Origin: Microbacterium radiodurans
Lineage (GTDB): Bacteria; Actinomycetota; Actinomycetes; Actinomycetales; Microbacteriaceae
Assembly: GCF_008710705.1 (NCBI RefSeq)
Contig: NZ_VYRZ01000001.1
Span: forward strand, 496,001 to 560,000
Reading direction: 5' to 3'
Length of the DNA: 64,000 nucleotides
This document shows positions 1 to 64,000 of this stretch, in pieces (position 1 is the first letter of the stretch; every line of letters starts with the position of its first letter). The notes below the pieces were generated by a model. It did not search any database and had not been told where the DNA came from. It saw only the letters and a program-made list of their open reading frames with translations. Both the position numbers and the translations under genes were made by a program.

Positions 1-330
1 CGCCGCGATGGCGAGTCCCACGGCGAGCTCCGCCGTGGCGGTCTCGTGCACGCTCGAGGCGTTCGCCAGCCGGGCGCCGTCGGGGACGTAGCCGGCGAGG
101 CCCTCGTATCCGATCGACTGGCTCTGCAGCAGTCCGACGCGCACTCCGTCGAGAGCGGCGAGGATGCGGCGCCCCGACATGTACGGCGGCACGACCATGT
201 CGAACGCGTCGCGCGGCGCCGGGGAGCGCAGATCCCAGACGACGGTCTCGACCCCCTCGGGCAGATCGCCGACGTCCGCGGCGAGCTCGTCGGAGGGCAG
301 GCTGACGACGATGCGGGGGGAGTCGCTCAT
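1..330 (-). CDS. D-isomer specific 2-hydroxyacid dehydrogenase, N-terminal 110 residues (truncated by window edge)
   Basis: The gene begins at an ATG at 328-330 and runs off the left edge still open, so only about the first third of a roughly 310-residue protein is visible. The protein reads as the small N-terminal catalytic domain of D-2-hydroxyacid dehydrogenases: a short beta-strand start (IVVSLP), then the stretch GVRVGLLQSQSIGYEGL and the substrate-side motif ANASSVHETATAELAVG, which matches the family pattern where a glycerate, phosphoglycerate or related 2-keto acid is bound. The NAD-binding Rossmann domain and the catalytic Arg/Glu/His lie outside the window, so substrate cannot be given. 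It lies downstream of purQ on the same strand but is separated by a strong inverted repeat, so it is probably a separate transcription unit. Confidence 0.8.
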   Translation of the reverse strand, partial: MSDSPRIVVSLPSDELAADVGDLPEGVETVVWDLRSPAPRDAFDMVVPPYMSGRRILAALDGVRVGLLQSQSIGYEGLAGYVPDGARLANASSVHETATAELAVGLAIAA

Positions 331-405
331 GCCTCCACGCTATCGAGGTGAGCTCGTGCGGCGGACCGCGCTCGGAGAATCGCGCGCTTCTCGGACCGGA
401 TCGGT

Positions 406-450
406 GACATCCTCCGAGCTCGGTGCGATCGTCCGAGCTCCGAGGATGTC
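406..450. terminator. Inverted repeat after purQ, probable terminator
   Basis: Arms 406-423 and 433-450 match at 17 of 18 positions around a 9-nt loop. The right arm reaches into the purQ stop codon (449-451), so the hairpin forms at the very end of the purSQ transcript and would separate it from the downstream dehydrogenase gene. There is no T-tract, as is common in high-GC actinobacteria. The sequence just outside it (371-395) shares its core with a palindrome inside the ECF ATPase gene near 47.77 kb. Confidence 0.6.
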
Positions 451-1156
451 AGACCGCGGCGGTGACGACCGCGGCGATCGCGGAGGTGAAGAAGGTCAGC
501 CCGTCGACACCCGATCGCATCGCATCGGGAGTGTTCGGACCGAAACCGGCCTCCACGGCGTGCTCGGGGTGGGGCATGAAACCCACGACGTTGCCGTGCT
601 CGTTGGTGAGGCCGGCGATGTCGTCGAGCGAGCCGTTCGGGTTGACGCCGCGGTAGCGGAAGGCGACGAGCCCGTCGCCCTCGATCTGCTTCAGGGTCTC
701 GTCCGAGCACGTGAAGCCGCCGTCGGCGTTCTTCAGCGGGATGACGATCTCCTGGCCGTTCTCGAAGCCGTTCGTCCAGGCGGTGTCGGCGTTCTCGACG
801 ACGAGCCGCTGGTCGCGGCGGATGAACTGCTGGTGCGCGTTGCGGATCAGGCCGCCGGGCAGCAGGTGCGCCTCGACGAGCATCTGGAACCCGTTGCAGA
901 TGCCGAGGATCGGCATGCCCTTCGCCGCGGCATCCTTCACCTCCGACATGATCGGCGCGAGCGCGGCGATCGCGCCGGCCCGCAGGTAATCGCCGTAGCT
1001 GAAGCCGCCCGGCAGCACGAGGGCATCGACGCCGTCGAGGTCGTGCGAGCCGTGCCAGAGGGCGACGGGCTCGCCGCCGGCGACACGGACGGCGCGCTGC
1101 GCGTCGCGGTCGTCGAGCGAGCCGGGGAAGGTGATGACCCCGATGCGGGCGGTCAC
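449..1156 (-). CDS. purQ: Phosphoribosylformylglycinamidine synthase subunit PurQ (glutamine amidotransferase)
   Basis: PurQ hydrolyses glutamine and passes ammonia to PurL in step 4 of purine synthesis (FGAR to FGAM); PurS bridges the two. The 235-residue protein has the normal length for the small-PurQ type. It carries the class I amidotransferase nucleophile elbow GICNGFQ with Cys87 and the C-terminal His196/Glu198 pair in MPHPEH, completing the triad. The [13 protein letters not shown] stretch (residues 49-61) is the PurQ oxyanion-loop region. I chose the GTG start at 1156 because it overlaps the purS stop by 4 bp (GTGA), the usual translational coupling here, and because the protein then begins [13 protein letters not shown] as in homologues. 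No purL is in view, so the large subunit is encoded elsewhere. Confidence 0.95.
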
Positions 1157-1398
1157 TCCACGACCTCGATGCCCACGACGTCCTCGATCACCGAGTTCGA
1201 GAGGATCTCGTCGGCGATCCGCTGGGCGGCCGCGAGGGTCTCCTCGTCGGCGCGTTCGACGGTCAGCTCGAACCGCTTGCCGATGCGGACGTCGGAGAAC
1301 CCGGCGACTCCGAGGCGGGTGAGGGCGCCCGAGACGGCCTTCCCCTGCGGATCCAGCAGCTCGGCCTTGGGCATGACGTCGACGACGATGGTGGGCAT
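1153..1398 (-). CDS. purS: Phosphoribosylformylglycinamidine synthase subunit PurS
   Basis: PurS is the small structural subunit that joins PurQ to the small-type PurL and helps channel ammonia. The protein is 81 residues, typical of the family, beginning [11 protein letters not shown] and containing [17 protein letters not shown], the characteristic N-terminal motif, followed by VRIGKRFEL and a C-terminal acidic strand. It is first in the purS-purQ pair and overlaps purQ by 4 bp. Upstream lies a 257-bp region shared with the divergent cebE promoter. Confidence 0.95.
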
Positions 1399-1517
1399 TG
1401 CAGGCTCCGGAGGTCGCGGGATGGGTGCGCGACAAGTCTACGGGGACGGATGCCGCGGCGTTGCGAGCCGGAATGCGATGCGCTCACGTCGTTGCGCGAC
1501 CCGGACCGCCACGAAAG

Positions 1518-1531
1518 TGGGAGCGCTCTCT
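1518..1531. promoter_or_regulatory. CebR operator 1
   Basis: TGGGAGCGCTCTCT matches 12 of 14 positions of the Streptomyces CebR consensus TGGGAGCGCTCCCA. It abuts the -35 element of the cebE promoter. Confidence 0.75.
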
Positions 1532-1559
1532 TGCGTTCGTGGGAGCGCTCCCGTACAGT
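1531..1559 (+). promoter_or_regulatory. Sigma-70 type promoter of the ceb operon
   Basis: The -35 hexamer TTGCGT (1531-1536) and -10 hexamer TACAGT (1554-1559) are separated by exactly 17 bp, and the whole spacer is filled by a CebR operator. The start point would fall near 1566, leaving a leader of about 90 nt before the cebE GTG. Inferred from sequence; no expression data. Confidence 0.7.
1540..1553. promoter_or_regulatory. CebR operator 2 in the promoter spacer
   Basis: TGGGAGCGCTCCCG matches 13 of 14 positions of the CebR consensus. It lies between the -35 and -10 hexamers, so bound repressor would exclude RNA polymerase. Confidence 0.85.
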
Positions 1560-1573
1560 CGCATCTCAATCGG

Positions 1574-1587
1574 TGAGAGCGCTCCCA
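1574..1587. promoter_or_regulatory. CebR operator 3 downstream of the predicted start point
   Basis: TGAGAGCGCTCCCA matches 13 of 14 positions of the CebR consensus. It would sit at about +8 to +21 relative to the inferred start point, suggesting a second, roadblock-type level of repression. Confidence 0.8.
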
Positions 1588-1655
1588 CGGAGCCCGCACC
1601 GCGCATCCGCACCGCAATTCCGCACCGCAACACCACCATCACAAGGGAGTGACAC

Positions 1656-2966
1656 GTGACCTCACGCGCACTGCGACGGGTCGGCCTCGTAGCCGGCATC
1701 GCGACCACCTCGGCCATCGTCCTCGTCGGCTGCGCCGGCGGCACCGACGGCACGACCGGCGACGGAGGGCAGATCACCCTCACCGTCACCACGTTCGGCA
1801 CCTTCGGGTACGACGACCTCTACGCCGAGTACGAGGAGCTCAACCCGAACATCAACATCGAGGCGACGAACATCGACACCGGCGGCAATGCCCGCACCGA
1901 CGCGTTCACCAAGATCGGCGCCGGCTCGGGTCTGTCCGACGTCGTCGCCATCGAGGAGGGCTGGCTCGGCGCCATCATGGAAGAGGGCGTGGCCGAGACC
2001 TTCGTCGACCTCCGCGACTACGGCATCGAGGACCGCAAGGCCGACTGGATCGACTGGAAGTACGACCAGGTGACCGATCCCGACGGCCGCGTCCTCGGCT
2101 ACGGCACCGACATCGGCCCGTCGGGCATCTGCTACAGCACGAAGGCCTTCGAGGCCGCCGGGCTGCCGACGGACCGCGACGAGGTGGCGACCCTGCTCGA
2201 AGGCGACTGGCAGCACTACTTCGACATTGGCCGGCAGTACAACGCCGCGACCGGCAAGGCCTGGTACGACCACTCCGGATTCGTCTGGAACTCCATGGTC
2301 AACCAGCTCCCCGAGGGCTATTACACCCCCGACGGCGAACTGAACGTCGAGGGCAACGCCGAACTGAAGGAGCGCTTCGAGCTGCTCGGCGCCGCCACCG
2401 AGGACGGGCTGTCGGCCGCGTCCACCGCGTGGAACTGGAACGACGGCAAGGACTTCCTCGACAACACGTTCGCCACGCTCGTGTGCCCCGGCTGGATGCT
2501 GGGCGTCGCGAAGGGTCAGATCGAAGCCGGCGGCGGCGACGAGACGAACGGCTGGGACTTCGCGCCGGTCTTCCCCGGCGGCCCGGTCAACTGGGGCGGC
2601 GCGTGGCTCTCGGTGCCGGAGACCTCGAGCAACAAGGAGGAGGCGGCGAAGCTCGCGAGCTGGCTGACCGAGCCCGAGCAGCAGGTGAAGCAGTCGGCAG
2701 CAGCCGGCAACTTCCCCTCCACCCGGGAAGCGCAGGAGACCCTGGCCGCCGAGGCGACGCCGAACGAGTTCTTCAACGGCGCTCCGACCGGCGCGATCCT
2801 CGCGGCCCGTGCCGAGGGCGTGAAGGCGCAGTTCAAGGGTCCCCAGGACTCGGTGATCCAGGAGAACGTCTTCGGTCCGGCGCTCACCGCGCTCGACAAC
2901 AAGGAGACCGACACCGCCGGCGCCTGGACCCAGGCACTCGGTCTGCTGGACAGCGTCCTCGACTGA
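1656..2966 (+). CDS. cebE: Cellobiose/cello-oligosaccharide ABC transporter substrate-binding lipoprotein CebE
   Basis: A 436-residue extracytoplasmic sugar-binding protein of family 1. A positively charged N-terminus is followed by a hydrophobic stretch and the lipobox VLVGC, with Cys26 as the lipidation site. The mature part starts with a Gly/Thr-rich linker and the QITLTVTTFGTFGYDDL strand typical of CebE. The GTG at 1656 is preceded by the good ribosome site AAGGGAG (6 nt spacer). It is first in cebE-cebF-cebG-bglC-cebR, the order expected for cellobiose import and hydrolysis in actinobacteria, and its promoter carries three CebR operators. No ATPase gene is present: in this family a shared MsiK-type ATPase encoded elsewhere energises the permeases. 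Cellobiose specificity is inferred from operators and neighbours. Confidence 0.9.
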   Translation: MTSRALRRVGLVAGIATTSAIVLVGCAGGTDGTTGDGGQITLTVTTFGTFGYDDLYAEYEELNPNINIEATNIDTGGNARTDAFTKIGAGSGLSDVVAIEEGWLGAIMEEGVAETFVDLRDYGIEDRKADWIDWKYDQVTDPDGRVLGYGTDIGPSGICYSTKAFEAAGLPTDRDEVATLLEGDWQHYFDIGRQYNAATGKAWYDHSGFVWNSMVNQLPEGYYTPDGELNVEGNAELKERFELLGAATEDGLSAASTAWNWNDGKDFLDNTFATLVCPGWMLGVAKGQIEAGGGDETNGWDFAPVFPGGPVNWGGAWLSVPETSSNKEEAAKLASWLTEPEQQVKQSAAAGNFPSTREAQETLAAEATPNEFFNGAPTGAILAARAEGVKAQFKGPQDSVIQENVFGPALTALDNKETDTAGAWTQALGLLDSVLD

Positions 2967-2977
2967 CCCGATCGCGC

Positions 2978-3007
2978 GGGGCCCTGTGTGCACCACGGCG
3001 GGGCCCC
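2978..3007 (+). other. Intercistronic hairpin between cebE and cebF
   Basis: GGGGCCC (2978-2984) pairs perfectly with GGGCCCC (3001-3007). Such a hairpin after a binding-protein gene commonly stabilises the upstream message or partly terminates, giving more binding protein than permease. Role inferred from position. Confidence 0.5.
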
Positions 3008-3031
3008 GTGCAACCCGGAAAGGAACCGGTC

Positions 3032-4069
3032 ATGACCCTCACCGCACCGCCGCGCTCCGTCGTGGACGATCGGGCCGCCGAGCCCGCCCGGTCCCCGCGA
3101 CGCACGTGGCGTCATCGCCTCTCGGTACTCGATCAGAAGGGCTCGCCCTACGCCTACGTCGCGCCCTTCTTCCTGCTGTTCGGTCTGGTCGGGCTCTTCC
3201 CCCTCGTCTACACCGTGTTCGTGGCCCTCCACGACTGGGACCTGCTCAAGGGGCAGGGCGACTTCGTGGGCGCGACGAACTTCACCGAGATCCTCGCCGA
3301 TCCGATGTTCTGGAACTCGATCGGCAACACCCTCAGCATCTTCATCCTCTCGGCCGTCCCGCAGCTCGCCGTCGCGCTGCTCGTCGCCTACCTGCTCGAC
3401 CGGGGACTGCGCGCACCGACCTTCTGGCGGATGAGCGTCCTCATCCCCTTCGTCGTCACCCCCGTGGCCGTCGCCCTGATCTTCTCGAGCATCTTCAACG
3501 AAGCGGACGGGCTCGCCAACAACCTGCTGAACCTCATCGGCATCCCCGATCAGCTGTGGAAGCGCGACCCGTTCCTCAGCCACCTGGCGATCGCCATCAT
3601 GGTGAACTTCCGCTGGACCGGCTACAACGCCCTCATCCTGCTCGCCGCCATGCAGGCCGTACCGCGCGACCTCTACGAGTCCGCCGCCATCGACGGCGCC
3701 GGCTCAGCGCGCCGCTTCTTCTCGATCACGCTCCCCTCGATCCGCCCGACCCTGATCTTCGTCATCATCACGGCGACGATCGGCGGTCTCCAGGTCTTCG
3801 CCGAGCCGCGCCTGTTCGATGTCTCCACGGCCGGCGGCATCGGCGGCAGCGAACGTCAGTTCCAGACGACCGTCCTCTTCCTCTGGGAGATGGCCTTCTT
3901 CCGCCGCAACCTGGGCGAGGCGTCGGCGGTCGCCATCCTGCTGTTCCTGCTCATCGTCGGCATCGGCCTCATCAACTTCCTGCTCTCGCGACGGATCGCC
4001 ACCGGCGACGCCCGGCCGCCCCGTCGAGAGCGCAGCCGCATCCGATCCCGTGCCGGAGGTGCACGATGA
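3032..4069 (+). CDS. cebF: Cellobiose ABC transporter permease CebF
   Basis: A 345-residue inner-membrane permease of the MalF type. The first roughly 45 residues are Arg/Pro-rich and cytoplasmic, then six hydrophobic segments follow, the first at about residues 48-70 (YVAPFFLLFGLVGLFPLVY). The EAA loop that contacts the ATPase is visible as YESAAIDGAGSARRFFSITLP. The ATG at 3032 has AAGGA upstream at a suitable distance. The stop overlaps the start of cebG by 4 bp (ATGA), so the two permease halves are translationally coupled and should form the CebFG heterodimer. Confidence 0.92.
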   Translation: MTLTAPPRSVVDDRAAEPARSPRRTWRHRLSVLDQKGSPYAYVAPFFLLFGLVGLFPLVYTVFVALHDWDLLKGQGDFVGATNFTEILADPMFWNSIGNTLSIFILSAVPQLAVALLVAYLLDRGLRAPTFWRMSVLIPFVVTPVAVALIFSSIFNEADGLANNLLNLIGIPDQLWKRDPFLSHLAIAIMVNFRWTGYNALILLAAMQAVPRDLYESAAIDGAGSARRFFSITLPSIRPTLIFVIITATIGGLQVFAEPRLFDVSTAGGIGGSERQFQTTVLFLWEMAFFRRNLGEASAVAILLFLLIVGIGLINFLLSRRIATGDARPPRRERSRIRSRAGGAR

Positions 4070-4980
4070 CCGCTCCCGTCACCGACCGACCCGCCGCCTC
4101 GGCGCTCATCGCGCCGGGGAAGCCGCGGCGGCCCCGTCGTTCGCGCGAAAGCGCCTCGGCAGGCATCGGCAGCCGACCCGGCTTCCTCACCTACGGCCTG
4201 CTCGCCGCCTTCATCATCGGCAGCGTCTACCCGCTGTGGTGGTCGGTGGTCGTCGCCAGCGGCACCAACGCCACCCGCGGCGAGACGCTGCCCCTCATCC
4301 CGGGCGGCAACTTCCTCGCCAACGCCGCCCGTGTGCTCGACGCGATCCCCTTCTGGACCGCCCTCGCCAACTCGGTGCTGATCTCGACGATCATCACGGT
4401 CTCCGTCGTGACGTTCTCGACCCTGGCCGGCTACGCCTTCGCCAAGCTCCGCTTCCGCGGGCGCAGCGGGCTCATGGTGTTCGTCGTCGCCACGATGGCC
4501 ATTCCGACGCAGCTGGGCATCATCCCGCTGTTCATGGTCATGCGCGAGCTCGGCTGGACGGGGACCATCGGCGCCGTGATCGTGCCGACGCTCGTGACCG
4601 CGTTCGGCGTGTTCTTCATGCGCCAGTACCTGGTGGACGTCATCCCGGACGAACTCATCGAGGCGGCCCGTGTCGACGGCGCCAACCAGTTCCGCACCTT
4701 CCTCACCGTCGGCGTGCCCGCGGCGCGCCCCGCGATGGCGATCCTCGGACTGTTCACGTTCATGACGGCCTGGACCGACTACCTGTGGCCCCTCATCGTG
4801 CTGAGCCCGCAGAACCCGACCCTCCAGACGGCCCTCAGTCAGCTCCAGAGCGGCTTCTACATCGACTATTCGATCGTCCTCGCCGGAGCCGTCCTCGCGA
4901 CGCTGCCGCTGCTGGTGCTGTTCATCGCCGCCGGCAAGCAGCTCATCAGCGGCATCATGGCCGGCGCGGTCAAGGGCTGA
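4066..4980 (+). CDS. cebG: Cellobiose ABC transporter permease CebG
   Basis: A 304-residue MalG-type permease with six predicted membrane spans after a basic cytoplasmic N-terminus of about 45 residues. The EAA motif reads IEAARVDGANQFRTFLTVGVP, and the C-terminus ends GIMAGAVKG, typical of the MalG group. Its ATG lies inside the cebF stop (ATGA overlap). The downstream beta-glucosidase gene begins 16 bp after the stop. Together with CebE and CebF it would import cellobiose and short cello-oligosaccharides. Confidence 0.92.
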   Translation: MTAPVTDRPAASALIAPGKPRRPRRSRESASAGIGSRPGFLTYGLLAAFIIGSVYPLWWSVVVASGTNATRGETLPLIPGGNFLANAARVLDAIPFWTALANSVLISTIITVSVVTFSTLAGYAFAKLRFRGRSGLMVFVVATMAIPTQLGIIPLFMVMRELGWTGTIGAVIVPTLVTAFGVFFMRQYLVDVIPDELIEAARVDGANQFRTFLTVGVPAARPAMAILGLFTFMTAWTDYLWPLIVLSPQNPTLQTALSQLQSGFYIDYSIVLAGAVLATLPLLVLFIAAGKQLISGIMAGAVKG

Positions 4981-4996
4981 ACGGGGTATAGCCTCC

Positions 4997-6493
4997 ATGA
5001 GCACGATCTCCCAGGAGCAGTCCGCCGTCATGACGCCACCCGCATCCCGCCCGTTCCCGCAGGGCTTCCTCCTCGGCGCCGCCACGGCCGCCTATCAGAT
5101 CGAGGGCGCCGCCTTCGAGGGAGGGCGCACCGCCTCGATCTGGGACGCATTCGCCCGCGTGCCGGGAGCCGTCATCAACGGCGACACGGGCGACGTCGCG
5201 TGCGACCACTACCACCGCTATCGCGACGACGTGGCCCTCATGAAGGACCTCGGACTCGACACCTACCGCTTCTCCACCTCCTGGTCGCGCGTGCGGCCGG
5301 GCGGCGGAGCGCTCAACCCGACGGGCGTCGACTTCTACGAGCGGCTCGTCGACGAGCTGTTGGATGCCGGCATCATCCCGTGGCTCACGCTCTATCACTG
5401 GGACCTTCCGCAGGCCCTCGAGGAGCGGGGCGGCTGGACGGCGCGCGAGACGGCCGACCGGTTCACCGAGTACGCCCTGGACCTGCACGACGCGCTCGGC
5501 GATCGCGTGCACCACTGGACGACGCTCAACGAGCCGTGGTGCTCGTCGTTCCTCAGCTACACCGCCGGCATCCACGCGCCGGGGCGGTTCAGCACCGGCG
5601 ACGGCCTCCTCGCCGCGCACCACCTGCTGCTCGGTCACGGTCGGACCGTCCGCGAGCTGCGGGCGCGCGATGCGTCGCTGTCGCTCGGCATCACCCTGAA
5701 CCTGACGGGCGCCGAGGCGGCCGATCCGTCCGATCCGGCCGATCGCGACGCGGCGCGGCGCATCGACGGACAGTTCAACCGCTGGTTCCTCGACCCGATC
5801 TTCCGGGCCGCGTATCCCGGCGACATCGTCGACGACCTCGAGCGCGTCGATCCGGATGCCGTGGCGCGCTGGCGCGAGGCGGTCCAGCCGGGCGACGTGG
5901 CGACGATCGCCCAGCCTCTCGACGCCCTGGGCGTGAACTACTACCACAACGAGTTCGTCGGCGGCCGTCCCGATCCGAACCCGCCGACGCCCGGCGATGC
6001 GCCGACCGATCGCGAGACCGGCTCGCCGTGGCCGGTGGGTCACGACATCCACTGGCACGAGCGCGGCCTTCCTCGCACGTCGATGCACTGGGAGGTGCAG
6101 CCCGCAGGGCTCACCGCGCTGCTCGAGCGGGTCTGGACCGAGTACGCGCAGCCCGTCGGCACGGCCCTGTACGTCACCGAGAACGGGGCCGCCTACGACG
6201 ACGAGCTGGTCGTCGAGGACGGCGAGCCGCGCGTCCACGACACCGAGCGCACGCAGTTCCTGCTCGGACACCTCGGCGCCGTGCTCGACGCCCGCGAAGC
6301 GGGGGTCGACGTCCGGGGCTACTTCTACTGGTCGCTCCTCGACAACTACGAGTGGGCGTGGGGCTACGAGAAGCGCTTCGGCATCGTCCGGGTCGATTAC
6401 GACACCCAGCAGCGCACGCTCAAGGACAGCGCGAGGGAGTATCGTCGGGTCATCGCAGAACGTGCGATGACACCGCTTCCCCCGCAGAGGTAG
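4997..6493 (+). CDS. bglC: GH1 beta-glucosidase BglC
   Basis: A 498-residue retaining glycoside hydrolase of family 1 that would split imported cellobiose to glucose in the cytoplasm (no signal peptide). The N-terminus has the family signature FLLGAATAAYQIEG. The acid/base glutamate is Glu179 in TTLNEPW and the nucleophile is Glu395 in YVTENGAAYDD. The C-terminal YFYWSLLDNYEWAWGYEKRFG segment is the classical aglycone/glucose-binding region. The start at 4997 has a weak ribosome site; an internal ATG at 5030 would give a protein beginning nearer the conserved core and is a possible alternative. It is co-transcribed with cebEFG and followed 7 bp later by cebR. Confidence 0.93.
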   Translation: MSTISQEQSAVMTPPASRPFPQGFLLGAATAAYQIEGAAFEGGRTASIWDAFARVPGAVINGDTGDVACDHYHRYRDDVALMKDLGLDTYRFSTSWSRVRPGGGALNPTGVDFYERLVDELLDAGIIPWLTLYHWDLPQALEERGGWTARETADRFTEYALDLHDALGDRVHHWTTLNEPWCSSFLSYTAGIHAPGRFSTGDGLLAAHHLLLGHGRTVRELRARDASLSLGITLNLTGAEAADPSDPADRDAARRIDGQFNRWFLDPIFRAAYPGDIVDDLERVDPDAVARWREAVQPGDVATIAQPLDALGVNYYHNEFVGGRPDPNPPTPGDAPTDRETGSPWPVGHDIHWHERGLPRTSMHWEVQPAGLTALLERVWTEYAQPVGTALYVTENGAAYDDELVVEDGEPRVHDTERTQFLLGHLGAVLDAREAGVDVRGYFYWSLLDNYEWAWGYEKRFGIVRVDYDTQQRTLKDSAREYRRVIAERAMTPLPPQR

Positions 6494-6500
6494 TTCCGAC

Positions 6501-7526
6501 GTGACCACCGACGTACGAGCCGCCGCGCCGCGCAGCGCGGCGACGATCGAAGAGGTGGCGGCGGCCGCCGGCGTCTCGCGTTCGACCGTCTCGCGTGTCG
6601 TGAACGGCTCGACCGCGGTGAGCCCGACGGCGCTCGCCGCCGTGCAGCGCGCCATCACCGAGCTCAGCTACGTGCCGAACCGCGCCGCCCGATCGCTCGC
6701 CAGTCGCTCGACGATGGCGATCGCGCTGGTCGTGCCCGAAGACATCAGCCGCCTCTTCGGCGACCCGTTCTTCGCCGCGGTCGTCTCGGGCATCAATGCG
6801 CGGGTGAGCCGGTCGGACTACGTGCTGAACCTGATCATCGCCAGCAGCGACCCGGGCGACAAGACGGCGCAGTACGTCCGAAGCGGTGCGGTCGACGGCG
6901 CGATCGTCGTCTCGCACCACACGAGCGACACCTTCATCGATCGCATCGCCGCTGTCGTCCCCGTCGTGTACGGCGGGCGGCCGACCCGCCTCGTCGAGGG
7001 CGACTACTACGTCGACGTCGACAACGTCGCGGGCGCGCGCACGGCGACCGAGTACCTGATCGGTCGTGGCTTCACCCGCATCGGATCGATCGCCGGTCCG
7101 CCCTCGATGCAGGCCGGGGTCGACCGCGTCGACGGCTTCCGCGACGCTCTCGCCGCCGCCGGCCTCGAACCGGGGCCCGTCGCGGTGGGCGATTTCACCG
7201 TGGAATCCGGTGCCGCGGCGATGCGCGAGATCCTCGCCGGCGGCCGCGAGTTCGACGCGCTCTTCGTCGCGAGCGACCTGATGGCCCGGGGTGTGATCCC
7301 CGTGCTCGAGACGGCCGGTCGGCGCGTCCCGGACGATGTCGCGGTCGTCGGCTTCGACGACTCGCCCGTGGCCTCCACGACCGCGCCCGCGCTCACGACC
7401 ATGCGTCAGCCGTCGTTCCAGCAGGGAGAGCGGATGGCCGAGGTGCTGCTGGAGCGCCTCGCCGGGGGCACGCCGCCCGAGGAGACGATCCTCGACACCG
7501 AGCTCGTCGTCCGCGACTCGGCCTGA
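6501..7526 (+). CDS. cebR: LacI-family cellobiose repressor CebR
   Basis: A 341-residue LacI/GalR regulator. The N-terminal helix-turn-helix reads TIEEVAAAAGVSRSTVSRVVNG (in two pieces: TIEEVAAAAGVS, then RSTVSRVVNG), followed by the hinge helix YVPNRAARSLASRST that inserts into the minor groove. The rest is a periplasmic-binding-protein-like sugar sensor with GFDDSPVAS near the C-terminus. It is the last gene of the operon, so repression is autoregulatory; in Streptomyces, cellobiose or cellotriose releases CebR. The three near-consensus CebR boxes upstream of cebE make the assignment stronger than homology alone. GTG start at 6501, 7 bp after the bglC stop. Confidence 0.92.
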   Translation: MTTDVRAAAPRSAATIEEVAAAAGVSRSTVSRVVNGSTAVSPTALAAVQRAITELSYVPNRAARSLASRSTMAIALVVPEDISRLFGDPFFAAVVSGINARVSRSDYVLNLIIASSDPGDKTAQYVRSGAVDGAIVVSHHTSDTFIDRIAAVVPVVYGGRPTRLVEGDYYVDVDNVAGARTATEYLIGRGFTRIGSIAGPPSMQAGVDRVDGFRDALAAAGLEPGPVAVGDFTVESGAAAMREILAGGREFDALFVASDLMARGVIPVLETAGRRVPDDVAVVGFDDSPVASTTAPALTTMRQPSFQQGERMAEVLLERLAGGTPPEETILDTELVVRDSA

Positions 7527-7556
7527 CCCCTCGCCTCCCCTTTCCCTTCCCCTCTC

Positions 7557-7643
7557 GCGCCGAGCCCACCCGCACGGCCCGAGCCCACCCCTTCAGCGAG
7601 CGGAACAAGGGGTGGGCTCGGATGCGAGGGGTGGGCTCGGCGC
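7557..7643. repeat. Nested inverted repeat between convergent cebR and permease genes
   Basis: Outer arms 7557-7571 and 7629-7643 are perfect 15-bp complements, and inner arms 7579-7593 and 7607-7621 are also perfect 15-bp complements. Both pairs carry the same core CGAGCCCACCC, so the element is a direct repeat on each side of the dyad. It sits exactly between two convergent genes and can act as a bidirectional terminator, but the repeated core suggests a repeat element rather than a simple hairpin. Confidence 0.75.
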
Positions 7644-7654
7644 GGCGGGTCCGG

Positions 7655-8995
7655 CTACTGCGGGTCGCCGCCGAGCTGACCGACCGCGGGGATCGGTCCG
7701 CCGTCGTCGGCGCCGGTCTTGCGCAGTCGCGCGATCGCGTTGCCGGCGTGGTAGATCACCAGGGCCGCGACGGTGCCGAGGACGATCGCACCGAACTGCA
7801 GCGAGCCGAAGTCCATGGCGAAGCCGGCGATCGCGATCACGAACGAGACCGCGACGGTGTACTGGTTGACCGGGCGCGAGAAGTCGACGCGGTTGTCGAC
7901 CCAGATCTTGATGCCGATGACGCCGATGAGGCCGTAGAGCGCCGTCGTCACGCCGCCGAGAACACCCGCCGGGATCGTGTTGAACACGGCGCCGATCTTG
8001 GGCGAGAACGCCAGCAGGATCGCCACGATGCCCGCGACCCAATAGGCGGCGGTCGAGTAAACGCGCGTCGCGGCCATGACGCCGATGTTCTCGCCGTAGG
8101 TCGTGGTGCCCGAGCCGCCGAAGCCGCCGGCGAGGGTCGTCGCGACACCGTCGGCGATGAGGGCGCGACCGGTGTGACGGTTGATGGTGGGATCGTCGGT
8201 CATCGTCGCGACGCCCCGCACGTGGCCGACGTTCTCGGCGATGAGCACGAGGACGACGGGCAGGAACATCGGCACGATCGACCACGCCGCGGCATCCGCG
8301 ATCGCCACGAGGTGGAACTGCGGCAGGCCGACCCAGTCCGCCGCCTCGACGGAGGCGAAGTCCACCTGGCCGGTGACGGCGGCCACGACGTAGCCGACGA
8401 TGACGCCGAGGAAGATCGAGATGCGGCCGAGGAAGCCCCGGAACAGCACGCTGAAGAGGATGACGGCGCACAGCGTGATCGTGGCGATCTCGGGCTGCAC
8501 CTGGAAGTTGTTCCACGCGGCGGGGGCGAGGTTGAAGCCGATGAGGGCGACGATCGCGCCGGCGACCACCGGTGGCATGAGCTTCTCGATCCACCCGGTG
8601 CCGACGGCCTGCACGACGAAGCCGACCGCGGCGAGCAGCACCCCCGCGACGACGAGACAGAGCAGCGCCTGCGCGATCTGCTCCGGAGTCTCGAGGGCGT
8701 TGCCGCCGTTGAGGGCGGTGATCGGCGCGATGAAGGCGAACGACGAGCCCAGGTAGCTGGGCAGGCGGTTGCGGGTGATGAGGAGGAACAGCAGGGTTCC
8801 GACGCCCGAGAAGAGCAGCGTGGTCGAGACCGGGAAGCCGGTGAGGATCGGCACGAGGAACGTGGCGCCGAACATCGCGACGACGTGCTGCGCGCCGATG
8901 GCGATCGTGCCGGGCCAGGCGAGGCGTTCGCCGGGCTTGACGACGGCGCCGCGGGCGACGGTGCGGCCGTCGCCGTGGAGAGACCAGATGGGCAT
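7655..8995 (-). CDS. Uracil/xanthine permease, NCS2 family
   Basis: A 446-residue nucleobase permease of the UraA/PyrP type with about 12-14 hydrophobic segments. Early residues KPGERLAWPGTIAIGAQHVVAMFGATFLVP and the later SGTTTYGENIGVMAATRVYS block are diagnostic: the Gly-Glu-Asn-Ile-Gly segment binds the base. Proton-coupled uptake of uracil (or a purine) across the membrane is the family role. The ATG at 8995 has GAGGAG 4 nt upstream. It lies 56 bp after purC on the same strand, so it may be read from the purC promoter, linking base salvage to purine synthesis. Exact base specificity cannot be read from sequence. Confidence 0.88.
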   Translation of the reverse strand: MPIWSLHGDGRTVARGAVVKPGERLAWPGTIAIGAQHVVAMFGATFLVPILTGFPVSTTLLFSGVGTLLFLLITRNRLPSYLGSSFAFIAPITALNGGNALETPEQIAQALLCLVVAGVLLAAVGFVVQAVGTGWIEKLMPPVVAGAIVALIGFNLAPAAWNNFQVQPEIATITLCAVILFSVLFRGFLGRISIFLGVIVGYVVAAVTGQVDFASVEAADWVGLPQFHLVAIADAAAWSIVPMFLPVVLVLIAENVGHVRGVATMTDDPTINRHTGRALIADGVATTLAGGFGGSGTTTYGENIGVMAATRVYSTAAYWVAGIVAILLAFSPKIGAVFNTIPAGVLGGVTTALYGLIGVIGIKIWVDNRVDFSRPVNQYTVAVSFVIAIAGFAMDFGSLQFGAIVLGTVAALVIYHAGNAIARLRKTGADDGGPIPAVGQLGGDPQ

Positions 8996-9051
8996 GGGAC
9001 TCCTCGGAAGGATGAGCGGTTCGGTGGGAGTGGCGGAGAGAAGAGGCGCGG

Positions 9052-9960
9052 TCAGCCCGCGAGCACCTCGAGCAGTTCGCGGTACTTCGCGGACGTGCGC
9101 TGCGCGATGTCGTCGGGCAGCTCGGGCGGCGTGCCGGTCTTGTCCCAGACGGAGGCCAGCCAGTCGCGGACGATCTGCTTGTCGTAGCTCGCCATGCGCT
9201 CCTCCGGGGTCGCGCCGGTGCGCCAGGCCGCGGCATCCCAGTACCGCGACGAGTCGCTCGTGAGCACCTCGTCGGCGAGGGTCAGGGTGCCGTCGGCGTC
9301 GAGCCCGAACTCGAACTTCGTGTCGGCGAGGATCAGGCCCTTCGCCTCGGCGAGTGCGGCGGCGCGGGAGTAGATCTCGAGCGAGGTGTCGCGCAGCGCG
9401 ACCGCGATGTCGGGGCCGACGAGCTCGACGGTCCGCTCGAACGAGATGTTCTCGTCGTGCTCGCCCAGCGGGGCCTTGTAGGCCGGTGTGAAGATCGGCT
9501 CGGGTAGGCGGTCGCCATTGACGAGTCCGGACGGCAGCGGGATGCCGCACACCGTCCCGTCGGCCTGGTACTCCGCCCAGCCCGATCCGGTCAGGTACCC
9601 GCGCACGACGCATTCGATCGGCTGCATGTCGAGCTCGCGCACGACCATCGAGCGGCCGGCGACCTCCGCGGGCGCCGCCGCGCCGGCGACGAGGTGGTTC
9701 GGGATCGCCCGTCCGCCGTCGGCGCCGCCCAGCTGGTCGAACCACCAGCGGCTGAGCCGGGTGAGCAGCTCGCCCTTGCCCGGGATGCCGGGCTCGAGCA
9801 CGTGGTCGAATGCGCTCACACGATCGCTGGCGACCACCAGCATCCGCTCGGTCGCACCGCCGTCATCGGCACCGTCGCTCGTGCCCTCGTCGGGCCGGTA
9901 CAGGTCGCGGACCTTGCCGGAGTAGACGTGCTTCCAGCCGGGCAGATCGAGGGCGCTCAC
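9052..9960 (-). CDS. purC: SAICAR synthetase (phosphoribosylaminoimidazole-succinocarboxamide synthase)
   Basis: A 302-residue enzyme that joins CAIR and aspartate with ATP to make SAICAR. The N-terminus has HVYSGKVRDLY, the ATP-binding start of the family, then VVASDRVSAFDHVLEPGIPGKG and the signature ECVVRGYLTGSGW with LPEPIFTPAYKA. The central KFEFGLD and DEVLTSDSSRYW motifs are also canonical. Residues around 25-40 hold a Gly/Asp/Thr-rich insertion that is common in actinobacterial homologues. The GTG at 9960 is 6 bp from a -10-like GATAAT, suggesting a leaderless message. Divergent from a padR gene. Confidence 0.95.
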   Translation of the reverse strand: MSALDLPGWKHVYSGKVRDLYRPDEGTSDGADDGGATERMLVVASDRVSAFDHVLEPGIPGKGELLTRLSRWWFDQLGGADGGRAIPNHLVAGAAAPAEVAGRSMVVRELDMQPIECVVRGYLTGSGWAEYQADGTVCGIPLPSGLVNGDRLPEPIFTPAYKAPLGEHDENISFERTVELVGPDIAVALRDTSLEIYSRAAALAEAKGLILADTKFEFGLDADGTLTLADEVLTSDSSRYWDAAAWRTGATPEERMASYDKQIVRDWLASVWDKTGTPPELPDDIAQRTSAKYRELLEVLAG

Positions 9961-9966
9961 CCGGCC

Positions 9967-9972
9967 ATTATC
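9967..9972 (-). promoter_or_regulatory. Candidate -10 element for a leaderless purC transcript
   Basis: On the minus strand GATAAT is followed after 6 nt by the purC GTG at 9960, and no ribosome site is seen upstream. This geometry fits a transcript starting at the start codon itself, common in actinobacteria. No clear -35 hexamer is present. Confidence 0.4.
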
Positions 9973-10005
9973 GCGGACGCGCGCGTCGCCGCCGGATCGG
10001 GCGTA

Positions 10006-10021
10006 TAGTCCACGTGGACTA
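10006..10021. promoter_or_regulatory. Perfect 16-bp palindrome, candidate PadR operator
   Basis: TAGTCCACGTGGACTA is a perfect palindrome that overlaps a -10-like TATAGT (10004-10009) and ends 29 bp before the padR ATG. It is the only strong dyad in the padR/purC intergenic region, so it is the likely site through which the adjacent PadR represses itself and the exporter. Confidence 0.7.
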
Positions 10022-10050
10022 ATCGAGCGTCGATCCAATAGAGGGGTGCC

Positions 10051-10674
10051 ATGACGGATGCCGTCGAGCGACTCACACCGCTCGGGCTGATGGTGCTCGC
10101 CCTTCTCGACGAAGACGACATGCACGCCTACGAGATGCTGCGGCTCATGCGCGCGCGCAACCACGGCCGCATCGTCGCTCTGACGCAGGGCACGCTCTAC
10201 CACACGGTCGCCCGACTCGAACGGCACGGCATGATCGTCGATCTCGGCGTCGACCGGGCGGGCAACCGTCCCGAGCGGACGACCTACCGGCTGACGGATG
10301 CCGGGGCCGCCGCGCTCCGCGAGTGGGTCCGGCGCGAGCTGCCTCGCGCCGACCGACCCGACCGGTTCGCCGTCGCGCTCGCCGAGGCCCACAACCTGCC
10401 GCGCGACGACGTCATCGCTCTGCTGGGCGAGCGCCGGCACGCCGTCGCCCGACGCCTCGCCGAGCACATCGAGCGACGGGAGCAGGTCCTGGCCGCGGGC
10501 GTGCTGCCGCAGTTCCTCCTGCAGGCCGAGCGCGAGGATGCGCTCGCGGCCGCGGACCTCGACTGGCTGGATGCGGCGATCGACCGCATCCGTCGACCCG
10601 ACCTGGTGTGGGGCGTCGCCGACATCCCGCCCACCGACCGCTATCTGGCACAGAGAGAAGCCGCCCGCTCATGA
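10051..10674 (+). CDS. PadR-family transcriptional regulator
   Basis: A 207-residue regulator with an N-terminal winged-helix domain (residues about 8-90): LGLMVLALLDEDDMHAYEM, then the recognition region VALTQGTLYHTVARLERHGMI and the wing with NRPERTTYRLTDAG. The C-terminal half is helical and Arg/Glu-rich, matching the PadR subfamily with a dimerisation domain. It overlaps the MFS exporter gene by 4 bp (ATGA). PadR repressors next to exporters usually sense a toxic ligand and control the pump. A perfect palindrome over its -10 region points to autoregulation. The inducer is unknown. Confidence 0.88.
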   Translation: MTDAVERLTPLGLMVLALLDEDDMHAYEMLRLMRARNHGRIVALTQGTLYHTVARLERHGMIVDLGVDRAGNRPERTTYRLTDAGAAALREWVRRELPRADRPDRFAVALAEAHNLPRDDVIALLGERRHAVARRLAEHIERREQVLAAGVLPQFLLQAEREDALAAADLDWLDAAIDRIRRPDLVWGVADIPPTDRYLAQREAARS

Positions 10675-12170
10675 GCGAGAAGACCACCACCGCCGCCCCG
10701 GCCCGGGGCGCCGCCGATCCCACCGCGAATCCCTGGCCCGCTCTGTGGGCCATGGTCATCGGCTTCTTCATGATCCTCGTCGACACGACGATCGTGTCGG
10801 TCGCCAATCCGGCGATCAAGGCCGCGCTCGATCCGGGCACGGCGAACCTCGACAACGTCGTGTGGGTCACGTCGTCGTACCTGCTCGCCTACGCGGTGCC
10901 GCTTCTCGTGACGGGCCGGCTCGGCGATCGGTTCGGGCCGAAGAACATCTACCTGATCGGCCTCGCGATCTTCACCGTCGCCTCGCTCGCCTGCGGGCTC
11001 TCGGGATCGCTCGCCGTGCTCGTCGTCGCGCGCGCCGTGCAGGGACTCGGCGCCGCGCTCATGACGCCGCAGACCATGGCGGTCATCACCCGCACCTTCC
11101 CGCCGGAGCGACGGGGTGCGGCGATGGGCCTGTGGGGCGCGACGGCCGGTGTCGCGACGCTCGTCGGACCGCTCGCCGGCGGCCTTCTCGTCGACGGCTT
11201 CGGCTGGGAGTGGATCTTCTTCGTCAACATCCCCGTCGGTGTCGTGGCCTTCGTCCTCGCGTGGCGTCTGGTGCCGCAGCTCGAGACCCACGCCCACCGC
11301 TTCGACGTGCTCGGCGTCGTCCTGAGCGCCATCGCGCTCTTCCTCATCGTGTTCGGCCTCCAGGAGGGCGAGCACTACGACTGGGCCGCGTGGGTCTGGG
11401 GCATGATCGCCGCCGGCGCCGTCGTGCTGGTGGTCTTCGTCTGGACGCAGGCGCGCACGAAGAACGAGCCGCTCGTGCCGCTCGAGCTGTTCCGCGACCG
11501 GAACTTCTCCGTCGCGAACCTCGCGATCGTGGGTGTCGGTTTCACGGTGACGAGCATGGCGCTGCCCCTCGCCTTCTTCACCCAGCTCGCCCGGGGGCTC
11601 ACCCCGACCGAGTCGGCGCTGCTCCTCGTGCCGATGGCGGTGCTCTCGGGAGGGCTGGCCCCGGTCGCCGGACGTCTGCTCGACCGGGTGGACCCCCGCA
11701 TCCTGCTCGTTCCGGGACTCACCCTGATGGTCGCGGGTCTTGTCGGGTACGCCCTGCTCATGAACACGGATTCGCCCGTGCTGCTGCTGCTCATCCCGGC
11801 CGCGGTCATCGGCGTCGCGAACGCCGGCATGTGGGGTCCGCTCGCGACGACGGCGACGCGCAACCTGCCGCCGCGGCAGGCGGGCGCGGGCGCCGGCATC
11901 TACAACACCACGCGCACCGTCGGTTCGGTCATCGGCTCGGCCGCGATCGCCGCATTCATGCAGGCGCGACTCGAGGCCAATCTCCCCGGCGCGGGGGATG
12001 CCGCGGGCGCCGACTTCGGCGGCGGCTCGGGCGCGGGCATGCCGCCGGCGGTCGCCGAGGGATTCTCGGCGGCGATGGCCCAGGCCATGGTGCTGCCGGC
12101 TGTCGTCATCGCGCTCGCGGCGATCATCGTCCTGTTCCTGAAGCGCCCCGCGCACCTCGTCCGCGACTGA
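10671..12170 (+). CDS. MFS multidrug exporter, DHA2 (14-TM) family
   Basis: A 499-residue major facilitator with about 14 membrane spans. Motif A between spans 2 and 3 reads GRLGDRFGPKNIYLIG; motif C in span 5 is present as GLWGATAGVATLVGPLAGG, and the DTTIVSVANPAI segment in span 1 matches motif D1 of DHA2 drug/proton antiporters of the EmrB/QacA group. It is translationally coupled to the upstream padR. A Gly/Ala-rich extracytoplasmic loop precedes the last span (about residues 440-465). Likely exports a hydrophobic or cationic compound; substrate unknown. It converges on purD. Confidence 0.9.
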   Translation: MSEKTTTAAPARGAADPTANPWPALWAMVIGFFMILVDTTIVSVANPAIKAALDPGTANLDNVVWVTSSYLLAYAVPLLVTGRLGDRFGPKNIYLIGLAIFTVASLACGLSGSLAVLVVARAVQGLGAALMTPQTMAVITRTFPPERRGAAMGLWGATAGVATLVGPLAGGLLVDGFGWEWIFFVNIPVGVVAFVLAWRLVPQLETHAHRFDVLGVVLSAIALFLIVFGLQEGEHYDWAAWVWGMIAAGAVVLVVFVWTQARTKNEPLVPLELFRDRNFSVANLAIVGVGFTVTSMALPLAFFTQLARGLTPTESALLLVPMAVLSGGLAPVAGRLLDRVDPRILLVPGLTLMVAGLVGYALLMNTDSPVLLLLIPAAVIGVANAGMWGPLATTATRNLPPRQAGAGAGIYNTTRTVGSVIGSAAIAAFMQARLEANLPGAGDAAGADFGGGSGAGMPPAVAEGFSAAMAQAMVLPAVVIALAAIIVLFLKRPAHLVRD

Positions 12171-12200
12171 GTCGCGGCGTCGCTCGCGTCGCGACCCGGG

Positions 12201-13484
12201 TCAGTCCGCGACGCGGGCGGCGATGTCGGTGCGGTGGTGCGCGCCGTCGAGGGAGATCTCGCCCAGGGCGCGGTAGGCGCGTTCGCGCGCCTCGGCGAAG
12301 TCGGCTCCTCGCGCGACCACGTTGAGGACGCGTCCGCCCGTCGCCACGAGCTCCTCGGCGCCCGTGGCCGTGCTGAGAGCGGTGGCCGCGTGGGCCAGGT
12401 GCACGCCGTCGACGGATGCCGCGGCATCCAGACCCGTGATGGTGCGACCTGTGAGGGGGCTCTCGGGGTAGCCCTCGCTCGCCAGCACGACCGTGACGGC
12501 GGCGTCCGGCGAGAACGTCGGCTCGGGCTCGTGCTCGAGGCGGCCGCTCGCCGCGGCCATCAGCAGCTCCGACAGCGACGAGGTGAGCCGGGCCAGGACG
12601 ACCTGGGTCTCGGGGTCGCCGAAGCGCGCGTTGAACTCGATGACCTTAACGCCGGCGTCGGTGAGGATGAGTCCCGCGTAGAGCAGGCCGATGAAGGGCG
12701 TGCCCTCCTGGTCGAGGTGGCGGATGACGGGCTCGGCCACCGTGCGGGTCACCTCGTCGACGAAGGCCTGCTCGCCGCCGAAGCCGTCCGCGAGCCAGGG
12801 GAGCGGCGAGTACGCTCCCATGCCCCCGGTGTTAGGGCCCGCGTCGCCGTCGTAGGCCCGCTTGTAATCCTGCGCGGGGCTCAGGGCGCGGACGGTGTCG
12901 CCGTCGGAGACGAAGAAGAGCGAGACCTCGGGCCCGGCGAGGAACTCCTCGACGAGCACGGCTCCGCTCGGCAGGTAGGTCTCGGCGTGCGCGAGGGCGG
13001 CGTCGCGGTCGTCGGTGACGATGACGCCCTTGCCGGCGGCGAGCCCGTCGGCCTTCACGACGTGGGGCGCTCCGAACTCGTCGAGCGCGGCGGCGACCTC
13101 GGCGCGGGTCTGCGCGCGGACGGCGCGGCCGGTCGGGACGCCGGCCTCGTCCATCACCCGCTTCGCGAAGGCCTTCGATCCCTCGAGCTGCGCGGCGACG
13201 TGGCCGGGGCCGAAGACCGGGATGCCGCGCTCGCGCAGCGCATCGGCGACGCCGGCGATGAGCGGCGCCTCGGGGCCGATCACGACGAGGTCGATGGCCG
13301 CGGCGTCGGCGTACTCGGTGACGGCGGCGGGGTCGTTCTGGTCGAGGCCCGGCACGAGCTCCGCGTCGCCGGCGATACCGGCGTTGCCGGGAGCCGCGAG
13401 CAGCTCGTGGCCGGCTCCCTCCGCAGCGAGAGCGAGGATGATGGCGTGCTCGCGCGCGCCCGAGCCGAGGACCAGGATCTTCAC
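12201..13484 (-). CDS. purD: Phosphoribosylamine-glycine ligase (GAR synthetase)
   Basis: A 427-residue ATP-grasp ligase for step 2 of purine synthesis: phosphoribosylamine plus glycine plus ATP gives GAR. The N-domain starts [15 protein letters not shown], the family signature, and the ATP-grasp core shows [26 protein letters not shown] and the metal-binding [13 protein letters not shown]. Length is normal. It is monocistronic in view, convergent with the MFS gene. A 16-bp palindrome GGATGCCGCGGCATCC lies within its coding sequence at 12414-12429. The 334 bp upstream hold two palindromic repeats. Confidence 0.96.
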
Positions 13485-13570
13485 CCCGCCAGCCTACCGA
13501 CGGCAGCGGTTCGCCCACCCGGCCGCCGACGCGGTCACCGACGCGATCGAGGGAGGCCCCTCCCCGCAAC

Positions 13571-13640
13571 ACGTTCTCAGGACATCAGGCGGGGATCGGG
13601 TCTGGCAGGGGCCCGACCGCGGGCTCGTCCTGAGAACCGC
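13571..13640. repeat. 70-bp palindromic repeat, copy 1 (family with CTCAGGA ends)
   Basis: Perfect 11-bp arms GTTCTCAGGAC (13573-13583) and GTCCTGAGAAC (13627-13637) flank a GC-rich centre with its own dyad. The left end ACGTTCTCAGGA and right end TCCTGAGAACCGC are shared with copy 2 while the centre differs. Together the two copies fill most of the 334-bp gap 13485-13818 between purD and the sterol-carrier-like gene, in which I see no gene. Confidence 0.8.
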
Positions 13641-13696
13641 ACGCTGCGAGCGTCGCGCGCAGATCATCCCCGCGCGTACGAGCCCTTCGGCCACGC

Positions 13697-13766
13697 ACGT
13701 TCTCAGGAAGAACGCGGCATGCTGGCCGCTTCAGCCGCGCGGTCGCCGAGCTTTCCTGAGAACCGC
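13697..13766. repeat. 70-bp palindromic repeat, copy 2 (family with CTCAGGA ends)
   Basis: Perfect 11-bp arms GTTCTCAGGAA (13699-13709) and TTCCTGAGAAC (13753-13763). Measured between the same end sequences as copy 1 it is also exactly 70 bp, in the same orientation, 56 bp further on. The centres are not alike, so only the ends and the length are conserved. Confidence 0.8.
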
Positions 13767-13818
13767 CCCATTCGGGTGGCCGCCCAGCGGGGACCGCGCC
13801 GGCGGTACGGTGAACGGC

Positions 13819-14187
13819 ATGGCACGCACGATCGACACCGGAGACGGGCGGGCGGCCCTCGCAGCCGTCACGGCCGCCGAGGCCGCCGGCGGCAAGCCGC
13901 CACGCACCGACCTCGCCACCGCCGTGCGCTATCTGCTGCAGCTCCTCGTCGAGAAGGCGCCCGGCACCTCGGTCGAGATGCGCGTGCCGCCCTTCGGCGC
14001 CGTGCAGGTCGTCGAGGGCCCGCGTCACACGCGCGGCACGCCGCCGAACGTCGTCGAGACCGATCCCGCGACCTGGATCGCCCTCGCGACCGGTGACCTC
14101 GCCTGGGCGGATGCCGCGACCGCCGGCCGCCTGCGGGCGTCGGGCACGCGCGCGGATCTCTCGCCGCTGCTCCCGCTGCGACCCTGA
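13819..14187 (+). CDS. Sterol carrier family protein-like, small conserved actinobacterial protein
   Basis: A 122-residue protein of the kind annotated in Microbacteriaceae as sterol carrier family protein. No signal peptide or membrane span. The core has TAVRYLLQLLVEKAPGTSVEMRVPPFGAVQVVEGP, then RGTPPNVVETDPATWIALATG, resembling the hydrophobic-pocket half of the MDMPI/SCP2-like fold, where a PNVVETD stretch is typical. Function unproven. It is adjacent to purD, divergently transcribed, an arrangement I recall as common in relatives. The ATG at 13819 follows GGTACGGTGAACGGC, a weak ribosome site. Confidence 0.6.
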   Translation: MARTIDTGDGRAALAAVTAAEAAGGKPPRTDLATAVRYLLQLLVEKAPGTSVEMRVPPFGAVQVVEGPRHTRGTPPNVVETDPATWIALATGDLAWADAATAGRLRASGTRADLSPLLPLRP

Positions 14188-14210
14188 ACGGGAGGCGGCA
14201 CCGGCCGCGC

Positions 14211-14229
14211 TAAGGTTAGGTAAGCCTGA
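14211..14229. promoter_or_regulatory. Iron box (IdeR/DtxR-type) upstream of htaA
   Basis: TAAGGTTAGGTAAGCCTGA matches 14 of 19 positions of the DtxR/IdeR consensus TTAGGTTAGGCTAACCTAA and lies about 52 bp before the htaA start. With the stronger box at 18114 it indicates iron-dependent repression of the heme locus by an IdeR/DtxR protein encoded outside the window. Confidence 0.75.
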
Positions 14230-14280
14230 CCTCATCTCGCATCCCGTCGCGGATGCGCGACCCGACCACAGGAGCCAGCG

Positions 14281-15141
14281 ATGCGTTCTGCCGTCCTCCG
14301 CCGTGCCGCCGTGCCGGCGCTGATCGCCGCGACCCTGCTGACCGCGGCCGCACCGGCCGCTGTCGCATCGGCGGCGCCCGGGGTCGCTGCGCCTGCCCCC
14401 GCCGCCTGCACGATCACCGACGCGAGCGTCACCTGGGGATTCAAGGAGTCGTTCCGCTCCTACATCTCCGGCTCCATCGCGAAGGGGGCATGGGAGCCCT
14501 TCGGCGGCGTCGGCTACGAGACTCCGGCCTTCACCTGGACCGGCGGCGCGGGTGCGTTCGACCCGGCGACCGGTACCGGCTCGATCGCGTTCCCCGGCGG
14601 CATCCGATTCACCGGGCACGACGGACTGCTCGACACCACGGTCCAGAACGCCACCCTCGAAATCAGCCCCGGCACCGGGCGCGTGCTGCTCGATCTCTCC
14701 GGCGTCTCGATGGAGGACGTCCTCGCCGGCGATGCCACGGTCGCGACGACGCCGCAGGTCCCGCTCGTGACCCTCGACCTGTCCGCCCTCGCCGTCGATG
14801 CCTCGGGCGACGCGCTGTCGCTGACCGCGACGGATGCCGCGACGGCGATCACCGCCGAGGGCTACGACGCCTTCGGCAACTACGAGACCGGCACGGCCTT
14901 CGATCCGCTCACCCTCACGGCGTCGGGAACCTGCGCCGCCCCGACCCCGACGGCCGAGGAGACGCCCGAGGCCGCCGAGCCGGTCGTCACGTCGACGCCG
15001 GCCGCGGCGGAGTCGGACGATCCGCCCGGATCCGCTCTGCCGATCGCGTTGTTCGCGTCGATCGGCGGTGCCCTCGTGGCCGTCATCGGCGGCACGACGG
15101 CGGCGGTCGTGGCGACCAAGCGCAAGCGCGCCGGCGCGTGA
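14281..15141 (+). CDS. htaA: HtaA-domain heme-binding surface protein
   Basis: A 286-residue exported protein. A signal peptide (about residues 1-32) precedes one HtaA domain (about residues 43-218) that opens with CTITDASVTWGFKESFRSYI and contains IRFTGHDGLLDTTVQN; a Cys near each end could form a disulphide. In corynebacterial HtaA the heme is bound by a Tyr/His pair in this domain, and the conserved GHDG histidine and YI tyrosine are present here. After a Pro/Glu/Thr-rich linker, one transmembrane helix (about 256-276) and a basic tail KRKRAGA anchor it. AGGAG lies 7 nt before the ATG. It overlaps hmuT by 4 bp, so it heads htaA-hmuTUV, as in C. diphtheriae. Confidence 0.9.
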   Translation: MRSAVLRRAAVPALIAATLLTAAAPAAVASAAPGVAAPAPAACTITDASVTWGFKESFRSYISGSIAKGAWEPFGGVGYETPAFTWTGGAGAFDPATGTGSIAFPGGIRFTGHDGLLDTTVQNATLEISPGTGRVLLDLSGVSMEDVLAGDATVATTPQVPLVTLDLSALAVDASGDALSLTATDAATAITAEGYDAFGNYETGTAFDPLTLTASGTCAAPTPTAEETPEAAEPVVTSTPAAAESDDPPGSALPIALFASIGGALVAVIGGTTAAVVATKRKRAGA

Positions 15142-16265
15142 CGCGCCGCTCGCGGCGGATGCGTTCGGTCGTCGCCGCCACCGCCGCCCTGACGGTCGCT
15201 CTCGTGGCGTCGCTCGCGGGGTGCGCCCCGGCGGGTGCGCCCTCGGGCGATGTCGCGGTCGCGATCGATCGTCCACCGCTGGCCGAGCTGACGGCGCTCG
15301 ATGACCCCCGGTCGTTCGAGGGACCCTCGACCGCGATGCTCGCCGATGCGGCCGTCGAGCCGGTGGCCGCCGAACCCGCGCAGAGTCTGCCGGTCACGAT
15401 CACCTCACGCGATCTGTCGGGCGAGGTCGAGGTCACCGTGGCCGACACGTCCCGCGTCGTCGCGATAGATCTCTCGGGCTCCCTCGCGGCGACGGTCTGG
15501 GGACTCGGCTTCGGCGACAGTCTCGTCGGACGCGACGTGTCGACGACCTTCCCCGGTGCCGAAGACCTGCCGGTCGTGACCGGGAGCGGGCATACGGTCA
15601 ACGCCGAGGCGATCATCGCGCTCGCCCCGACCCTCGTCATCACCGACGGCAGCATCGGACCCGTCGACGTCGTCCAGCAGCTGCGCGACGTCGGCATCGC
15701 GGTGGTCTTCGTCGATCGATCGTCGTCGTTCGACGGCGCCGCCGACCTCGCACGTCAGGTGGCCGCGGTCTTCGGCGCCCCCGCCGCCGGGGAGCAGCTC
15801 GCGGAGCGCATCGCCGGCGAGGTGGATCGGACGCGCGTCGAAATCGACCGACTGGCTCCGGATGCGGCATCCGATCGCCTCCGGATGGTGTTCCTGTATC
15901 TGCGCGGCTCCGCCGGTGTCTACTACCTGTTCGGCTCGGAGTCGGGGGCCGACGAACTCGTCTCGGCGCTCGACGGTGTCGACGTCGCCGGCGAGCTGGG
16001 GTGGGAGGGGATGCGCCCGTTGACCGACGAGGCCATGGTCGCGGCCGATCCCGACCTCATCCTCGTGATGACCGACGGGCTCGCGTCGGTCGGCGGTGTC
16101 GACGGGCTGCTCGGCGACAAACCGGCGATCGCGCTGACGACGGCGGGACAGCATCGGCGCATCGTCGACATGGCCGACGGCCAGATCCTGTCGTTCGGAC
16201 CGCGCAGCGCCGCCGTCCTCGACGCGCTCGCGCGCGCGATCTACGCACCCGAGGCGGGCTCGTGA
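15138..16265 (+). CDS. hmuT: Heme ABC transporter substrate-binding lipoprotein HmuT
   Basis: A 375-residue type III periplasmic-binding-type protein that would take heme from HtaA proteins and deliver it to HmuUV. The N-terminus has a lipobox SLAGC after a hydrophobic stretch, followed by an extended linker typical of actinobacterial HmuT, then the binding domain beginning RVVAIDLSGSLAATVWGLG. HTVNAEAIIALAPTLVI and ILSFGPRS near the end are family segments. The GTG start at 15138 overlaps the htaA stop (GTGA); an ATG seven codons later would also leave an intact signal sequence. It overlaps hmuU by another GTGA. Confidence 0.9.
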   Translation: MTRRSRRMRSVVAATAALTVALVASLAGCAPAGAPSGDVAVAIDRPPLAELTALDDPRSFEGPSTAMLADAAVEPVAAEPAQSLPVTITSRDLSGEVEVTVADTSRVVAIDLSGSLAATVWGLGFGDSLVGRDVSTTFPGAEDLPVVTGSGHTVNAEAIIALAPTLVITDGSIGPVDVVQQLRDVGIAVVFVDRSSSFDGAADLARQVAAVFGAPAAGEQLAERIAGEVDRTRVEIDRLAPDAASDRLRMVFLYLRGSAGVYYLFGSESGADELVSALDGVDVAGELGWEGMRPLTDEAMVAADPDLILVMTDGLASVGGVDGLLGDKPAIALTTAGQHRRIVDMADGQILSFGPRSAAVLDALARAIYAPEAGS

Positions 16266-17305
16266 CGGCGAGGCTCCATCGGCGGAACCTCGTCGTGATC
16301 GCCGCCGCCGGGCTGCTCGGCTGCGGCGTCGTCGCGTCCGCGGCTCTCGGCCAGCTGCCGATCGGTCCCGCCGAGGTCGTCGGGTCGATCGCGCGCGGCG
16401 TCGGCATCCCGAACGCGTGGGCTCCGGCCGAGCCGCTCATCGAGCAGACGCTGTGGCAGATCCGCTTTCCGCGGGTGGCAATGTCGCTCCTCGTCGGGGC
16501 GCTCCTCGCCGTCGCGGGCGCGGTGATGCAGGCGATCTTCGCCAACCCGCTGGCCGAGCCCGGCGTCGTCGGGGTCTCATCGGGCGCCGCCGTCGGCGCG
16601 GCAGCCGCCATCACGTTCGGGCTCACCCTGTTCGGTCCCTGGTCGATCGCGGTCTGCGCGTTCGTCGGCGGACTGATCGCCACACTCGTCGTCTACGCGG
16701 CAGCGCGGTCGCAGGGCCGAACGGAGTCCATCACGCTGATCCTCACCGGCATCGCGGTCAACGCGTTCGCGGGGGCGGCGCTCGCGCTGCTCATGTTCGC
16801 GGGCGACTCGGCCTCGCGCGAGCAGATCGTCTTCTGGCAGCTCGGATCGATGAACGGCTCGCGATGGAACGAGGTCGCGGTCGTGGCCACGGTCGGTCTC
16901 GTCGGCCTCGCCGTCGCGATCGTGCTGGCGCGGCGGTACGACCTGCTCGCCCTCGGCGACCGGACGGCAGCGCACCTGGGGGTGCGTGTGGAGGCGCTGC
17001 GCATCGGATCGATCGTCATCGTCGCCCTGTTGACGGGCGTCGCGGTCGCCTTCGTCGGCATCATCGCGTTCGCGGGCCTCGTCGTTCCCCATATCGTCCG
17101 GATGCTGCTGGGCCCGGCGCACCGCGCGCTGCTCGTCGTCTCGGCGGTCGGAGGCGCCGTCGTGCTCGTCTTCGCCGACCTGCTCGCCCGCACGCTCGTC
17201 ACCTCGGCCGACCTGCCGATCGGCATCCTCACCTCCCTCGTCGGCGGGCCGTTCTTCTTCTGGCTCATCCGGCGCCAGCGTCGCCGGGCCGGAGGATGGG
17301 CATGA
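16262..17305 (+). CDS. hmuU: Heme ABC transporter permease HmuU
   Basis: A 347-residue BtuC/FecCD-type permease with about ten membrane spans. Family landmarks are RFPRVAMSLLVGALLAVAGAVMQ, then NPLAEPGVVGVSSGAAVGA, FWQLGSMNGSRW and the C-terminal FVGIIAFAGLVVPHIVRMLLGP. The first is the classic segment that lines the heme or siderophore path and the last contacts the ATPase. GTG start within the hmuT stop, ATGA overlap with hmuV. Heme rather than siderophore or cobalamin is inferred from the flanking HtaA genes. Confidence 0.92.
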   Translation: MTARLHRRNLVVIAAAGLLGCGVVASAALGQLPIGPAEVVGSIARGVGIPNAWAPAEPLIEQTLWQIRFPRVAMSLLVGALLAVAGAVMQAIFANPLAEPGVVGVSSGAAVGAAAAITFGLTLFGPWSIAVCAFVGGLIATLVVYAAARSQGRTESITLILTGIAVNAFAGAALALLMFAGDSASREQIVFWQLGSMNGSRWNEVAVVATVGLVGLAVAIVLARRYDLLALGDRTAAHLGVRVEALRIGSIVIVALLTGVAVAFVGIIAFAGLVVPHIVRMLLGPAHRALLVVSAVGGAVVLVFADLLARTLVTSADLPIGILTSLVGGPFFFWLIRRQRRRAGGWA

Positions 17306-18084
17306 GCGGCGTCGCGTTCGCCGTCGAGCGGGTCGGGCTGCGACTCGGCGCCGCGAACGTGCTCGAAGACGTCTCGCTCGACATCCGCTACGGCGAGGTG
17401 CTCGCCCTCGTCGGTCCCAACGGGGCGGGCAAATCGACCCTGCTGTCGGTGCTGACCCGCGATCGGGTGCCGACGTCGGGGGCGGTGTCGCTCGACGGCC
17501 GCCCCCTCGACGCCTGGACCTCGCGCGAGCTGTCGCGCGCGCGATCCGTGCTGCTGCAGGCCAACGCCGTGGCGTTCCCCTTCACGGCCCGGCAGGTCGT
17601 CGAGATGGGGCGGACGCCGTGGGTGGGCACGGCGCAGTCGGATGCCGACGACCGCGTCATCGCCGAGGCCGTCGCGCGCGCGGACGTGGGCCACCTCGCC
17701 GACCGGGCGTATCCGTCGCTCTCCGGCGGTGAGCAGGCGCGAGTCTCGCTCGCGCGCGTGCTCGCGCAGAACACGGCCGTCGTGCTGCTGGACGAACCGA
17801 CCGCGGCCCTCGATCTGCGACATCAGGAGGACGTGATGACGCTCGCGCGAGAGCTGACAGGCGCCGGACGCGCGGTCGTCGTCGTGCTGCACGATCTCTC
17901 GCTCGCGGCGGCCTACGCCGATCGCGTCGCGGTGCTCGCGGCCGGTCGGCTCGTCGCGCACGGCGAACCCGCAGCGGTGCTCACGGCGGAGCGCGTCGCC
18001 GACGTGTACGACATCGCCGTGCGCGTCATCAGCGACCCAGATACCGGGCGACCGGTCATCCTCCCGCGGCGTCCACCCGTCTGA
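17302..18084 (+). CDS. hmuV: Heme ABC transporter ATP-binding protein HmuV
   Basis: A 260-residue ABC ATPase of the FecE/HmuV type. Walker A is GPNGAGKST (about residues 37-45), the Q-loop lies in SVLLQANAVAFPF, the signature is LSGGEQARVSLARVL, Walker B VVLLDEPTAAL and the H-loop VVVVLHDLSL. It energises HmuU. The ATG at 17302 overlaps the hmuU stop; an ATG two codons earlier is possible. It ends the htaA-hmuTUV unit, 71 bp before the next gene, which has its own iron box. Confidence 0.93.
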   Translation: MSGVAFAVERVGLRLGAANVLEDVSLDIRYGEVLALVGPNGAGKSTLLSVLTRDRVPTSGAVSLDGRPLDAWTSRELSRARSVLLQANAVAFPFTARQVVEMGRTPWVGTAQSDADDRVIAEAVARADVGHLADRAYPSLSGGEQARVSLARVLAQNTAVVLLDEPTAALDLRHQEDVMTLARELTGAGRAVVVVLHDLSLAAAYADRVAVLAAGRLVAHGEPAAVLTAERVADVYDIAVRVISDPDTGRPVILPRRPPV

Positions 18085-18113
18085 CGCGCTTTCAGCCAGT
18101 TCCCATCCTGTAC

Positions 18114-18132
18114 TAAGGTGAGGCTAAGCTAA
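18114..18132. promoter_or_regulatory. Iron box (IdeR/DtxR-type) upstream of the large HtaA protein
   Basis: TAAGGTGAGGCTAAGCTAA matches 16 of 19 positions of the DtxR/IdeR consensus. It overlaps a -10-like TACTAA (18111-18116) and ends 23 bp before the ATG, so repressor binding would cover the promoter. The half GGCTAAGCTAA is identical to that of the box near 48.76 kb. Confidence 0.85.
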
Positions 18133-18155
18133 CTTCGCATCAGGGGGATCTCCGC

Positions 18156-20771
18156 ATGAACAGATCGAGGAGGGCGGCCGTGCACCGGTCGCTCGCGAGC
18201 GTCCTGACCGGCGCGCTCATCGCCATGGCCGCCGTCGTCGGTGTCGGCGCCCCGGCCTCCGCGGCCGGTGCCGCGCTGACCACGACCGAGGCACCGCGCT
18301 CCGGCGGAACGGTCACGGTCACGGGTTCCGGCTTTGCCGCCGTCGATCCGGGCGTCTACGTGGGCTTCGGCCCCGCGGGCCTGCCCGGCTTCTATGCCGG
18401 CTCGAGCGCCATGCTCGACGTCGTCTGGGTCGCACCGAAGAACGTCGACGGCACCGGCGACGCGGGCCGAACGGCCCACCTGGCGGCTGACGGAACCTTC
18501 TCCGTCACGTTCAGCGCCCCCGCGCACACCGCCGGCGCCGCGCTCGCCGTGTACACCTCCAAGGCGCACGGACAGGGCTTCGCCGACCCGAGTCAGAACA
18601 CGACTCAGGCGGTTGCGTATGCACCTGCTCCCGCGCAGCAGACCTCCACGACGCTCGCCATCTCGCCGATCGGCACCGCGGTCGAGGGGGCCGAGGTGTC
18701 GCTGACGGCGACCGTCGCCCCGGCGGCAGCCGGCACGGTCACGTTCTCCGACGGCGCGAGCCCGCTCGGTTCCGCACCCGTCGAGGGCGGCGTCGCGACA
18801 CTGAAGACGAGCTCGCTCGCCGTCGGAGCCCGCAGCCTCGCGGCGTCCTTCGCGCCGGCTGACACTGCGGCCTTCACCGCCTCGTCGTCGGATGCTGTCG
18901 CCTACACCGTCACGGCGAAGCCCACTGTGCCGGTCGACCCCGAGCCCGAAGAGCCCGCCCAGCCGCAGCAGGCGAGCGTCGTCGTCTCGAAGACGACCGG
19001 CCTGAACCCCGCCGGCGAGACGGTCACCGTCACCGGCTCGGGATTCCTGCCGAACGCGCCCGCGACCGACGCGACGCGACGGCCCCTCGCGACCGATACC
19101 GGCACGACTTTCGGCGGCGCCTACGTCGTCTTCGGCTCGTTCGCCGACTCATGGAAGCCGTCCGAGAAGGCTCCGAGCGCGACTCGATCGGTGCTTTCCC
19201 AGATGTGGGCTCTGCTGGCCGATGATGTTCCGAAGCTCGGTAACGCGGCGTCCAGTGCCGTCGTCGTGAACACCGACGGCACCTTCTCCACCGAGCTCGT
19301 CCTGACGCAGGATGACGCGAAGGCGATCGCGAACGGCACGTGGGGCGTCTACACCTACGCCGCCGGCGGCGCCGTGTACGCGCCGTTCGAGACCGCGACC
19401 CCGGTCACCTTCGCCGCCGCGCCCGTCGAACCGCAGCCCGAACCCCAGCCCGAGCCGCAGCCGGGCCCGAAGGTCACGGTCACGCCGAGCGCCGCACTCG
19501 ACCCGGCACAGGACAACGTGCTGACCGTCGCCGGAACCGGCTTCACCGGACCCGGCGCTGCGAACGGCGCATATGTGCTCTTCGGTGAGACCTCGATCTG
19601 GTCGGGCGGAGAGAACAACCCGCTCCCCGCCGCTGGATGGATCGCGCAGGCGCACGTGCCCAGCGAGAAGAGCGGCGGGCTGAGGAACGGCGCCTTCTCC
19701 ATCACGCTCACCGTTCCCGCCGGCGCCCTCGACGCGTCGAAGAGCTACCAGGTCGTGACGTCCGCCGCGCACGGCCTCTCCGAGAAGAACCGGTCGCTCG
19801 ACACGTTCACGCCCATCGCCGTCGCGCAGCCCTCGAAGCCCTTCGTCGGCTTCCCGCAGTCAGCGACCGTCCAGCCCGGCGGCACGCTGCAGATCGTCGG
19901 CGGCGGCTTCGTTCCCGGCGACCTCGTGACCGCGACGGCGTTCTCGGAGCCTGTCGTGATCGGCACGGCCGCCGCCGATGCCTCGGGACGCGTGAGCTTC
20001 TCGTGGGCCGTTCCCGCGTCGTTCGCGGCCGGGTCGCACACGCTCGAAATGAGCGTGAACGGCGTCGCCGTGGCATCCGCGCCCTTCTCCGTCGTCGCGG
20101 CCATTGTGCCGCCGGCGGTCGAGGTGCCCGCCGCACAGCCGTCGTGCGTCGCACGCTCGGTCTCGGGAGCGACGATCCAGTGGGGAGTGAAGGAGTCGTT
20201 CCGCAGCTACATCACGGGTGCGATCGCGAAGGGCGAGATCTCGGGCGGCTGGGGCACCGGCTCCGGCGCGTTCAGCCCCGAGAACGACCGCGGCCGCGTC
20301 AGCTTCGGCGGGGCGGTGCACTACACCGGGCACGACGGCCTGCTCGATGTGACGCTGTCGAACCCGCGCATCCAGATCACCGGCCAGAACACGGCCGCGC
20401 TGATCCTGAACGTGCAGTCGAAGGGCTTCAACGGCTCGCCCGACGTGAACGCGAACGGGGTCGTCTTCGCGAACCTGTCGCTGCCCGCCGCGACCGAGTC
20501 CGCCGGACGCGTCAGCTGGAACGGCGCGGGCGCCACGCTGACCGCCGCCGGTGCCGAGGCCTTCGCCGGGTTCTACGAGGCCGGCGACGCGCTCGACAGC
20601 GTCAGCTTCACGTTCCCGCTCGGGGCCGAGGTCGCGTGCGACGGCACGACCGACGCGACGCTCGCCGCCACCGGTGGCGACGCTCCGGCCGGGACGCTCT
20701 GGCTCGGCATCGGAACGCTGCTGCTCGGTGCGCTCGCCCTGTCGATCGCACGGCGCCGCGTCGAGGCGTGA
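18156..20771 (+). CDS. Large HtaA-domain heme-binding cell-surface protein with Ig/IPT-like repeats and LAATG sorting signal
   Basis: An 871-residue modular surface protein. Signal peptide about 1-36; then IPT/Ig-like modules recognisable by the repeated strand pattern TVTVTGSGF or its variants near residues 52, 290, 460 and 575; a Big-3-type Ig module sits near 170-250 (VSLTATVAPAAAGTVTFSDG). Pro/Glu repeats (EPQPEPQPEPQPG) act as spacers. A single HtaA domain is C-terminal (about 662-830) with IQWGVKESFRSYITGAIAKG and VHYTGHDGLLDVTLSN. It ends with LAATG (836-840), a hydrophobic helix and RRRVEA, a class E-type sortase signal, so it is probably wall-linked. It likely captures heme outside the cell and passes it to HtaA and HmuT. 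No sortase gene is in view. Confidence 0.88.
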   Translation: MNRSRRAAVHRSLASVLTGALIAMAAVVGVGAPASAAGAALTTTEAPRSGGTVTVTGSGFAAVDPGVYVGFGPAGLPGFYAGSSAMLDVVWVAPKNVDGTGDAGRTAHLAADGTFSVTFSAPAHTAGAALAVYTSKAHGQGFADPSQNTTQAVAYAPAPAQQTSTTLAISPIGTAVEGAEVSLTATVAPAAAGTVTFSDGASPLGSAPVEGGVATLKTSSLAVGARSLAASFAPADTAAFTASSSDAVAYTVTAKPTVPVDPEPEEPAQPQQASVVVSKTTGLNPAGETVTVTGSGFLPNAPATDATRRPLATDTGTTFGGAYVVFGSFADSWKPSEKAPSATRSVLSQMWALLADDVPKLGNAASSAVVVNTDGTFSTELVLTQDDAKAIANGTWGVYTYAAGGAVYAPFETATPVTFAAAPVEPQPEPQPEPQPGPKVTVTPSAALDPAQDNVLTVAGTGFTGPGAANGAYVLFGETSIWSGGENNPLPAAGWIAQAHVPSEKSGGLRNGAFSITLTVPAGALDASKSYQVVTSAAHGLSEKNRSLDTFTPIAVAQPSKPFVGFPQSATVQPGGTLQIVGGGFVPGDLVTATAFSEPVVIGTAAADASGRVSFSWAVPASFAAGSHTLEMSVNGVAVASAPFSVVAAIVPPAVEVPAAQPSCVARSVSGATIQWGVKESFRSYITGAIAKGEISGGWGTGSGAFSPENDRGRVSFGGAVHYTGHDGLLDVTLSNPRIQITGQNTAALILNVQSKGFNGSPDVNANGVVFANLSLPAATESAGRVSWNGAGATLTAAGAEAFAGFYEAGDALDSVSFTFPLGAEVACDGTTDATLAATGGDAPAGTLWLGIGTLLLGALALSIARRRVEA

Positions 20772-20775
20772 GCTC

Positions 20776-20807
20776 GCGGGGCGTCCGGTTCGATCCGGGC
20801 GCCCCGC
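20776..20807 (+). terminator. Terminator hairpin after the large HtaA gene
   Basis: GCGGGGCGTCCGG (20776-20788) pairs at 12 of 13 positions with 20795-20807 around a 6-nt loop, starting 5 bp after the stop codon. GC-rich, no T-tract. Confidence 0.65.
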
Positions 20808-20809
20808 TG

Positions 20810-20857
20810 CCGCTCTCGCGGTGAGCAGTGCGACCCCGCGACCGCTCTCGCGGTGAG
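20810..20857. repeat. Two 16-bp direct repeats in the promoter region of the next gene
   Basis: CCGCTCTCGCGGTGAG occurs at 20810-20825 and again at 20842-20857, a 32-bp period (three helical turns). The second copy ends at the -10-like GACAAT (20857-20862). It may be an operator pair or a small local duplication. Confidence 0.5.
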
Positions 20858-20868
20858 ACAATGAAAGC

Positions 20869-21216
20869 ATGGCTGAAGAGATCACCGAACGGGTCGAGAC
20901 GGCGAGCGTCCGTCGCGTCCCCAAGTACGGCGTATTCCTTCTGCTCGGAGCCGCCCTCGGCATCATCGCGGCTCTGGCCCTCACCTTCGGATTCGACGAC
21001 GGCACGGCCACATCGGCGTCGGGACTCGAGTACTCGGTCGGTCAGGTCTTCGGCTTCACCGCTCTCGGCGCGATCCCGATCGGCATGGCTCTCGGCGGCG
21101 TCGTCGCCCTCGTGCTCGACCGCGTCAACCGTCGCCACACCCGTGAGGTGCGCATCGCGCACGATCGCGTGCGCGTGCTGCCCGACGACGAGCCCGCCGC
21201 TCGCGCAGCGGACTGA
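20869..21216 (+). CDS. Small two-span membrane protein, conserved actinobacterial, unknown function
   Basis: A 115-residue protein with two hydrophobic helices (about residues 21-40, VFLLLGAALGIIAALALTFG, and 58-82, VFGFTALGAIPIGMALGGVV) and a charged C-terminal tail of about 30 residues ending in DDEPAARAAD. I do not recognise a domain. No ribosome site is visible; a -10-like GACAAT at 20857-20862 lies only 6 bp before the ATG, so the message may be leaderless. It stands alone after the heme locus, bounded by a terminator and a palindromic repeat, so its regulation is probably independent of iron. Confidence 0.7.
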   Translation: MAEEITERVETASVRRVPKYGVFLLLGAALGIIAALALTFGFDDGTATSASGLEYSVGQVFGFTALGAIPIGMALGGVVALVLDRVNRRHTREVRIAHDRVRVLPDDEPAARAAD

Positions 21217-21222
21217 GCCGCC

Positions 21223-21332
21223 GGCATCCGTTTCAGGCGCACTTCTGCGCATCCGGCGCGGGTATATCTGCGCCCGACGCGCGAAAGTGCGCCGTACGCT
21301 GCGGAGCCCGGGCCAGACGCGGAACGGATGCC
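21223..21332. repeat. 110-bp nested palindromic element between convergent genes
   Basis: Outer arms GGCATCCGTT (21223-21232) and AACGGATGCC (21323-21332) are perfect, and inner arms GGCGCACTT (21236-21244) and AAGTGCGCC (21285-21293) are perfect too. It fills the space between two convergent genes and may double as a bidirectional terminator. Only one copy is in the window. Confidence 0.7.
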
Positions 21333-21338
21333 GCCGGG

Positions 21339-21953
21339 TCAGGCGATCTCGGCGATGATCGGCGCGATCGCGGCGTCGAAGGCCACGACGTCGCCTCGCA
21401 GGCCATCGGTCACCGCGATCGTCAACGAGCCGATCCACCAGACGCCGCGTTGGGTCAGCGGGAGCACCTGGACGTTCAGCTCGAACGAGTGTGCGCGGCG
21501 CCCGACGCGTCGCTCGTGCTGGGCCAGGGCGCTCGCGTATCCGCGGTAGGCGACGCCGCCCGCGGCCTCGGCGCGAGCGGCGTACCGGGCATGCGCCGAC
21601 CGCGCGAAGTCGACGGCGTCCGCGGCGTGGGGAGCGATCGCGGATGCGAACTCGGCGAAGCCCTCTGTGGGAAGCGCGACGAGCGTCTCGAAGCCCTCGA
21701 TGAGATCCAGCGGCACGGGAGAGGGATGCGCCTGCGGCTCGATCGTCATCTCCCAGTACGCGCGCCACTGCGCGGCGAGCACTTCCTGCTCAGCGGTCGT
21801 CCGCTCCGGCGGCGTCGTCGGCGCGATCCCTCGGAGGTGTGGCACCTCGTCGAGCTCGCGGATGCCGAGTACCTGACGCAGATGCAGCGCCACGAGCGCG
21901 GCCGGGGCGGCATCCTCCCGCACCACCCACTCCGGAGCCCCCGCCGCGTTCAT
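21339..21953 (-). CDS. Conserved hypothetical protein, 204 residues
   Basis: A soluble-looking protein without signal peptide or membrane span. I do not recognise the family. The N-terminal part has VALHLRQVLGIRELDEVPHL, the middle is Ala/Glu-rich and helical (EFASAIAPHAADAVDFARSAHARYAARAEA), and the C-terminal part has strands RRAHSFELNVQVLPLTQRG and WWIGSLTIAVTDGLRGD. Base composition matches its neighbours. It is monocistronic, 84 bp downstream of the GlcNAc permease on the same strand, so read-through from that gene is possible. The ATG lies at 21951-21953. Confidence 0.65.
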   Translation of the reverse strand: MNAAGAPEWVVREDAAPAALVALHLRQVLGIRELDEVPHLRGIAPTTPPERTTAEQEVLAAQWRAYWEMTIEPQAHPSPVPLDLIEGFETLVALPTEGFAEFASAIAPHAADAVDFARSAHARYAARAEAAGGVAYRGYASALAQHERRVGRRAHSFELNVQVLPLTQRGVWWIGSLTIAVTDGLRGDVVAFDAAIAPIIAEIA

Positions 21954-22037
21954 GGCGCCCAGTTTAGGGCGGACGCGGTGCCACGCGGCCGGGCCCGACG
22001 GCGACGGGATGCCGCCGAGCCCGATGCCGCGCGCGGG

Positions 22038-23960
22038 TCAGACGAACTCGATCGTCGCCTGCTCGTTGTTCAGCACGATCACGGGGGTGATCGCGGAGTA
22101 GCCGGCGTCGCGGATGGCCGCGGCATCGAAGCGCAGCAGCTCTGCGCCGGCCCGGACCTCCTCGCCCTGCTCGACGAGCGGTTCGAAGCCGCGGCCCTTG
22201 AGCTCGACCGTGTCGACGCCGACGTGGATGAGCAGCTCGGTGCCGTCGGCGAGTGTGAGACCGATTGCGTGCCCGGTCGGGAACACGGTGGTGACGGTGC
22301 CGTCGGCGGGCGCCACCACCGTGTCGGCGGTCGGTTCGATCGCCAGCCCCGGCCCCATGGTCCCCTGCGCGAACATCGGATCGGGCACCTCCGACAGCGG
22401 GCGCACCGCACCGGCGATCGGCTGAGCGAGGCGCACGACCGCGGGCGCCGCGGTGACGGTCGTGGCCGCCGCGGCATCGGTCGACGCGGATGCCGCGGGC
22501 TCGACGGAGCGTCCGGCGATGACGTCCTCCATGGCGTCCTTCACGAACTGCACGTTGAGCCCGTAGACGACCTGCACTGACTTGGCGCCCGAGGTGATCG
22601 TGCCGGCGGCGCCGGCGCGCTTGAGGGCCGCGGCGTCGACGCGAGATGTGTCGGCGACTTCGAGGCGCAGCCGCGTCGCACAGTTGTCGAGCTGGACGAT
22701 GTTGTCTCTACCGCCGAGTCCCGCGACGAACTTCTCGGCCGTCGGGCGGTATCCCGCGTCGCGGACAGCGGCCGGTCCGATGTCCTCGAGGAGCTCGTCG
22801 TCGTCCTCGCGGCCGGGCGTCTTGAGGCGGAACTTCAGGATGAGGAAGCGGAACACAACGAAGTAGACCGCGAACCAGAAGACACCCATCACCGGGATCA
22901 TCCAGGGGTTCTGCGCGAGCGGGTTCACCCAGCCGAGCACGAGATCGATGAAACCGGCCGAGAAGCCGAAGCCCATGCGGGTCGGCAGCAGCGCCGCGAT
23001 GAACAGCGAGATGCCGGTGAACGCCGCGTGCACGAGGTAGAGCCACGGGGCGAGGAACATGAAGGCGAACTCGAGCGGCTCGGTGATGCCGACGAAGAAC
23101 GCGGCGACGGCCGACGAGAGCAGGATGCCGGCGACCGCCTTCTTGCGCTTGGTCTTCGCGGTGACGTACATCGCGAGGGCCGCGCCCGGGAGGCCGAACA
23201 TCATGATCGGGAAGAAGCCGGTCATGTACTGGCCCGTGACGCCGTAGACGCCGTCACCGCCGGAGCCGGCGAGGAAGTTGTTGAGGTCGTTGATGCCGGC
23301 GACGTCGAACCAGAAGACCGAGTTCAGAGCGTGGTGCAGGCCGAACGGGATGAGCAGGCGGTTGAGGAATCCGTAGATGCCGGCGCCGACGGGACCGAGT
23401 GTGGAGATCCATTCACCGAAGGTCACGAGCCCGCCGTACACGACCGGCCAGACGAACAGCAGCACCACGGCGACGACGAGTGAGACGCCCGCCGTCACGA
23501 TCGCGACCGATCGCTTGCCCGAGAAGAACGACAGGGCGTCGGGCAGTCGCGTGTCCTTGAAGCGGTTGTACGCCCAGGCGCCGATCAGGCCGCAGATGAT
23601 GCCGACGAAGACGTTCTTGATGTTGCCGAACGCGGGGTCGACATCGGCGACATCGGCGATGCCGAGGAATCTGCCCACGGTCTCGGGCGCCAGGAGGGTG
23701 GTGACGGTGAGCCAGGAGACCAGCCCTGCGAGCGCGGAGGTGCCGTCGGACTTGTTGGCCATGCCGATCGAGATGCCGATGGCGAACAGCAGCGCCATGT
23801 TGTCGAGCACCGCAGCGCCGGCGGCGAGGAGGAACGTCGAGGCGATGTTGGCGCCGGCCGCCGCCACGATCCAGTTGCCGAGACCCATGAGGATGGCGGC
23901 GACGGGCAGGACGGCGACGGGCAGCATGATCGACCGGCCGAGTCTTTGGAAGAACTTCAC
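22038..23960 (-). CDS. nagE: PTS N-acetylglucosamine/glucose permease, EIICBA fusion
   Basis: A 640-residue three-domain phosphotransferase permease. EIIC (about 1-370) begins FQRLGRSIMLPVAVLPVAAIL and has about ten spans including GITEPLEFAFMF, the substrate-site signature. EIIB (about 400-480) has the phosphorylated Cys427 in LDNCATRLRLEV. EIIA (about 510-640) has the active His579 in LLIHVGVDTVELKG. It imports and phosphorylates the sugar using phospho-HPr. GlcNAc rather than glucose is inferred from the divergent ROK regulator followed by nagB. Length is usual for EIICBA fusions. Confidence 0.88.
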   Translation of the reverse strand: MKFFQRLGRSIMLPVAVLPVAAILMGLGNWIVAAAGANIASTFLLAAGAAVLDNMALLFAIGISIGMANKSDGTSALAGLVSWLTVTTLLAPETVGRFLGIADVADVDPAFGNIKNVFVGIICGLIGAWAYNRFKDTRLPDALSFFSGKRSVAIVTAGVSLVVAVVLLFVWPVVYGGLVTFGEWISTLGPVGAGIYGFLNRLLIPFGLHHALNSVFWFDVAGINDLNNFLAGSGGDGVYGVTGQYMTGFFPIMMFGLPGAALAMYVTAKTKRKKAVAGILLSSAVAAFFVGITEPLEFAFMFLAPWLYLVHAAFTGISLFIAALLPTRMGFGFSAGFIDLVLGWVNPLAQNPWMIPVMGVFWFAVYFVVFRFLILKFRLKTPGREDDDELLEDIGPAAVRDAGYRPTAEKFVAGLGGRDNIVQLDNCATRLRLEVADTSRVDAAALKRAGAAGTITSGAKSVQVVYGLNVQFVKDAMEDVIAGRSVEPAASASTDAAAATTVTAAPAVVRLAQPIAGAVRPLSEVPDPMFAQGTMGPGLAIEPTADTVVAPADGTVTTVFPTGHAIGLTLADGTELLIHVGVDTVELKGRGFEPLVEQGEEVRAGAELLRFDAAAIRDAGYSAITPVIVLNNEQATIEFV

Positions 23961-24004
23961 GAGTCACTCCGATGTGCATGGGATCTGGGGGATCTGACAG
24001 GATT

Positions 24005-24028
24005 GATTAAGAACGTTTCCGAATTATC
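24005..24028. promoter_or_regulatory. Candidate ROK operator and promoter in the nagE/ROK intergenic region
   Basis: An AT-rich island, rare in this window, with an imperfect dyad centred on AACGTT (flanks GATTAAG and TCCGAATTATC). On the minus strand it contains GATAAT (24023-24028), a -10-like hexamer for nagE. It is the only plausible regulator site in the 98-bp gap between the divergent genes. The symmetry is weak. Confidence 0.35.
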
Positions 24029-24058
24029 CTCGGGGAACTGTACTCGACCGGAAGGCGG

Positions 24059-25204
24059 ATGGCGATGACACCTGCGGCAGCATCCATCTCCGCGCGGTCG
24101 CGCGGTCGCCGCATCCGTCCCGAGGACGCCCGCAGCAACAACCGGGTTCTGGTGCTCCAGGCACTCCACCGCGAGGCCGGACTCTCCCGCGCCGACATCG
24201 CCCGGGCGACCGGGCTGTCGCAGGTGACGATCTCAGACCTCGTGGGCGAGCTCGTGAGCGAGCAGCTCGTCATCGAGAGCGGACCGGCGCGACGCTCCGG
24301 TCCCGGCGCGCCCTCGCGCGCCCTCGCCCTCGCGAGCGCAGCGCGGAACGTCGTCGCCGTGTCGATCTCGAGCGGCGATACGTTCGAGGGAGTCGTCGCT
24401 GACATGGCCGGGGTCGCGGTCGCTCGGGAGGTACTCGCCCGCGACGGCGCGACCGGTGCCGACGCGCTCGCGCTGCTCGTCGACCTCATCGACCGTCTCA
24501 TCGACCGCGCCGAGGCGCCGCTGCTGGGTGTCGGCGTCTCGACCCCGGGTGTCGTCGACGGCGCGGGGATCGTGCGCGAGTCGTCGCACCTCGCGTGGAC
24601 CGACGTCGCGCTGCGCGACCTCCTGCGCGAGCGCACCGGACTTCCCATCGTCGTCGCGAACGGCCTCAACGCGGCGGGAGTCGGCGAACTCAGCCACGGG
24701 CAGGTCGACCACGACCTGCTGCTCGTGCGCATCGGCGCCGGTGTCGGCGCGGCGGCGATCGTGAACGGCTCGGTCGTACACGGTCGCAATTGGACGGCGG
24801 GCGAACTCGGCCACGTCGTGGTGACGGAGGGCTCGGGCCCGGTCTGCGCCTGCGGCCGAACCGGCTGCCTCGAGGCCTGGCTGTCGGTGCCGAAGCTCGA
24901 AGCGCGACTGCGGAAGGCGCCCGATGCGGATGCCGCGTCCGCCGTCCGCCGGCAGGCCGGATACTGCCTCGGCATCGCACTCGCTCCGCTGGTCGCGGCG
25001 CTCGGCCTCACCGATGTCGTCCTGAGCGGGCCGGCCGAGCTCATCGACGGCACCCTCGTCGACGCGGCGCGCGCGGCCATCGGCGCCCGCGTGCTCCCCA
25101 TCGTCTTCGACGATCTCGTCGTCCGCCGCGCCGAGGCCGACGGCGATCTTCGTCTGCGCGGCGCCGTCGCGCTCGTGCTCGCCGAGACCCTCGGGCTCGC
25201 CTGA
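24059..25204 (+). CDS. ROK-family transcriptional regulator of GlcNAc use
   Basis: A 381-residue NagC/Mlc-type regulator. An N-terminal winged helix (about 25-85) has SRADIARATGLSQVTISDLV, followed by a ROK sugar-kinase-like domain with GVGVSTPGVVDGAG, VVANGLNAAGVGELSHG, IGAGVGAAAIVNG and the zinc site ELGHVVVTEGSGPVCACGRTGCLEAW (His-Cys-Cys-Cys pattern). Such proteins bind GlcNAc or GlcNAc-6-P and derepress uptake genes. It is divergent from nagE and 68 bp upstream of nagB, so it probably controls both. The ATG two codons later is an alternative start. Confidence 0.87.
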   Translation: MAMTPAAASISARSRGRRIRPEDARSNNRVLVLQALHREAGLSRADIARATGLSQVTISDLVGELVSEQLVIESGPARRSGPGAPSRALALASAARNVVAVSISSGDTFEGVVADMAGVAVAREVLARDGATGADALALLVDLIDRLIDRAEAPLLGVGVSTPGVVDGAGIVRESSHLAWTDVALRDLLRERTGLPIVVANGLNAAGVGELSHGQVDHDLLLVRIGAGVGAAAIVNGSVVHGRNWTAGELGHVVVTEGSGPVCACGRTGCLEAWLSVPKLEARLRKAPDADAASAVRRQAGYCLGIALAPLVAALGLTDVVLSGPAELIDGTLVDAARAAIGARVLPIVFDDLVVRRAEADGDLRLRGAVALVLAETLGLA

Positions 25205-25272
25205 GCCGCCCGGCGCGGGCGTGCCGACCACCTGACCCCACCCGATCCATCCGACCGAAAGGCAGCAGCGCC

Positions 25273-26058
25273 ATGGCAGAAGTGATCATCGTCCCCGGCG
25301 AGGAGGACGGCGGCCGTCTCGTCGCCGACGCCGTCGTCGACCTCGTCCGCGCCCGCCCCGATGCGGTGCTCGGCCTCGCCACCGGTTCGACGCCGCTCGC
25401 CGTCTACCGGCACCTCGCCGCACGCGTGCGGGACGAGGCGCTCGACGTCTCGCAGGTGCGCGGATTCGCGCTCGACGAGTACGTCGGGCTGCCCGCCGGA
25501 CACCCCGAGAGCTATCGGAAGGTCATCGAACGCGAAGTCATCGAGCCGGTCGGCCTCGACCCCGAACGCATCGCGGTGCCCGCGGGCGGCCTCGACGGCG
25601 TCGAGACGGCCGGCGAGCGGTACGAGGCGGCCATCCGGGAGGCCGGCGGCATCGACCTGCAGATCCTCGGCATCGGACGCACGGGCCACATCGGCTTCAA
25701 CGAGCCGGGCAGCTCGCTCGCATCCGCAACGCGTGTGAAGACCCTGACCGAGCAGACCCGCGCCGACAACGCGCGCTTCTTCGACTCACCGGACGACGTG
25801 CCGATGCACTGCATCACGCAGGGGATCGGCACGATCCTCCGCGCGCGTCACCTGGTGCTGCTGGCCTTCGGCGCGGCGAAGGCCGACGCCGTCGCCGCGG
25901 CCGTCGAGGGCCCGGTCAGCACCTCCGCGCCGGGATCGGCGGTGCAGCTGCATCCGCACGTCACGGTCGTCGTCGACGAGGCCGCAGCCGGCGCTCTCAC
26001 TCAGGCGCCGTACTACCGGCACGCCTGGGCGAACAAGCCGGCCTGGCAGGGGATCTGA
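25273..26058 (+). CDS. nagB: Glucosamine-6-phosphate deaminase NagB
   Basis: A 261-residue enzyme that converts glucosamine-6-phosphate to fructose-6-phosphate and ammonia, feeding PTS-imported GlcNAc into glycolysis after deacetylation. The family motifs are visible: LGLATGSTPLAVY (phosphate loop), FALDEYVGLP with the catalytic Asp, LGIGRTGHIGFNEPGS with the general base His, and the C-terminal lid region ending AWANKPAWQGI. Length is normal. No nagA is in view, so the deacetylase is encoded elsewhere. AAAGGCAGC precedes the ATG. It lies downstream of the ROK regulator on the same strand. Confidence 0.94.
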   Translation: MAEVIIVPGEEDGGRLVADAVVDLVRARPDAVLGLATGSTPLAVYRHLAARVRDEALDVSQVRGFALDEYVGLPAGHPESYRKVIEREVIEPVGLDPERIAVPAGGLDGVETAGERYEAAIREAGGIDLQILGIGRTGHIGFNEPGSSLASATRVKTLTEQTRADNARFFDSPDDVPMHCITQGIGTILRARHLVLLAFGAAKADAVAAAVEGPVSTSAPGSAVQLHPHVTVVVDEAAAGALTQAPYYRHAWANKPAWQGI

Positions 26059-26126
26059 CCGCGCGCGAGCCGCTCCGGCGGCCGCCGCGGCTCGGGAGTG
26101 CCGTCCCTGCCGGTACTCTGGACGAC

Positions 26127-27245
26127 GTGGCCTCGAGTCCCACTGATCCCTATACCCAAGCCGGCGTCGACACCGCGGCGGGAGACCTCGCCGTCGAATT
26201 GATGAAGTCGGCCGTCCGTCGCACCCACGGTCCGGAGGTCCTCGGCGGCGTCGGCGGCTTCGCCGGCCTCTTCGACGCGTCCGCTCTGCTGGGCTACACC
26301 AAGCCCCTGCTGGCCACCTCGACCGACGGCGTCGGTACGAAGGTCGCCATCGCGCAGGCGATCGACAAGCACGACACGATCGGCCAGGACCTCGTCGGCA
26401 TGGTCGTCGACGACATCGTCGTGGTCGGCGCCAAGCCGCTGTTCATGACCGACTACATCGCGTGCGGCAAAGTCGTGCCCGAGCGCATCGCCGACATCGT
26501 CCGCGGCATCGCCGACGGATGCGCGGCGACCGGCACCGCCCTCGTCGGGGGCGAGACCGCCGAGCATCCGGGCCTGCTCGGCATCGACGACTACGACGTC
26601 GCCGGTGCCGCCACCGGCATCGTCGAGTCCGCCGGAGTCCTGGGCGCCGAGCGCGTGCGGGACGGCGACGTGGTGCTCGCCCTCGCCTCGAGCGGTCCGC
26701 ACTCGAACGGCTACTCGCTCGTCCGGCACATCGTCACGGGTGCCGGCATCGGCTACGGCGACCACGCCGCGGAGTTCGGACGCACGTGGGGCGAGCAGCT
26801 CCTCGAACCGACCCGGCTCTACACGACGCCGCTGCTGCGCCTGATCGAGCAGCTCGGCGACGGCATCCACTCCCTCAGCCATGTCACCGGCGGCGGCATC
26901 GCCGCGAACCTGGCTCGCGTGCTCCCGAAGGGCTCGTGGGTCGACGTCGACCGCTCCACCTGGTCGCCCTCGCCGGTGTTCCGGGTGCTCGCCGACCTCG
27001 GCGGTCTCGAGCTCGAGCGCACCGAGGGCACGTGGAACCTGGGCGTCGGCTTCTTCGCGGTCGTCGCATCGGACGTGGCGGATGCCGCGACCGCGGCGCT
27101 CCGGGCCGAGGGGATCGACACGTGGCAGGTCGGCGTCGTGGGCACGGGTGCCCGCCCCGCCGGAGACTACGAGCAGGGCGCCAAGGGCGTCGACGGCGGC
27201 GCCGTCCGCCTCATCGGCGCCTATCGCGAAGCAGGAGCGAACTAA
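26127..27245 (+). CDS. purM: Phosphoribosylformylglycinamidine cyclo-ligase (AIR synthetase)
   Basis: A 372-residue enzyme that closes FGAM to AIR with ATP (step 5 of purine synthesis). Visible signatures include YTQAGVDTAAGDLAVELMK, LLATSTDGVGTKVAIA with the metal/ATP-binding Asp, MVVDDIVVVGAKPLFMTDYIACG, ALVGGETAEHPG and LASSGPHSNGYSLVR. The GTG at 26127 gives the expected N-terminus; a TACTCT -10-like hexamer is 9 bp upstream, so the message may be nearly leaderless. purF follows after 6 bp. Confidence 0.95.
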   Translation: MASSPTDPYTQAGVDTAAGDLAVELMKSAVRRTHGPEVLGGVGGFAGLFDASALLGYTKPLLATSTDGVGTKVAIAQAIDKHDTIGQDLVGMVVDDIVVVGAKPLFMTDYIACGKVVPERIADIVRGIADGCAATGTALVGGETAEHPGLLGIDDYDVAGAATGIVESAGVLGAERVRDGDVVLALASSGPHSNGYSLVRHIVTGAGIGYGDHAAEFGRTWGEQLLEPTRLYTTPLLRLIEQLGDGIHSLSHVTGGGIAANLARVLPKGSWVDVDRSTWSPSPVFRVLADLGGLELERTEGTWNLGVGFFAVVASDVADAATAALRAEGIDTWQVGVVGTGARPAGDYEQGAKGVDGGAVRLIGAYREAGAN

Positions 27246-27251
27246 CACCCC

Positions 27252-28712
27252 ATGTGCGGAATCGTCGGAATCGTCGGGCAGTCTCCGGCGAACCAGGAGA
27301 TCTACGACGCCCTGCTGCTGCTGCAGCACCGCGGTCAGGACTCGACCGGGATCGCGACCGCGGAGAACAGCGGCGTCTTCCACATCTTCAAGGCGAACGG
27401 GCAGGTGCGCGAGGCCGTGCGCACGCGCGACATGCGTTCGCTGCTCGGCAACATCGGCCTGGGCCACGTCCGGTACGCGACGAAGGGAACGGCATCCAGC
27501 GAAGAAGAGGCGCAGCCCTTCTACGTCAACGCCCCCTACGGCATCGTGCTCGTCCACAACGGCAACCTGACGAACACGCGCGAACTGACCGGCGAGTTGT
27601 TCAGCAAGGACCGCCGGCACCTGAACACCTCGAGCGACACCGAGCTGCTCGTGAACGTCCTCGCCAACGAGCTGCAGACGACGGTCTCGGGTCTCGATCT
27701 CGACCCCGAGCAGGTGTTCCAGGCCGTCGAGCGGGTGCATGAGCGCGTCGAGGGCTCGTACGCCGCGATCGCCCTCATCGCCGGGCACGGCTTGCTGGCC
27801 TTCCGCGACCCCTTCGGCATCCGTCCGCTCATCCTCGGCACGCGCCGCGCCGAGAACGGCCGCGACGAGTGGACCGTGGCATCCGAGTCGCTCGTGCTCG
27901 AGAACGGCGGCTTCGACGTCGTTCGCGACGTCGAGCCGGGCGAGGCCGTCTTCATCGACAGCGCGGGCACGCTCTTCACGCGTCAGTGCGCCGAGCAGAC
28001 GCAGCTGGCGCCGTGCTCGTTCGAGTACGTCTACCTCGCACGGCCCGACTCGATCATGAACGGCATCTCGGTGTACGAGGCTCGCCTGCGCATGGGGGAG
28101 CGCCTCGCCGACACGATCGCGAAGTACACCCCGCGCGAGGCCATCGACGTCGTCATGCCGATCCCCGACTCGGCGCGTCCCGCGGCGATGCAGGTCGCGC
28201 GCAAGCTCGGCATCGAGTACCGCGAGGGGTTCTACAAGAACCGCTACGTGGGTCGGACGTTCATCATGCCCGGCCAGGCCGTGCGCAAGAAGAGCGTGCG
28301 CCAGAAGCTCAATGCGATGTCGAGCGAGTTCACGGGCAAGCACGTCCTGCTGATCGACGACTCCATCGTGCGCGGCACGACGTCGAAGGAGATCATCCAG
28401 ATGGCGCGGGATGCCGGGGCCACGAGCGTCACGTTCGCCTCGGCGGCGCCGCCCGTGCGCTACCCCCACGTCTACGGGATCAACATGCCGTCGCGCCACG
28501 AGCTCGTCGCCCACGGCCGCACGATCCCCGAGATCGCCGAGGAGCTCGGCTGCGACTACCTCGTGTACCAGGAGATCGACGACCTGAAGGCCGCGATCGT
28601 CGAGGGCTCCGACATCGACGACCTCGACATGAGTTGCTTCGACGGCCGCTACGTCACCGGAACGGTCAGCGAGGAGTACCTCGACTGGGTCGAGGGCACG
28701 CAGCAGTCGTGA
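27252..28712 (+). CDS. purF: Amidophosphoribosyltransferase
   Basis: A 486-residue enzyme catalysing the committed step of purine synthesis (PRPP plus glutamine to phosphoribosylamine). The N-terminal Ntn glutaminase starts MCGIVGIVG; Cys2 becomes the nucleophile after Met removal, so no propeptide is present. It retains HRGQDSTG and LGHVRYATKG. The C-terminal phosphoribosyltransferase domain carries the PRPP loop VLLIDDSIVRGTTSKE. It sits in purM-purF and overlaps an MFS gene by 4 bp (GTGA). Confidence 0.96.
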   Translation: MCGIVGIVGQSPANQEIYDALLLLQHRGQDSTGIATAENSGVFHIFKANGQVREAVRTRDMRSLLGNIGLGHVRYATKGTASSEEEAQPFYVNAPYGIVLVHNGNLTNTRELTGELFSKDRRHLNTSSDTELLVNVLANELQTTVSGLDLDPEQVFQAVERVHERVEGSYAAIALIAGHGLLAFRDPFGIRPLILGTRRAENGRDEWTVASESLVLENGGFDVVRDVEPGEAVFIDSAGTLFTRQCAEQTQLAPCSFEYVYLARPDSIMNGISVYEARLRMGERLADTIAKYTPREAIDVVMPIPDSARPAAMQVARKLGIEYREGFYKNRYVGRTFIMPGQAVRKKSVRQKLNAMSSEFTGKHVLLIDDSIVRGTTSKEIIQMARDAGATSVTFASAAPPVRYPHVYGINMPSRHELVAHGRTIPEIAEELGCDYLVYQEIDDLKAAIVEGSDIDDLDMSCFDGRYVTGTVSEEYLDWVEGTQQS

Positions 28713-29938
28713 GTTCGCTCTGGCGCGGCCGTCTCCTCGCCTTCGTCGGCGTGATCCTCGTCGCCTTCTCGCTGCGCTCCGCGGTCGCCTCGCTGTCGCC
28801 GATCCTCGCCGAGATCGACGCCGACCTCGGGGTCGCCTCGTGGGTCGCCGGGCTCATCGGCGCCGCACCGCCGGTGTGCTTCGCGGTCTTCGGTCTGCTG
28901 ACACCCGCCCTGGAGCGCCGGTTCGGCCTGCAGCGACTGGCCGTCGGCGCGATGGTCGTGGCGGCGATCGCGCTGCTCGGACGCTCGCTCGCGCCCGACG
29001 CGGTGACACTGCTCGCCGCGACGACGGTGCTCTTCGCGGCGATCAGCATCGGCAACGTGGTGCTGCCGCCGCTCATCAAGACGTATTTCCCCGACCGGGT
29101 CGGCACGATGACGTCGATCTACTCGACGATGCTGGCGGTCGCCGCCTTCGTGCCGCCACTGGTCGCCGTCCCGATCGCGGATGCCGCGGGCTGGCGTCTC
29201 TCGCTCGGTCTGTGGTCGGTGTTCGCCTTCCTCGCGATCATCCCGTGGGTCACGGTGCTCGTACGATCGCGTGCGGCCGCCGGCGTCGCCGCGGACGGCG
29301 TGGAGGTCGCCGAGCCGGCGCCCCGGGCGCTCGCGCGCATGCTGCGGCTGCCGACGGCCTGGGCGATCGCGGTGACGTTCGCGGTCTCGGCATCCAGCGT
29401 CTACGCGTCGTTCGCGTGGCTGCCGGTCATCCTCGTCGACATCGCCGGCGTCTCCCACGGTGCGGCAGGTGCGCTGCTGGCCCTGTTCGGCGGGATGGGT
29501 CTGCCGTGGTCGATCCTCGTGCCGCTCGTGATCACCCGGTGGCGACGTCTCGGCGTCGTCTACGCCGTCGCCTTCACCGCGGGGATCCTCGCGGTCGCGG
29601 GGCTCCTGATCGCGCCCGGCTCGGCGGTGGTGCTGTGGGTCGTGCTGCTGGGCACGCCGCAGATGCTCTTCCCCGCGGCCCTCGTGCTCATGCAGCTGCG
29701 CGCGCGCACGCACGAGGGCACGGTCGCCCTGAGCGGATTCGCGCAGAGCGTCGGCTACGCCGTGGCGGCGATCTTCCCGATCGCCTTCGCGGTGCTGCAC
29801 GAGGCGACCGGTGAGTGGGCTGCTCCGATCCTCATGATCGGGGTGCTCATGATCGCGACGATCCCTGCCGGAATCGTCGCATCACGACCCTCCACCGTCG
29901 AGGACGAGTGGGAGCGGCACCACGGACCGTGGCGCTGA
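28709..29938 (+). CDS. MFS transporter, CynX/NimT type
   Basis: A 409-residue transporter with about 12 spans. The N-terminal AFSLRSAVASLSPILAEIDADLG and the loop LTPALERRFGLQRLAVGAM are characteristic of the cyanate/2-nitroimidazole (CynX/NimT) branch of the major facilitator superfamily. The GTG at 28709 lies within the purF stop, so it is translationally coupled to purM-purF. This suggests a substrate related to purines or nitrogenous compounds, but that is inference from context only. It ends 3 bp before the convergent DUF3073 gene with no obvious terminator between. Confidence 0.82.
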   Translation: MSSLWRGRLLAFVGVILVAFSLRSAVASLSPILAEIDADLGVASWVAGLIGAAPPVCFAVFGLLTPALERRFGLQRLAVGAMVVAAIALLGRSLAPDAVTLLAATTVLFAAISIGNVVLPPLIKTYFPDRVGTMTSIYSTMLAVAAFVPPLVAVPIADAAGWRLSLGLWSVFAFLAIIPWVTVLVRSRAAAGVAADGVEVAEPAPRALARMLRLPTAWAIAVTFAVSASSVYASFAWLPVILVDIAGVSHGAAGALLALFGGMGLPWSILVPLVITRWRRLGVVYAVAFTAGILAVAGLLIAPGSAVVLWVVLLGTPQMLFPAALVLMQLRARTHEGTVALSGFAQSVGYAVAAIFPIAFAVLHEATGEWAAPILMIGVLMIATIPAGIVASRPSTVEDEWERHHGPWR

Positions 29939-29941
29939 GCG

Positions 29942-30118
29942 TCAGGCCTTCTCGTCCTCGTACTCGTCCGAGTACTGGTCAGCCCACTTGTCGACGTACT
30001 GTTCGTCGTCCTGGTGGCCCAGCTCCTTCTCGAGCGAGGAGAAGTTGACATTGTAGGTGTCGTACTTCAGCTCACGCGCGATCTTGGTGTGCTTAGCCTT
30101 CTGACGGCCACGCCCCAT
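29942..30118 (-). CDS. DUF3073 small acidic protein
   Basis: A 58-residue protein matching the actinobacterial DUF3073 family: basic start MGRGRQKAKHTKIARELKY, then NVNFSSLEKELG, then a very acidic C-terminal tail (YVDKWADQYSDEYEDEKA). No known biochemical role. It is conserved downstream of purF in many actinobacteria, as here, where it converges on the purM-purF-MFS unit. The 5' region contains a small perfect hairpin (30179-30193, six-base stem) that would fall in the leader. Confidence 0.88.
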   Translation of the reverse strand: MGRGRQKAKHTKIARELKYDTYNVNFSSLEKELGHQDDEQYVDKWADQYSDEYEDEKA

Positions 30119-30267
30119 GCGAGACCCCCTCATTTCTGAGTCACGGGCAGTGCGGCTACGCCCGGAGCATTTCACGATCCGGCGCAACGCCGGCAAAGAG
30201 TAGCATTCAGAATAACACGGTGGCCACGGGCGCTCGCTGTCCTCGTCGCCGAGACGGGGGGAACGCC

Positions 30268-30798
30268 ATGACCGAGCACCGGATCCACGACGACGAAGCG
30301 CGGCTGCCACGGACGCCGGTGATCGTCGGGGTGATACCCGGCCAGTACACCCGGGTCACGACGGAGGCCGCGCGCTACGCGAAGCTGCACGGCGTCGGAC
30401 TCATCGTGGCTCACGTCGACGTCACCCGATTCGTCACCTACGAAGACCCCGACGGCTACGTCCACACCGCGCCGATCGACCTCGGCGCCGTCTCCAGCGC
30501 AGCGCAGCTCGAGCAGATCCGGGATGCCACGGCCGCCGCGCTGACAGGATCCGGGGTCGAGTGGGTCGTCCACCAGCTCGTCGGCGATCCGGCCCTCGCG
30601 ATCAAGCACCTCGCCGACCGTCTCGACGCGCGGCTCCTGGTCGTCGGCACCCGTCGGCGCCGATTCGGCGAGTCGATCCGCGAGTTCCTCACCGGGTCGG
30701 TCGCCGCTCGACTCGCCCACCGGCAGAAGCGACCGATCCTGGTCGTGCCGCTCGGCGAGTCGGCGTCCGACGACGAAGAGCTCTGGACCGAGGCCTGA
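30268..30798 (+). CDS. Universal stress protein (UspA family)
   Basis: A 176-residue single-domain Usp. It opens with TPVIVGVIPGQYTRVTTEAARYA, and the ATP-binding signature is recognisable as VVGTRRRRFGESIREFLTGSVAARLAHRQKRPILVVP (given here in its parts: VVGTRRRRFG, the TGSVAARLAH loop and the RPILVVP strand), close to the G-2X-G-9X-G-S/T pattern. I chose the ATG at 30268 because GGGGGGA lies just upstream, although the frame is open further 5'. An unrelated membrane-protein gene follows after 32 bp and may be co-transcribed. Confidence 0.85.
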   Translation: MTEHRIHDDEARLPRTPVIVGVIPGQYTRVTTEAARYAKLHGVGLIVAHVDVTRFVTYEDPDGYVHTAPIDLGAVSSAAQLEQIRDATAAALTGSGVEWVVHQLVGDPALAIKHLADRLDARLLVVGTRRRRFGESIREFLTGSVAARLAHRQKRPILVVPLGESASDDEELWTEA

Positions 30799-30830
30799 CG
30801 TCGCCGCGATCGACCCGCGAGAATATCGAG

Positions 30831-31697
30831 GTGGCACTCACGCAGACCCTCGCCTCCATCGAGTTCGAGGTGTTCACCAGGTTCGGGCACCGCGAGATCG
30901 CCGACGAGCTGTGGCGCCGAGGTCTCGAGGTCGACCGGGATGCCTCCCGCGAGGCCCGGCGCCGGGTGCGAGCCCGGTTCGGCGAACGGTCTGAGTACGG
31001 CGGCCGCATCCTCCCCCTTCTGGGCGTCGCCACGATCATCGGGATGAGCGGGGCGATCGTGGGCGCCATCGCTCCGACGCACCGCAATACGCGTTACTCG
31101 CCGCTCGCGACGTACGCGGACGCGATCCTCCTCGTCTCCGTGGTCGGTCTCGTGCTCGTCTATGCGGTCGCCGTCGTCATGGCAGGATCGCGGCCGGTGT
31201 CGGCCGGCGTGCTGGGCTTCGCCACGCGCATCCTCCTGCCGTGGGTTCCCGCTGTGGCGGCGGCGGGCTTCGCAGCGGACCGCGCCGCGGCGCCGTGGCC
31301 GTTCGTCTTCGCCGCGACGGGAGCGGGCGTCGCCGCGCTGATGACCGGATGGTTCTGGATCGTCCGACGGTGCCGCCCCGTCGACGCGGGCACGATCGAC
31401 GCGGCGCCCGCGTCGGCGATCGAGGAGCAGCTGCCGCTGCTGCGGGACGCTCAGGAGCAACTGCGGATCGACGTCGCCGAACGGCTGCGACAAGTCGGGG
31501 CTGACGAGGCGCAGCTCGTCGAGTGGCGGACGGGCGTCGCGGGCGAGCAGGGACTCGAGGATTCGGCCGCGGCGCCTGCGGGCGATGCGATGATCCGCGA
31601 ACAGACGGAGCGATGGCTTCAACGCGACCACCGGTTCCGTTCCCCGGCGAGGGGAGCGGAACCGGTGGGTGAGGCGGGTGACGGGTCAGCCGCGTAG
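30831..31697 (+). CDS. Membrane protein of unknown function, four predicted spans
   Basis: A 288-residue protein I do not recognise. The N-terminal about 60 residues are charged and helical (HREIADELWRRGLEVDRDAS); about four hydrophobic segments follow between residues 62 and 182; the C-terminal about 100 residues are cytoplasmic-type, helical and Glu/Gln-rich (IEEQLPLLRDAQEQLRIDVAERLRQ in two pieces, EEQLPLLRDAQEQ and LRIDVAERLRQ), suggesting a coiled coil. GTG start at 30831, 32 bp after the Usp gene. Its last 12 bp overlap the end of the convergent padR gene. Confidence 0.65.
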   Translation: MALTQTLASIEFEVFTRFGHREIADELWRRGLEVDRDASREARRRVRARFGERSEYGGRILPLLGVATIIGMSGAIVGAIAPTHRNTRYSPLATYADAILLVSVVGLVLVYAVAVVMAGSRPVSAGVLGFATRILLPWVPAVAAAGFAADRAAAPWPFVFAATGAGVAALMTGWFWIVRRCRPVDAGTIDAAPASAIEEQLPLLRDAQEQLRIDVAERLRQVGADEAQLVEWRTGVAGEQGLEDSAAAPAGDAMIREQTERWLQRDHRFRSPARGAEPVGEAGDGSAA

Positions 31698-32297
31698 CGC
31701 GCGCTGGACCTCCGATCTCGCCGCGTCGAGGGCGGCGACGAGATCGTCGACGACGGACTCCTCGAGCGAGCCGCCGCGGGCGACGTGCGTGCGGAGGTCC
31801 GCACGCAGGTCCGAGCGGAAGCCGTCGACGGCCGCGTCGGCCCGCTGCACCTGAGCCCGGGACGATGCTCGTGGGCTCTCGGGCTCGGGTGGGCGCGTCG
31901 AAGCGGAGCGACCGGCGTCATCACGCGCCGCCGCGAGGTCCGCCTGCAGGCTCTTCATCGCCGCGCGGACGCTTCCACGCACCTCGTCGGCGATCAGTCG
32001 CACGGTGTCGGCGAGACCGGCCTGGATGCCGTCGAGGTCGCCGCGCCTCGCCTCGAGATGCTCGCGACCGGCATCCGTGATCTCGTAGACGGTCTTCCGG
32101 CCGTCGACGGTCTTGGTGACCAGGCCGTCCTCCTCGAGCTTCGCGAGGCGCGGATAGATCGTGCCGGCGCTGGGGGAGTAGGTGCCGCCGGTCCGGTCGG
32201 TCAGCGCCTGCATGAGGTCGTAGCCGTGACGAGGCGACTCGTCGAGCAGGGCGAGCAGATACAGGCGCAGATCGCCGTGGGAGAAGACGGGGGGCAT
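31686..32297 (-). CDS. PadR-family regulator with helical C-terminal extension
   Basis: A 203-residue regulator. The winged helix (residues 8-85) has LRLYLLALLDESPRHGYDLM, the typical PadR TYSPSAGTIYPRLAKLEEDGLV recognition region (in two pieces, TYSPSAGTIYPRL and AKLEEDGLV) and the wing GRKTVYEITDAG. A long Arg/Ala/Asp-rich helical extension follows (90-203), longer than in minimal PadR proteins. It starts one base after the stop of the DUF4097 gene, with GAGGAG 7 nt upstream of its ATG, so the two form an operon. Two near-identical palindromes upstream of the operon are the probable operators, implying autoregulation. Confidence 0.87.
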   Translation of the reverse strand: MPPVFSHGDLRLYLLALLDESPRHGYDLMQALTDRTGGTYSPSAGTIYPRLAKLEEDGLVTKTVDGRKTVYEITDAGREHLEARRGDLDGIQAGLADTVRLIADEVRGSVRAAMKSLQADLAAARDDAGRSASTRPPEPESPRASSRAQVQRADAAVDGFRSDLRADLRTHVARGGSLEESVVDDLVAALDAARSEVQRALRG

Positions 32298-32298
32298 G

Positions 32299-33189
32299 TC
32301 AGTACTCCTCGGGAGTCGGCTGCGAGGGCTCGGACGGGATGCCGGCGGCATCCGGAGCGCCGTCGAGCGGCGCGGTCGGTCGGCGCAGAACCGTGAGGTC
32401 GCCCGAGACCGAGTTCGCCCGGAGGTCGACGAACGAGCCGCTGAGCTCGCCGGTCGAACCGGCGAAGCTCGTCGTGGGGCCCGCGCCCTGGCCCGAGCGC
32501 ACGACGCCGTCGATGAGTACCCGGCCGCTGACGCTGCGCACCTGGTAGTTGGCGGCGACGTCCTCGTCGAGTCGGACGGTCGCGTCGCCGCCGACGGTGT
32601 GCAGCGAGATCGACTGCACCGGCCCGGTGGAATCGACGAGCATCGCACCCGACACCGTGTCGATGGACGCCTTGCGCAGAGCTCCCGCGGCCGTGACGTC
32701 ACCCGAGACCGAGTTGGCGCTGAGCGCGCCCTCGAGCCCACGGATCTGAACGTCGCCCGAGACGGCGTTCGCGCTGACGTCGCCCGTGATGCCGTCGACG
32801 ATCACGTCGCCCGAGACGGTGTTGACGCGGGCGTCGGCGGCGAGCCCGGTGATCAGCGCGCTCGCGCTGACGACGCCCAGGTTCAGTTCGGTGCCGCGGG
32901 GGACGGCGACGCTGATCTCCGCTTTCGGTCCGACCGATCCGAAATTGCGGAAGACCTGCAGGAAGTTGTCCCAGCGCAGCTGGGGGTGGTCGATCTCGAC
33001 GATGTCGCCGGTCGCCTCGATGCGCAGGTCCTTGCCGGTGACGGCGTGCACTTCGATGCGGATGCCGGGCTCGTCCGACGCGACGATGTCGATCTGGCCG
33101 CCGACGAGTCCGACTTTGAGCTTGCGGACGTCGTCGACGTCGATGACGCGGGTCTCGCCGGGGTGGACGATCCACTTCTGCAGAGTCAT
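32299..33189 (-). CDS. DUF4097-family beta-strand repeat protein
   Basis: A 296-residue protein made largely of short beta-strand repeats with the rhythm V(S/N)-VSGDV: VNTVSGDVIVDGITGDV, ANAVSGDVQIRG, ANSVSGDVTAAG, IDTVSGAMLV, HTVGGDATV and RSVSGRVLI, the DUF4097 (adhesin-like beta-helix) pattern. No signal peptide or membrane span, so probably cytoplasmic here. DUF4097 genes often sit with PadR or PspC-type envelope-stress regulators; their biochemical role is unknown. ATG at 33189. First gene of a two-gene operon with padR. Confidence 0.85.
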   Translation of the reverse strand: MTLQKWIVHPGETRVIDVDDVRKLKVGLVGGQIDIVASDEPGIRIEVHAVTGKDLRIEATGDIVEIDHPQLRWDNFLQVFRNFGSVGPKAEISVAVPRGTELNLGVVSASALITGLAADARVNTVSGDVIVDGITGDVSANAVSGDVQIRGLEGALSANSVSGDVTAAGALRKASIDTVSGAMLVDSTGPVQSISLHTVGGDATVRLDEDVAANYQVRSVSGRVLIDGVVRSGQGAGPTTSFAGSTGELSGSFVDLRANSVSGDLTVLRRPTAPLDGAPDAAGIPSEPSQPTPEEY

Positions 33190-33229
33190 GGTGCTCCTTC
33201 GATTCAGCGACCGAGGCGGCCGTGTCGTT

Positions 33230-33243
33230 CGCGATATATCGCG
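33230..33243. promoter_or_regulatory. Palindromic operator A upstream of the DUF4097-padR operon
   Basis: CGCGATATATCGCG is a perfect 14-bp palindrome 41 bp upstream of the DUF4097 ATG. It is repeated with one change 29 bp further upstream. PadR proteins commonly bind AT-rich palindromes of this type. Confidence 0.75.
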
Positions 33244-33258
33244 TTCTACAGACGATAA

Positions 33259-33272
33259 CACGATATATCGCG
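33259..33272. promoter_or_regulatory. Palindromic operator B upstream of the DUF4097-padR operon
   Basis: CACGATATATCGCG differs from operator A at one position. The centres are 29 bp apart (about 2.8 helical turns). The pair spans the expected promoter, so cooperative repression by the downstream PadR is plausible. Confidence 0.7.
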
Positions 33273-33297
33273 TCTGTCAGCCCCGTCCCACCGAAAA

Positions 33298-33335
33298 CGC
33301 CGGACGCCCCCACCACAGGGCGGGGGCGTCCGGCG
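33298..33335. terminator. Strong GC hairpin after the 54-residue membrane protein gene
   Basis: CGCCGGACGCCCCC (33298-33311) and GGGGGCGTCCGGCG (33322-33335) are perfect 14-bp complements with a 10-nt loop. It lies just beyond the stop of the small minus-strand gene at 33350 and insulates the operator-bearing promoter downstream. Confidence 0.8.
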
Positions 33336-33349
33336 TGCGGTGCGCGTCG

Positions 33350-33514
33350 TCAGGCGCGCTTGTTACCGCTGATCAGTCGGAAGAGGAACGCGATGAGCGC
33401 GATCACACCCACGATCAGGGCGACCCAGAGCAGCCAGTTGAGGGCGCTGCTGAGTCCGCCGACGATCGCGAGCACGATCGCGACAACGATGATGATGATC
33501 AGGAAGATGTTCAT
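33350..33514 (-). CDS. Very small hydrophobic two-span membrane protein
   Basis: A 54-residue protein, nearly all hydrophobic: helix 1 about residues 3-20 (IFLIIIIVVAIVLAIVGG), a short turn with SSALNW, helix 2 about 28-47, and a basic tail RLISGNKRA. No enzymatic motif. Similar tiny integral membrane proteins are common in actinobacteria near stress genes; role unknown. GGAGCC precedes the ATG at 33514. Monocistronic, followed by a strong terminator. Confidence 0.75.
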   Translation of the reverse strand: MNIFLIIIIVVAIVLAIVGGLSSALNWLLWVALIVGVIALIAFLFRLISGNKRA

Positions 33515-33753
33515 GGGGGCTCCTTGTCTGTCTCCCAAAAGTCCGTCCCGGAGGACGAGCACGCCGGTGAGCGCTGATTGAACGTTAGAGATCCCCGAAC
33601 ATGCGTCGCGAGGTCTTGACGCCGAATCCGGCACGGTGGTAGCCGCGCGCCCGTGCGATATCGGGCTGTCACGGTGCGTCCGGCGTGTCAAGGACGTGCA
33701 CGCCCGCGTCGAGCGCTCGTACGGTTCGACCAGGACTGGGAAGGGAGCGAGTC

Positions 33754-34023
33754 ATGCCCCAGGGACGAGGATCGAACAGCCTCAAGGACCCCGAACTGTA
33801 CGAAGAGCTCCGCGACGACGGCGCCTCGAAGGAGAAGGCCGCACGCATCTCGAATGCCGCCGCCCGTGACGGGCGGAAGGCGGTCGGACATCGCGGCGGC
33901 ACCTCCGGCGACTACGAGGACTGGACGGTCGCCGATCTGAAGAAGCGCGCGAAGGAGCTCGGGATCTCGGGCTACTCGGGCAAGAAGAAGGCGCAGATCA
34001 TCTCGATGCTGCGCGACCACTGA
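33754..34023 (+). CDS. Rho-N/SAP-like small DNA- or RNA-binding protein
   Basis: An 89-residue basic protein with the conserved actinobacterial start GRGSNSLKDPELYEELRDDGASKEKAARISNAAA (here split: GRGSNSLKDPELYEELR, then DGASKEKAARISNAAA), followed by a Rho N-terminal-like helical module (EDWTVADLKKRAKELGISGYSGKKKAQIISMLRD, in parts WTVADLKKRAKELG and GYSGKKKAQIISMLR). This SAP-like module typically binds nucleic acid. The ATG at 33754 has GGAAGGGAG upstream. The topoisomerase IB gene begins one base after the stop, so the two are co-expressed and may act together. The 239-bp gap upstream shows no gene. Confidence 0.8.
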   Translation: MPQGRGSNSLKDPELYEELRDDGASKEKAARISNAAARDGRKAVGHRGGTSGDYEDWTVADLKKRAKELGISGYSGKKKAQIISMLRDH

Positions 34024-34024
34024 C

Positions 34025-34987
34025 GTGCCGCGGCTCATTCGGGTTCGCCCCGACGAGGATGCCGGCATCCGCCGCGTCCGCGCGGGCAAGAACTTCCGCT
34101 ACGTCGGCGCCGACGGCTCGACGGTCGGTCGCCGCGACCTGGCCCGCATCCGCGCCATGGTCATCCCGCCGGCGTGGAAGGATGTCTGGATCAGCGCCGA
34201 AGCCCAGGGGCACATCCAGGTCGTCGGCACCGACGATGCGGGGCGACGCCAGTACATGTACCACCCCGACTGGACCGCGCGCCGCGATAAGGGCAAGTAC
34301 GCCCGCGCGCTCGAGCTCGCCGATGCTCTGCCGCGAGCGCGCTCGCGCGCGACCGCGGGGCTGCGCCGATCCGAGCTCGACCGGGAGCGGGTCCTCGCGA
34401 CCGCGTTCCGCATGCTCGACCGGTCGGCGCTGCGCATCGGCTCGCAGCGCTACCTGCTCCAGCACGGCAGCCGCGGGCTGACCACGCTCCGGCGCCGCGA
34501 TGCGACGGTCGCCGACGCGATCGTGAACCTCGCGTTCTCGGGCAAGAGCGGGCAGAAGCAGGCGCTGCAGATCGACGACCCCGATCTCGCGGCCGCCATC
34601 CTCCTTCTCATCGAGGGACGGCCGGCGTCGCCCCTGCTCGCCTGGCAGCGCGAGCGCCGACGCGTGCCGCTCACCCCGAACGACGTCAACGCCTACGTAC
34701 GGGCGCTGACGGGAGGCCCGTTCACGGCGAAGGACTTCCGGACCCTCCGTGGAACGGTGATCGCTGCCGACGCCCTCGCGCGCATCGGCATCGCCGAGAC
34801 CGCCCGCGCCATCCAGAAGGCCGAGGTCGAGGCTGTGCGCACAGCGGCGACCGCCCTCGGCAACACCCCGTCGGTCGCGCGCAGTTCGTACATCGACCCG
34901 CGCGTCTTCCAGCGCTACCGGTCGGGAATGCTCCTCGACACGGGAGTCTCTCCCGAGAAGGCGATCCGCGCCCTCGTGCTCGGCTGA
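34025..34987 (+). CDS. DNA topoisomerase IB
   Basis: A 320-residue bacterial type IB topoisomerase of the poxvirus-like group that relaxes supercoils through a 3'-phosphotyrosine. Visible family segments include IPPAWKDVWIS, GRRQYMYHPDW, KNFRYVG near the N-terminus, FRMLDRSALRIGSQRY, TAKDFRTLRGT and the active-site region with NTPSVARSSYIDPRVF, where Tyr289 is the nucleophile. The catalytic Arg/Lys residues lie in the SALRIGSQRY and KDFRTLRGT motifs. Length is usual. GTG start one base after the Rho-N-like gene, so translation is coupled. Confidence 0.92.
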   Translation: MPRLIRVRPDEDAGIRRVRAGKNFRYVGADGSTVGRRDLARIRAMVIPPAWKDVWISAEAQGHIQVVGTDDAGRRQYMYHPDWTARRDKGKYARALELADALPRARSRATAGLRRSELDRERVLATAFRMLDRSALRIGSQRYLLQHGSRGLTTLRRRDATVADAIVNLAFSGKSGQKQALQIDDPDLAAAILLLIEGRPASPLLAWQRERRRVPLTPNDVNAYVRALTGGPFTAKDFRTLRGTVIAADALARIGIAETARAIQKAEVEAVRTAATALGNTPSVARSSYIDPRVFQRYRSGMLLDTGVSPEKAIRALVLG

Positions 34988-35062
34988 TCCGGTGGGTTCG
35001 CCCCGCCACGGGCGCCGGTGTGGCGGCAAGCGATCGGCGGCGCGCGACGCTACGGTGACGAC

Positions 35063-35482
35063 GTGGCGCAGCCGGTGCGGATCTCACCCTTCACGCTGCT
35101 GGTCGTGATGATCGGCGGCGCGATCGGGGTCTCGGCGCGGGCCGCGCTCACCGTGCCGATCACCGGCTGGACCCATCCTCTCGTCGTCCCGGCGGTCACG
35201 CTCGGGTGCAACGTCGTGGGCTCCTTCCTCCTCGGCGTCGTCGCCGGCCGCCTGGGCGACGCCGCTCCACGCCGGCGCGCATTCCTCGGCACCGGCGTGC
35301 TCGGCGGGTTCACGACCTACAGCGCATTCGCGGTGCAGTCGATCCAGGTCGCGACGGCGGCGCCGGTCGTCGGGCTCGCTCTCGTCGCGCTCTCTCTGGC
35401 GGGCGGGGTGGTCGCAGCGGCGCTCGGCCTCGTCATCGGCGGTCGGGCACGTCCGCACACCGCCGACGGAGCCGCGTCGTGA
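35063..35482 (+). CDS. crcB1: Fluoride channel subunit CrcB/Fluc (first of pair)
   Basis: A 139-residue four-span Fluc-family protein. Key segments: IGGAIGVSARAAL in helix 1, LGCNVVGSFLLGVVAG with the conserved Asn in helix 2, and GTGVLGGFTTYSAFAVQ in helix 3, whose broken helix with FTTYS forms the fluoride pore. I chose GTG 35063 since it gives a normal N-terminus; a GTG at 35018 in the same frame would add 15 residues. It overlaps crcB2 by 4 bp, and paired genes imply an antiparallel heterodimer exporting fluoride. Confidence 0.88.
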   Translation: MAQPVRISPFTLLVVMIGGAIGVSARAALTVPITGWTHPLVVPAVTLGCNVVGSFLLGVVAGRLGDAAPRRRAFLGTGVLGGFTTYSAFAVQSIQVATAAPVVGLALVALSLAGGVVAAALGLVIGGRARPHTADGAAS

Positions 35483-35856
35483 ACGGCGGGATGCTGGTCG
35501 CGCTCATCGTCGCCGGCGGCCTCGGAGCCGGCGTCCGCTACGTCGTCGACGCGCTGGTGACCCGCGGTCGGCAGGGCGCGTTCCCCATCGGCATCCTCGT
35601 GGTCAACGTGACCGGGTCGACGCTGCTCGGCCTCGTCACCGGTCTCGGCGCCCTCGTCGGGCCGGACTGGCTCGCAGTGGTCGGGGTCGGACTGCTCGGC
35701 GGATACACCACGTTCAGCACCGTCTCGCTCGACACCGTCGAACTCGCACGTCGCGGACGGCGGGACTGGGCCGTCGTCAACCTCGCGGGCACTTTCGCCG
35801 CTTCGGTCGTCGGCGCCGCCATCGGTCTCGTGATCGGCGGCATCCTGCCCCGTTGA
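35479..35856 (+). CDS. crcB2: Fluoride channel subunit CrcB/Fluc (second of pair)
   Basis: A 125-residue Fluc subunit with GGLGAGVRYVVDALV in helix 1, VVNVTGSTLLGLVTG with the conserved Asn in helix 2, and GLLGGYTTFSTVSLDTVEL in helix 3. The GTG lies within the crcB1 stop (GTGA). I see no obvious fluoride riboswitch upstream of the pair, so control may be constitutive. Confidence 0.9.
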   Translation: MNGGMLVALIVAGGLGAGVRYVVDALVTRGRQGAFPIGILVVNVTGSTLLGLVTGLGALVGPDWLAVVGVGLLGGYTTFSTVSLDTVELARRGRRDWAVVNLAGTFAASVVGAAIGLVIGGILPR

Positions 35857-35919
35857 CCGCGGCGCCGGATCTCGCCGGGCCTCACGGTCGCCGCGCGGAG
35901 TGCGCGTGGGATACTTGCC

Positions 35920-35939
35920 TCGATACATCCGTGTATCGA
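35920..35939. promoter_or_regulatory. 20-bp dyad upstream of the RND exporter, TetR-type operator candidate
   Basis: TCGATACATCCGTGTATCGA has perfect 8-bp arms around TCCG, ending 80 bp before the exporter start. Its size and shape fit a TetR-family operator, yet no TetR gene lies nearby, so the regulator would be encoded elsewhere. Confidence 0.65.
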
Positions 35940-36019
35940 CCGGGTGATCCACCGCCCGGACTCACCGTCCCCGCCCGCACCGCAGACCGCGTCACCACCC
36001 CGACGCTCCGAGGGATCCC

Positions 36020-39000
36020 GTGTCGAAACTCGCCGTCCTGAGCCTCAAGAACCGTGCGCTCATCGCGCTCATCACGATCGTCGCCGCGGTCTTCGGCGGT
36101 CTCGCCCTGACCAGCCTCAAGCAGGAGCTCATCCCCTCGATCGAGTTCCCGCAGCTGTCGGTCGTCACGACCTACCCGGGCGCGTCGCCCGAGGTCGTCA
36201 ACACCGACGTCTCGACGCCGATCGAGACGGCGATCCAGGGAGTGCCGGGACTCGAGAGCACGACCGCGACGAGCTCGACGAACGCGTCGATCATCCAGGC
36301 GTCGTTCACCTACGGCACCGATCTCGCGACGGCCGAGCAGAAGATCCTGCAGGCGATCAACCGCATCGAGAGCCAGCTGCCCGACGGGATCACCCCGAAC
36401 GTGCTGAGCTTCTCCATCGACGACTTCCCCGTCATCCAGCTCGCGGTGACCGGCTTCGACGACGAGGAGTCGGTGCAGGCGCGGCTCGAGCAGACCGTCA
36501 TCCCCGACCTCGAGGACGTCGACGGGGTCAACTCCGCGCAGGTCGTCGGCGGGCGCACCGAGCGCATCACCATCACCCCCGACCAGACGGCGCTCGCCGA
36601 GGCGGGCTTCACGCAGCAGGCGATCCGCGATGCGCTCGAGCAGAACGGCGTGCTCTTCCCGGGCGGTCAGATCGTCGAGGGCGACCAATCCCTCACCGTG
36701 CAGACCGGCGCGAAGGTCGCCTCGATCGACGAGCTCTCGGCGCTGCCGCTCGTCCCCTCGGACGCTGCGCAGCTGGCAGCCGGCACCACCACCATCGCGG
36801 ATGTCGCCACGGTCGCCCAGGAGCCGTCGCCGATCACGTCGATCTCCCGGGTCGACGGCGAGCCGGCGCTCACCATCGCCGTCAACAAGCTCCCCGCCGC
36901 CAACACCGTCGACGTCTCGCGCGGCGTGCTGGCCGCGCTTCCGGCGCTCGAGGACGACCTCGGCGGCGAGGCCGCGTTCACCGTCGTGTTCGATCAGGCG
37001 CCCTTCATCGAGGAATCGATCGCCGCACTCGCCCAGGAGGGCCTGCTCGGCCTCGTCTTCGCCGTGCTCGTGATCCTCGTGTTCCTGCTCTCGGTGCGTT
37101 CGACGATCGTCACGGCGATCTCGATCCCGACGAGCGTGCTCATCACCTTCGTGGGCATCCAGGCGTTCGGGTACTCGCTCAACATCCTGACCCTCGGCGC
37201 GCTCACCATCGCGATCGGCCGCGTCGTCGACGACTCCATCGTCGTCATCGAGAACATCAAACGGCACTACGTCGACGGCGCCGACAAGCTCGCCGCGATC
37301 ACGCTCGGCGTGCGCGAGGTCGCCGCGGCGATCACCGCCTCGACCATCACCACGGTCGCGGTGTTCCTGCCGATCGCGTTCGTCGGCGACCTCACCGGTG
37401 AGCTGTTCCGCCCGTTCGCGCTCACGGTCGCCATCGCGATGTCGGCCTCGCTGTTCGTGTCGCTCACGATCGTCCCGGTGCTCGCCTTCTGGTTCCTCCG
37501 TCCGGGAAAGCCGGTGACGGACGCCGCCGGCAACCGCATCGACCCGGAGCACCCCGACGCGCCGCCCTCCCGCCTGCAGAAGGCGTATCTGCCGGTGCTG
37601 CGCTGGACGCTCCGGCATTCCGCCGTCACCCTCGTCGTCGCGGGGCTCGTGCTGCTGGGCACCGGGTTCACGGTGCCGCTCATGAAGACGAACTTCCTGG
37701 GCGACTCGGGGCAGAACACGTTCACGATGACCCAGACGCTCGGCCCCGCGGCTTCCCTCGACGCCGAGGATGCCGCGGCCCGGCGCGTCGAGGAGGCGAT
37801 CACCGGCATCGAGGGCATCGACGCCGTGCAGGTCTCCATCGGCTCGTCGGGCTCGCAGCTGCGCGACGCCTTCGCCGGTGGCGGCGGCGGGATCACGTAC
37901 TCGATCACCACCGACAGCTCGGCCGACCAGCTCGAGATGCGCGACCGCGTGCAGCGGGCCGTCGCGGATCTCGACGACGTCGGCGAGATCCAGATCGCGG
38001 CCAGCGGCGGCGGGTTCGGCTCGAGCGACATCGAGATCGAGGTCACGGCGCCCGATCAGGGCGACCTGCAGCAGGCGACCGACGCGGTCATCGCGTCGCT
38101 CGACGGCGCCGACGGCATCAGCCAGGTGGCGTCCAACCTGTCGGCGTCGCTGCCGTACATCGCCGTGACCGTGGATCGGGAGGCCGCGGCATCCCTCGGT
38201 CTGTCGGAGGTCGCCGTCGGCGGCATCGTCTCGAGCACGATGCAGCCCCAGTCGATCGGCACGGTCGAGATCGACGACACCTCGGTCACCGTCTACCTCG
38301 CCGCGGCGCAGGCGCCCGCATCGATCGACGAGCTGCGCCAGCTGACGATCCCGACGGCGACCGGGCCGATCCCGCTGCAGGATCTCGCCTCGGTCGAGGA
38401 GAGTCAGGGCCCGACCTCGGTGACGACGCAGCGGGGTCAGCGCACCGCGACGGTCACCGTGACGCCCTCGGGTGACGACCTGACGACGGCCTCCGCGACC
38501 GTGCGGACGGCGCTCGACACCGTCGATCTGCCGCAGGGAGCCGACGCCGAGATCGGCGGTGTGCTCACGCAGCAGCAGGACGCGTTCGGCCAGCTGGGCC
38601 TGGCCGCGCTCGCAGCCATCCTCATCGTCTACATCGTCATGGTCGCGACGTTCAAGTCGCTGCGCCAGCCGCTGCTGCTGCTCATCTCGGTGCCGTTCGC
38701 GGCGACCGGTGCGATCCTGCTGCAGATCGCCACCGGCATCCCGCTCGGCGTCGCATCGCTCATCGGCGTGCTGATGCTCATCGGCATCGTGGTCACGAAC
38801 GCGATCGTGCTCATCGACCTCGTCAACCAGTACCGCGAGAAGGGGCTCACGGCCCACGACGCCACGATCGCGGGCGGGTCGCGGCGCCTGCGGCCGATCC
38901 TGATGACCGCGCTCGCGACGATCTTCGCGCTGACGCCGATGGCGCTCGGCATCACGGGGCACGGCGGGTTCATCTCGCAGCCGCTCGCGATCGTCGTGAT

Positions 39001-39181
39001 CGGCGGGCTCATCTCGTCGACCGTGCTGACGCTGCTGGTGCTGCCGACCCTCTACAACCTCGTCGAGGGCGCGCGCGAGCGCCGTGCGCAGCGGCGCGCC
39101 GGTGGAGCGCACGCCGACGGCGAGGACGAGGATCCGGAGCGCCACCCCCGCCGCGCGCTGCGCCACGCCGACGACCACTGA
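36020..39181 (+). CDS. RND-family efflux permease (AcrB/MdtB-like)
   Basis: A 1053-residue inner-membrane antiporter with 12 spans arranged as two repeats: span 1 at about 13-33, a large outer loop to about 335, spans 2-6, a second loop (about 555-850) and spans 8-12. Proton-relay aspartates are Asp404/Asp405 in GRVVDDSIVVIENI. IPTSVLITFVGIQAFGYSLNILTL and FQSLRQPLL-like FKSLRQPLLLLISVP mark the conserved repeats. Actinobacteria lack an outer membrane, and no membrane-fusion partner gene is adjacent, so it probably works alone. The C-terminal tail is Arg/Glu/Asp-rich. GTG start with GAGGGA 4 nt upstream. Candidate TetR-type operator upstream. Confidence 0.9.
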   Translation: MSKLAVLSLKNRALIALITIVAAVFGGLALTSLKQELIPSIEFPQLSVVTTYPGASPEVVNTDVSTPIETAIQGVPGLESTTATSSTNASIIQASFTYGTDLATAEQKILQAINRIESQLPDGITPNVLSFSIDDFPVIQLAVTGFDDEESVQARLEQTVIPDLEDVDGVNSAQVVGGRTERITITPDQTALAEAGFTQQAIRDALEQNGVLFPGGQIVEGDQSLTVQTGAKVASIDELSALPLVPSDAAQLAAGTTTIADVATVAQEPSPITSISRVDGEPALTIAVNKLPAANTVDVSRGVLAALPALEDDLGGEAAFTVVFDQAPFIEESIAALAQEGLLGLVFAVLVILVFLLSVRSTIVTAISIPTSVLITFVGIQAFGYSLNILTLGALTIAIGRVVDDSIVVIENIKRHYVDGADKLAAITLGVREVAAAITASTITTVAVFLPIAFVGDLTGELFRPFALTVAIAMSASLFVSLTIVPVLAFWFLRPGKPVTDAAGNRIDPEHPDAPPSRLQKAYLPVLRWTLRHSAVTLVVAGLVLLGTGFTVPLMKTNFLGDSGQNTFTMTQTLGPAASLDAEDAAARRVEEAITGIEGIDAVQVSIGSSGSQLRDAFAGGGGGITYSITTDSSADQLEMRDRVQRAVADLDDVGEIQIAASGGGFGSSDIEIEVTAPDQGDLQQATDAVIASLDGADGISQVASNLSASLPYIAVTVDREAAASLGLSEVAVGGIVSSTMQPQSIGTVEIDDTSVTVYLAAAQAPASIDELRQLTIPTATGPIPLQDLASVEESQGPTSVTTQRGQRTATVTVTPSGDDLTTASATVRTALDTVDLPQGADAEIGGVLTQQQDAFGQLGLAALAAILIVYIVMVATFKSLRQPLLLLISVPFAATGAILLQIATGIPLGVASLIGVLMLIGIVVTNAIVLIDLVNQYREKGLTAHDATIAGGSRRLRPILMTALATIFALTPMALGITGHGGFISQPLAIVVIGGLISSTVLTLLVLPTLYNLVEGARERRAQRRAGGAHADGEDEDPERHPRRALRHADDH

Positions 39182-39210
39182 CCGGTGCCCGGCCCGCGCG
39201 GCCCGGCCCG

Positions 39211-39295
39211 CTGCGGGGCCGGGTTCCCTGCGGGGTCGGGTTGGCTGCGGGGTCGGGTTGCCTGCGGGGTCGGGTTGCCTGCGGGGCCGGGATGC
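39211..39295. repeat. 17-bp tandem repeat, five units
   Basis: Units with consensus CTGCGGGGTCGGGTTGC begin at 39211, 39228, 39245, 39262 and 39279. Two further units (39392, 39409) precede the second palindromic element. Runs of G3-G4 make a G-quadruplex possible on this strand. It lies in the 561-bp gap 39182-39742, in which I see no gene: the gap holds these units, two palindromic elements, and about 200 bp of leader for the helicase. Confidence 0.85.
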
Positions 39296-39364
39296 AAGGG
39301 ATCGCACGCGACACCCCGGGGTCGGGGGCCGCGTGCCGGCGCGGCGGGCACATTTCCTTGCATC
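39291..39364. repeat. 74-bp palindromic element with GATGCAAGG ends, copy 1
   Basis: GATGCAAGG (39291-39299) and CCTTGCATC (39356-39364) are perfect 9-bp arms. The first 60 bp are identical to copy 2; only the last part of the right arm region differs. It is part of an 89-bp perfect direct repeat (39262-39350 and 39392-39480, period 130 bp). Confidence 0.85.
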
Positions 39365-39420
39365 CGGGCTCATGTCCGGGCTCGGGGCGGGCTGCGGGGT
39401 CGGGTTGCCTGCGGGGCCGG

Positions 39421-39494
39421 GATGCAAGGGATCGCACGCGACACCCCGGGGTCGGGGGCCGCGTGCCGGCGCGGCGGGCAGGATCCCTTGCATC
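39421..39494. repeat. 74-bp palindromic element with GATGCAAGG ends, copy 2
   Basis: GATGCAAGGGATC (39421-39433) and GATCCCTTGCATC (39482-39494) are perfect 13-bp arms, longer than in copy 1, while total length is the same 74 bp. Copy 2 looks like the intact form and copy 1 like one with mutated inner right arm. Confidence 0.85.
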
Positions 39495-39742
39495 GCGGCG
39501 CGCGCCGCAGCGAACGAGGTGTCGGCGGACACGTCCGATTCCCAGGGGGATGCCGTATCGTTGGCGGGTCGGCTCGGGACAGCGCGTGATCGCGACAGGT
39601 TTTGTGAGTCCCTGGGGCCGATGGTGAGCGCCGATCGGCGCGCATGACCATCATGTGAATGGCCCCCGGCCGACGGATGTCCGGGTTTGCCCGCGTGCGC
39701 GCGGGCGCTGTTCTCGTGCAGAGAACCCAGAAGGACACACCC

Positions 39743-41941
39743 ATGCCCAAGAACAAGAAGCCGGCCGGCGGCCGCGCCCAGAACTTCGAGCCCCGCTACG
39801 GCAAGAAGACCTCGTATCAGGATGCGAAGCGCCGCCCCGGCCAGTCCTCGGCGGGCACGCCCGGCAGCAAGAGCCCCGGTCACCGCGGGTACCGCCCGGA
39901 GGCCGAGGAGGCCCCGCGCAAGAACCGCTGGAACGCGCAGGAGCGCGCCGGGCGCGACGAGGCCCGTGGCATCCGTTCGCAGGCCCGCGACGATCGCGCG
40001 CCGCGCGGCGGCCGCGATGGCCGTGACGACCGCGCGCCGCGCGAGCAGCGCGGCTACGGAAACGACCGTCGCTCGGATGCCGGCGGCCGCCGCCCCTACG
40101 AGGGCCAGCCGCGCGACGACCGCCGCACCTTCGGCGACGCACGTCCCTCGTACCGCGACGATCGTCCGCGTCGAGACGATCGTCCGGCGCGCTCGTTCGA
40201 TGACCGTCCGCGTCGTGAGTTCTCGGACCGCCCGAACCGAGACGACCGTCCGCGTCGCGACTTCTCCGACCGTCCGAACCGGGATGACCGTCCGCGTCGG
40301 GACGATCGTCCGGCGCGTTCGTTCGATGACCGTCCGCGTCGGGACTTCTCGGACCGTCCGAACCGAGACGACCGTCCGCGTCGGGACTTCTCCGACCGTC
40401 CGAATCGCGATGATCGTCCGCGTCGTGATGACCGTCCGGCGCGTTCGTTCGATGACCGTCCTCGTCGCGACTTCTCCGACCGTCCGAACCGCGATGACCG
40501 TCCGCGTCGGGATTTCTCGGACCGTCCGAACCGCGATGATCGTCCGCGTCGTGATGACCGTCCGGCGCGTTCGTTCGATGACCGTCCGCGTCGTGATTTC
40601 TCGGACCGTCCGAACCGCGATGACCGGCCCCGCCGCACCGACGGCCCGAGCCGCTCGAACTGGGCTGCGGAGACGGGCGCGAAGGCGCACCAGGATCACG
40701 TCGACACCGTGCACGAGCGGCTCCAGGCCGAGGCGGTGGATGCAGCATCCGTCGCCCAGTCGTCCTTCTCCGATCTCGGACTCGGCGACAACATCGTCCG
40801 CCAGCTCGACGCGCTCGGCGCGGCATCCCCGTTCCCGATCCAGGCGGCCACGATCCCGCCGATCCTCGAAGGCAAGGATGTTCTCGCGCGCGGCCGCACC
40901 GGTTCGGGCAAGACCATCGCGTTCGGCGCACCGCTCGTCGAGTCGATCCTGCGCAGCCAGGCCGGCAAGCGCCGCGAGTTCGGCCGGTCGCCGAAGGCGC
41001 TGATCCTCGCTCCGACGCGCGAGCTCGCCCTGCAGATCGACCGCACCGTTCAGCCCATCGCTCGCAGCGTCGGCCTCTTCACGACGCAGATCTACGGCGG
41101 TGTGCCGCAGGCCCGCCAGGTCGGTGCGCTGAAGAAGGGCGTCGACATCATCATCGGCACCCCCGGTCGCATCGAGGACCTGCAGAACCAGGGCAAGCTC
41201 GACCTGTCGGAGGTGCAGATCGTCGTCCTCGACGAGGCCGACCACATGAGCGAGTTGGGCTTCCTCGAGCCGATGCAGCGCATCCTGCGCCTCGTCCAGG
41301 ACGGCGCCCAGAAGCTGCTCTTCTCGGCCACGCTCGACCGCGAGGTCGCCGCGCTCGTCGACGAGTTCCTCGTCGAGCCCGCGGTCTACGAGGTCGCCGG
41401 TGAGAGCCAGGACACCTCGACCATCGACCATCGCGTGCTCGTGCTCGACCACCGAGACAAGGCCGAGATCCTGAACTCGCTCGTCGATCGTGACGGCAAG
41501 ACGCTCGTCTTCTCGCGGACGCGCGCCTACGCGGAGATGCTCGCCGAGCAGTTCGAGGACGTGGGGATCCCGGCTGTCGCCCTCCACGGCGACTTGAACC
41601 AGGGCAAGCGCACGCGCAACCTGCAGCGCCTGACCGACGGCAAGGTTCGGGTGCTCGTCGCGACCGATGTGGCAGCGCGCGGCATCCACGTCGACGACAT
41701 CGACCTGGTCGTGCAGGCGGACGCGCCCGACGAGTACAAGACGTACCTGCACCGCTCCGGCCGCACCGGACGGGCCGGGCGTACGGGAACCGTCGTGACG
41801 CTCATCACCCGTCAGCGCCGCCGCCGCATGACCGAGATGCTCGAGCGCGCCGAGATCGAGGCGCCGTTCGACGACGTCCGTCCCGGCGACGACCTGCTCG
41901 AGGAGGTCTCGGGCCGCCAGGCGTCGAACGTCGACGCCTGA
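39743..41941 (+). CDS. DEAD-box RNA helicase with long tandem-repeat Arg/Asp-rich N-terminal region
   Basis: A 732-residue ATP-dependent RNA helicase. The C-terminal about 390 residues form the two RecA-like domains: Q-motif area FSDLGLGDNIVRQLDALG, Walker A GRTGSGKT (384-391), PTRELALQI, DEAD at 497-500, SAT as LLFSATL, and HRSGRTGRAGR. The N-terminal about 350 residues are disordered and charged; residues 139 to about 302 are a 14-residue repeat (DDRPRRDFSDRPNR and variants) ordered in 42-residue super-units. Such RGG/RD-rich tails bind RNA and promote condensates in other helicases, usually from the C-terminus. The ATG at 39743 follows AGAAGGA. Confidence 0.9.
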   Translation: MPKNKKPAGGRAQNFEPRYGKKTSYQDAKRRPGQSSAGTPGSKSPGHRGYRPEAEEAPRKNRWNAQERAGRDEARGIRSQARDDRAPRGGRDGRDDRAPREQRGYGNDRRSDAGGRRPYEGQPRDDRRTFGDARPSYRDDRPRRDDRPARSFDDRPRREFSDRPNRDDRPRRDFSDRPNRDDRPRRDDRPARSFDDRPRRDFSDRPNRDDRPRRDFSDRPNRDDRPRRDDRPARSFDDRPRRDFSDRPNRDDRPRRDFSDRPNRDDRPRRDDRPARSFDDRPRRDFSDRPNRDDRPRRTDGPSRSNWAAETGAKAHQDHVDTVHERLQAEAVDAASVAQSSFSDLGLGDNIVRQLDALGAASPFPIQAATIPPILEGKDVLARGRTGSGKTIAFGAPLVESILRSQAGKRREFGRSPKALILAPTRELALQIDRTVQPIARSVGLFTTQIYGGVPQARQVGALKKGVDIIIGTPGRIEDLQNQGKLDLSEVQIVVLDEADHMSELGFLEPMQRILRLVQDGAQKLLFSATLDREVAALVDEFLVEPAVYEVAGESQDTSTIDHRVLVLDHRDKAEILNSLVDRDGKTLVFSRTRAYAEMLAEQFEDVGIPAVALHGDLNQGKRTRNLQRLTDGKVRVLVATDVAARGIHVDDIDLVVQADAPDEYKTYLHRSGRTGRAGRTGTVVTLITRQRRRRMTEMLERAEIEAPFDDVRPGDDLLEEVSGRQASNVDA
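40157..40648 (+). repeat. 126-bp in-frame tandem repeat coding for the helicase tail
   Basis: Super-units begin at 40157, 40283, 40409 and 40535; the last is partial. Each encodes three 14-residue modules, one with DDRPARSF and two with FSDRPNR. Synonymous differences between units show the repeat is not brand new, but the amino-acid pattern is almost perfectly kept. Confidence 0.9.
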
Positions 41942-41982
41942 CCCCGCCCGGGCCGACCCGCCAGCCGGCCCGATCGCCAGCC

Positions 41983-42014
41983 GGCCCGCGAGTCGAAGGA
42001 TCGATTCGCGGGCC
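41983..42014 (+). terminator. Terminator hairpin after the DEAD-box helicase
   Basis: GGCCCGCGAGTCGA (41983-41996) pairs at 13 of 14 positions with 42001-42014 around AGGA. It starts 42 bp after the stop. A GTGCG-rich stretch follows instead of a T-tract. Confidence 0.7.
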
Positions 42015-42124
42015 TGTGCGTGTGCGGGCGCGGGCGCACGTGCGTGCGCGCGCACGCGATAGTGGGGCGAGAGCGAGAGGGCTACGGGGTTGGCGCGTGG
42101 ACGGGATGCCGGTGAGATCAGGGC

Positions 42125-42778
42125 ATGCGACGACAGGCCACGCTCCGATCGTCCGTGATCGCCGCCGCGGGGATGCTCGTTCTCGCGGGATGCGCACCGC
42201 CGGCGGCGGAGGCCCCGGCGGCATCCGGATCCTCGACCGCGATCGCACCGGCACCGGACGCGACACCTGATGTGACGACGCCGTCGAGCACCCCCACGTC
42301 GGCTTCGAACGGCATCGCGACCGGCTTCGCGGTCCCGGCGTGCGAGCAGCAGGTCGACGAGGCGGCGGTCCAGTCCGCCTTCGGTTCCGACGTCTCGTTC
42401 ATCGCCGACGTCACCGAGACCTGGGAGCCGGTGGGTCCGGCGGCGCAGGAGGCACTGGCCGGTGCGACCGCGGCCGTCGCGTGTCTCTGGGGCGTGCCGA
42501 ACTCGGGCCGGGGCGTGTCGATCGCGGTCGCCGACCTCGGAGATCCCGCAGCGGACCTGATCGCCGCACTTCGCGACTCCGACGCCTACGTCGAGTCGGA
42601 TGCCGAGGGCGCGCTGCTCTTCGCGGCGGACGCCATCGAGACCGGAGACGTGACGTCCTCTGTCGCGTACGTCTTCGACGGCGTCGCGTGGGTCAGCGTG
42701 AGCGGCGGCGAACTCGCCGATGCCACGTCCGCGCGCGAGGTCGCGCTGGCGGTGCACGCGGCCCTGCGCGCCGGATGA
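42125..42778 (+). CDS. Secreted lipoprotein of unknown function
   Basis: A 217-residue exported lipoprotein: basic start, hydrophobic stretch and lipobox VLAGC with Cys23. A Pro/Ala/Ser/Thr-rich linker (about 24-62) leads to a domain of about 155 residues with two cysteines (VPACEQQ and AVACLWG) that could pair. I recognise no family. It converges on the radical SAM gene with only 10 bp between stops. Confidence 0.75.
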   Translation: MRRQATLRSSVIAAAGMLVLAGCAPPAAEAPAASGSSTAIAPAPDATPDVTTPSSTPTSASNGIATGFAVPACEQQVDEAAVQSAFGSDVSFIADVTETWEPVGPAAQEALAGATAAVACLWGVPNSGRGVSIAVADLGDPAADLIAALRDSDAYVESDAEGALLFAADAIETGDVTSSVAYVFDGVAWVSVSGGELADATSAREVALAVHAALRAG

Positions 42779-42788
42779 CGCCCGCGCG

Positions 42789-43856
42789 TCAGAACAGGGT
42801 CGGTGCCTCGGCGCGGGCTGCGGCGGCGCGACCCCGCGCGGTGGTCACCACGGGCCCCGGGCGGAAGCGCCGCGTGGTGGGCTGCGCCTCCTCCTCCTCG
42901 AGTCCGCCGCGCATCCGATGCCGTGCGAGCAGCGGGCGGACCCGCTCGGCCAGCATCCGGCGGTACCCCTGCGGCGTCTGCACCGCGGCCCCCGGGTAGA
43001 GACCGCGGTACGCCGGCACCAGATCCGGACGCTCGCGCGCGAGCCACTGCTGGAACCACGGCTTCACGCCGGGGCGCAGGTGCATCGCGCCGTACACGAC
43101 ACGGGCCGCTCCGGCATCCGCGATGTCGCTCAGGGCGGCGTCGAGCACCTCCACCGAATCGGTCAGATGCGGCACGATCGGCATGAGGAACACCGTCACC
43201 CGGAAGCCCGCGGCGTTGGCCGCGCGGACCGTCTCGAGCCGCGCCGCGAACGTCGGCGCGCCCGGCTCGAGCAGGTGACGCAGCGGCTCGTCGAGGACGG
43301 CGATCGACATGGCGATGTCGACGGGCACGGATGCCGCGGCATCCGTCAGCAGCGGAAGGTCGCGACGCAGCAGCGTGCCCTTGGTGAGGATCGAGAACGG
43401 CGTGCCGCTGTCGACGAGCGCCGAGATGATGCCTGGCATGAGCCGGTAGCGCCCCTCGGCCCGCTGGTACGGGTCGGTGTTCGTGCCGAGCGCCACCTGC
43501 TCGCGGGCCCAGCTCGGCTTCGCGAGCTCCCGCCGCAGCACATCGGCGACATTGAGCTTGACGACGATCTGCGAGTCGAAGTCGGCTCCGGCGTCGAGGT
43601 CGAGGTACTCGTGCGTGCCGCGGGCGAAGCAGTAGACGCATGCGTGGGTGCAGCCCCGGTAAGGGTTGACGGTCCAGTCGAACGGCATCGCCGAGGGGCC
43701 GGGCACACGGTTGAGGACCGAGCGCGACATGACCTCGTGGAAGGTGATCCCCGCGAACTCCGGAGTCGTCACCGAGCGCACGAGACCGTTCAGGTGCTCC
43801 ATCCCGGGCAGGGCGGTGTCGTCCGCCACGCCCAGCTGCTGCCCTTGCCACCTCAT
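42789..43856 (-). CDS. Rv2578c-family radical SAM protein
   Basis: A 355-residue protein of the actinobacterial Rv2578c group (spore photoproduct lyase-like radical SAM). The iron-sulphur cluster motif is CTHACVYC with Cys69, Cys73 and Cys76 (CxxxCxxC) within FDWTVNPYRGCTHACVYCFA. GTNTDPYQRAEGRY and ILTKGTLLRRDLPLL are the other typical segments. Substrate unknown; relatives are suggested to act on DNA or tRNA but this is unproven. The C-terminus is extended and Arg-rich. Start chosen at ATG 43856, which begins MRWQGQQLG as in homologues. A 16-bp GGATGCCGCGGCATCC palindrome lies in its coding sequence at 43329-43344. Confidence 0.9.
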   Translation of the reverse strand: MRWQGQQLGVADDTALPGMEHLNGLVRSVTTPEFAGITFHEVMSRSVLNRVPGPSAMPFDWTVNPYRGCTHACVYCFARGTHEYLDLDAGADFDSQIVVKLNVADVLRRELAKPSWAREQVALGTNTDPYQRAEGRYRLMPGIISALVDSGTPFSILTKGTLLRRDLPLLTDAAASVPVDIAMSIAVLDEPLRHLLEPGAPTFAARLETVRAANAAGFRVTVFLMPIVPHLTDSVEVLDAALSDIADAGAARVVYGAMHLRPGVKPWFQQWLARERPDLVPAYRGLYPGAAVQTPQGYRRMLAERVRPLLARHRMRGGLEEEEAQPTTRRFRPGPVVTTARGRAAAARAEAPTLF

Positions 43857-43920
43857 GCGTACATTCGAACATCGCTTCGACGAGCTGTCAACCTCGGCGG
43901 GCGCGGGGCACAATGGACGG

Positions 43921-45039
43921 GTGGCGGACCCGACCGATCCCGAGTCGCGTCGCGCGCGCCGACAGCGCGAAGCGGCGACGCGTCCGCTGCCGACCCGTCG
44001 CGAGGCGCGGGCCGCCGCCACGCGCGGCCAGCGCCGGCATCCTCCCGCCGTCTACCTGCGTCGGCGCATCGTGGCCGGCGCGATCGCCCTGGCGCTCGTC
44101 GGCAGCGCGGTCGGGGGCATCGCCGCCGGCGTCTCGGCTCTGCTGGGCACGTCGACGGTCGACACGGATGCCGCCGCGCTCGTCGACCTGCCCGCCGGAG
44201 TCAGCGCCTCGCTCGCCACCGTCCTCCCCGCTCCGGCGCAGACGGGTACGGCGGCGGCTCCCGACGCGGCCCCCGACGCCGCCGACACCGCTCCGGAGGG
44301 TGATGCGAGCGTCGCGGCGGCGTGCAACGATCCCGCCGTGCAGCAGGCCCTGGACGAGGGTCGCGACGGCGATGTCATCGCCGCGTTCGGCGGGGGCGAG
44401 GGGTTCCGCGCCGCGGTCGCGAACGGGGAGGCGCCGTGCATCGACCTGCACCAGGCCCGCCACGTCTGGGTCGTCGTGAACAAGCTGAACGCCCTCGATC
44501 CGATCGACTACTGGCCCGAGCCGCAGGCGCGTGCCGAGGGCGTGCAGCGTACGAGCGGCGGTCACATGCGCTCCGACGTCGCGGGTGCCGTCGTCGAGCT
44601 GGCCCGCGCAGCGGAGGACGAAGGGGCCGGCGCGATCGGGGTGAACAGCGGCTTCCGGTCCTTCGATCTCCAGACCTCGACCTACCGCGGCTACGTCGGA
44701 CAGCTCGGCCAGGAGGGAGCCGACCTCACGAGCGCCCGCCCGGGCTACAGCGAGCATCAGACCGGTCTCGCGGTCGACGTCGTCGCCTGCGCGGACGGAT
44801 GCGGCACGATCGAGCGTTTCGGCGGAACGGCGCAGTCCGAGTGGGTCGCCGCCAACGCGTGGCGGTTCGGCTTCATCGTCCGCTACGGCGACGGCGACAC
44901 CCCGACGACGGGGTACGAGTACGAGCCGTGGCATCTGCGCTACGTCGGTGTCGACCTCGCGCGCGCCTACTCGGACGGCGGATACCGCACCCTCGAAGAC
45001 TTCTTCGGGCTGCCCGCCGCGCCCGATTACGCCGACTGA
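43921..45039 (+). CDS. D-alanyl-D-alanine carboxypeptidase, VanY (M15B) family, membrane-anchored
   Basis: A 372-residue protein with an Arg-rich cytoplasmic N-terminus, one transmembrane helix (about 52-75) and an extracytoplasmic M15B peptidase domain (about 180-372). Zinc and catalytic motifs are visible: NSGFRSFDLQ, YSEHQTGLAVDVV (His and Asp zinc ligands) and YEPWHLRYVG (Glu base and third His ligand). It should trim terminal D-Ala from peptidoglycan stem peptides. An Ala/Pro/Asp-rich linker joins membrane and domain. The GTG at 43921 lies just after CACAATGGACGG, so the transcript may be leaderless. Confidence 0.88.
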   Translation: MADPTDPESRRARRQREAATRPLPTRREARAAATRGQRRHPPAVYLRRRIVAGAIALALVGSAVGGIAAGVSALLGTSTVDTDAAALVDLPAGVSASLATVLPAPAQTGTAAAPDAAPDAADTAPEGDASVAAACNDPAVQQALDEGRDGDVIAAFGGGEGFRAAVANGEAPCIDLHQARHVWVVVNKLNALDPIDYWPEPQARAEGVQRTSGGHMRSDVAGAVVELARAAEDEGAGAIGVNSGFRSFDLQTSTYRGYVGQLGQEGADLTSARPGYSEHQTGLAVDVVACADGCGTIERFGGTAQSEWVAANAWRFGFIVRYGDGDTPTTGYEYEPWHLRYVGVDLARAYSDGGYRTLEDFFGLPAAPDYAD

Positions 45040-45054
45040 TCCAACCGGCCGTCC

Positions 45055-45116
45055 GTCGACTCGCCACGTTCTGCGGATGCGGGCGCTGCGGCATCCGCTA
45101 TTTCTGGCGAGTCGAC
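45055..45116. repeat. 62-bp palindromic repeat with GTCGACTCGCCA ends, intergenic copy
   Basis: GTCGACTCGCCA (45055-45066) and TGGCGAGTCGAC (45105-45116) are perfect 12-bp arms. A second copy of exactly 62 bp, matching at 53 of 62 positions, lies inside the DUF3516 helicase gene at 60182. This copy sits between convergent genes. Confidence 0.88.
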
Positions 45117-45201
45117 CGATGCGGGTCAGCCGGCGCGGCGGCGGGCGAGGCTGGCGACGCACAGGGCGAGACGCGCGCGACCCCCGACCGCGGCGAGCGG
45201 C

Positions 45202-46041
45202 TCACCCCGATGCCCGTTCGCTCGCGCCGATCCGCCAGTAGCCGACGAAGCTGACGCTGTCCTTCGACACCCCGCGCTCGTTCACGAGCAGCCGGCGCCC
45301 CGCCGCCACGAGCGACTGCTCGCCGACGATGAAGGCGTGCAGCGGTGCCGGCGGCAGGTCGGCGGCGGCGAGTGCGCCGAGGGCGGACGACCCCGGCTTC
45401 GCCCCGTGCCCGCGGACGAGCCAGCGGACCTCCACGCCCGTCGGCGCATCGAACGGGAGGACGTCGTCGGCGGTCGGCGCCTCGATCAGCGCCAGCCCGG
45501 ATGCCGTCGCCGGCAGCGCGGAGCAGATGGATGCGACGGCGGGTGCCCCGGTCTCGTCGGCCACGAGGACGACGCGGTCGACCCCGCGGTCGGGATTGAA
45601 CCGCAGCCCCTCGTCGATGATCACGACGCTCTCGCCGGCGTGCGCCTGCTCTGCCCAGCGCGACGCCGGACCCGCGGTCGGACCGGACCCGTGGAGGACG
45701 AAGTCGACGTCGATCTCGGGCCCGCCGGACGGGCCGGTCGCGCGATAGGCGCGCACCGAGTAGTTACGCATCACGGGGCGTTCCCCTTCGGGGATGCGCA
45801 GGTACTTGAGGTACCCGAACAGCGTGTTCGCCTTCGCGGGAACGCGGTCGAGACCAGCATCCCCGCCGACGGGCAGGAAGATGCGGAACCACTGGTCGTA
45901 GCCGAGGGGGACGAAGCCGCCGACATCGCCGCCGCCGAGTGTGACGCGCATCCAGTGCGGCGCGATGCGCTCGGCTCGGACGACCCTCAGGTGCAGCAGC
46001 CCGGCGGACGCTGGTTCGACGAGGCCGGCGGTTCGGGCCAT
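45202..46041 (-). CDS. Siderophore-interacting protein (FAD-dependent ferric reductase type)
   Basis: A 279-residue SIP/ViuB-family flavoprotein that in relatives reduces ferric siderophores to release iron in the cytoplasm. FAD-binding features include RVTLGGGDV and the RNYSVRAYR motif; the NAD(P)-binding part has VVLVADETGAPAVASI; the C-terminal AFIVGEQSL and SFVGYWRIG are the SIP signature, where the conserved basic/tryptophan region contacts substrate. It is the last gene of the ECF cluster, 32 bp after the T component, and falls under the iron box near 48.76 kb if the operon is read through. Confidence 0.9.
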   Translation of the reverse strand: MARTAGLVEPASAGLLHLRVVRAERIAPHWMRVTLGGGDVGGFVPLGYDQWFRIFLPVGGDAGLDRVPAKANTLFGYLKYLRIPEGERPVMRNYSVRAYRATGPSGGPEIDVDFVLHGSGPTAGPASRWAEQAHAGESVVIIDEGLRFNPDRGVDRVVLVADETGAPAVASICSALPATASGLALIEAPTADDVLPFDAPTGVEVRWLVRGHGAKPGSSALGALAAADLPPAPLHAFIVGEQSLVAAGRRLLVNERGVSKDSVSFVGYWRIGASERASG

Positions 46042-46073
46042 GCGGGTGTCCTTTCGTGGAAGTTCGAGCGACG

Positions 46074-46916
46074 TCAGGGAGCCCAGGGGACGAGCGCGAC
46101 GAGCACGACACCCGACACGAGCCAGAAGACGGCGACGAAGACGACGTCGCGGCGCCGGAACGGCACGGAGTGACGCTCGGTGCGGTCGCGGTGGGCCCCG
46201 AACGCGCGGGAGTCCATCGCCAGGGCGACGCGTTCGGCGTGCCGGATCGCACCGGCGAGGAGCGGCACGACGTAACCGCTCCACCGGGCGACGGCGGCGA
46301 ACGGTCCTCGGCCGCCGTGCGCTCCGCGGACGCGGTGGGCCTGCCGGATGAGGTCGAGCTCGTACGCGAAGCGCGGGACGAACCGGAACGCCGCGAGTGC
46401 CGTGTAGCCGACGCGATAGGGCACGCGCAGCTGCTGCACCGTCGCACGGACGAGGTCCGGGCCGGTGGTCGTGAGGCCCGCGATGAAGGCGAGCGCCGCG
46501 ATGGCCCCGAGCCGGAGGCCCGTCGCGAGTCCCACCTCGAGTGCGCCCGCATGCAGTGTCCAGGCCCCGAGGGACACGACCGCGCGCGTGTCCGACACGC
46601 GCGCGGCATCGACCCACAGCGACATGCCGAGCGAGAGCAGCGCGATGCCGATCGGCAGGGCGATCAGCAGCAGCGCGGCCGAGCGTGCGGTCCACCGCGC
46701 GCCGACGAGCAGCACGGCGTAGGCGATCCCGAGGAAGACGAGCGGCGTCGTCAAGTCTCGGGCGAAGACGAGCGCGAGCATCGCGGGAACCGGGGCGGCG
46801 AGCTTGGCGAGCGGATTCAGCCGGTACAGCGCCCGCCGCGACGGGACGGCGGGAGCGCACGGGTCGATACCCGTCGCGGCCGTCCCGCTCGTCGCGCTCA
46901 TCGGAGGGGCGCTCAT
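46074..46916 (-). CDS. ECF-type transporter transmembrane T component
   Basis: A 280-residue CbiQ/EcfT-like membrane protein with about five to six spans. It has YRLNPLAKLAAPVPAMLAL early and, near residue 234, AMDSRAFG, the typical T-component coupling motif (Ala-x-Asp/Glu-Ser-Arg-x-Phe/Gly) that docks on the ATPase pair; the first coupling motif is represented by RQAHRVRGAHGG. Its ATG overlaps the ATPase stop by 4 bp. The C-terminus ends after a last span. It should link the S component to the fused ATPase. Confidence 0.87.
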   Translation of the reverse strand: MSAPPMSATSGTAATGIDPCAPAVPSRRALYRLNPLAKLAAPVPAMLALVFARDLTTPLVFLGIAYAVLLVGARWTARSAALLLIALPIGIALLSLGMSLWVDAARVSDTRAVVSLGAWTLHAGALEVGLATGLRLGAIAALAFIAGLTTTGPDLVRATVQQLRVPYRVGYTALAAFRFVPRFAYELDLIRQAHRVRGAHGGRGPFAAVARWSGYVVPLLAGAIRHAERVALAMDSRAFGAHRDRTERHSVPFRRRDVVFVAVFWLVSGVVLVALVPWAP

Positions 46917-48703
46917 GCGCGCGCCCGCGGCAGGTCGTCGAGGCGGACGAGGTCCGACAGCTCGGGCGCGGCATCGAGGCCCTGCAGCGCCCGCCGGAGG
47001 GGTGGCATCCGCAGCGACGCCGAGCGCAGCAGGGCGTCGTCGCCGAGCACCTCCGCCACCGGGGCGTCGGCGAGGATGCGGCCGGCGCCCACCACGACGG
47101 CCCGGTCGGCGTGCTCGCTGACGAGCTGCATGTCGTGCGTGACGACGAGGACGGTCGTGCCGGCCGCGTTGACCTCGTGGAGGAGGCCCAGGAGTTCGTC
47201 GGCGCGGGCTCGATCCTGCCCGAACGTCGGCTCGTCCAGGGCGAGGACGGGGGCGCCGGCGATGAGCGCGGTTCCCACCGAGAGCCGCCGTTTCTGGCCG
47301 CCGGAGAGGAGGAACGGATGCCGGTCGGCGTGACGCTCGAGACCGAAGCGCGCCAGCATCCGTCCGACTCGATCGCGCACCTCGTCGTCGCCCAGCCCCT
47401 GACGGCGGAGGCTGTGCGCGAGCTCGTCGTGGACGGTGTGAGCCACGAACTGGTGCTCGGGGTTCTGGAAGACGAACCCGATCCGGCGGGCGAGCGCACG
47501 CGCGTCGGTACAGGTCGGATCGACGCCGTCGACGACGATGCGACCGCGCGGTGCGCGCACGACGCCCGCGATCGCCTGGATGAGACTCGTCTTGCCGGCG
47601 CCGTTGGCGCCCACGATCGCGACGAACTCGCCGCGGCGCACCTCGAGGTCCACGCCGTGCAGCACCTCGGTGCGGCCCCGCCGCAGCGTGAGCCCGCGCA
47701 CGGACACCGCGGCATCCGACACCGCGGCCTCGGCGCCGCGCTCGCCGCGCTCGCCGCGCGCGATCCTCGGAGAATCGCGCCGATCTCGGACGATGGCGGC
47801 CGAATCGTCCGAGACCGGCGCGACCTTCCGGGCTTCGTGAGCGGATGCCGCGGCCTCGAGGCCCGCGCGGAGCTCCTCGGGCGTGAGGGGCAGTGGATCG
47901 AGTGTCCAGCCGGCGTCGCGGAGTCGGAGGGCCGCGAGCGTCGCGACCGGCAGCCAGACGCCGAGCGCAAGGAGTTCGGCGCCGCGGGCGCGGAGGACCT
48001 CGTCGACGGTGCCGTCTGCGACCGTCCGCCCCTCGTGGTCGAGCGCGACGACCCGATCGGTGAAGGCGATGGCGGCGTCGAGGTTGTGCTCGACGAGCAG
48101 GATGGCGCGGTCGCCGGCGGCGGAGATCTCCGCGAGTGCGGCGTAGACCTCCTCGATGCCCGCCGGGTCGAGGTTCGCCGTCGGTTCGTCCAGGACGATG
48201 AGCGGTGAGTCCATCGCGAGCGCGCAGGCGATCGCGAGGCGCTGCCGGCCGCCTCCCGAGAGCCGGTCGGGGTTGTCGTGTCGACGATCCCAGAGGCCCA
48301 TGCGGCGAAGGGCCCGCTCCGCTCGGGCGAGCACCTCGTCGACGGGCATGCGGAGATTCTCGGGACCGAAGGCCACCTCATCGAGCAGCGACCCGGTCAC
48401 CAGCTGCGCGTCGGGATCCTGGAAGACCATGCCGACGCGCGTGCTCAGCTGCGGGATGGGGGTGGTCGCGGCATCCATCCCCGAGACCCGCACCGCACCC
48501 TCGACGACGGCGGGGATCGACTGCGGGATCAGGCCGTTCGCGGTCAGAGCGATCGTCGACTTGCCCGACCCGCTGGGCCCGAGAAGCAGCACGACCTCGC
48601 CCGGCGCGACGTCGAAGGTCGCCCCGCGGGTGGCTGCGGCATCCGAGCCCTCGTACGTCACCGCGAGGTCGCTCACGGCGAGCAGCGGCGCGGGGGAGGT
48701 CAC
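46913..48703 (-). CDS. ECF-type transporter ATPase, two ABC domains fused
   Basis: A 596-residue fusion of EcfA and EcfA' ATPases. Domain 1 (about 1-285): Walker A GPSGSGKST (42-50), LSGGGRQRLAIACAL, VLDEPTANLDPAG. Domain 2 (about 325-596): Walker A GANGAGKTS with Lys371, LSGGQKRRLSVGTAL and LALDEPTFGQD. The linker (about residues 294-311, VAPVSDDSAAIVRDRR) is encoded by a long palindrome at 47773-47825, described separately. The ATG at 48703 lies just downstream of an iron box and a CGGGT repeat. Overlap of 4 bp with the T component gene. Confidence 0.9.
   Translation of the reverse strand: MTSPAPLLAVSDLAVTYEGSDAAATRGATFDVAPGEVVLLLGPSGSGKSTIALTANGLIPQSIPAVVEGAVRVSGMDAATTPIPQLSTRVGMVFQDPDAQLVTGSLLDEVAFGPENLRMPVDEVLARAERALRRMGLWDRRHDNPDRLSGGGRQRLAIACALAMDSPLIVLDEPTANLDPAGIEEVYAALAEISAAGDRAILLVEHNLDAAIAFTDRVVALDHEGRTVADGTVDEVLRARGAELLALGVWLPVATLAALRLRDAGWTLDPLPLTPEELRAGLEAAASAHEARKVAPVSDDSAAIVRDRRDSPRIARGERGERGAEAAVSDAAVSVRGLTLRRGRTEVLHGVDLEVRRGEFVAIVGANGAGKTSLIQAIAGVVRAPRGRIVVDGVDPTCTDARALARRIGFVFQNPEHQFVAHTVHDELAHSLRRQGLGDDEVRDRVGRMLARFGLERHADRHPFLLSGGQKRRLSVGTALIAGAPVLALDEPTFGQDRARADELLGLLHEVNAAGTTVLVVTHDMQLVSEHADRAVVVGAGRILADAPVAEVLGDDALLRSASLRMPPLRRALQGLDAAPELSDLVRLDDLPRARA
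47773..47825. repeat. Palindromic element inside the ECF ATPase gene
   Basis: Arms 47773-47794 and 47804-47825 match at 19 of 22 positions around a 9-nt loop. It encodes the linker between the two ATPase domains in frame. The flanking left part CTCGGAGAATCGCGC (47766-47780), then CTCGGA after four bases, recurs exactly at 371-395. Confidence 0.75.
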
Positions 48704-48725
48704 GGGCGTCCTCGGATCAGCGAGT

Positions 48726-48755
48726 CGGGTCGGGTCGGGTCGGGTCAGGTCGGGT
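48726..48755. repeat. CGGGT pentanucleotide tandem repeat abutting the iron box
   Basis: Six units of CGGGT in a row, the fifth reading CAGGT, directly upstream (on this strand) of the iron box at 48756 and between it and the ATPase start at 48703. Four or more G3 runs with two-base loops make this a strong G-quadruplex candidate on the template strand of the ATPase gene. Confidence 0.85.
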
Positions 48756-48774
48756 TTAGCTTAGCCGACCCTAA
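48756..48774. promoter_or_regulatory. Iron box (IdeR/DtxR-type) before the ECF ATPase gene
   Basis: Read on the minus strand, TTAGGGTCGGCTAAGCTAA matches 16 of 19 positions of the DtxR/IdeR consensus and shares GGCTAAGCTAA with the box at 18114. It lies between the S-component gene and the ATPase gene, so at least the ATPase-T-SIP part should be iron-regulated. Confidence 0.8.
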
Positions 48775-48793
48775 CTTCCGCCGCGGGGCGGAG

Positions 48794-49360
48794 TCAGCGC
48801 CGGGCGACGCCGGCGCGACGGAGGCCGGCCCCGACGCCGAGTCCGATCGCGGTCCACACGACCGGGCCGAGCACGGCGAGCGTCAGGTAGACGATCTGCG
48901 CCCACAGCGCGAGGGCCCCGAGATCGGCGATGAAGAACACCGCCAGAGCCACGACGAGTCCGATCACCACGGCGGAGACGAAGAACCGCCACGGCGCCCA
49001 CGACCTGTACCGCACGAGGGCGGCGACCCCCTCCTGCAGAGCTCCGAACAGCAGCGCCGTTCCGAGGAAACGGAAGGTGTACGGGGGAGCGACGGCCGCC
49101 GAGGCGAGCGCGGCGATCAGGTGCGAGACGAGCGCGACCCAGGGCAGGCGCAGCACCTCCTGCGCGACGATGCCGGGCAGCACGTGCACGCCGAGGACGA
49201 AGCCGTAGAGGATCGGCGCCGCCGCGATCACCGGAGCGGCGAGCCACCCCTCGATTCCGCCGAGAAGGCCCGTGGCGACCCCGATGGCGGCGCACACGAG
49301 CAGAACGCGCGTGGAGAGACGGGATGCCGGGGCCACCCTCTCAGCGTAGCCGCGCGGCAC
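48794..49360 (-). CDS. ECF-type transporter substrate-binding S component, substrate unassigned
   Basis: A 188-residue membrane protein with about six spans and a short cytoplasmic tail, matching S-component size. SRLSTRVLLVCAAIGVATGLLGG and FLGTALLFGALQEGVAALVRYR fit the S-component fold. No specific substrate motif is recognised; the iron box and the siderophore-interacting protein in the same cluster suggest an iron chelate or heme. GTG at 49360 is used; a GTG eight codons later (49336) is an alternative. It lies upstream of the iron box, so it may have its own promoter. A weaker alternative is a non-ECF small permease. Confidence 0.75.
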   Translation of the reverse strand: MPRGYAERVAPASRLSTRVLLVCAAIGVATGLLGGIEGWLAAPVIAAAPILYGFVLGVHVLPGIVAQEVLRLPWVALVSHLIAALASAAVAPPYTFRFLGTALLFGALQEGVAALVRYRSWAPWRFFVSAVVIGLVVALAVFFIADLGALALWAQIVYLTLAVLGPVVWTAIGLGVGAGLRRAGVARR

Positions 49361-49412
49361 CGCGTCCCGTTCCGGGTGTCGTCGGCCTCGGCGCAGACGA
49401 GCCCGACCTGAC

Positions 49413-49430
49413 AGGAACCCCAGGGTTCCT
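49413..49430. promoter_or_regulatory. 18-bp palindrome upstream of the subtilase gene
   Basis: AGGAACCC (49413-49420) and GGGTTCCT (49423-49430) are perfect arms around CA, ending 87 bp before the protease ATG. It may be an operator; a similar-sized hairpin terminator is less likely because the only upstream gene runs the other way. Confidence 0.5.
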
Positions 49431-49517
49431 TGAGCGCAGCCTGTGAGCTAGGTTCGACTTCACCGCGCGCCGACGACGCCGCGCGGATCGCTCATCCATC
49501 CCCCCACTGGAGCGCAC

Positions 49518-52500
49518 ATGGTTCGCACCACCCTGCGGACAGTCGCGGCCGTATCCCTGGCCGCACTGTTCACGAGCACCGCCGCAACGGCATCCTTCGC
49601 TGCAACGGGAGAGGGGGTGAACATTCCGGCTCCGGTCACCGGAGAAGACGGGCGCTACATCGTCCTCCTCGAGGAGGCGCCCGTCGCGACCTACGAGGGC
49701 GGCGAGTCCGGTCTCGCGCCGACCAAGCCCGACGAGGGCGATCGCCTCGACGCGCAGTCACGCGCGGCGACGGATTACTCCGACTTCCTCGAGCAGCGCC
49801 AGGAGGCCGTGGCCGACGAGGTCGGCGTCACGCCCGACACGACCTACAGCACGACCCTGAACGGCTTCGCCGCCGACCTCACCGCCGATCAGGCGGGCAA
49901 GCTCGCGGCGACGAAGGGCGTCCTCGGGGTCTTCCCCGATGAGATCCGCCACGTCGACGCCGTTCCGTCGACGGAGTTCCTCGGGCTCGAGGGCGCCGGC
50001 GGCGTCTGGGAGAAGGTCGGCGGTATCGACGCCGCGGGCGAGGGCGTCGTGGTCGGTGTCGTCGACACCGGCATCGCGCCCGAGAACCCGGCGTTCGCGG
50101 GCGACGCGCTCGGCACGTCGGCCGGGAACGCCCCGTACATCGACGGCGGCGACGTCGTCTACACGAAGGCGGACGGCGGCGAGTTCCGCAGCGCCATCGT
50201 CGACCAGGATGCCGGAACCAAGGACGCCTGGGACGCTTCGCTGCTGAACACCAAGCTCATCGGCGCCCACTACTTCGGCGAGGGTGCGGCGGCGAACGGG
50301 TTCTCGTTCGACGCCGACTACCTCTCGCCCCGCGACGGCGACGGGCACGGCTCGCACACCGCCAGCACCGCCGCCGGCAACGACGGCGTCGAGGCGACGG
50401 TCGAGGGAATCGACTTCGGTGCGATCTCGGGTGTGGCCCCGGCCGCGAAGGTCGCCTCGTACAAGGCGTGCTTCGTCGGACCCGACCCGCTCGTCACGAC
50501 CGATGACATCTGCGCGCTGAGCGACCTGCTCGGCGCGATCGACCAGGCCGTCGCCGACGGCGTCGACGTCATCAACTACTCGATCGGCGGCGGCTCGGCC
50601 ACGACCGTGCTCGCCCCGGAGGACATCTCGTTCTTCAACGCGGCAGCGGCCGGGGTCTTCGTCGCCACGAGCGCCGGCAACTCCGGTCCCGACCCGGTCA
50701 CGGCCGACCACGCATCGCCGTGGTACGCGACCGTCGCGGCATCCACCGTCCCGACGTGGGAAGGCACCGTTCGTCTGGGTGAGGAGGGCGACACCGCCGC
50801 GGCGCAGTTCGCGGGCGCGTCGGTCTCGGTCGGCTTCGGCAGCACGATCTCGGGTCCGTCGGTCTTCGCCGGCGACGCCGGCCTGGCCGGTGCCGAGACG
50901 CCGAACCTCTGCCTGCTCGGATCGCTCGACCCCGCGGCGGTGACCGGCAAGATCGTCGTCTGCGACCGCGGATCGAACGCCCGCGTCGAGAAGTCGCAGG
51001 CGGTCGAGGAGGCCGGCGGTATCGGCATGATCCTGACGAACGTCACGCCCGCCTCGCTCGACAACGACTTCCACGTCGTCCCGACGGTGCACATCGCCGA
51101 CACGGCCCGCGCCGCGGTGCTCTCGTACGTGCAGGGCGGCACCGACCGTGTCGTCACGCTGATCGGCGAGAACATCACGGGCATCGAGACGCCCGTGCCC
51201 CAGGTCGCCGGCTTCTCGAGCCGCGGGCCGATGCTCGCGGACGGCAGCGACGTCATCAAGCCCGACATCACCGCTCCGGGCGTCGCGATCCTCGCGGCCA
51301 CCCAGAACGGAGTCGACGAGGACCCGACCTTCGGCATCCTCTCCGGCACGTCGATGTCGTCGCCGCACGTCGCCGGCCTCGCCGCTCTGTATCTCGGCGA
51401 GCGTCCGAACGCGACCCCGGCCGAGGTCAAGTCGGCGATGATGACCACCGCCTACGACACCGTGGACGCCGCGGGCGACGCCGTCACCGACCCGTTCACG
51501 CAGGGTGCCGGTCACGCCGACCCGACGAAGTACTTCGAGCCGGGTCTGCTGTACCTGAACGGTCCCGCCGACTGGGCCGCGTACCTGCAGGGGCTCGGGC
51601 TGCGCGACTTCCAGGTCGACCCGATCGATCCGAGCGACCTGAACCTGCCGTCCATCGGCATCGGCGCTCTCGGGGCGCCGCAGACGGTGAAGCGCACGAT
51701 CACGGCGACGGAGGCGGGCACCTTCGCGGCGCAGGCCTCGGTTCCCGGCGTGGACGTCTCGGTCTCGCCGTCGTCGGTGACGCTCGCCGCCGGCGAGTCG
51801 GCCGACGTCGAGGTGACGTTCTCGCGTACCGACGCGCCGCTCGGCGAGTGGGCCACGGGGTCCCTGACCTGGACGGGCGGAGCGAACGACGTGCGCTCGC
51901 CGATCGCGGTCTTCCCGGTTCCCGTGGACGCACCCGCTCAGGTGACCGGCACCGGCACGAGCGGGAGCGTCGACGTGACCGTCGCGCCGTCGCTCACCGG
52001 TGAGCTGGCTCTCGGGTTGTCGGGTCTCGTGCCGCAGGAGCTGCTCGTGAACCCGGACTTCCCACCGGTTCCCGGTCACTCCGGTGACCAGGACTCGTTC
52101 TACGACGAGGGTGACGCCGGCTTCAACGCGTACGAGATCGTCGACGTCCCGGAGGGCACCGAGTACGTCCGGTTCGCCGTCGAGACGGAGCAGACGGAGA
52201 CGACCGACCTCGACATGACCGTGTACCGCGTGGTCGGCCCGGACGACCTCCGGTACTACGAGCAGTGGTCGTCGGCGACGGCGTCGGCGAACGAGTCCGT
52301 CTCGCTCACGACGCCGACGGCGGGAACGTACCTGGTCATGGTGAACCGGTACTCGTACAGCGCGCCGTTCACCTACGACCTCACCTCGGCCGTGGTGGCC
52401 CCGGGCGTCAGCGGCGGAGACTTCACCGCGACCCCGAACCCGCTGCCGACGGTGCAGGGCGAGGACGCCACGTACACCCTCTCGTGGTCGGGTCTCGAGC

Positions 52501-53129
52501 CCGAGCGCACCTACCTGGGCGTCGTCCGCTACGGCGATTCATCGATCCGCACGATCGTCGAAGTGGAATCGGGTGCCGCCGCTCCGGTCGCCGTGGTGGC
52601 CCCCGAGGTCACCGGCAAGGCGAAGGTCGGCAGCACGCTGAAGGCCACGGCGGGCGAGTGGGATCCCGCCGAGGTGACGGTCGCGTACCAGTGGCTGCGC
52701 GCGGGCGAGCCGATCGAGGGCGCGACGTCGGCCTTGTACCGGGTGACCCGTGCCGACGTCGGCACGGCCCTGTCGGTGCGCGTCACCGCGACGGCCGAGG
52801 GCAACCCGACGGCGGGTACGTCGGTCTCGAACGAGGTGTTCGTGAAGTACAACTCCTCGACGACCGCGTCGGTGAACCGCTACGTCGGGACGTCGTCGCA
52901 GTCGTACGCCGTCACGGTGCGGGTCACTCCTACCGGTGGCGAGCCCGCGACCGGTGCGGTCGAGGTCTGGGTGAACGGTTCGACGTACGCCGGTGAGCTC
53001 GTCGACGGTGTCGCCCGGATCGAGCTGCCGAGGCAGTCGCGAGGCATCAAGATCGTGCTCGCGACCTACCCGGGCAGCGAGACGGTCGAGGGCTCGGTGG
53101 GCCTCAGCGGATTCCTCGTGCTGTGGTGA
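49518..53129 (+). CDS. Large secreted subtilisin-like serine protease (S8) with PA domain
   Basis: A 1203-residue exported protease. Signal peptide about 1-29; an I9-type propeptide about 45-145 (GRYIVLLEEAP, YSTTLNGFAADLTADQAGKL); the S8 catalytic domain has Asp183 (VVDTGIAPE), His277 (DGHGSHTAS) and Ser612 (GTSMSSPHVAG). A PA domain is inserted (about 460-560, GKIVVCDRGSNARVEKSQAV), as in plant-type and lactococcal-type subtilases. A fibronectin III-like domain (ETGTFAAQ region) follows, then Ig-like tail modules. No LPxTG-type signal is seen, so it is probably released. GGAG lies 6 nt before the ATG. Likely for extracellular protein degradation. Confidence 0.93.
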   Translation: MVRTTLRTVAAVSLAALFTSTAATASFAATGEGVNIPAPVTGEDGRYIVLLEEAPVATYEGGESGLAPTKPDEGDRLDAQSRAATDYSDFLEQRQEAVADEVGVTPDTTYSTTLNGFAADLTADQAGKLAATKGVLGVFPDEIRHVDAVPSTEFLGLEGAGGVWEKVGGIDAAGEGVVVGVVDTGIAPENPAFAGDALGTSAGNAPYIDGGDVVYTKADGGEFRSAIVDQDAGTKDAWDASLLNTKLIGAHYFGEGAAANGFSFDADYLSPRDGDGHGSHTASTAAGNDGVEATVEGIDFGAISGVAPAAKVASYKACFVGPDPLVTTDDICALSDLLGAIDQAVADGVDVINYSIGGGSATTVLAPEDISFFNAAAAGVFVATSAGNSGPDPVTADHASPWYATVAASTVPTWEGTVRLGEEGDTAAAQFAGASVSVGFGSTISGPSVFAGDAGLAGAETPNLCLLGSLDPAAVTGKIVVCDRGSNARVEKSQAVEEAGGIGMILTNVTPASLDNDFHVVPTVHIADTARAAVLSYVQGGTDRVVTLIGENITGIETPVPQVAGFSSRGPMLADGSDVIKPDITAPGVAILAATQNGVDEDPTFGILSGTSMSSPHVAGLAALYLGERPNATPAEVKSAMMTTAYDTVDAAGDAVTDPFTQGAGHADPTKYFEPGLLYLNGPADWAAYLQGLGLRDFQVDPIDPSDLNLPSIGIGALGAPQTVKRTITATEAGTFAAQASVPGVDVSVSPSSVTLAAGESADVEVTFSRTDAPLGEWATGSLTWTGGANDVRSPIAVFPVPVDAPAQVTGTGTSGSVDVTVAPSLTGELALGLSGLVPQELLVNPDFPPVPGHSGDQDSFYDEGDAGFNAYEIVDVPEGTEYVRFAVETEQTETTDLDMTVYRVVGPDDLRYYEQWSSATASANESVSLTTPTAGTYLVMVNRYSYSAPFTYDLTSAVVAPGVSGGDFTATPNPLPTVQGEDATYTLSWSGLEPERTYLGVVRYGDSSIRTIVEVESGAAAPVAVVAPEVTGKAKVGSTLKATAGEWDPAEVTVAYQWLRAGEPIEGATSALYRVTRADVGTALSVRVTATAEGNPTAGTSVSNEVFVKYNSSTTASVNRYVGTSSQSYAVTVRVTPTGGEPATGAVEVWVNGSTYAGELVDGVARIELPRQSRGIKIVLATYPGSETVEGSVGLSGFLVLW

Positions 53130-53162
53130 TGACCGGCTGATCCCGCCTCCGCGGGAGCGCGC

Positions 53163-53192
53163 GGGGCGTCCGGACGTCGGTTCGGACGCCCC
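53163..53192 (+). terminator. Terminator hairpin after the subtilase gene
   Basis: GGGGCGTCCG (53163-53172) and CGGACGCCCC (53183-53192) are perfect 10-bp complements with a 10-nt loop, 34 bp after the protease stop and between convergent genes. Confidence 0.75.
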
Positions 53193-53224
53193 GTTCGTCG
53201 TGGCGGCGAGCCCGAACGCCCGCG

Positions 53225-54196
53225 TCACACGACGATCGGCCGCGGGACGACGACGTCTCCGCTGTCGATGACCGAGCGCAACCCGGTCAGGATCGCCTCC
53301 TCCGGTCGGTACGCCGGGAGATAGCCGAGCACGCGCTCGGACTTCTCGATCGACAGCACGTGGTTGCGGTGCAGGTGACCCCAGCTCGCGTCCGCGAACT
53401 CGTTCGTGGTCCCCGCCCGGAACGTGTCCCACCCCACCGACTCGAGGTGCGCCTGCTGTCCGAACCAGCCGGCGGCGATGTGCGCGAAGCCGGTCACGTT
53501 GAGTGCGGTCGCCGCGACGGCGTGGAAGTCCTCGCCTGCCGCCGCGTCACGCTGCTCGAGGGCGAGCTGGAAGAGCTGCGCGACGTCGTCGGCGTGCACG
53601 TGGTGCATGTACTCGGCGCCGCTTCCCGGTATCCGCAGGATCTCGCCCGCGGCGAGCGTCGACCAGGCGCGCGGGTCGAGGTTGCCGAGGGGGCCGATGG
53701 GCGCCCAACCGGGTCCCGAGATGTGACCGGGGTGGATCGACGTGGTCGTGAGGCCCCCGGCGGCGGTCTCGGCCTTCAGAAGCTGCGCGATTGCCTCCTT
53801 CTGTTCGCCGTACTCGTCGATGGCGGGCGTCCCCTCGCCCTCCGCGATCGGGGCGAACAGCGCCGGACCGTACCGCCAGAGCGACCCGCAGTGCAGCAGG
53901 TGCGCAACCTCGCCGCGGATCCCGTCGACGAGGGCACGCGCCGAGTCGGTGGTGAAGCAGAGGAGGTCGACCACGGCATCCGGTCGCAGGTCGGCGACGC
54001 GGCGTGCGAACACGCCGTTGCTGTCCTCCTGTGCGCGGTCGGCGGTGACCTGCTCGACCTCGCGCCACTCGACGGCATCGGTGTACGACGTGCGCGTACC
54101 CCGCGTGATGTTCACGACCTCGTGACCCGCTCGAACGAGGCGGGGCACCAGGAAGGTTCCGATGTGACCACTGCCACCGACCACGACGACTCTCAT
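53225..54196 (-). CDS. NAD(P)-dependent epimerase/dehydratase (extended SDR)
   Basis: A 323-residue Rossmann-fold protein. It begins MRVVVVGGSGHIGTFLVPRL, the extended-SDR nucleotide motif GxxGxxG. Other typical segments are AVVDLLCF, LLHCGSLWRYG, and EYGEQKEAIAQLL, where YxxxK is represented by Tyr-Gly-Glu-Gln-Lys as catalytic pair. SIHPGHISGPGWAPIGPLGN is the substrate loop. Substrate unknown, possibly a nucleotide sugar or small sugar derivative. ATG at 54196; divergent from a metallo-beta-lactamase-fold gene with 149 bp between. Confidence 0.82.
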   Translation of the reverse strand: MRVVVVGGSGHIGTFLVPRLVRAGHEVVNITRGTRTSYTDAVEWREVEQVTADRAQEDSNGVFARRVADLRPDAVVDLLCFTTDSARALVDGIRGEVAHLLHCGSLWRYGPALFAPIAEGEGTPAIDEYGEQKEAIAQLLKAETAAGGLTTTSIHPGHISGPGWAPIGPLGNLDPRAWSTLAAGEILRIPGSGAEYMHHVHADDVAQLFQLALEQRDAAAGEDFHAVAATALNVTGFAHIAAGWFGQQAHLESVGWDTFRAGTTNEFADASWGHLHRNHVLSIEKSERVLGYLPAYRPEEAILTGLRSVIDSGDVVVPRPIVV

Positions 54197-54345
54197 GCGA
54201 CCCTCTTCCCCGCGGCCCGCACCATCCGACCGACGCCACCACGCTAGAGCGCGCGCCGTCGTCGGAACACGCACTGGCGCCGAGCGGAGGGACGTGCTTC
54301 GCGTGGATCGGGCCCGAGGGCCGACGGGCATGAGAGCATCGCGTC

Positions 54346-55119
54346 ATGAGGATCACCCAGGTGCGCAACGCGACGGTGTTGATCGAGTTCGCCGGGTTGA
54401 TGGAGTTCGCCGGGCTCCGCGTGCTCGTCGATCCGATGCTGGGGGCGAAGGGCTCGCAGCCGGGCTTCCTCGGCGTGCGGCGCAATCCGCTCGTGGATCT
54501 CCCCGTGCCGCTCGACGACCTGGTCCACCCGGATGTCGTGGTCGTCACGCACACGCATCCCGATCACTGGGATGCCGCGGCCGCCGCGCTCCTGCCGCGT
54601 GACGTTCCCATGCTCGTGCAGCACGCGGGTGATCGGCAGATCCTCCTCGATGCCGGTTTCGAGGACGTCACCGTCCTGAACCCGTCCCACATCGTCTCCG
54701 GGACGACTTTCACCCGCACCGGCGGCCAGCACGGGTCGGACGAGACGCTCGCCGCACGACCGGGCCTCGGCGAGGTGATGGGCGTGGTCATCGGGCGCCC
54801 CGGCGAGAGGACCGTCTACATCGCGGGAGACACCGTCCTGACCGGCGCGGTCGAGGATGCCGTGTCGACGCACCGCCCCGATGTGATCGTGCTGAACACG
54901 GGCGAAGCCGTCCTCCCCGGGCTGGACCCGATCCTCATGGGAGCCGACGACGTCGTCAGCGTCAACGCGCTCGCGCCGGCGGCCACCCTCGTCGCCGTTC
55001 ACATGGAGGCCCTCGATCACTGCACCGTCACCCGGGCGCACGTGCGCGAGACGGCTGCGGCGCACGGCATCTCGGGAGTCGTCCTCGTTCCCGAGGACGG
55101 CGAGACGCTCGAGGTCTGA
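54346..55119 (+). CDS. Metallo-beta-lactamase-fold hydrolase, UlaG-like
   Basis: A 257-residue cytoplasmic hydrolase. The metal site reads THTHPDHWD with His69, His71, Asp73 and His74, and NPSHIV, TGGQHG and IAGDTV supply the later ligands of the fold. The N-terminus MRITQVRNATVLIEF and the LVDPML strand match the UlaG/YcbL-type subgroup that cleaves lactone or phosphodiester bonds. Substrate unknown. It is alone on its strand, convergent with a hydrolase gene. Divergence from the epimerase gene may mean shared control. Confidence 0.85.
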   Translation: MRITQVRNATVLIEFAGLMEFAGLRVLVDPMLGAKGSQPGFLGVRRNPLVDLPVPLDDLVHPDVVVVTHTHPDHWDAAAAALLPRDVPMLVQHAGDRQILLDAGFEDVTVLNPSHIVSGTTFTRTGGQHGSDETLAARPGLGEVMGVVIGRPGERTVYIAGDTVLTGAVEDAVSTHRPDVIVLNTGEAVLPGLDPILMGADDVVSVNALAPAATLVAVHMEALDHCTVTRAHVRETAAAHGISGVVLVPEDGETLEV

Positions 55120-55151
55120 CCCTCCCGTCGGGGCGACGCGCCCGGCCTGCG

Positions 55152-55874
55152 TCAGAGCGCGCTCTCGATGAGCCGCCAGGTCAGCTCCGGGTTCTCGAGG
55201 AACATGGCGTGCCCCAGCGAGTCCTCGCGGACCACGCGCCACCCTGCGGCCTCGAGCTGCGAGGGCAGCGGATCGGGAACGACGTAGCGGGCGTCGCCCG
55301 AGAGGATGACGGTGGACTCGGCTGTCTGCCGCACGACGGCGAACGGGTGCGTTCCGACATCCTGGAGCACCGCCAGCGCCATGCGACGATCCCAGCGGGT
55401 CTGCGCCGTGCGCTCGACCTCGCGGCGCTCGGGTGTGAGAGCGGGCGTCCGGATCCCGCGGCTCTGCGCCGCCGCGAAGAGGGGGATCGTCCAGCGTGCG
55501 CGGCGGACGAGGAACCCGCCGAGACCGCGGTCGGGAAGGGCGAGCTTGAAGCCGGGATCGAGGTAGACCGCGCGCCGCGGCCCCAGGCGGCCGACGGCGC
55601 GCGCGACGACGGCGCCGCCGAGCGAGTGCGAGACGACGGCGTGCAGGCCGCGGGGCAGCGTGTCGACGAGGTCGTCAGCGAACTCCTCGAGCGAGTAGCC
55701 CGGGGCGCGCGCCGAGCGACCGTGACCACGGAGGTCGACGGCCGTCAACGTGTACCGCCCGGTCGCGTCCGCGATCCCGAGGAGCTCCTCCCACACGGTC
55801 GCATCGTTGCCGAGCCCGTGCACGAACGCGACATGCTCCGGTCCCGAGCCTGCGCTCTCGACGTGCAGCTTCAT
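55152..55874 (-). CDS. Alpha/beta hydrolase
   Basis: A 240-residue alpha/beta-fold hydrolase. VAFVHGLGNDATVWEEL is the oxyanion-hole region (HG motif); AVDLRGHGRS is the usual strand; the nucleophile elbow is SHSLGGAVVA (Ser in GxSxG-like context SHSLGG, with the first position His-Ser); the catalytic His is in SLGHAMFLENPEL. Specific substrate unknown, possibly an ester or lactone. ATG at 55874, 28 bp after the pirin gene on the same strand, so these form the end of a GNAT-pirin-hydrolase set. Confidence 0.87.
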   Translation of the reverse strand: MKLHVESAGSGPEHVAFVHGLGNDATVWEELLGIADATGRYTLTAVDLRGHGRSARAPGYSLEEFADDLVDTLPRGLHAVVSHSLGGAVVARAVGRLGPRRAVYLDPGFKLALPDRGLGGFLVRRARWTIPLFAAAQSRGIRTPALTPERREVERTAQTRWDRRMALAVLQDVGTHPFAVVRQTAESTVILSGDARYVVPDPLPSQLEAAGWRVVREDSLGHAMFLENPELTWRLIESAL

Positions 55875-55902
55875 GCTTCGACTCCGTTCGAATGCCTCGA
55901 GG

Positions 55903-56892
55903 TCAGACGCGTCGGCGGCGCGGCGTCAGCCGCACGTGGGGGAGCGGCGGGGCCGGAATGCGCTCGTCGCCGTGCCCGACGACATGGCCGAAGCGATCGG
56001 ATGCCGCCTCCCACGCATCACGCGCGACCTCGATCTCGTCGTGGCTGCGGCCGACGAAGTTCCACCACATGACGATCTCGTCGCCGAACGGCTCGCCGCC
56101 GAGAAGGAACACGGTCGTGTCCTCGTCACCCGCGGCGAGGCGGACCCCGCCTCGCCTGTCGCCGAGGTAGACCAGGGCGCCGGGGGCGACGGCATCCGCG
56201 CCTGCGTCGTCCGCGTCGTCGGTCTCCACCCGGATGGAACCGAACACGGGCACGAGGGCGTGCTCCCATGCCGGGTCGAGAGGAAGGTCGACGGTGGAGC
56301 CCGCCGGCATCCGGATCTCCGCCCCGACGATCGGCGTGTGCATGGTCGCGGGCGAGCGCGTGCCGCCGAGCGAACCGACGACCACCGTCGCCTCCGCGCC
56401 TGCGCCGAACGCGAGGACGGGCAAGTCGTCGTGCCGTTCGAAGGCGGCGGCGCCGTGACGCCGTCCCTCCGGCAGAGCCACCCACAGCTGGAGTGCGTCC
56501 AGCGGGATCGGCTCGTCACCGACCGAGTACTCGGAGTGGGCGATCCCCGCGCCGCTGGTCATGATGTTGAGCGCCCCGCGCTCGATGACGACGTCGCTGC
56601 CGAGGGTGTCGCGGTGATGCACCTCTCCGGCGAGCGGCCAGGTCACCGTCTGCAGGCCGATGTGCGGGTGCGGCTCGACCCGCATCCGCGTGCGCTGCGG
56701 ACCGAACCGGTCGAGGAAGCACCACGCCCCGACGAGCGGCAGGTCGCGCTGGGGCAGGAAGCGGTGCACCGACATCGCCCGCACCCCGCCGAGAGGAACC
56801 TCGCGCGCCTCGAGCGTGAGCGTGCGCGGCCCGGGCGAGCCGTCGCCGGGATCCTCGTCGACCGGTGCCGCCTCGGCGTCGAAGCGCGTCAC
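55903..56892 (-). CDS. Pirin family protein
   Basis: A 329-residue bicupin. The N-terminal cupin holds the metal-site motif with HPHIGLQTVTW and the following EVHHRDTLGSD (His-x-His, His and Glu ligands), and MTSGAGIAHSE is the Pirin signature. The C-terminal cupin ends with EPFGDEIVMWWNFVGRS. Pirins bind iron and some show quercetinase activity or redox-sensing roles; the role here is unknown. GTG start within the stop of the GNAT gene (GTGA overlap), so both are translated together. Confidence 0.9.
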   Translation of the reverse strand: MTRFDAEAAPVDEDPGDGSPGPRTLTLEAREVPLGGVRAMSVHRFLPQRDLPLVGAWCFLDRFGPQRTRMRVEPHPHIGLQTVTWPLAGEVHHRDTLGSDVVIERGALNIMTSGAGIAHSEYSVGDEPIPLDALQLWVALPEGRRHGAAAFERHDDLPVLAFGAGAEATVVVGSLGGTRSPATMHTPIVGAEIRMPAGSTVDLPLDPAWEHALVPVFGSIRVETDDADDAGADAVAPGALVYLGDRRGGVRLAAGDEDTTVFLLGGEPFGDEIVMWWNFVGRSHDEIEVARDAWEAASDRFGHVVGHGDERIPAPPLPHVRLTPRRRRV

Positions 56893-57239
56893 GCCGAGGG
56901 CTCTCCCGTGTTCGGCGCCTCGGCAGCCGCGGGGGCGTCCTCGTCGCGCCAGTCGATCTGCAGTCCGGCGACCTCGTTCTCGCGCAGGTACTTCACGATG
57001 AACGGGCACTCGGGCACGACGATCTCGCCGCGCTGCGCGACGTCCGCGAGCGCGTCGGCGGCCAGCGCCTTGCCGAGCCCGCGTCCCGAGAACGCATTGT
57101 CGACCACCGTGTGATCGAAGACGAGCCGGTCGCGGCTGTCGCGGCGGAAGCCGGCGAAGCCGGCCGGGACGTCGTCCACGAACAGGTCGTAGCGGTTCTT
57201 CTCGTCGTTCCGGGTGACGGTGTGTGCAGCATCGGCCAT
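56889..57239 (-). CDS. GNAT N-acetyltransferase, YjdJ type
   Basis: A 116-residue small acetyltransferase of the Yjdj/GCN5-related family. It contains VFDHTVVDNAFSGRGLGKALAADAL, whose RGLG is the acetyl-CoA pyrophosphate loop, and VPECPFIVKYLREN, the family end motif. An acidic tail (DEDAPAAAEAPN) follows. It is the first gene of the GNAT-pirin-hydrolase group and faces the GH3 lipoprotein gene across 145 bp. Acceptor substrate unknown. Confidence 0.88.
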   Translation of the reverse strand: MADAAHTVTRNDEKNRYDLFVDDVPAGFAGFRRDSRDRLVFDHTVVDNAFSGRGLGKALAADALADVAQRGEIVVPECPFIVKYLRENEVAGLQIDWRDEDAPAAAEAPNTGEPSA

Positions 57240-57384
57240 CGGTCTGCTCCTCTCGCTTGTCTCCACCGTAGGCGTCGCCCGAATCGTTGCGCCAGGGCGT
57301 GCAGAACTCCGTCGATTCTGCTCCGCGCCGACCGGGCGGATGCAACCCGGTGCGCGGCGCGGCCGATCGGGCGACGATGGAGCG

Positions 57385-58632
57385 ATGAGGATGATGCGCA
57401 CCGGCTCGCTGCGCCGCCGACCGCCGCGCGGCCGATCCCGGCGCAGCCGATCGCCGCGCGTGGGCAGCGCCCTCGCGATCGGCCTCCTCGCGGCGGCGCT
57501 CGTCGCGGGGTGCGCCCCCGAGCCGGCGCCGTCCGGGACGTCCGACCCGGACCCGACGCCGTCGCAGGCCGCCACGAGCACCCCGACACCGACCCCGACC
57601 CCGACTCGGAACGCGGCCGACGAGCTCGGCGCCGCCGTATGCGTCGGTCAGCTGTTCATGGTCGGCACCGAGGTCGACGCGCTCACCCCCGAGGCCGTCG
57701 CTGCCGTGCGCGACCGGGGCGTCGGCGGGCTCTTCCTGCACGGCCGATCCACCGCGGGGGTGGCGGCGACCGCCGCGCTTGTCGAGCAGGTCCGCACGCT
57801 GGTGCCGGCGGCATCCCCTCGGCTGTGGGTCGCGACCGATCAGGAGGGCGGCGAGGTGCAGGTGCTCCGCGGGCCCGGCTTCGACGACATCCCGTTCGCG
57901 ATCCGTCAGGCCGATCTCGGCCCCGAGGCGCTGCGCAGCGCGGCGGCGACGTGGGGCGGGCAGCTCGCGGCGGCGGGGATCGACGTCGACCTGGCACCCG
58001 TCGCCGACATCGTCACGAGCGCGGACGTCCGCTTCGACAACGCGCCGATCGGCGCCCTCGGGCGGCAGTACGGCTACGACGAGGCGACCGTCGCGGCGGA
58101 TGCCGGGGCCTTCGCCGCCGGCATGCGCGATGCCGGCGTGATCCCGACGTTCAAGCACTTCCCCGGGCTCGGCCGCGTGCAGGCGAACACCGACTACTCC
58201 GCCGACGTCGTGGACACGACGGTGGGTCCGGACTCGCCGGACGTCGACGTGTACCGAACGCTGACGGCATCCGGGCCCGCGCTCGTCATGGTGGGCACCG
58301 CGCACTACGCGAACATCGATCCCGACAACCCGGCCGCGTTCTCGCCCGCGGTGCTCGATCTGTTGCGCGAGCGCGTCGGCTTCGACGGCGTGGTCATCAC
58401 CGACGACCTGTCGGCGGCCGCGGCAGCCGAGGTGCTGAGCCCCGGCGACCGGGCGGTCTCGGCCATCGCCGCAGGCGCCGACATCGTGCTCGCCTCGGCC
58501 GACCCGACGGTGCTGCCGGCGATGCACGACGCCGTCGCGGGCCGTGTGCAGTCCGACGCGGCCTTCGCGCAGCGGGTGCTCGGCTCGTGCGAGCGGGTGC
58601 TCGAGGCGAAAGAGGCGGGCGTGCGGGGCTGA
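57385..58632 (+). CDS. GH3 beta-N-acetylhexosaminidase-like lipoprotein
   Basis: A 415-residue exported lipoprotein: Arg-rich N-terminus, hydrophobic stretch and lipobox LVAGC with Cys43, then a Thr/Pro-rich linker (TPTPTPTPTR). The rest is a GH3 N-terminal TIM barrel: QLFMVGT, VATDQEGGEVQVL, and KHFPGLGRVQANTDYS (the NagZ-type loop with the catalytic His/Asp region), and the nucleophile Asp340 in VVITDDL. NagZ-like enzymes remove GlcNAc from muropeptides. Placed on the outer face, it may recycle cell-wall sugars and so connect with the GlcNAc PTS system. Start chosen at ATG 57385; ATGs follow at 57391 and 57394. Confidence 0.87.
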   Translation: MRMMRTGSLRRRPPRGRSRRSRSPRVGSALAIGLLAAALVAGCAPEPAPSGTSDPDPTPSQAATSTPTPTPTPTRNAADELGAAVCVGQLFMVGTEVDALTPEAVAAVRDRGVGGLFLHGRSTAGVAATAALVEQVRTLVPAASPRLWVATDQEGGEVQVLRGPGFDDIPFAIRQADLGPEALRSAAATWGGQLAAAGIDVDLAPVADIVTSADVRFDNAPIGALGRQYGYDEATVAADAGAFAAGMRDAGVIPTFKHFPGLGRVQANTDYSADVVDTTVGPDSPDVDVYRTLTASGPALVMVGTAHYANIDPDNPAAFSPAVLDLLRERVGFDGVVITDDLSAAAAAEVLSPGDRAVSAIAAGADIVLASADPTVLPAMHDAVAGRVQSDAAFAQRVLGSCERVLEAKEAGVRG

Positions 58633-58684
58633 CCGCCGCCGGCAGTGCCGCCGCCGGCCGACGCGGGTAAGGCAGACTCGAGGG

Positions 58685-61264
58685 ATGACCGCTGCGCCGC
58701 TGCTCGACCTCATCGGGCCGGAGCCCTCCGACGACGCGATCTACGACGCGTTCACGGCCTGGGCCGACGGGCGCGGTCTCACCCTCTACCCGGCGCAGGA
58801 CGAAGCCGTCATCGAGCTCGTCTCGGGCGCGAACGTCGTGCTCGCCACTCCGACGGGCACGGGCAAGTCGCTCGTCGCGGTCGCGGCGCACGCGGCATCC
58901 ATCGCCCGCGGCGGACGCACGTATTACACCGCTCCCATCAAGGCGCTCGTGAGCGAGAAGTTCTTCGCCCTCGTCGAGATCTTCGGCGCCGACAAGGTCG
59001 GCATGGTCACGGGCGACTCGTCGGTCAATCCCGAGGCGCCGATCGTCTGCTGCACCGCCGAGATCCTCGCGAACCTCGCCCTCCGTCAGGGCGCCGACGC
59101 CGACGTCGACCAGGTCGTCATGGACGAGTTCCACTTCTACGGCGACCCCGATCGCGGCTGGGCCTGGCAGGTTCCGCTGCTGACCCTGCCGCGCGCGCAG
59201 TTCCTGCTCATGTCGGCCACGCTCGGCGACGTCACCGACCTCGCGGACGACCTCTCACGTCGTACGGGACGGCGGACGGCCCTGGTCACGGGCGTCGAGC
59301 GCCCCGTGCCGCTGCACTTCTCGTACGAGCGGCGTCCGGTGCACGACGTCCTCGAGCGCCTGCTCGAGGAGCGCGAGACGCCGGTCTACATCGTGCACTT
59401 CTCGCAGGCCGCCGCCCTCGAACGCGCCCAAGCGCTGTCGAGCGTGAAGATCACGACACGCGAGCAGCGGGACGCCATCGCCGAGGCGATCGGCGGCTTC
59501 CGCTTCACGACCGGCTTCGGCAAGACCCTGTCGCGCCTCGTGCGCGCCGGCATCGGCGTGCACCACGCCGGGATGCTGCCGCGCTACCGGCGCCTCGTCG
59601 AGACGCTCGCGCAGCGCGGCCTGCTGAAGGTCATCTGCGGCACCGACACGCTGGGGGTGGGCATCAACGTGCCCATCCGCACGGTGGTCATCACGGCGCT
59701 GTCGAAATACGACGGAACCCGGATGCGGCAGCTCACCGCCCGTGAATTCCATCAGGTCGCGGGTCGTGCGGGCCGGGCCGGTTTCGACCCGCACGGCAAC
59801 GTCGTCGTCATGGCTCCGGAGTGGGAGATCGAGAACGCCGTCGCGCTCGCCAAGGCGGGCGACGATGCGGCCAAGCGTAAGAAGATCGTGCGCAAGAAGG
59901 CGCCGACCGGGGTGGTCAATTGGGGCGAGGGATCGTTCGAACGGCTCATCGACGCGCAGCCGGAGCCCCTGACGCCGCAGCTCCAGCTCAGCGCGGCGAT
60001 GCTGCTCAACGTCATCGGCCGCGGAGGCGACGTGTTCGGCAACGTCCGGTCGCTCGTCTTCGACAACCACGAGCCCCGGGCGCGGAAGTACGCCCTCGCC
60101 CGCCGCGCCCTCGCCATCTTCCGCACCCTGGTCGCCGCCGGCATCGTCGAGATCGTCCGCCCCGCTTCGCCCGCGCCCTCCGTCGAGTCGCCACGGAATG
60201 TGGATGCGGCGGGTGCGGCATCCGCGATTTCTGGCGAGTCGACGATCAGGCTCACGGTCGACCTGCAGCCGAACTTCGCGCTCAACCAGCCGCTGTCGCC
60301 GTTCGCGCTCGCGGCGATCGAGCTGCTCTCTCCCGATGACGCCGAGACGGGCACCGGGCACTACGCGCTCGATGTCGTGAGCGTGATCGAGGCGACGCTC
60401 GACGACCCTCGCGCGATCCTGTCGCAGCAGGAGTACAAAGCCCGCGGTGAAGCGGTCGGCGCGATGAAGCGGGACGGCATCGAGTACGACGAGCGGATGG
60501 CGCTGCTCGAGGAGATCACCTGGCCGAAGCCCCTCGCCGACCTGCTCGCCCAGGCGTTCGAGACGTTCGCGTCGAGCCAGCCGTGGGTGCGCGACTTCGA
60601 GCTGTCGCCGAAGTCGGTGGTGCGCGACATGTTCGAGCGGGCGATGTCGTTCGGCGAGTTCGTGTCGTTCTACCAACTGGGTCGCAGCGAGGGTCTCGTG
60701 CTGCGCTATCTGAGCGACGCGTACCGGGCGATCCGGCAGACGGTGCCGGCCGAGGCGCGCACCGACGACCTCATGGACCTCATCGAGTGGCTGGGCGAGC
60801 TCGTCCGTCAGGTCGACTCGAGCCTCGTCGACGAGTGGGAGGCGCTGGCGAACCCGACCGACGACCCGGACGCTCCGGTGGTGCCGCCCGCACCGCCGTC
60901 GATCCTGACGAACCGTCGCGCCTTCACGGTGCTCGTGCGCAACGAGCTCTTCCGCCGCGTGCAGCTGGCCGCGCTGCAGGACGACGAGGCGCTCGAGGCG
61001 CTCGACCCCGAGGTCGACTGGCCCGCGGTGCTCGACCGCTACTACGACGACCACAACGTGGTGCTGACCGGCGGTCCGGCGCGCTCGCCGTCGCTGTGCG
61101 TCATCGACGAGTCGTCGACGGATGCCGGTGTCTGGCGCGTCGAGCAGATCATCGACGACCCCGCGGGCGACCACGACTGGCGCATCCGCGCCGAGGTCGA
61201 CCTCGAGGCGTCTGTCGAGGCGGGCACCGCCGTCGCGCGGGTGATCGAGGTCGTCCGGCTCTGA
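58685..61264 (+). CDS. DEAD/DEAH-type helicase with DUF3516 C-terminal domain
   Basis: An 859-residue Ski2-like helicase found in actinobacteria. Walker A is ATPTGTGKS with Lys61; motif II is DEFH (147-150), where most relatives have DExH; LLMSATLGD is motif III; HHAGMLPRYR and GTDTLGVGINVP with HQVAGRAGRAGFD form the C-terminal RecA domain. The DUF3516 part follows (about 430-859). Residues 500-520 (VESPRNVDAAGAASAISGEST, given as VESPRNVDAAG and AASAISGEST) are encoded by a 62-bp palindromic repeat that also occurs intergenically, so this stretch is a late insertion. Role in RNA or DNA metabolism not established. Confidence 0.9.
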   Translation: MTAAPLLDLIGPEPSDDAIYDAFTAWADGRGLTLYPAQDEAVIELVSGANVVLATPTGTGKSLVAVAAHAASIARGGRTYYTAPIKALVSEKFFALVEIFGADKVGMVTGDSSVNPEAPIVCCTAEILANLALRQGADADVDQVVMDEFHFYGDPDRGWAWQVPLLTLPRAQFLLMSATLGDVTDLADDLSRRTGRRTALVTGVERPVPLHFSYERRPVHDVLERLLEERETPVYIVHFSQAAALERAQALSSVKITTREQRDAIAEAIGGFRFTTGFGKTLSRLVRAGIGVHHAGMLPRYRRLVETLAQRGLLKVICGTDTLGVGINVPIRTVVITALSKYDGTRMRQLTAREFHQVAGRAGRAGFDPHGNVVVMAPEWEIENAVALAKAGDDAAKRKKIVRKKAPTGVVNWGEGSFERLIDAQPEPLTPQLQLSAAMLLNVIGRGGDVFGNVRSLVFDNHEPRARKYALARRALAIFRTLVAAGIVEIVRPASPAPSVESPRNVDAAGAASAISGESTIRLTVDLQPNFALNQPLSPFALAAIELLSPDDAETGTGHYALDVVSVIEATLDDPRAILSQQEYKARGEAVGAMKRDGIEYDERMALLEEITWPKPLADLLAQAFETFASSQPWVRDFELSPKSVVRDMFERAMSFGEFVSFYQLGRSEGLVLRYLSDAYRAIRQTVPAEARTDDLMDLIEWLGELVRQVDSSLVDEWEALANPTDDPDAPVVPPAPPSILTNRRAFTVLVRNELFRRVQLAALQDDEALEALDPEVDWPAVLDRYYDDHNVVLTGGPARSPSLCVIDESSTDAGVWRVEQIIDDPAGDHDWRIRAEVDLEASVEAGTAVARVIEVVRL
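60182..60243. repeat. 62-bp palindromic repeat inside the DUF3516 helicase gene
   Basis: Arms GTCGAGTCGCCA (60182-60193) and TGGCGAGTCGAC (60232-60243) pair at 11 of 12 positions. The element matches the intergenic copy at 45055 at 53 of 62 positions with no gaps. It keeps the helicase frame open and adds about 21 residues. Confidence 0.9.
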
Positions 61265-61341
61265 GGGGTCGGCGGCGGGTGCGGCCCGCGGCGGCGCCGG
61301 ATGGCGGCGGCGATGTGGGCGGGTGGCGGCATGATGGGCGC

Positions 61342-61878
61342 GTGGCCACACATCTCGGGTTCCTGCGGGCGATCAACCTCGGCGCGACGCGCGTCTTCCC
61401 GAAGGACGACATCCGCCGCGTGACCGAGGTCGCCGGGTTCGAGAACGTGCAGACGCACATCAATTCCGGAAACATCCGCTTCGACACCCGGATGCGCGCC
61501 CGTGCCCGGATCGAGCACGCGATCGAGCGCGCCTACGCCGCCGATCGGGGCTTCGACGTGCCGACGATCACCTTCCGCGCCGACGAGTTCGCCGCGCTCG
61601 CCGCCGACGCGGCGGCGCTGAGCGACGAGAACCCCGGGCTCGCTCGCCACTACGTCTACCTGCTCAAGGACGAGCTCGACGCCGAGACGTCGGAGCTCGT
61701 CGAGGCGCGGACGACCGATGCCGGGCGCATGATCGTCCGTGGCCGCGCCGTCCATGCACTGCTCCAGCCCGGCTATCAGGACGGCGTCGTCGACCCTCTC
61801 GGCGCCGCGAGACTGCTCGGCGTCGCCACGAACCGCAATCTCACCGTCGTGCGCACCCTCGCCGAGAAGTGGTGCTGA
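61342..61878 (+). CDS. DUF1697 family protein
   Basis: A 178-residue protein of family DUF1697. It starts [13 protein letters not shown] and has [14 protein letters not shown] and [17 protein letters not shown], all conserved in the family. DUF1697 proteins have a ferredoxin-like double fold; no function is established. The GTG at 61342 is used because it gives the conserved N-terminus. It is 77 bp downstream of the helicase and about 60 bp upstream of recQ on the same strand. Confidence 0.88.
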
Positions 61879-61939
61879 GCAGGCCGTCCCTGTGAGCTCG
61901 CGAGGCGGATTGTCGGATGCCGCGGCTATCGTGAATCGG

Positions 61940-64000
61940 GTGAGTCGAGAGCAGCCGTCCTGGGAATCCGACCCGTACGCCGACCTCGACTGGAACCCCG
62001 ACGACGTTCCGCCGCCCGAGGACTTCGACGCGCCGCCGCCACCCGAGTTCGACGGATACGGCGCCGCGGTGGCGCGCGCCACGCGCGACCGGGCGGGGTC
62101 GGATGCCGGCGGCTCGGCCCCTGCCGGCTCGTACGCCACCGCGCGACGCACCGCCCGTCCGAACGCGAGCGCGGTGGCGGCGGCGCCGGCATCCGTCCTC
62201 TCGCTCGAGCGTCGCGACTTCACGAACGCCGATCCGCGCACCGTGCTGAAAGAGGTCTTCGGCTACGACGACTTCCGCGGCGATCAGGGCGACATCGTCG
62301 CCCACGTGGTCGGCGGCGGCGACGCGGTCGTGCTGATGCCCACCGGCGGCGGCAAGTCGATCACGTACCAGGTTCCCGCGCTCGTGCGTCCCGGCACGGG
62401 GCTCGTCGTCAGCCCGCTCATCGCGCTCATGCACGATCAGGTCGATGCCCTGATCGCCAACGGCGTGCGGGCGGCCTACCTCAACTCGACCCAATCGCCG
62501 GCCGAGCGCGCGGGCGTCGAGCAGGCCTACCTCTCGGGCGAGCTCGACCTGCTCTACGTCGCCCCCGAGCGTCTGAGCGTGCCTCAGACGACGCAGCTGC
62601 TCCAGCGGGGCGCCCTGAGCGTCATCGCGATCGACGAAGCGCACTGCGTGTCGCAGTGGGGTCACGACTTCCGGCCCGACTACCTCGCGCTGGGCGACCT
62701 CGACGAGCGGTTCCCGGGCGTTCCGCGCATGGCACTGACGGCGACCGCCACACGGGCGACCCATCAGGAGCTGACCGAGCGCCTGCGTCTGCCGCAGGCC
62801 CGGCACTTCGTCGCGAGCTTCGACCGCCCGAACATCCAGTACCGCATCGAGCCCAAGGTCGACCCGCGTCGTCAGCTCGTCACGTTCATCCGCTCGATGC
62901 CCGAGGGCTCGGCCGGCATCGTCTACGCGCTCAGCCGCAAGTCGGTCGAGCAGACCGCCGACTTCCTCGCCGCGCAGGGGCTCGACGCCCTGCCGTACCA
63001 CGCGGGCCTGCCGGCCGAGATGCGCGCGAAGCATCAGTCGCGCTTCCTCCGCGAGGACGGCGTCGTCATGGTCGCCACCATCGCGTTCGGCATGGGCATC
63101 GACAAGCCCGACGTGCGTTTCGTCGCCCACATCGACCTGCCGAAGTCGGTCGAAGGGTACTACCAGGAGACCGGACGCGCGGGTCGCGACGGCGAGGCGT
63201 CGATCGCGTGGATGGCCTACGGTCTCGGCGACGTCGTGCAGCAGCGCCGCCTCATCGACCAGAGCCCCGGCGACCGCACCTTCAAGATGCGCATGGGTCA
63301 GCACCTCGACGCGATGCTCGCGCTGTGCGAGACGGTCGCGTGCCGGCGCCAGAACCTGCTCGGGTACTTCGGTCAGGAATCCGAGCCCTGCGGCAACTGC
63401 GACACCTGCCTCACGCCGCCCGACACGTGGGATGGTCTCGTCCCCGCGCAGAAGCTCCTCTCGACGATCGTGCGCCTGCAGCGCGAGCGCAACCAGTCGT
63501 TCGGCGCGGGACACCTCGTCGACATCCTGCGCGGCGCCTCGACCGAGCGCATCCGGCAGCAGCGCCACGACGAGCTCGCGACGTACGGGCTCGGCTCCGA
63601 CCTGTCGGATCAGGACTGGCGCAGCGTCATCCGTCAGCTGCTCGCCCGCGGCATCCTCGTCGCGCGCGGCGAGTACGGCGTGCTCGCGGTCGGCGATGCC
63701 GGGGCGCCCGTGCTCAAAGGCGAGGCCGCCGTGCCGCTCCGCCGCGACGTGCTCGGCCGCGGCTCGAGCAGCGGCGGCTCGCGGGTGCGCAAGGCGGCCG
63801 CCGCCGAGCAGGTCGCCGAGGGCGATCGCGACCTGTTCGAGGCGCTGCGTGCGTGGCGCGCCGAGCAGGCCCGGGAGCAGGGGGTGCCCGCGTACATCGT
63901 GTTCGGCGACGCCACGCTCCGTGCGCTCGCCGATCGCCGGCCGCGCTCGGCCGCCGACCTCGAGGGCATCACCGGCATCGGCGCCAAGAAGCGCGAGGCA
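61940..64000 (+). CDS. recQ: ATP-dependent DNA helicase RecQ (3' end beyond window)
   Basis: RecQ unwinds DNA 3' to 5' in recombination repair. At least 687 residues are visible and the frame is still open at 64000. An acidic, disordered N-terminal extension of about 85 residues precedes the core. Walker A is MPTGGGKS (Lys139), motif II DEAH at 232-235, [14 protein letters not shown] the aromatic loop, [25 protein letters not shown] and ETGRAGRDG the second domain. The zinc-binding region has [11 protein letters not shown] with EPCGNCDTC. The RQC winged helix and the HRDC start ([13 protein letters not shown], then [12 protein letters not shown]) follow. Start is uncertain: in-frame GTGs lie at 61892, 61931 and 61940. 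Confidence 0.9.

Follow-up and report, generated by a model that had tools for sequence, protein, structure and literature searches.

Known Palindromic Repeats

Short palindromic repeats of bacteria are often regarded as selfish or neutral, and intrinsic terminators carry a strong hairpin just past stop codons, which is symmetric between convergent genes. The element considered here is a palindrome of 62 bp that occurs twice in a 64,000-nucleotide stretch of the Microbacterium radiodurans genome (the window). It has terminal inverted repeats, as MITEs do, and hairpin potential right after stop codons, as intrinsic terminators do; it differs from the latter in that a T-run was not found at the window copies and in that the primary sequence of its arms and inner hexamers is conserved.

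REPINs, or REP doublets, share with the element their inverted conserved ends, separated by a set length of less conserved spacer, the potential to form hairpins, and an extragenic location, according to the available part of their description (PMC3116915). The differences from that description are that the Microbacterium halves are not palindromes, that a Y1_Tnp transposase is absent from 294 of 295 genomes of the genus, and that the element is strongly conserved at orthologous sites. CGTC-type REPs, in the accessible text of PMC3733652, also occur without a dedicated transposase, have known intragenic copies, and consist of an unpaired tag adjoining an 8-9-bp stem with a 4-5-bp loop. Many arms of the element, taken with the preceding base, read CGTC...CCA, which recalls the CGTC tag and the CCA tail; however, CGTC and CCA here lie in a single 12-13-bp arm, and a stem of that kind is absent. 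The same accessible text mentions untagged REP-like families in M. tuberculosis, and the word actinobacteria is absent from it. Rickettsia palindromic elements, which are about 150 bp long and lie mostly in ORFs (PMC10969869, available part), resemble the element in being palindromic and inserted in frame in genes, but the Microbacterium copies are mostly intergenic (123 of the 141 classed), the helicase copy alone being firmly within a gene. A description of the 62-bp element was not found in the titles and abstract openings of a limited literature collection.

The Two Copies in the Window

One copy lies between two convergent genes and the other lies within a gene for a DEAD-box/DUF3516 helicase (Table 1). 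The sequence-only reading had matched the two at 53 of 62 positions without gaps, and alignment reproduced this figure. It had also held that their outer inverted arms were identical; the shared arm sequence, GTCGA(C/G)TCGCCA facing TGGCGAGTCGAC, stood, but perfect inversion did not hold in the helicase copy, where G faces G at arm positions 6 and 57. In-frame coding of some 21 residues was borne out: the first base of the helicase copy is also the first of a codon, and the copy encodes VESPRNVDAAGAASAISGES followed by the initial two bases of a Thr codon, supplying residues 500-520 of the 859-aa protein.

Table 1. Coordinates, in the window, of the two element copies, their parts and the neighbouring genes.
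Feature	Position	Strand	Remark
62-bp element, in frame in DUF3516 helicase ORF	60182..60243	.	genome site G000:C1:556182-556243, covariance model
Helicase copy, left arm GTCGAGTCGCCA (position 6 = G)	60182..60193	.	
Helicase copy, right arm TGGCGAGTCGAC	60232..60243	.	
Helicase copy, left inner hexamer GTGGAT (consensus GCGGRT), element positions 19-24	60200..60205	.	
Helicase copy, right inner hexamer ATCCGC, element positions 39-44	60220..60225	.	
DEAD-box/DUF3516 helicase gene hosting the element	58685..61264	+	start taken at ATG 58685
62-bp element between two convergent genes	45055..45116	.	genome site G000:C1:541055-541116
Intergenic copy, left arm GTCGACTCGCCA	45055..45066	.	
Intergenic copy, right arm TGGCGAGTCGAC	45105..45116	.	
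Intergenic copy, left inner hexamer GCGGAT	45073..45078	.	
Intergenic copy, right inner hexamer ATCCGC	45093..45098	.	
15-bp spacer from stop codon (end 45039) to intergenic element	45040..45054	+	
Gene ending 15 bp 5' of intergenic element (start uncertain)	44071..45039	+	codon-usage gene caller
Opposite convergent gene, stop 85 bp from element (start uncertain)	45202..46041	-	codon-usage gene caller

A Dispersed Family of Fixed Length

The 3.18-Mb genome (6 contigs) contains the strict pattern TCGASTCGCCA-N(26-50)-TGGCGASTCGA at 20 sites and the reversed pattern at none, and the spacer is 38 bases long in all 20, though 26-50 were permitted. These results exclude a chance origin of the two-copy match. 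A covariance model built from 23 copies gives 27 genome sites at E<=4.3e-4, all of 62 bp (150 scored candidates), the next match coming only at E=0.057. Microbacterium genomes do contain the 62-base palindrome as a genuine repeat: the dispersed family supposed from the two copies exists, and the possibility, raised with it, that such matches occur at random frequency is contradicted by both searches. In 656 kb of loci, arms standing alone are roughly as frequent as expected by chance: 14 were counted, compared with 8 for the reversed pattern, once two of the 16 first listed had been assigned to an intact second copy removed by de-duplication (L201). At this locus, in Microbacterium sp. Yaish 1, a 305-bp duplicate (3670-3974 and 6908-7212, 99.7% identity, about 3.2 kb apart) comprises a gene end together with a copy of the element. 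In M. radiodurans, contig C1, which makes up 39% of the genome, holds 21 of the 27 sites (binomial p=8e-5, contigs C1-C3).

The covariance model is matched by 79 of 295 genomes of the genus at E<=1e-3 (18 candidates scored per genome) and by 11 of 396 genomes of the order at E<=1e-5 (13 scored per genome), four of the latter coming from other families. Two loci from another family of the order (L304 and L305) carry, between called convergent genes, nearly perfect palindromes of 62 bp whose arms are related to those of the element but differ from them. The strict pattern misses most of the genus, occurring in the M. radiodurans genome and one other among 58 sampled. A pattern scan of named genomes yielded, among the matches listed, at least 103 stretches, with 90 in Microbacterium, four in other Microbacteriaceae (Microterricola, Herbiconiux and Amnibacterium) and nine elsewhere, which were judged near chance by estimate.

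Against the 27 sites of M. radiodurans, both-strand matches number 58 in Microbacterium sp. AG238 (G238), 70 in Yaish 1 (G243), 24 in G186, five in G082 and seven in G229; in G186, which is a single contig, the copies listed are scattered round the chromosome. Neither G229 nor G082 has the element at the aspC or folD ends, and so few copies in such close relatives indicate that the element is dispensable.

Position Relative to Genes

Gene context was assigned by a codon-usage gene caller written for the analysis, and 141 copies were classed: those in the loci fetched from five close species, together with 23 of the 27 sites of M. radiodurans. They fall into 65 convergent, 56 tandem, 2 divergent, 15 in-gene and 3 locus-edge copies (three chance matches, L191:6377, L215 and L187, remain in this total). 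From intergenic lengths in the same loci, 20.7 convergent, 65.7 tandem and 36.5 divergent copies would be expected; counted per ortholog group, the figures are 33, 23 and 2 against 9.8, 31 and 17.2 expected. The 15 in-gene calls consist of five in the helicase, the three chance matches and seven doubtful ones, which sit at called starts or C-termini and are possibly gene-call artefacts, and the helicase is the one firm site in a gene.

Of 121 copies, 62% have their nearest stop codon at a distance of 10-22 bp, compared with the 26% that uniform placement within these gaps would give, and the commonest distance is 15 bp. The element's main location, immediately behind stop codons and hardly ever between divergent genes, goes beyond what had been read from the two copies. 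The spacer on the stop side is rich in C (0.64 C, n=119, versus 0.41 C at 106 element-free ends), and in 41 tandem copies the far flank, which faces the gene start, is rich in G (0.55 G), as its mirror image. In view of these mirrored flanks, the module may be roughly 90 bp long, and the 15-bp register may simply be the flank length. Other gene ends in the same loci have strong hairpins too, starting a median of 18 nt past the stop (14 cases); these differ in span, and the spacer before them is 0.41 C (n=14).

At the aspC end, a palindrome scoring at least 13 and spanning 50-75 bp is present in 11 of 30 genomes, in several sequence families (distinguished by eye), as against 14 of 93 other gene ends compared under slightly different start limits, including at least four that represent such a site viewed from the opposite strand. 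At the folD end, such a palindrome is present in only three of 30 genomes, and some relatives without the element carry ordinary short hairpins there; since the own folD copy scores only 10, the score undercounts. The reuse of one place by different families is thus observed at the helicase and aspC sites and hardly at folD. Other conserved-arm palindrome families were noticed at the 3' ends of Microbacterium genes, with arms such as CGAGAACGCACC, CCGCGAGAC, AAGTCTCCGACGA and GCGTGAGGGGTCAA (grouped by eye; loci L225, L140, L166, L194, L187, L272; L251, L274, L278, L279; L268, L101, L115; L246).

Conservation at Orthologous Sites

In 152 orthologous pairs, which are non-independent and were selected by intact arms, identity is 98.3% in the arms, 92.6% in the hexamers, 72.5% in the centre, 70.4% at S, 63.2% in the spacer and 54.8% in the ungapped 10-bp flanks. 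A retest in sister species, using loci that had been fetched anyway for another copy, found the element intact in 100 of 111 site tests (reciprocal comparisons included), and when S is left free, 10 of 2000 positions depart from the consensus of the arms. It was missing in the other 11, one of which was a mis-called chance match. No half-decayed copies were seen in the ortholog tests of the element-bearing clade; outside the clade, G082 has a degenerate copy at the site corresponding to own position 236115. All own copies are 62 bp long, and almost every copy of the close species measures 61-62 bp. That the element is intact in 100 of 111 site tests while the spacer and flanks diverge indicates that selection acts site by site. 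Mobility had been suggested from the sequence; recent mobility finds no support in these tests, nor in a helicase copy common to five species.

Symmetry, Pairing and Folding

The element is built of arms GTCGA-S-TCGCCA and their mirror image, inner GCGGRT hexamers, a variable spacer between these, and a variable centre. Its outer quasi-palindromes, GTCGA-S-TCGCC, have their centres 51 bp apart, and each single arm is a near-palindrome about the free base S. Composition was taken from 153 copies with at most two arm substitutions; a looser search, with four, caught chance matches and other families. In this set, arm positions 3-5 and 7-11 show 98-100% agreement, and S pairs with its partner in 71% of copies compared with the 59% expected if the halves were independent. 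Positions 6 and 57 are C-C or G-G in 29% of the 153, which argues against a hairpin under tight pairing selection. At positions 13-18 and 25-31, the 153 copies are no more self-complementary than shuffled halves. When redundancy is reduced to 80 copies, positions 13-18 reach 0.498 against 0.423 for the shuffle, and positions 25-31 again show no excess.

Covariation is weak among 23 own copies. In the ortholog comparisons, positions 6 and 57 are changed on both sides in 19 of 152 and on one side in 52; at positions 13-18, double changes leave 32 pairs paired versus 22 unpaired, and single changes are pair-breaking in 139 cases versus pair-keeping in 90. Double changes thus seem somewhat in excess between orthologs, a weak compensatory signal that disfavours a pure DNA site. 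Given the mismatches at 6/57 on the one hand and the double changes and the pairing at 13-18 on the other, neither a pure DNA site nor a pure hairpin fully fits.

The whole element folds at -39 kcal/mol versus -21 when shuffled. Its 31-nt halves fold no better than mononucleotide shuffles (-7.98 versus -8.01 kcal/mol, 80 copies), and the candidate REP doublet was rejected on this ground. Related palindromes in other species are frequently near-perfect stems. Rfam gave no match at gathering score in eight loci (39,309 bases), and a terminator scan requiring a T-run gave nothing at either window copy.

The Helicase Copy

All 30 genomes searched for the helicase had a match, which in G019 was only a distant paralogue, and 29 loops were compared. 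The loop is 12-18 nt long in 16 of these relatives and 27-60 nt in eight. An element of the own type occupies it in two (G243 and G238), and cf332 and M. arborescens also have it in the helicase; it was not seen at this site in SMR1. In G242 and G027, the loop holds a different palindrome of similar size, in the same frame and with the same right edge, and in G160 (L099) a third palindrome family, GTTGAGCGAGCGAAGCGAGACGAAACGC, a similar one being found at a gene end in L300. G229, whose helicase protein is 95-96% identical to the own one, has an 18-nt loop that resembles a deletion scar and retains the last eight bases of the element. In the helicase tree, the element-rich group is joined first by G229 and then by G082, at modest support.

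Because 16 of 29 relatives have a 12-18-nt loop, one of them with a scar-like remnant, the helicase copy is an insertion in a loop of variable length. This agrees with the in-frame insertion proposed from the sequence alone, most of the relatives examined having no element or another form of it. Filled and empty sites were compared by eye for a target-site duplication, the empty sites being much diverged. The predicted helicase fold (mean pLDDT 50.5) was left out of the conclusions. At L143 (Yaish 1), a run of TCT/GCT codons forms a linker 5' of the helicase element, and its length varies by species.

In five species (M. arborescens partial), third codon positions vary at 0 of 10 places in the arms and hexamers versus 297 of 711 elsewhere (p=0.007), and in the spacer and centre 8 of 18 first and second codon positions are variable, versus 43 of 1420 elsewhere; one second position in a hexamer and both S positions also vary. 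These small numbers, with invariant third positions in the arms and variable first and second positions in the spacer, suggest that selection acts on the DNA of the insert more than on the protein it encodes. An alternative envisaged beforehand, that relatives would share the residues with diverged DNA, was not observed: within the gene, the DNA of the arms is kept, and the residues of the spacer vary.

Searches for a Mobiliser and Rejected Candidates

The Y1_Tnp profile (PF01797), which matches five of 14 control genomes, has no match in the own genome and one in the 295 genomes of the genus, and mobilisation by RAYT/Y1_Tnp was rejected because the profile is lacking here and in 294 of the 295. 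With this absence, and with halves that are not hairpins, a REP/RAYT mechanism is not supported. A search of phage and plasmid collections with the 72-base stretch 45050-45121 gave nothing at E<=0.01, and a vector of either kind was set aside. Insertion into the loop of an older hairpin was also rejected: complementarity over the first 15 flank positions is not clearly raised, at 0.411 compared with 0.396 when the flanks are re-dealt, 87 of 500 re-deals being as high; flank positions 3 and 4 reach 0.48 and 0.44 against 0.30. A macrodomain site (matS- or parS-like) was set aside in view of the spread of the listed G186 copies, and yet 21 of the 27 own sites are on C1.

Competing Explanations

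The explanation tentatively preferred, and quite possible, is that of a gene-end element whose sequence is read specifically by a putative factor and which probably works in both directions, as a terminator or a boundary. Microbacterium would maintain a fixed-length, two-fold symmetric site at gene ends, where it would act in both directions as a transcription terminator or boundary; the palindrome would form a strong hairpin in the transcript of either direction, the arms would be recognised by the putative factor, and new sites would arise through a copying route. The helicase copy would then be old, in frame, lodged in a variable-length loop and still constrained as DNA. Fixed length, gene-end register and site-by-site conservation make a functional element at gene ends more likely than neutral remains of a mobile one, and the ordinary short hairpins at the folD ends of relatives without the element speak for the gene-end reading. 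Against termination are the empty T-run scan at both window copies and the oddity of a terminator within a translated gene, and against the explanation as a whole is the finding of 35 of 66 ortholog groups in a single species (a number limited by the loci fetched). Those same single-species groups would suit a REP- or MITE-like mobile palindrome with its mobilising enzyme lost or unseen, for which gene ends would reflect tolerance or the targeting of terminators, and the arms would be recognition ends. This somewhat unlikely explanation would account for a dispersed fixed-length unit with invariant ends, for copy numbers that vary among close relatives (27 own sites, 5 to 70 both-strand matches), and for the true insertion in the helicase loop with its scar-like remnant in G229; CGTC-type REPs, in the accessible text of PMC3733652, likewise do without a dedicated transposase. 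However, it has to face the near-absence of Y1_Tnp from the genus, halves that do not fold, the lack of phage or plasmid matches to 45050-45121, and solitary arms so near chance that a longer element with these ends was not seen in 656 kb; moreover, neutral insertions would not keep their arms near 99.5% consensus as spacer and flanks diverge.

A DNA-binding site of a regulatory protein or chromosome organiser, which would have no function at the RNA level and for which gene ends would be just the places permitted, is rather unlikely. Positions 6/57 do behave like the free centre of a symmetric double-stranded site, positions 13-18 and 25-31 lack excess self-complementarity in all 153 copies, the constraint within the helicase ORF is at the DNA level, the C/G-rich flanks are mirrored in tandem copies, and 21 of the 27 own sites share one contig. 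Yet the stop-codon register and the near-absence from divergent gaps point to transcription ends, the listed G186 copies are scattered, pairing-preserving double changes occur, and positions 13-18 show excess pairing in the 80 less redundant copies. That strong hairpins lie at other gene ends too, at a median of 18 nt past the stop (14 cases), might suggest an ordinary strong hairpin terminator, its similarity across sites being drift from a few recent duplications. This is highly improbable, for the arm sequence is kept across separate sites and species, at 61-62 bp in nearly all copies, whereas the other hairpins vary in span, no T-run was found at the window copies, and the stop-side spacer is richer in C than that beside the other hairpins (0.64 against 0.41, n=14).

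Significance for Microbacterium

A bolder form of the gene-end explanation, and quite an unlikely one, is that a dedicated protein-palindrome system marks the gene ends of Microbacterium. It would combine a putative factor and selection at each site with a lineage-wise, concerted turnover of the recognition sequence, which would leave different palindrome families, alike in size, at the same orthologous places of different species, such as the helicase loop and the aspC end. The family has no visible transposase, yet its copies are individually conserved in sequence at gene ends. If a factor does bind them, they would represent a novel type of boundary or gene-end system, whose lineage-specific families would allow a direct test of the co-evolution of site and factor.
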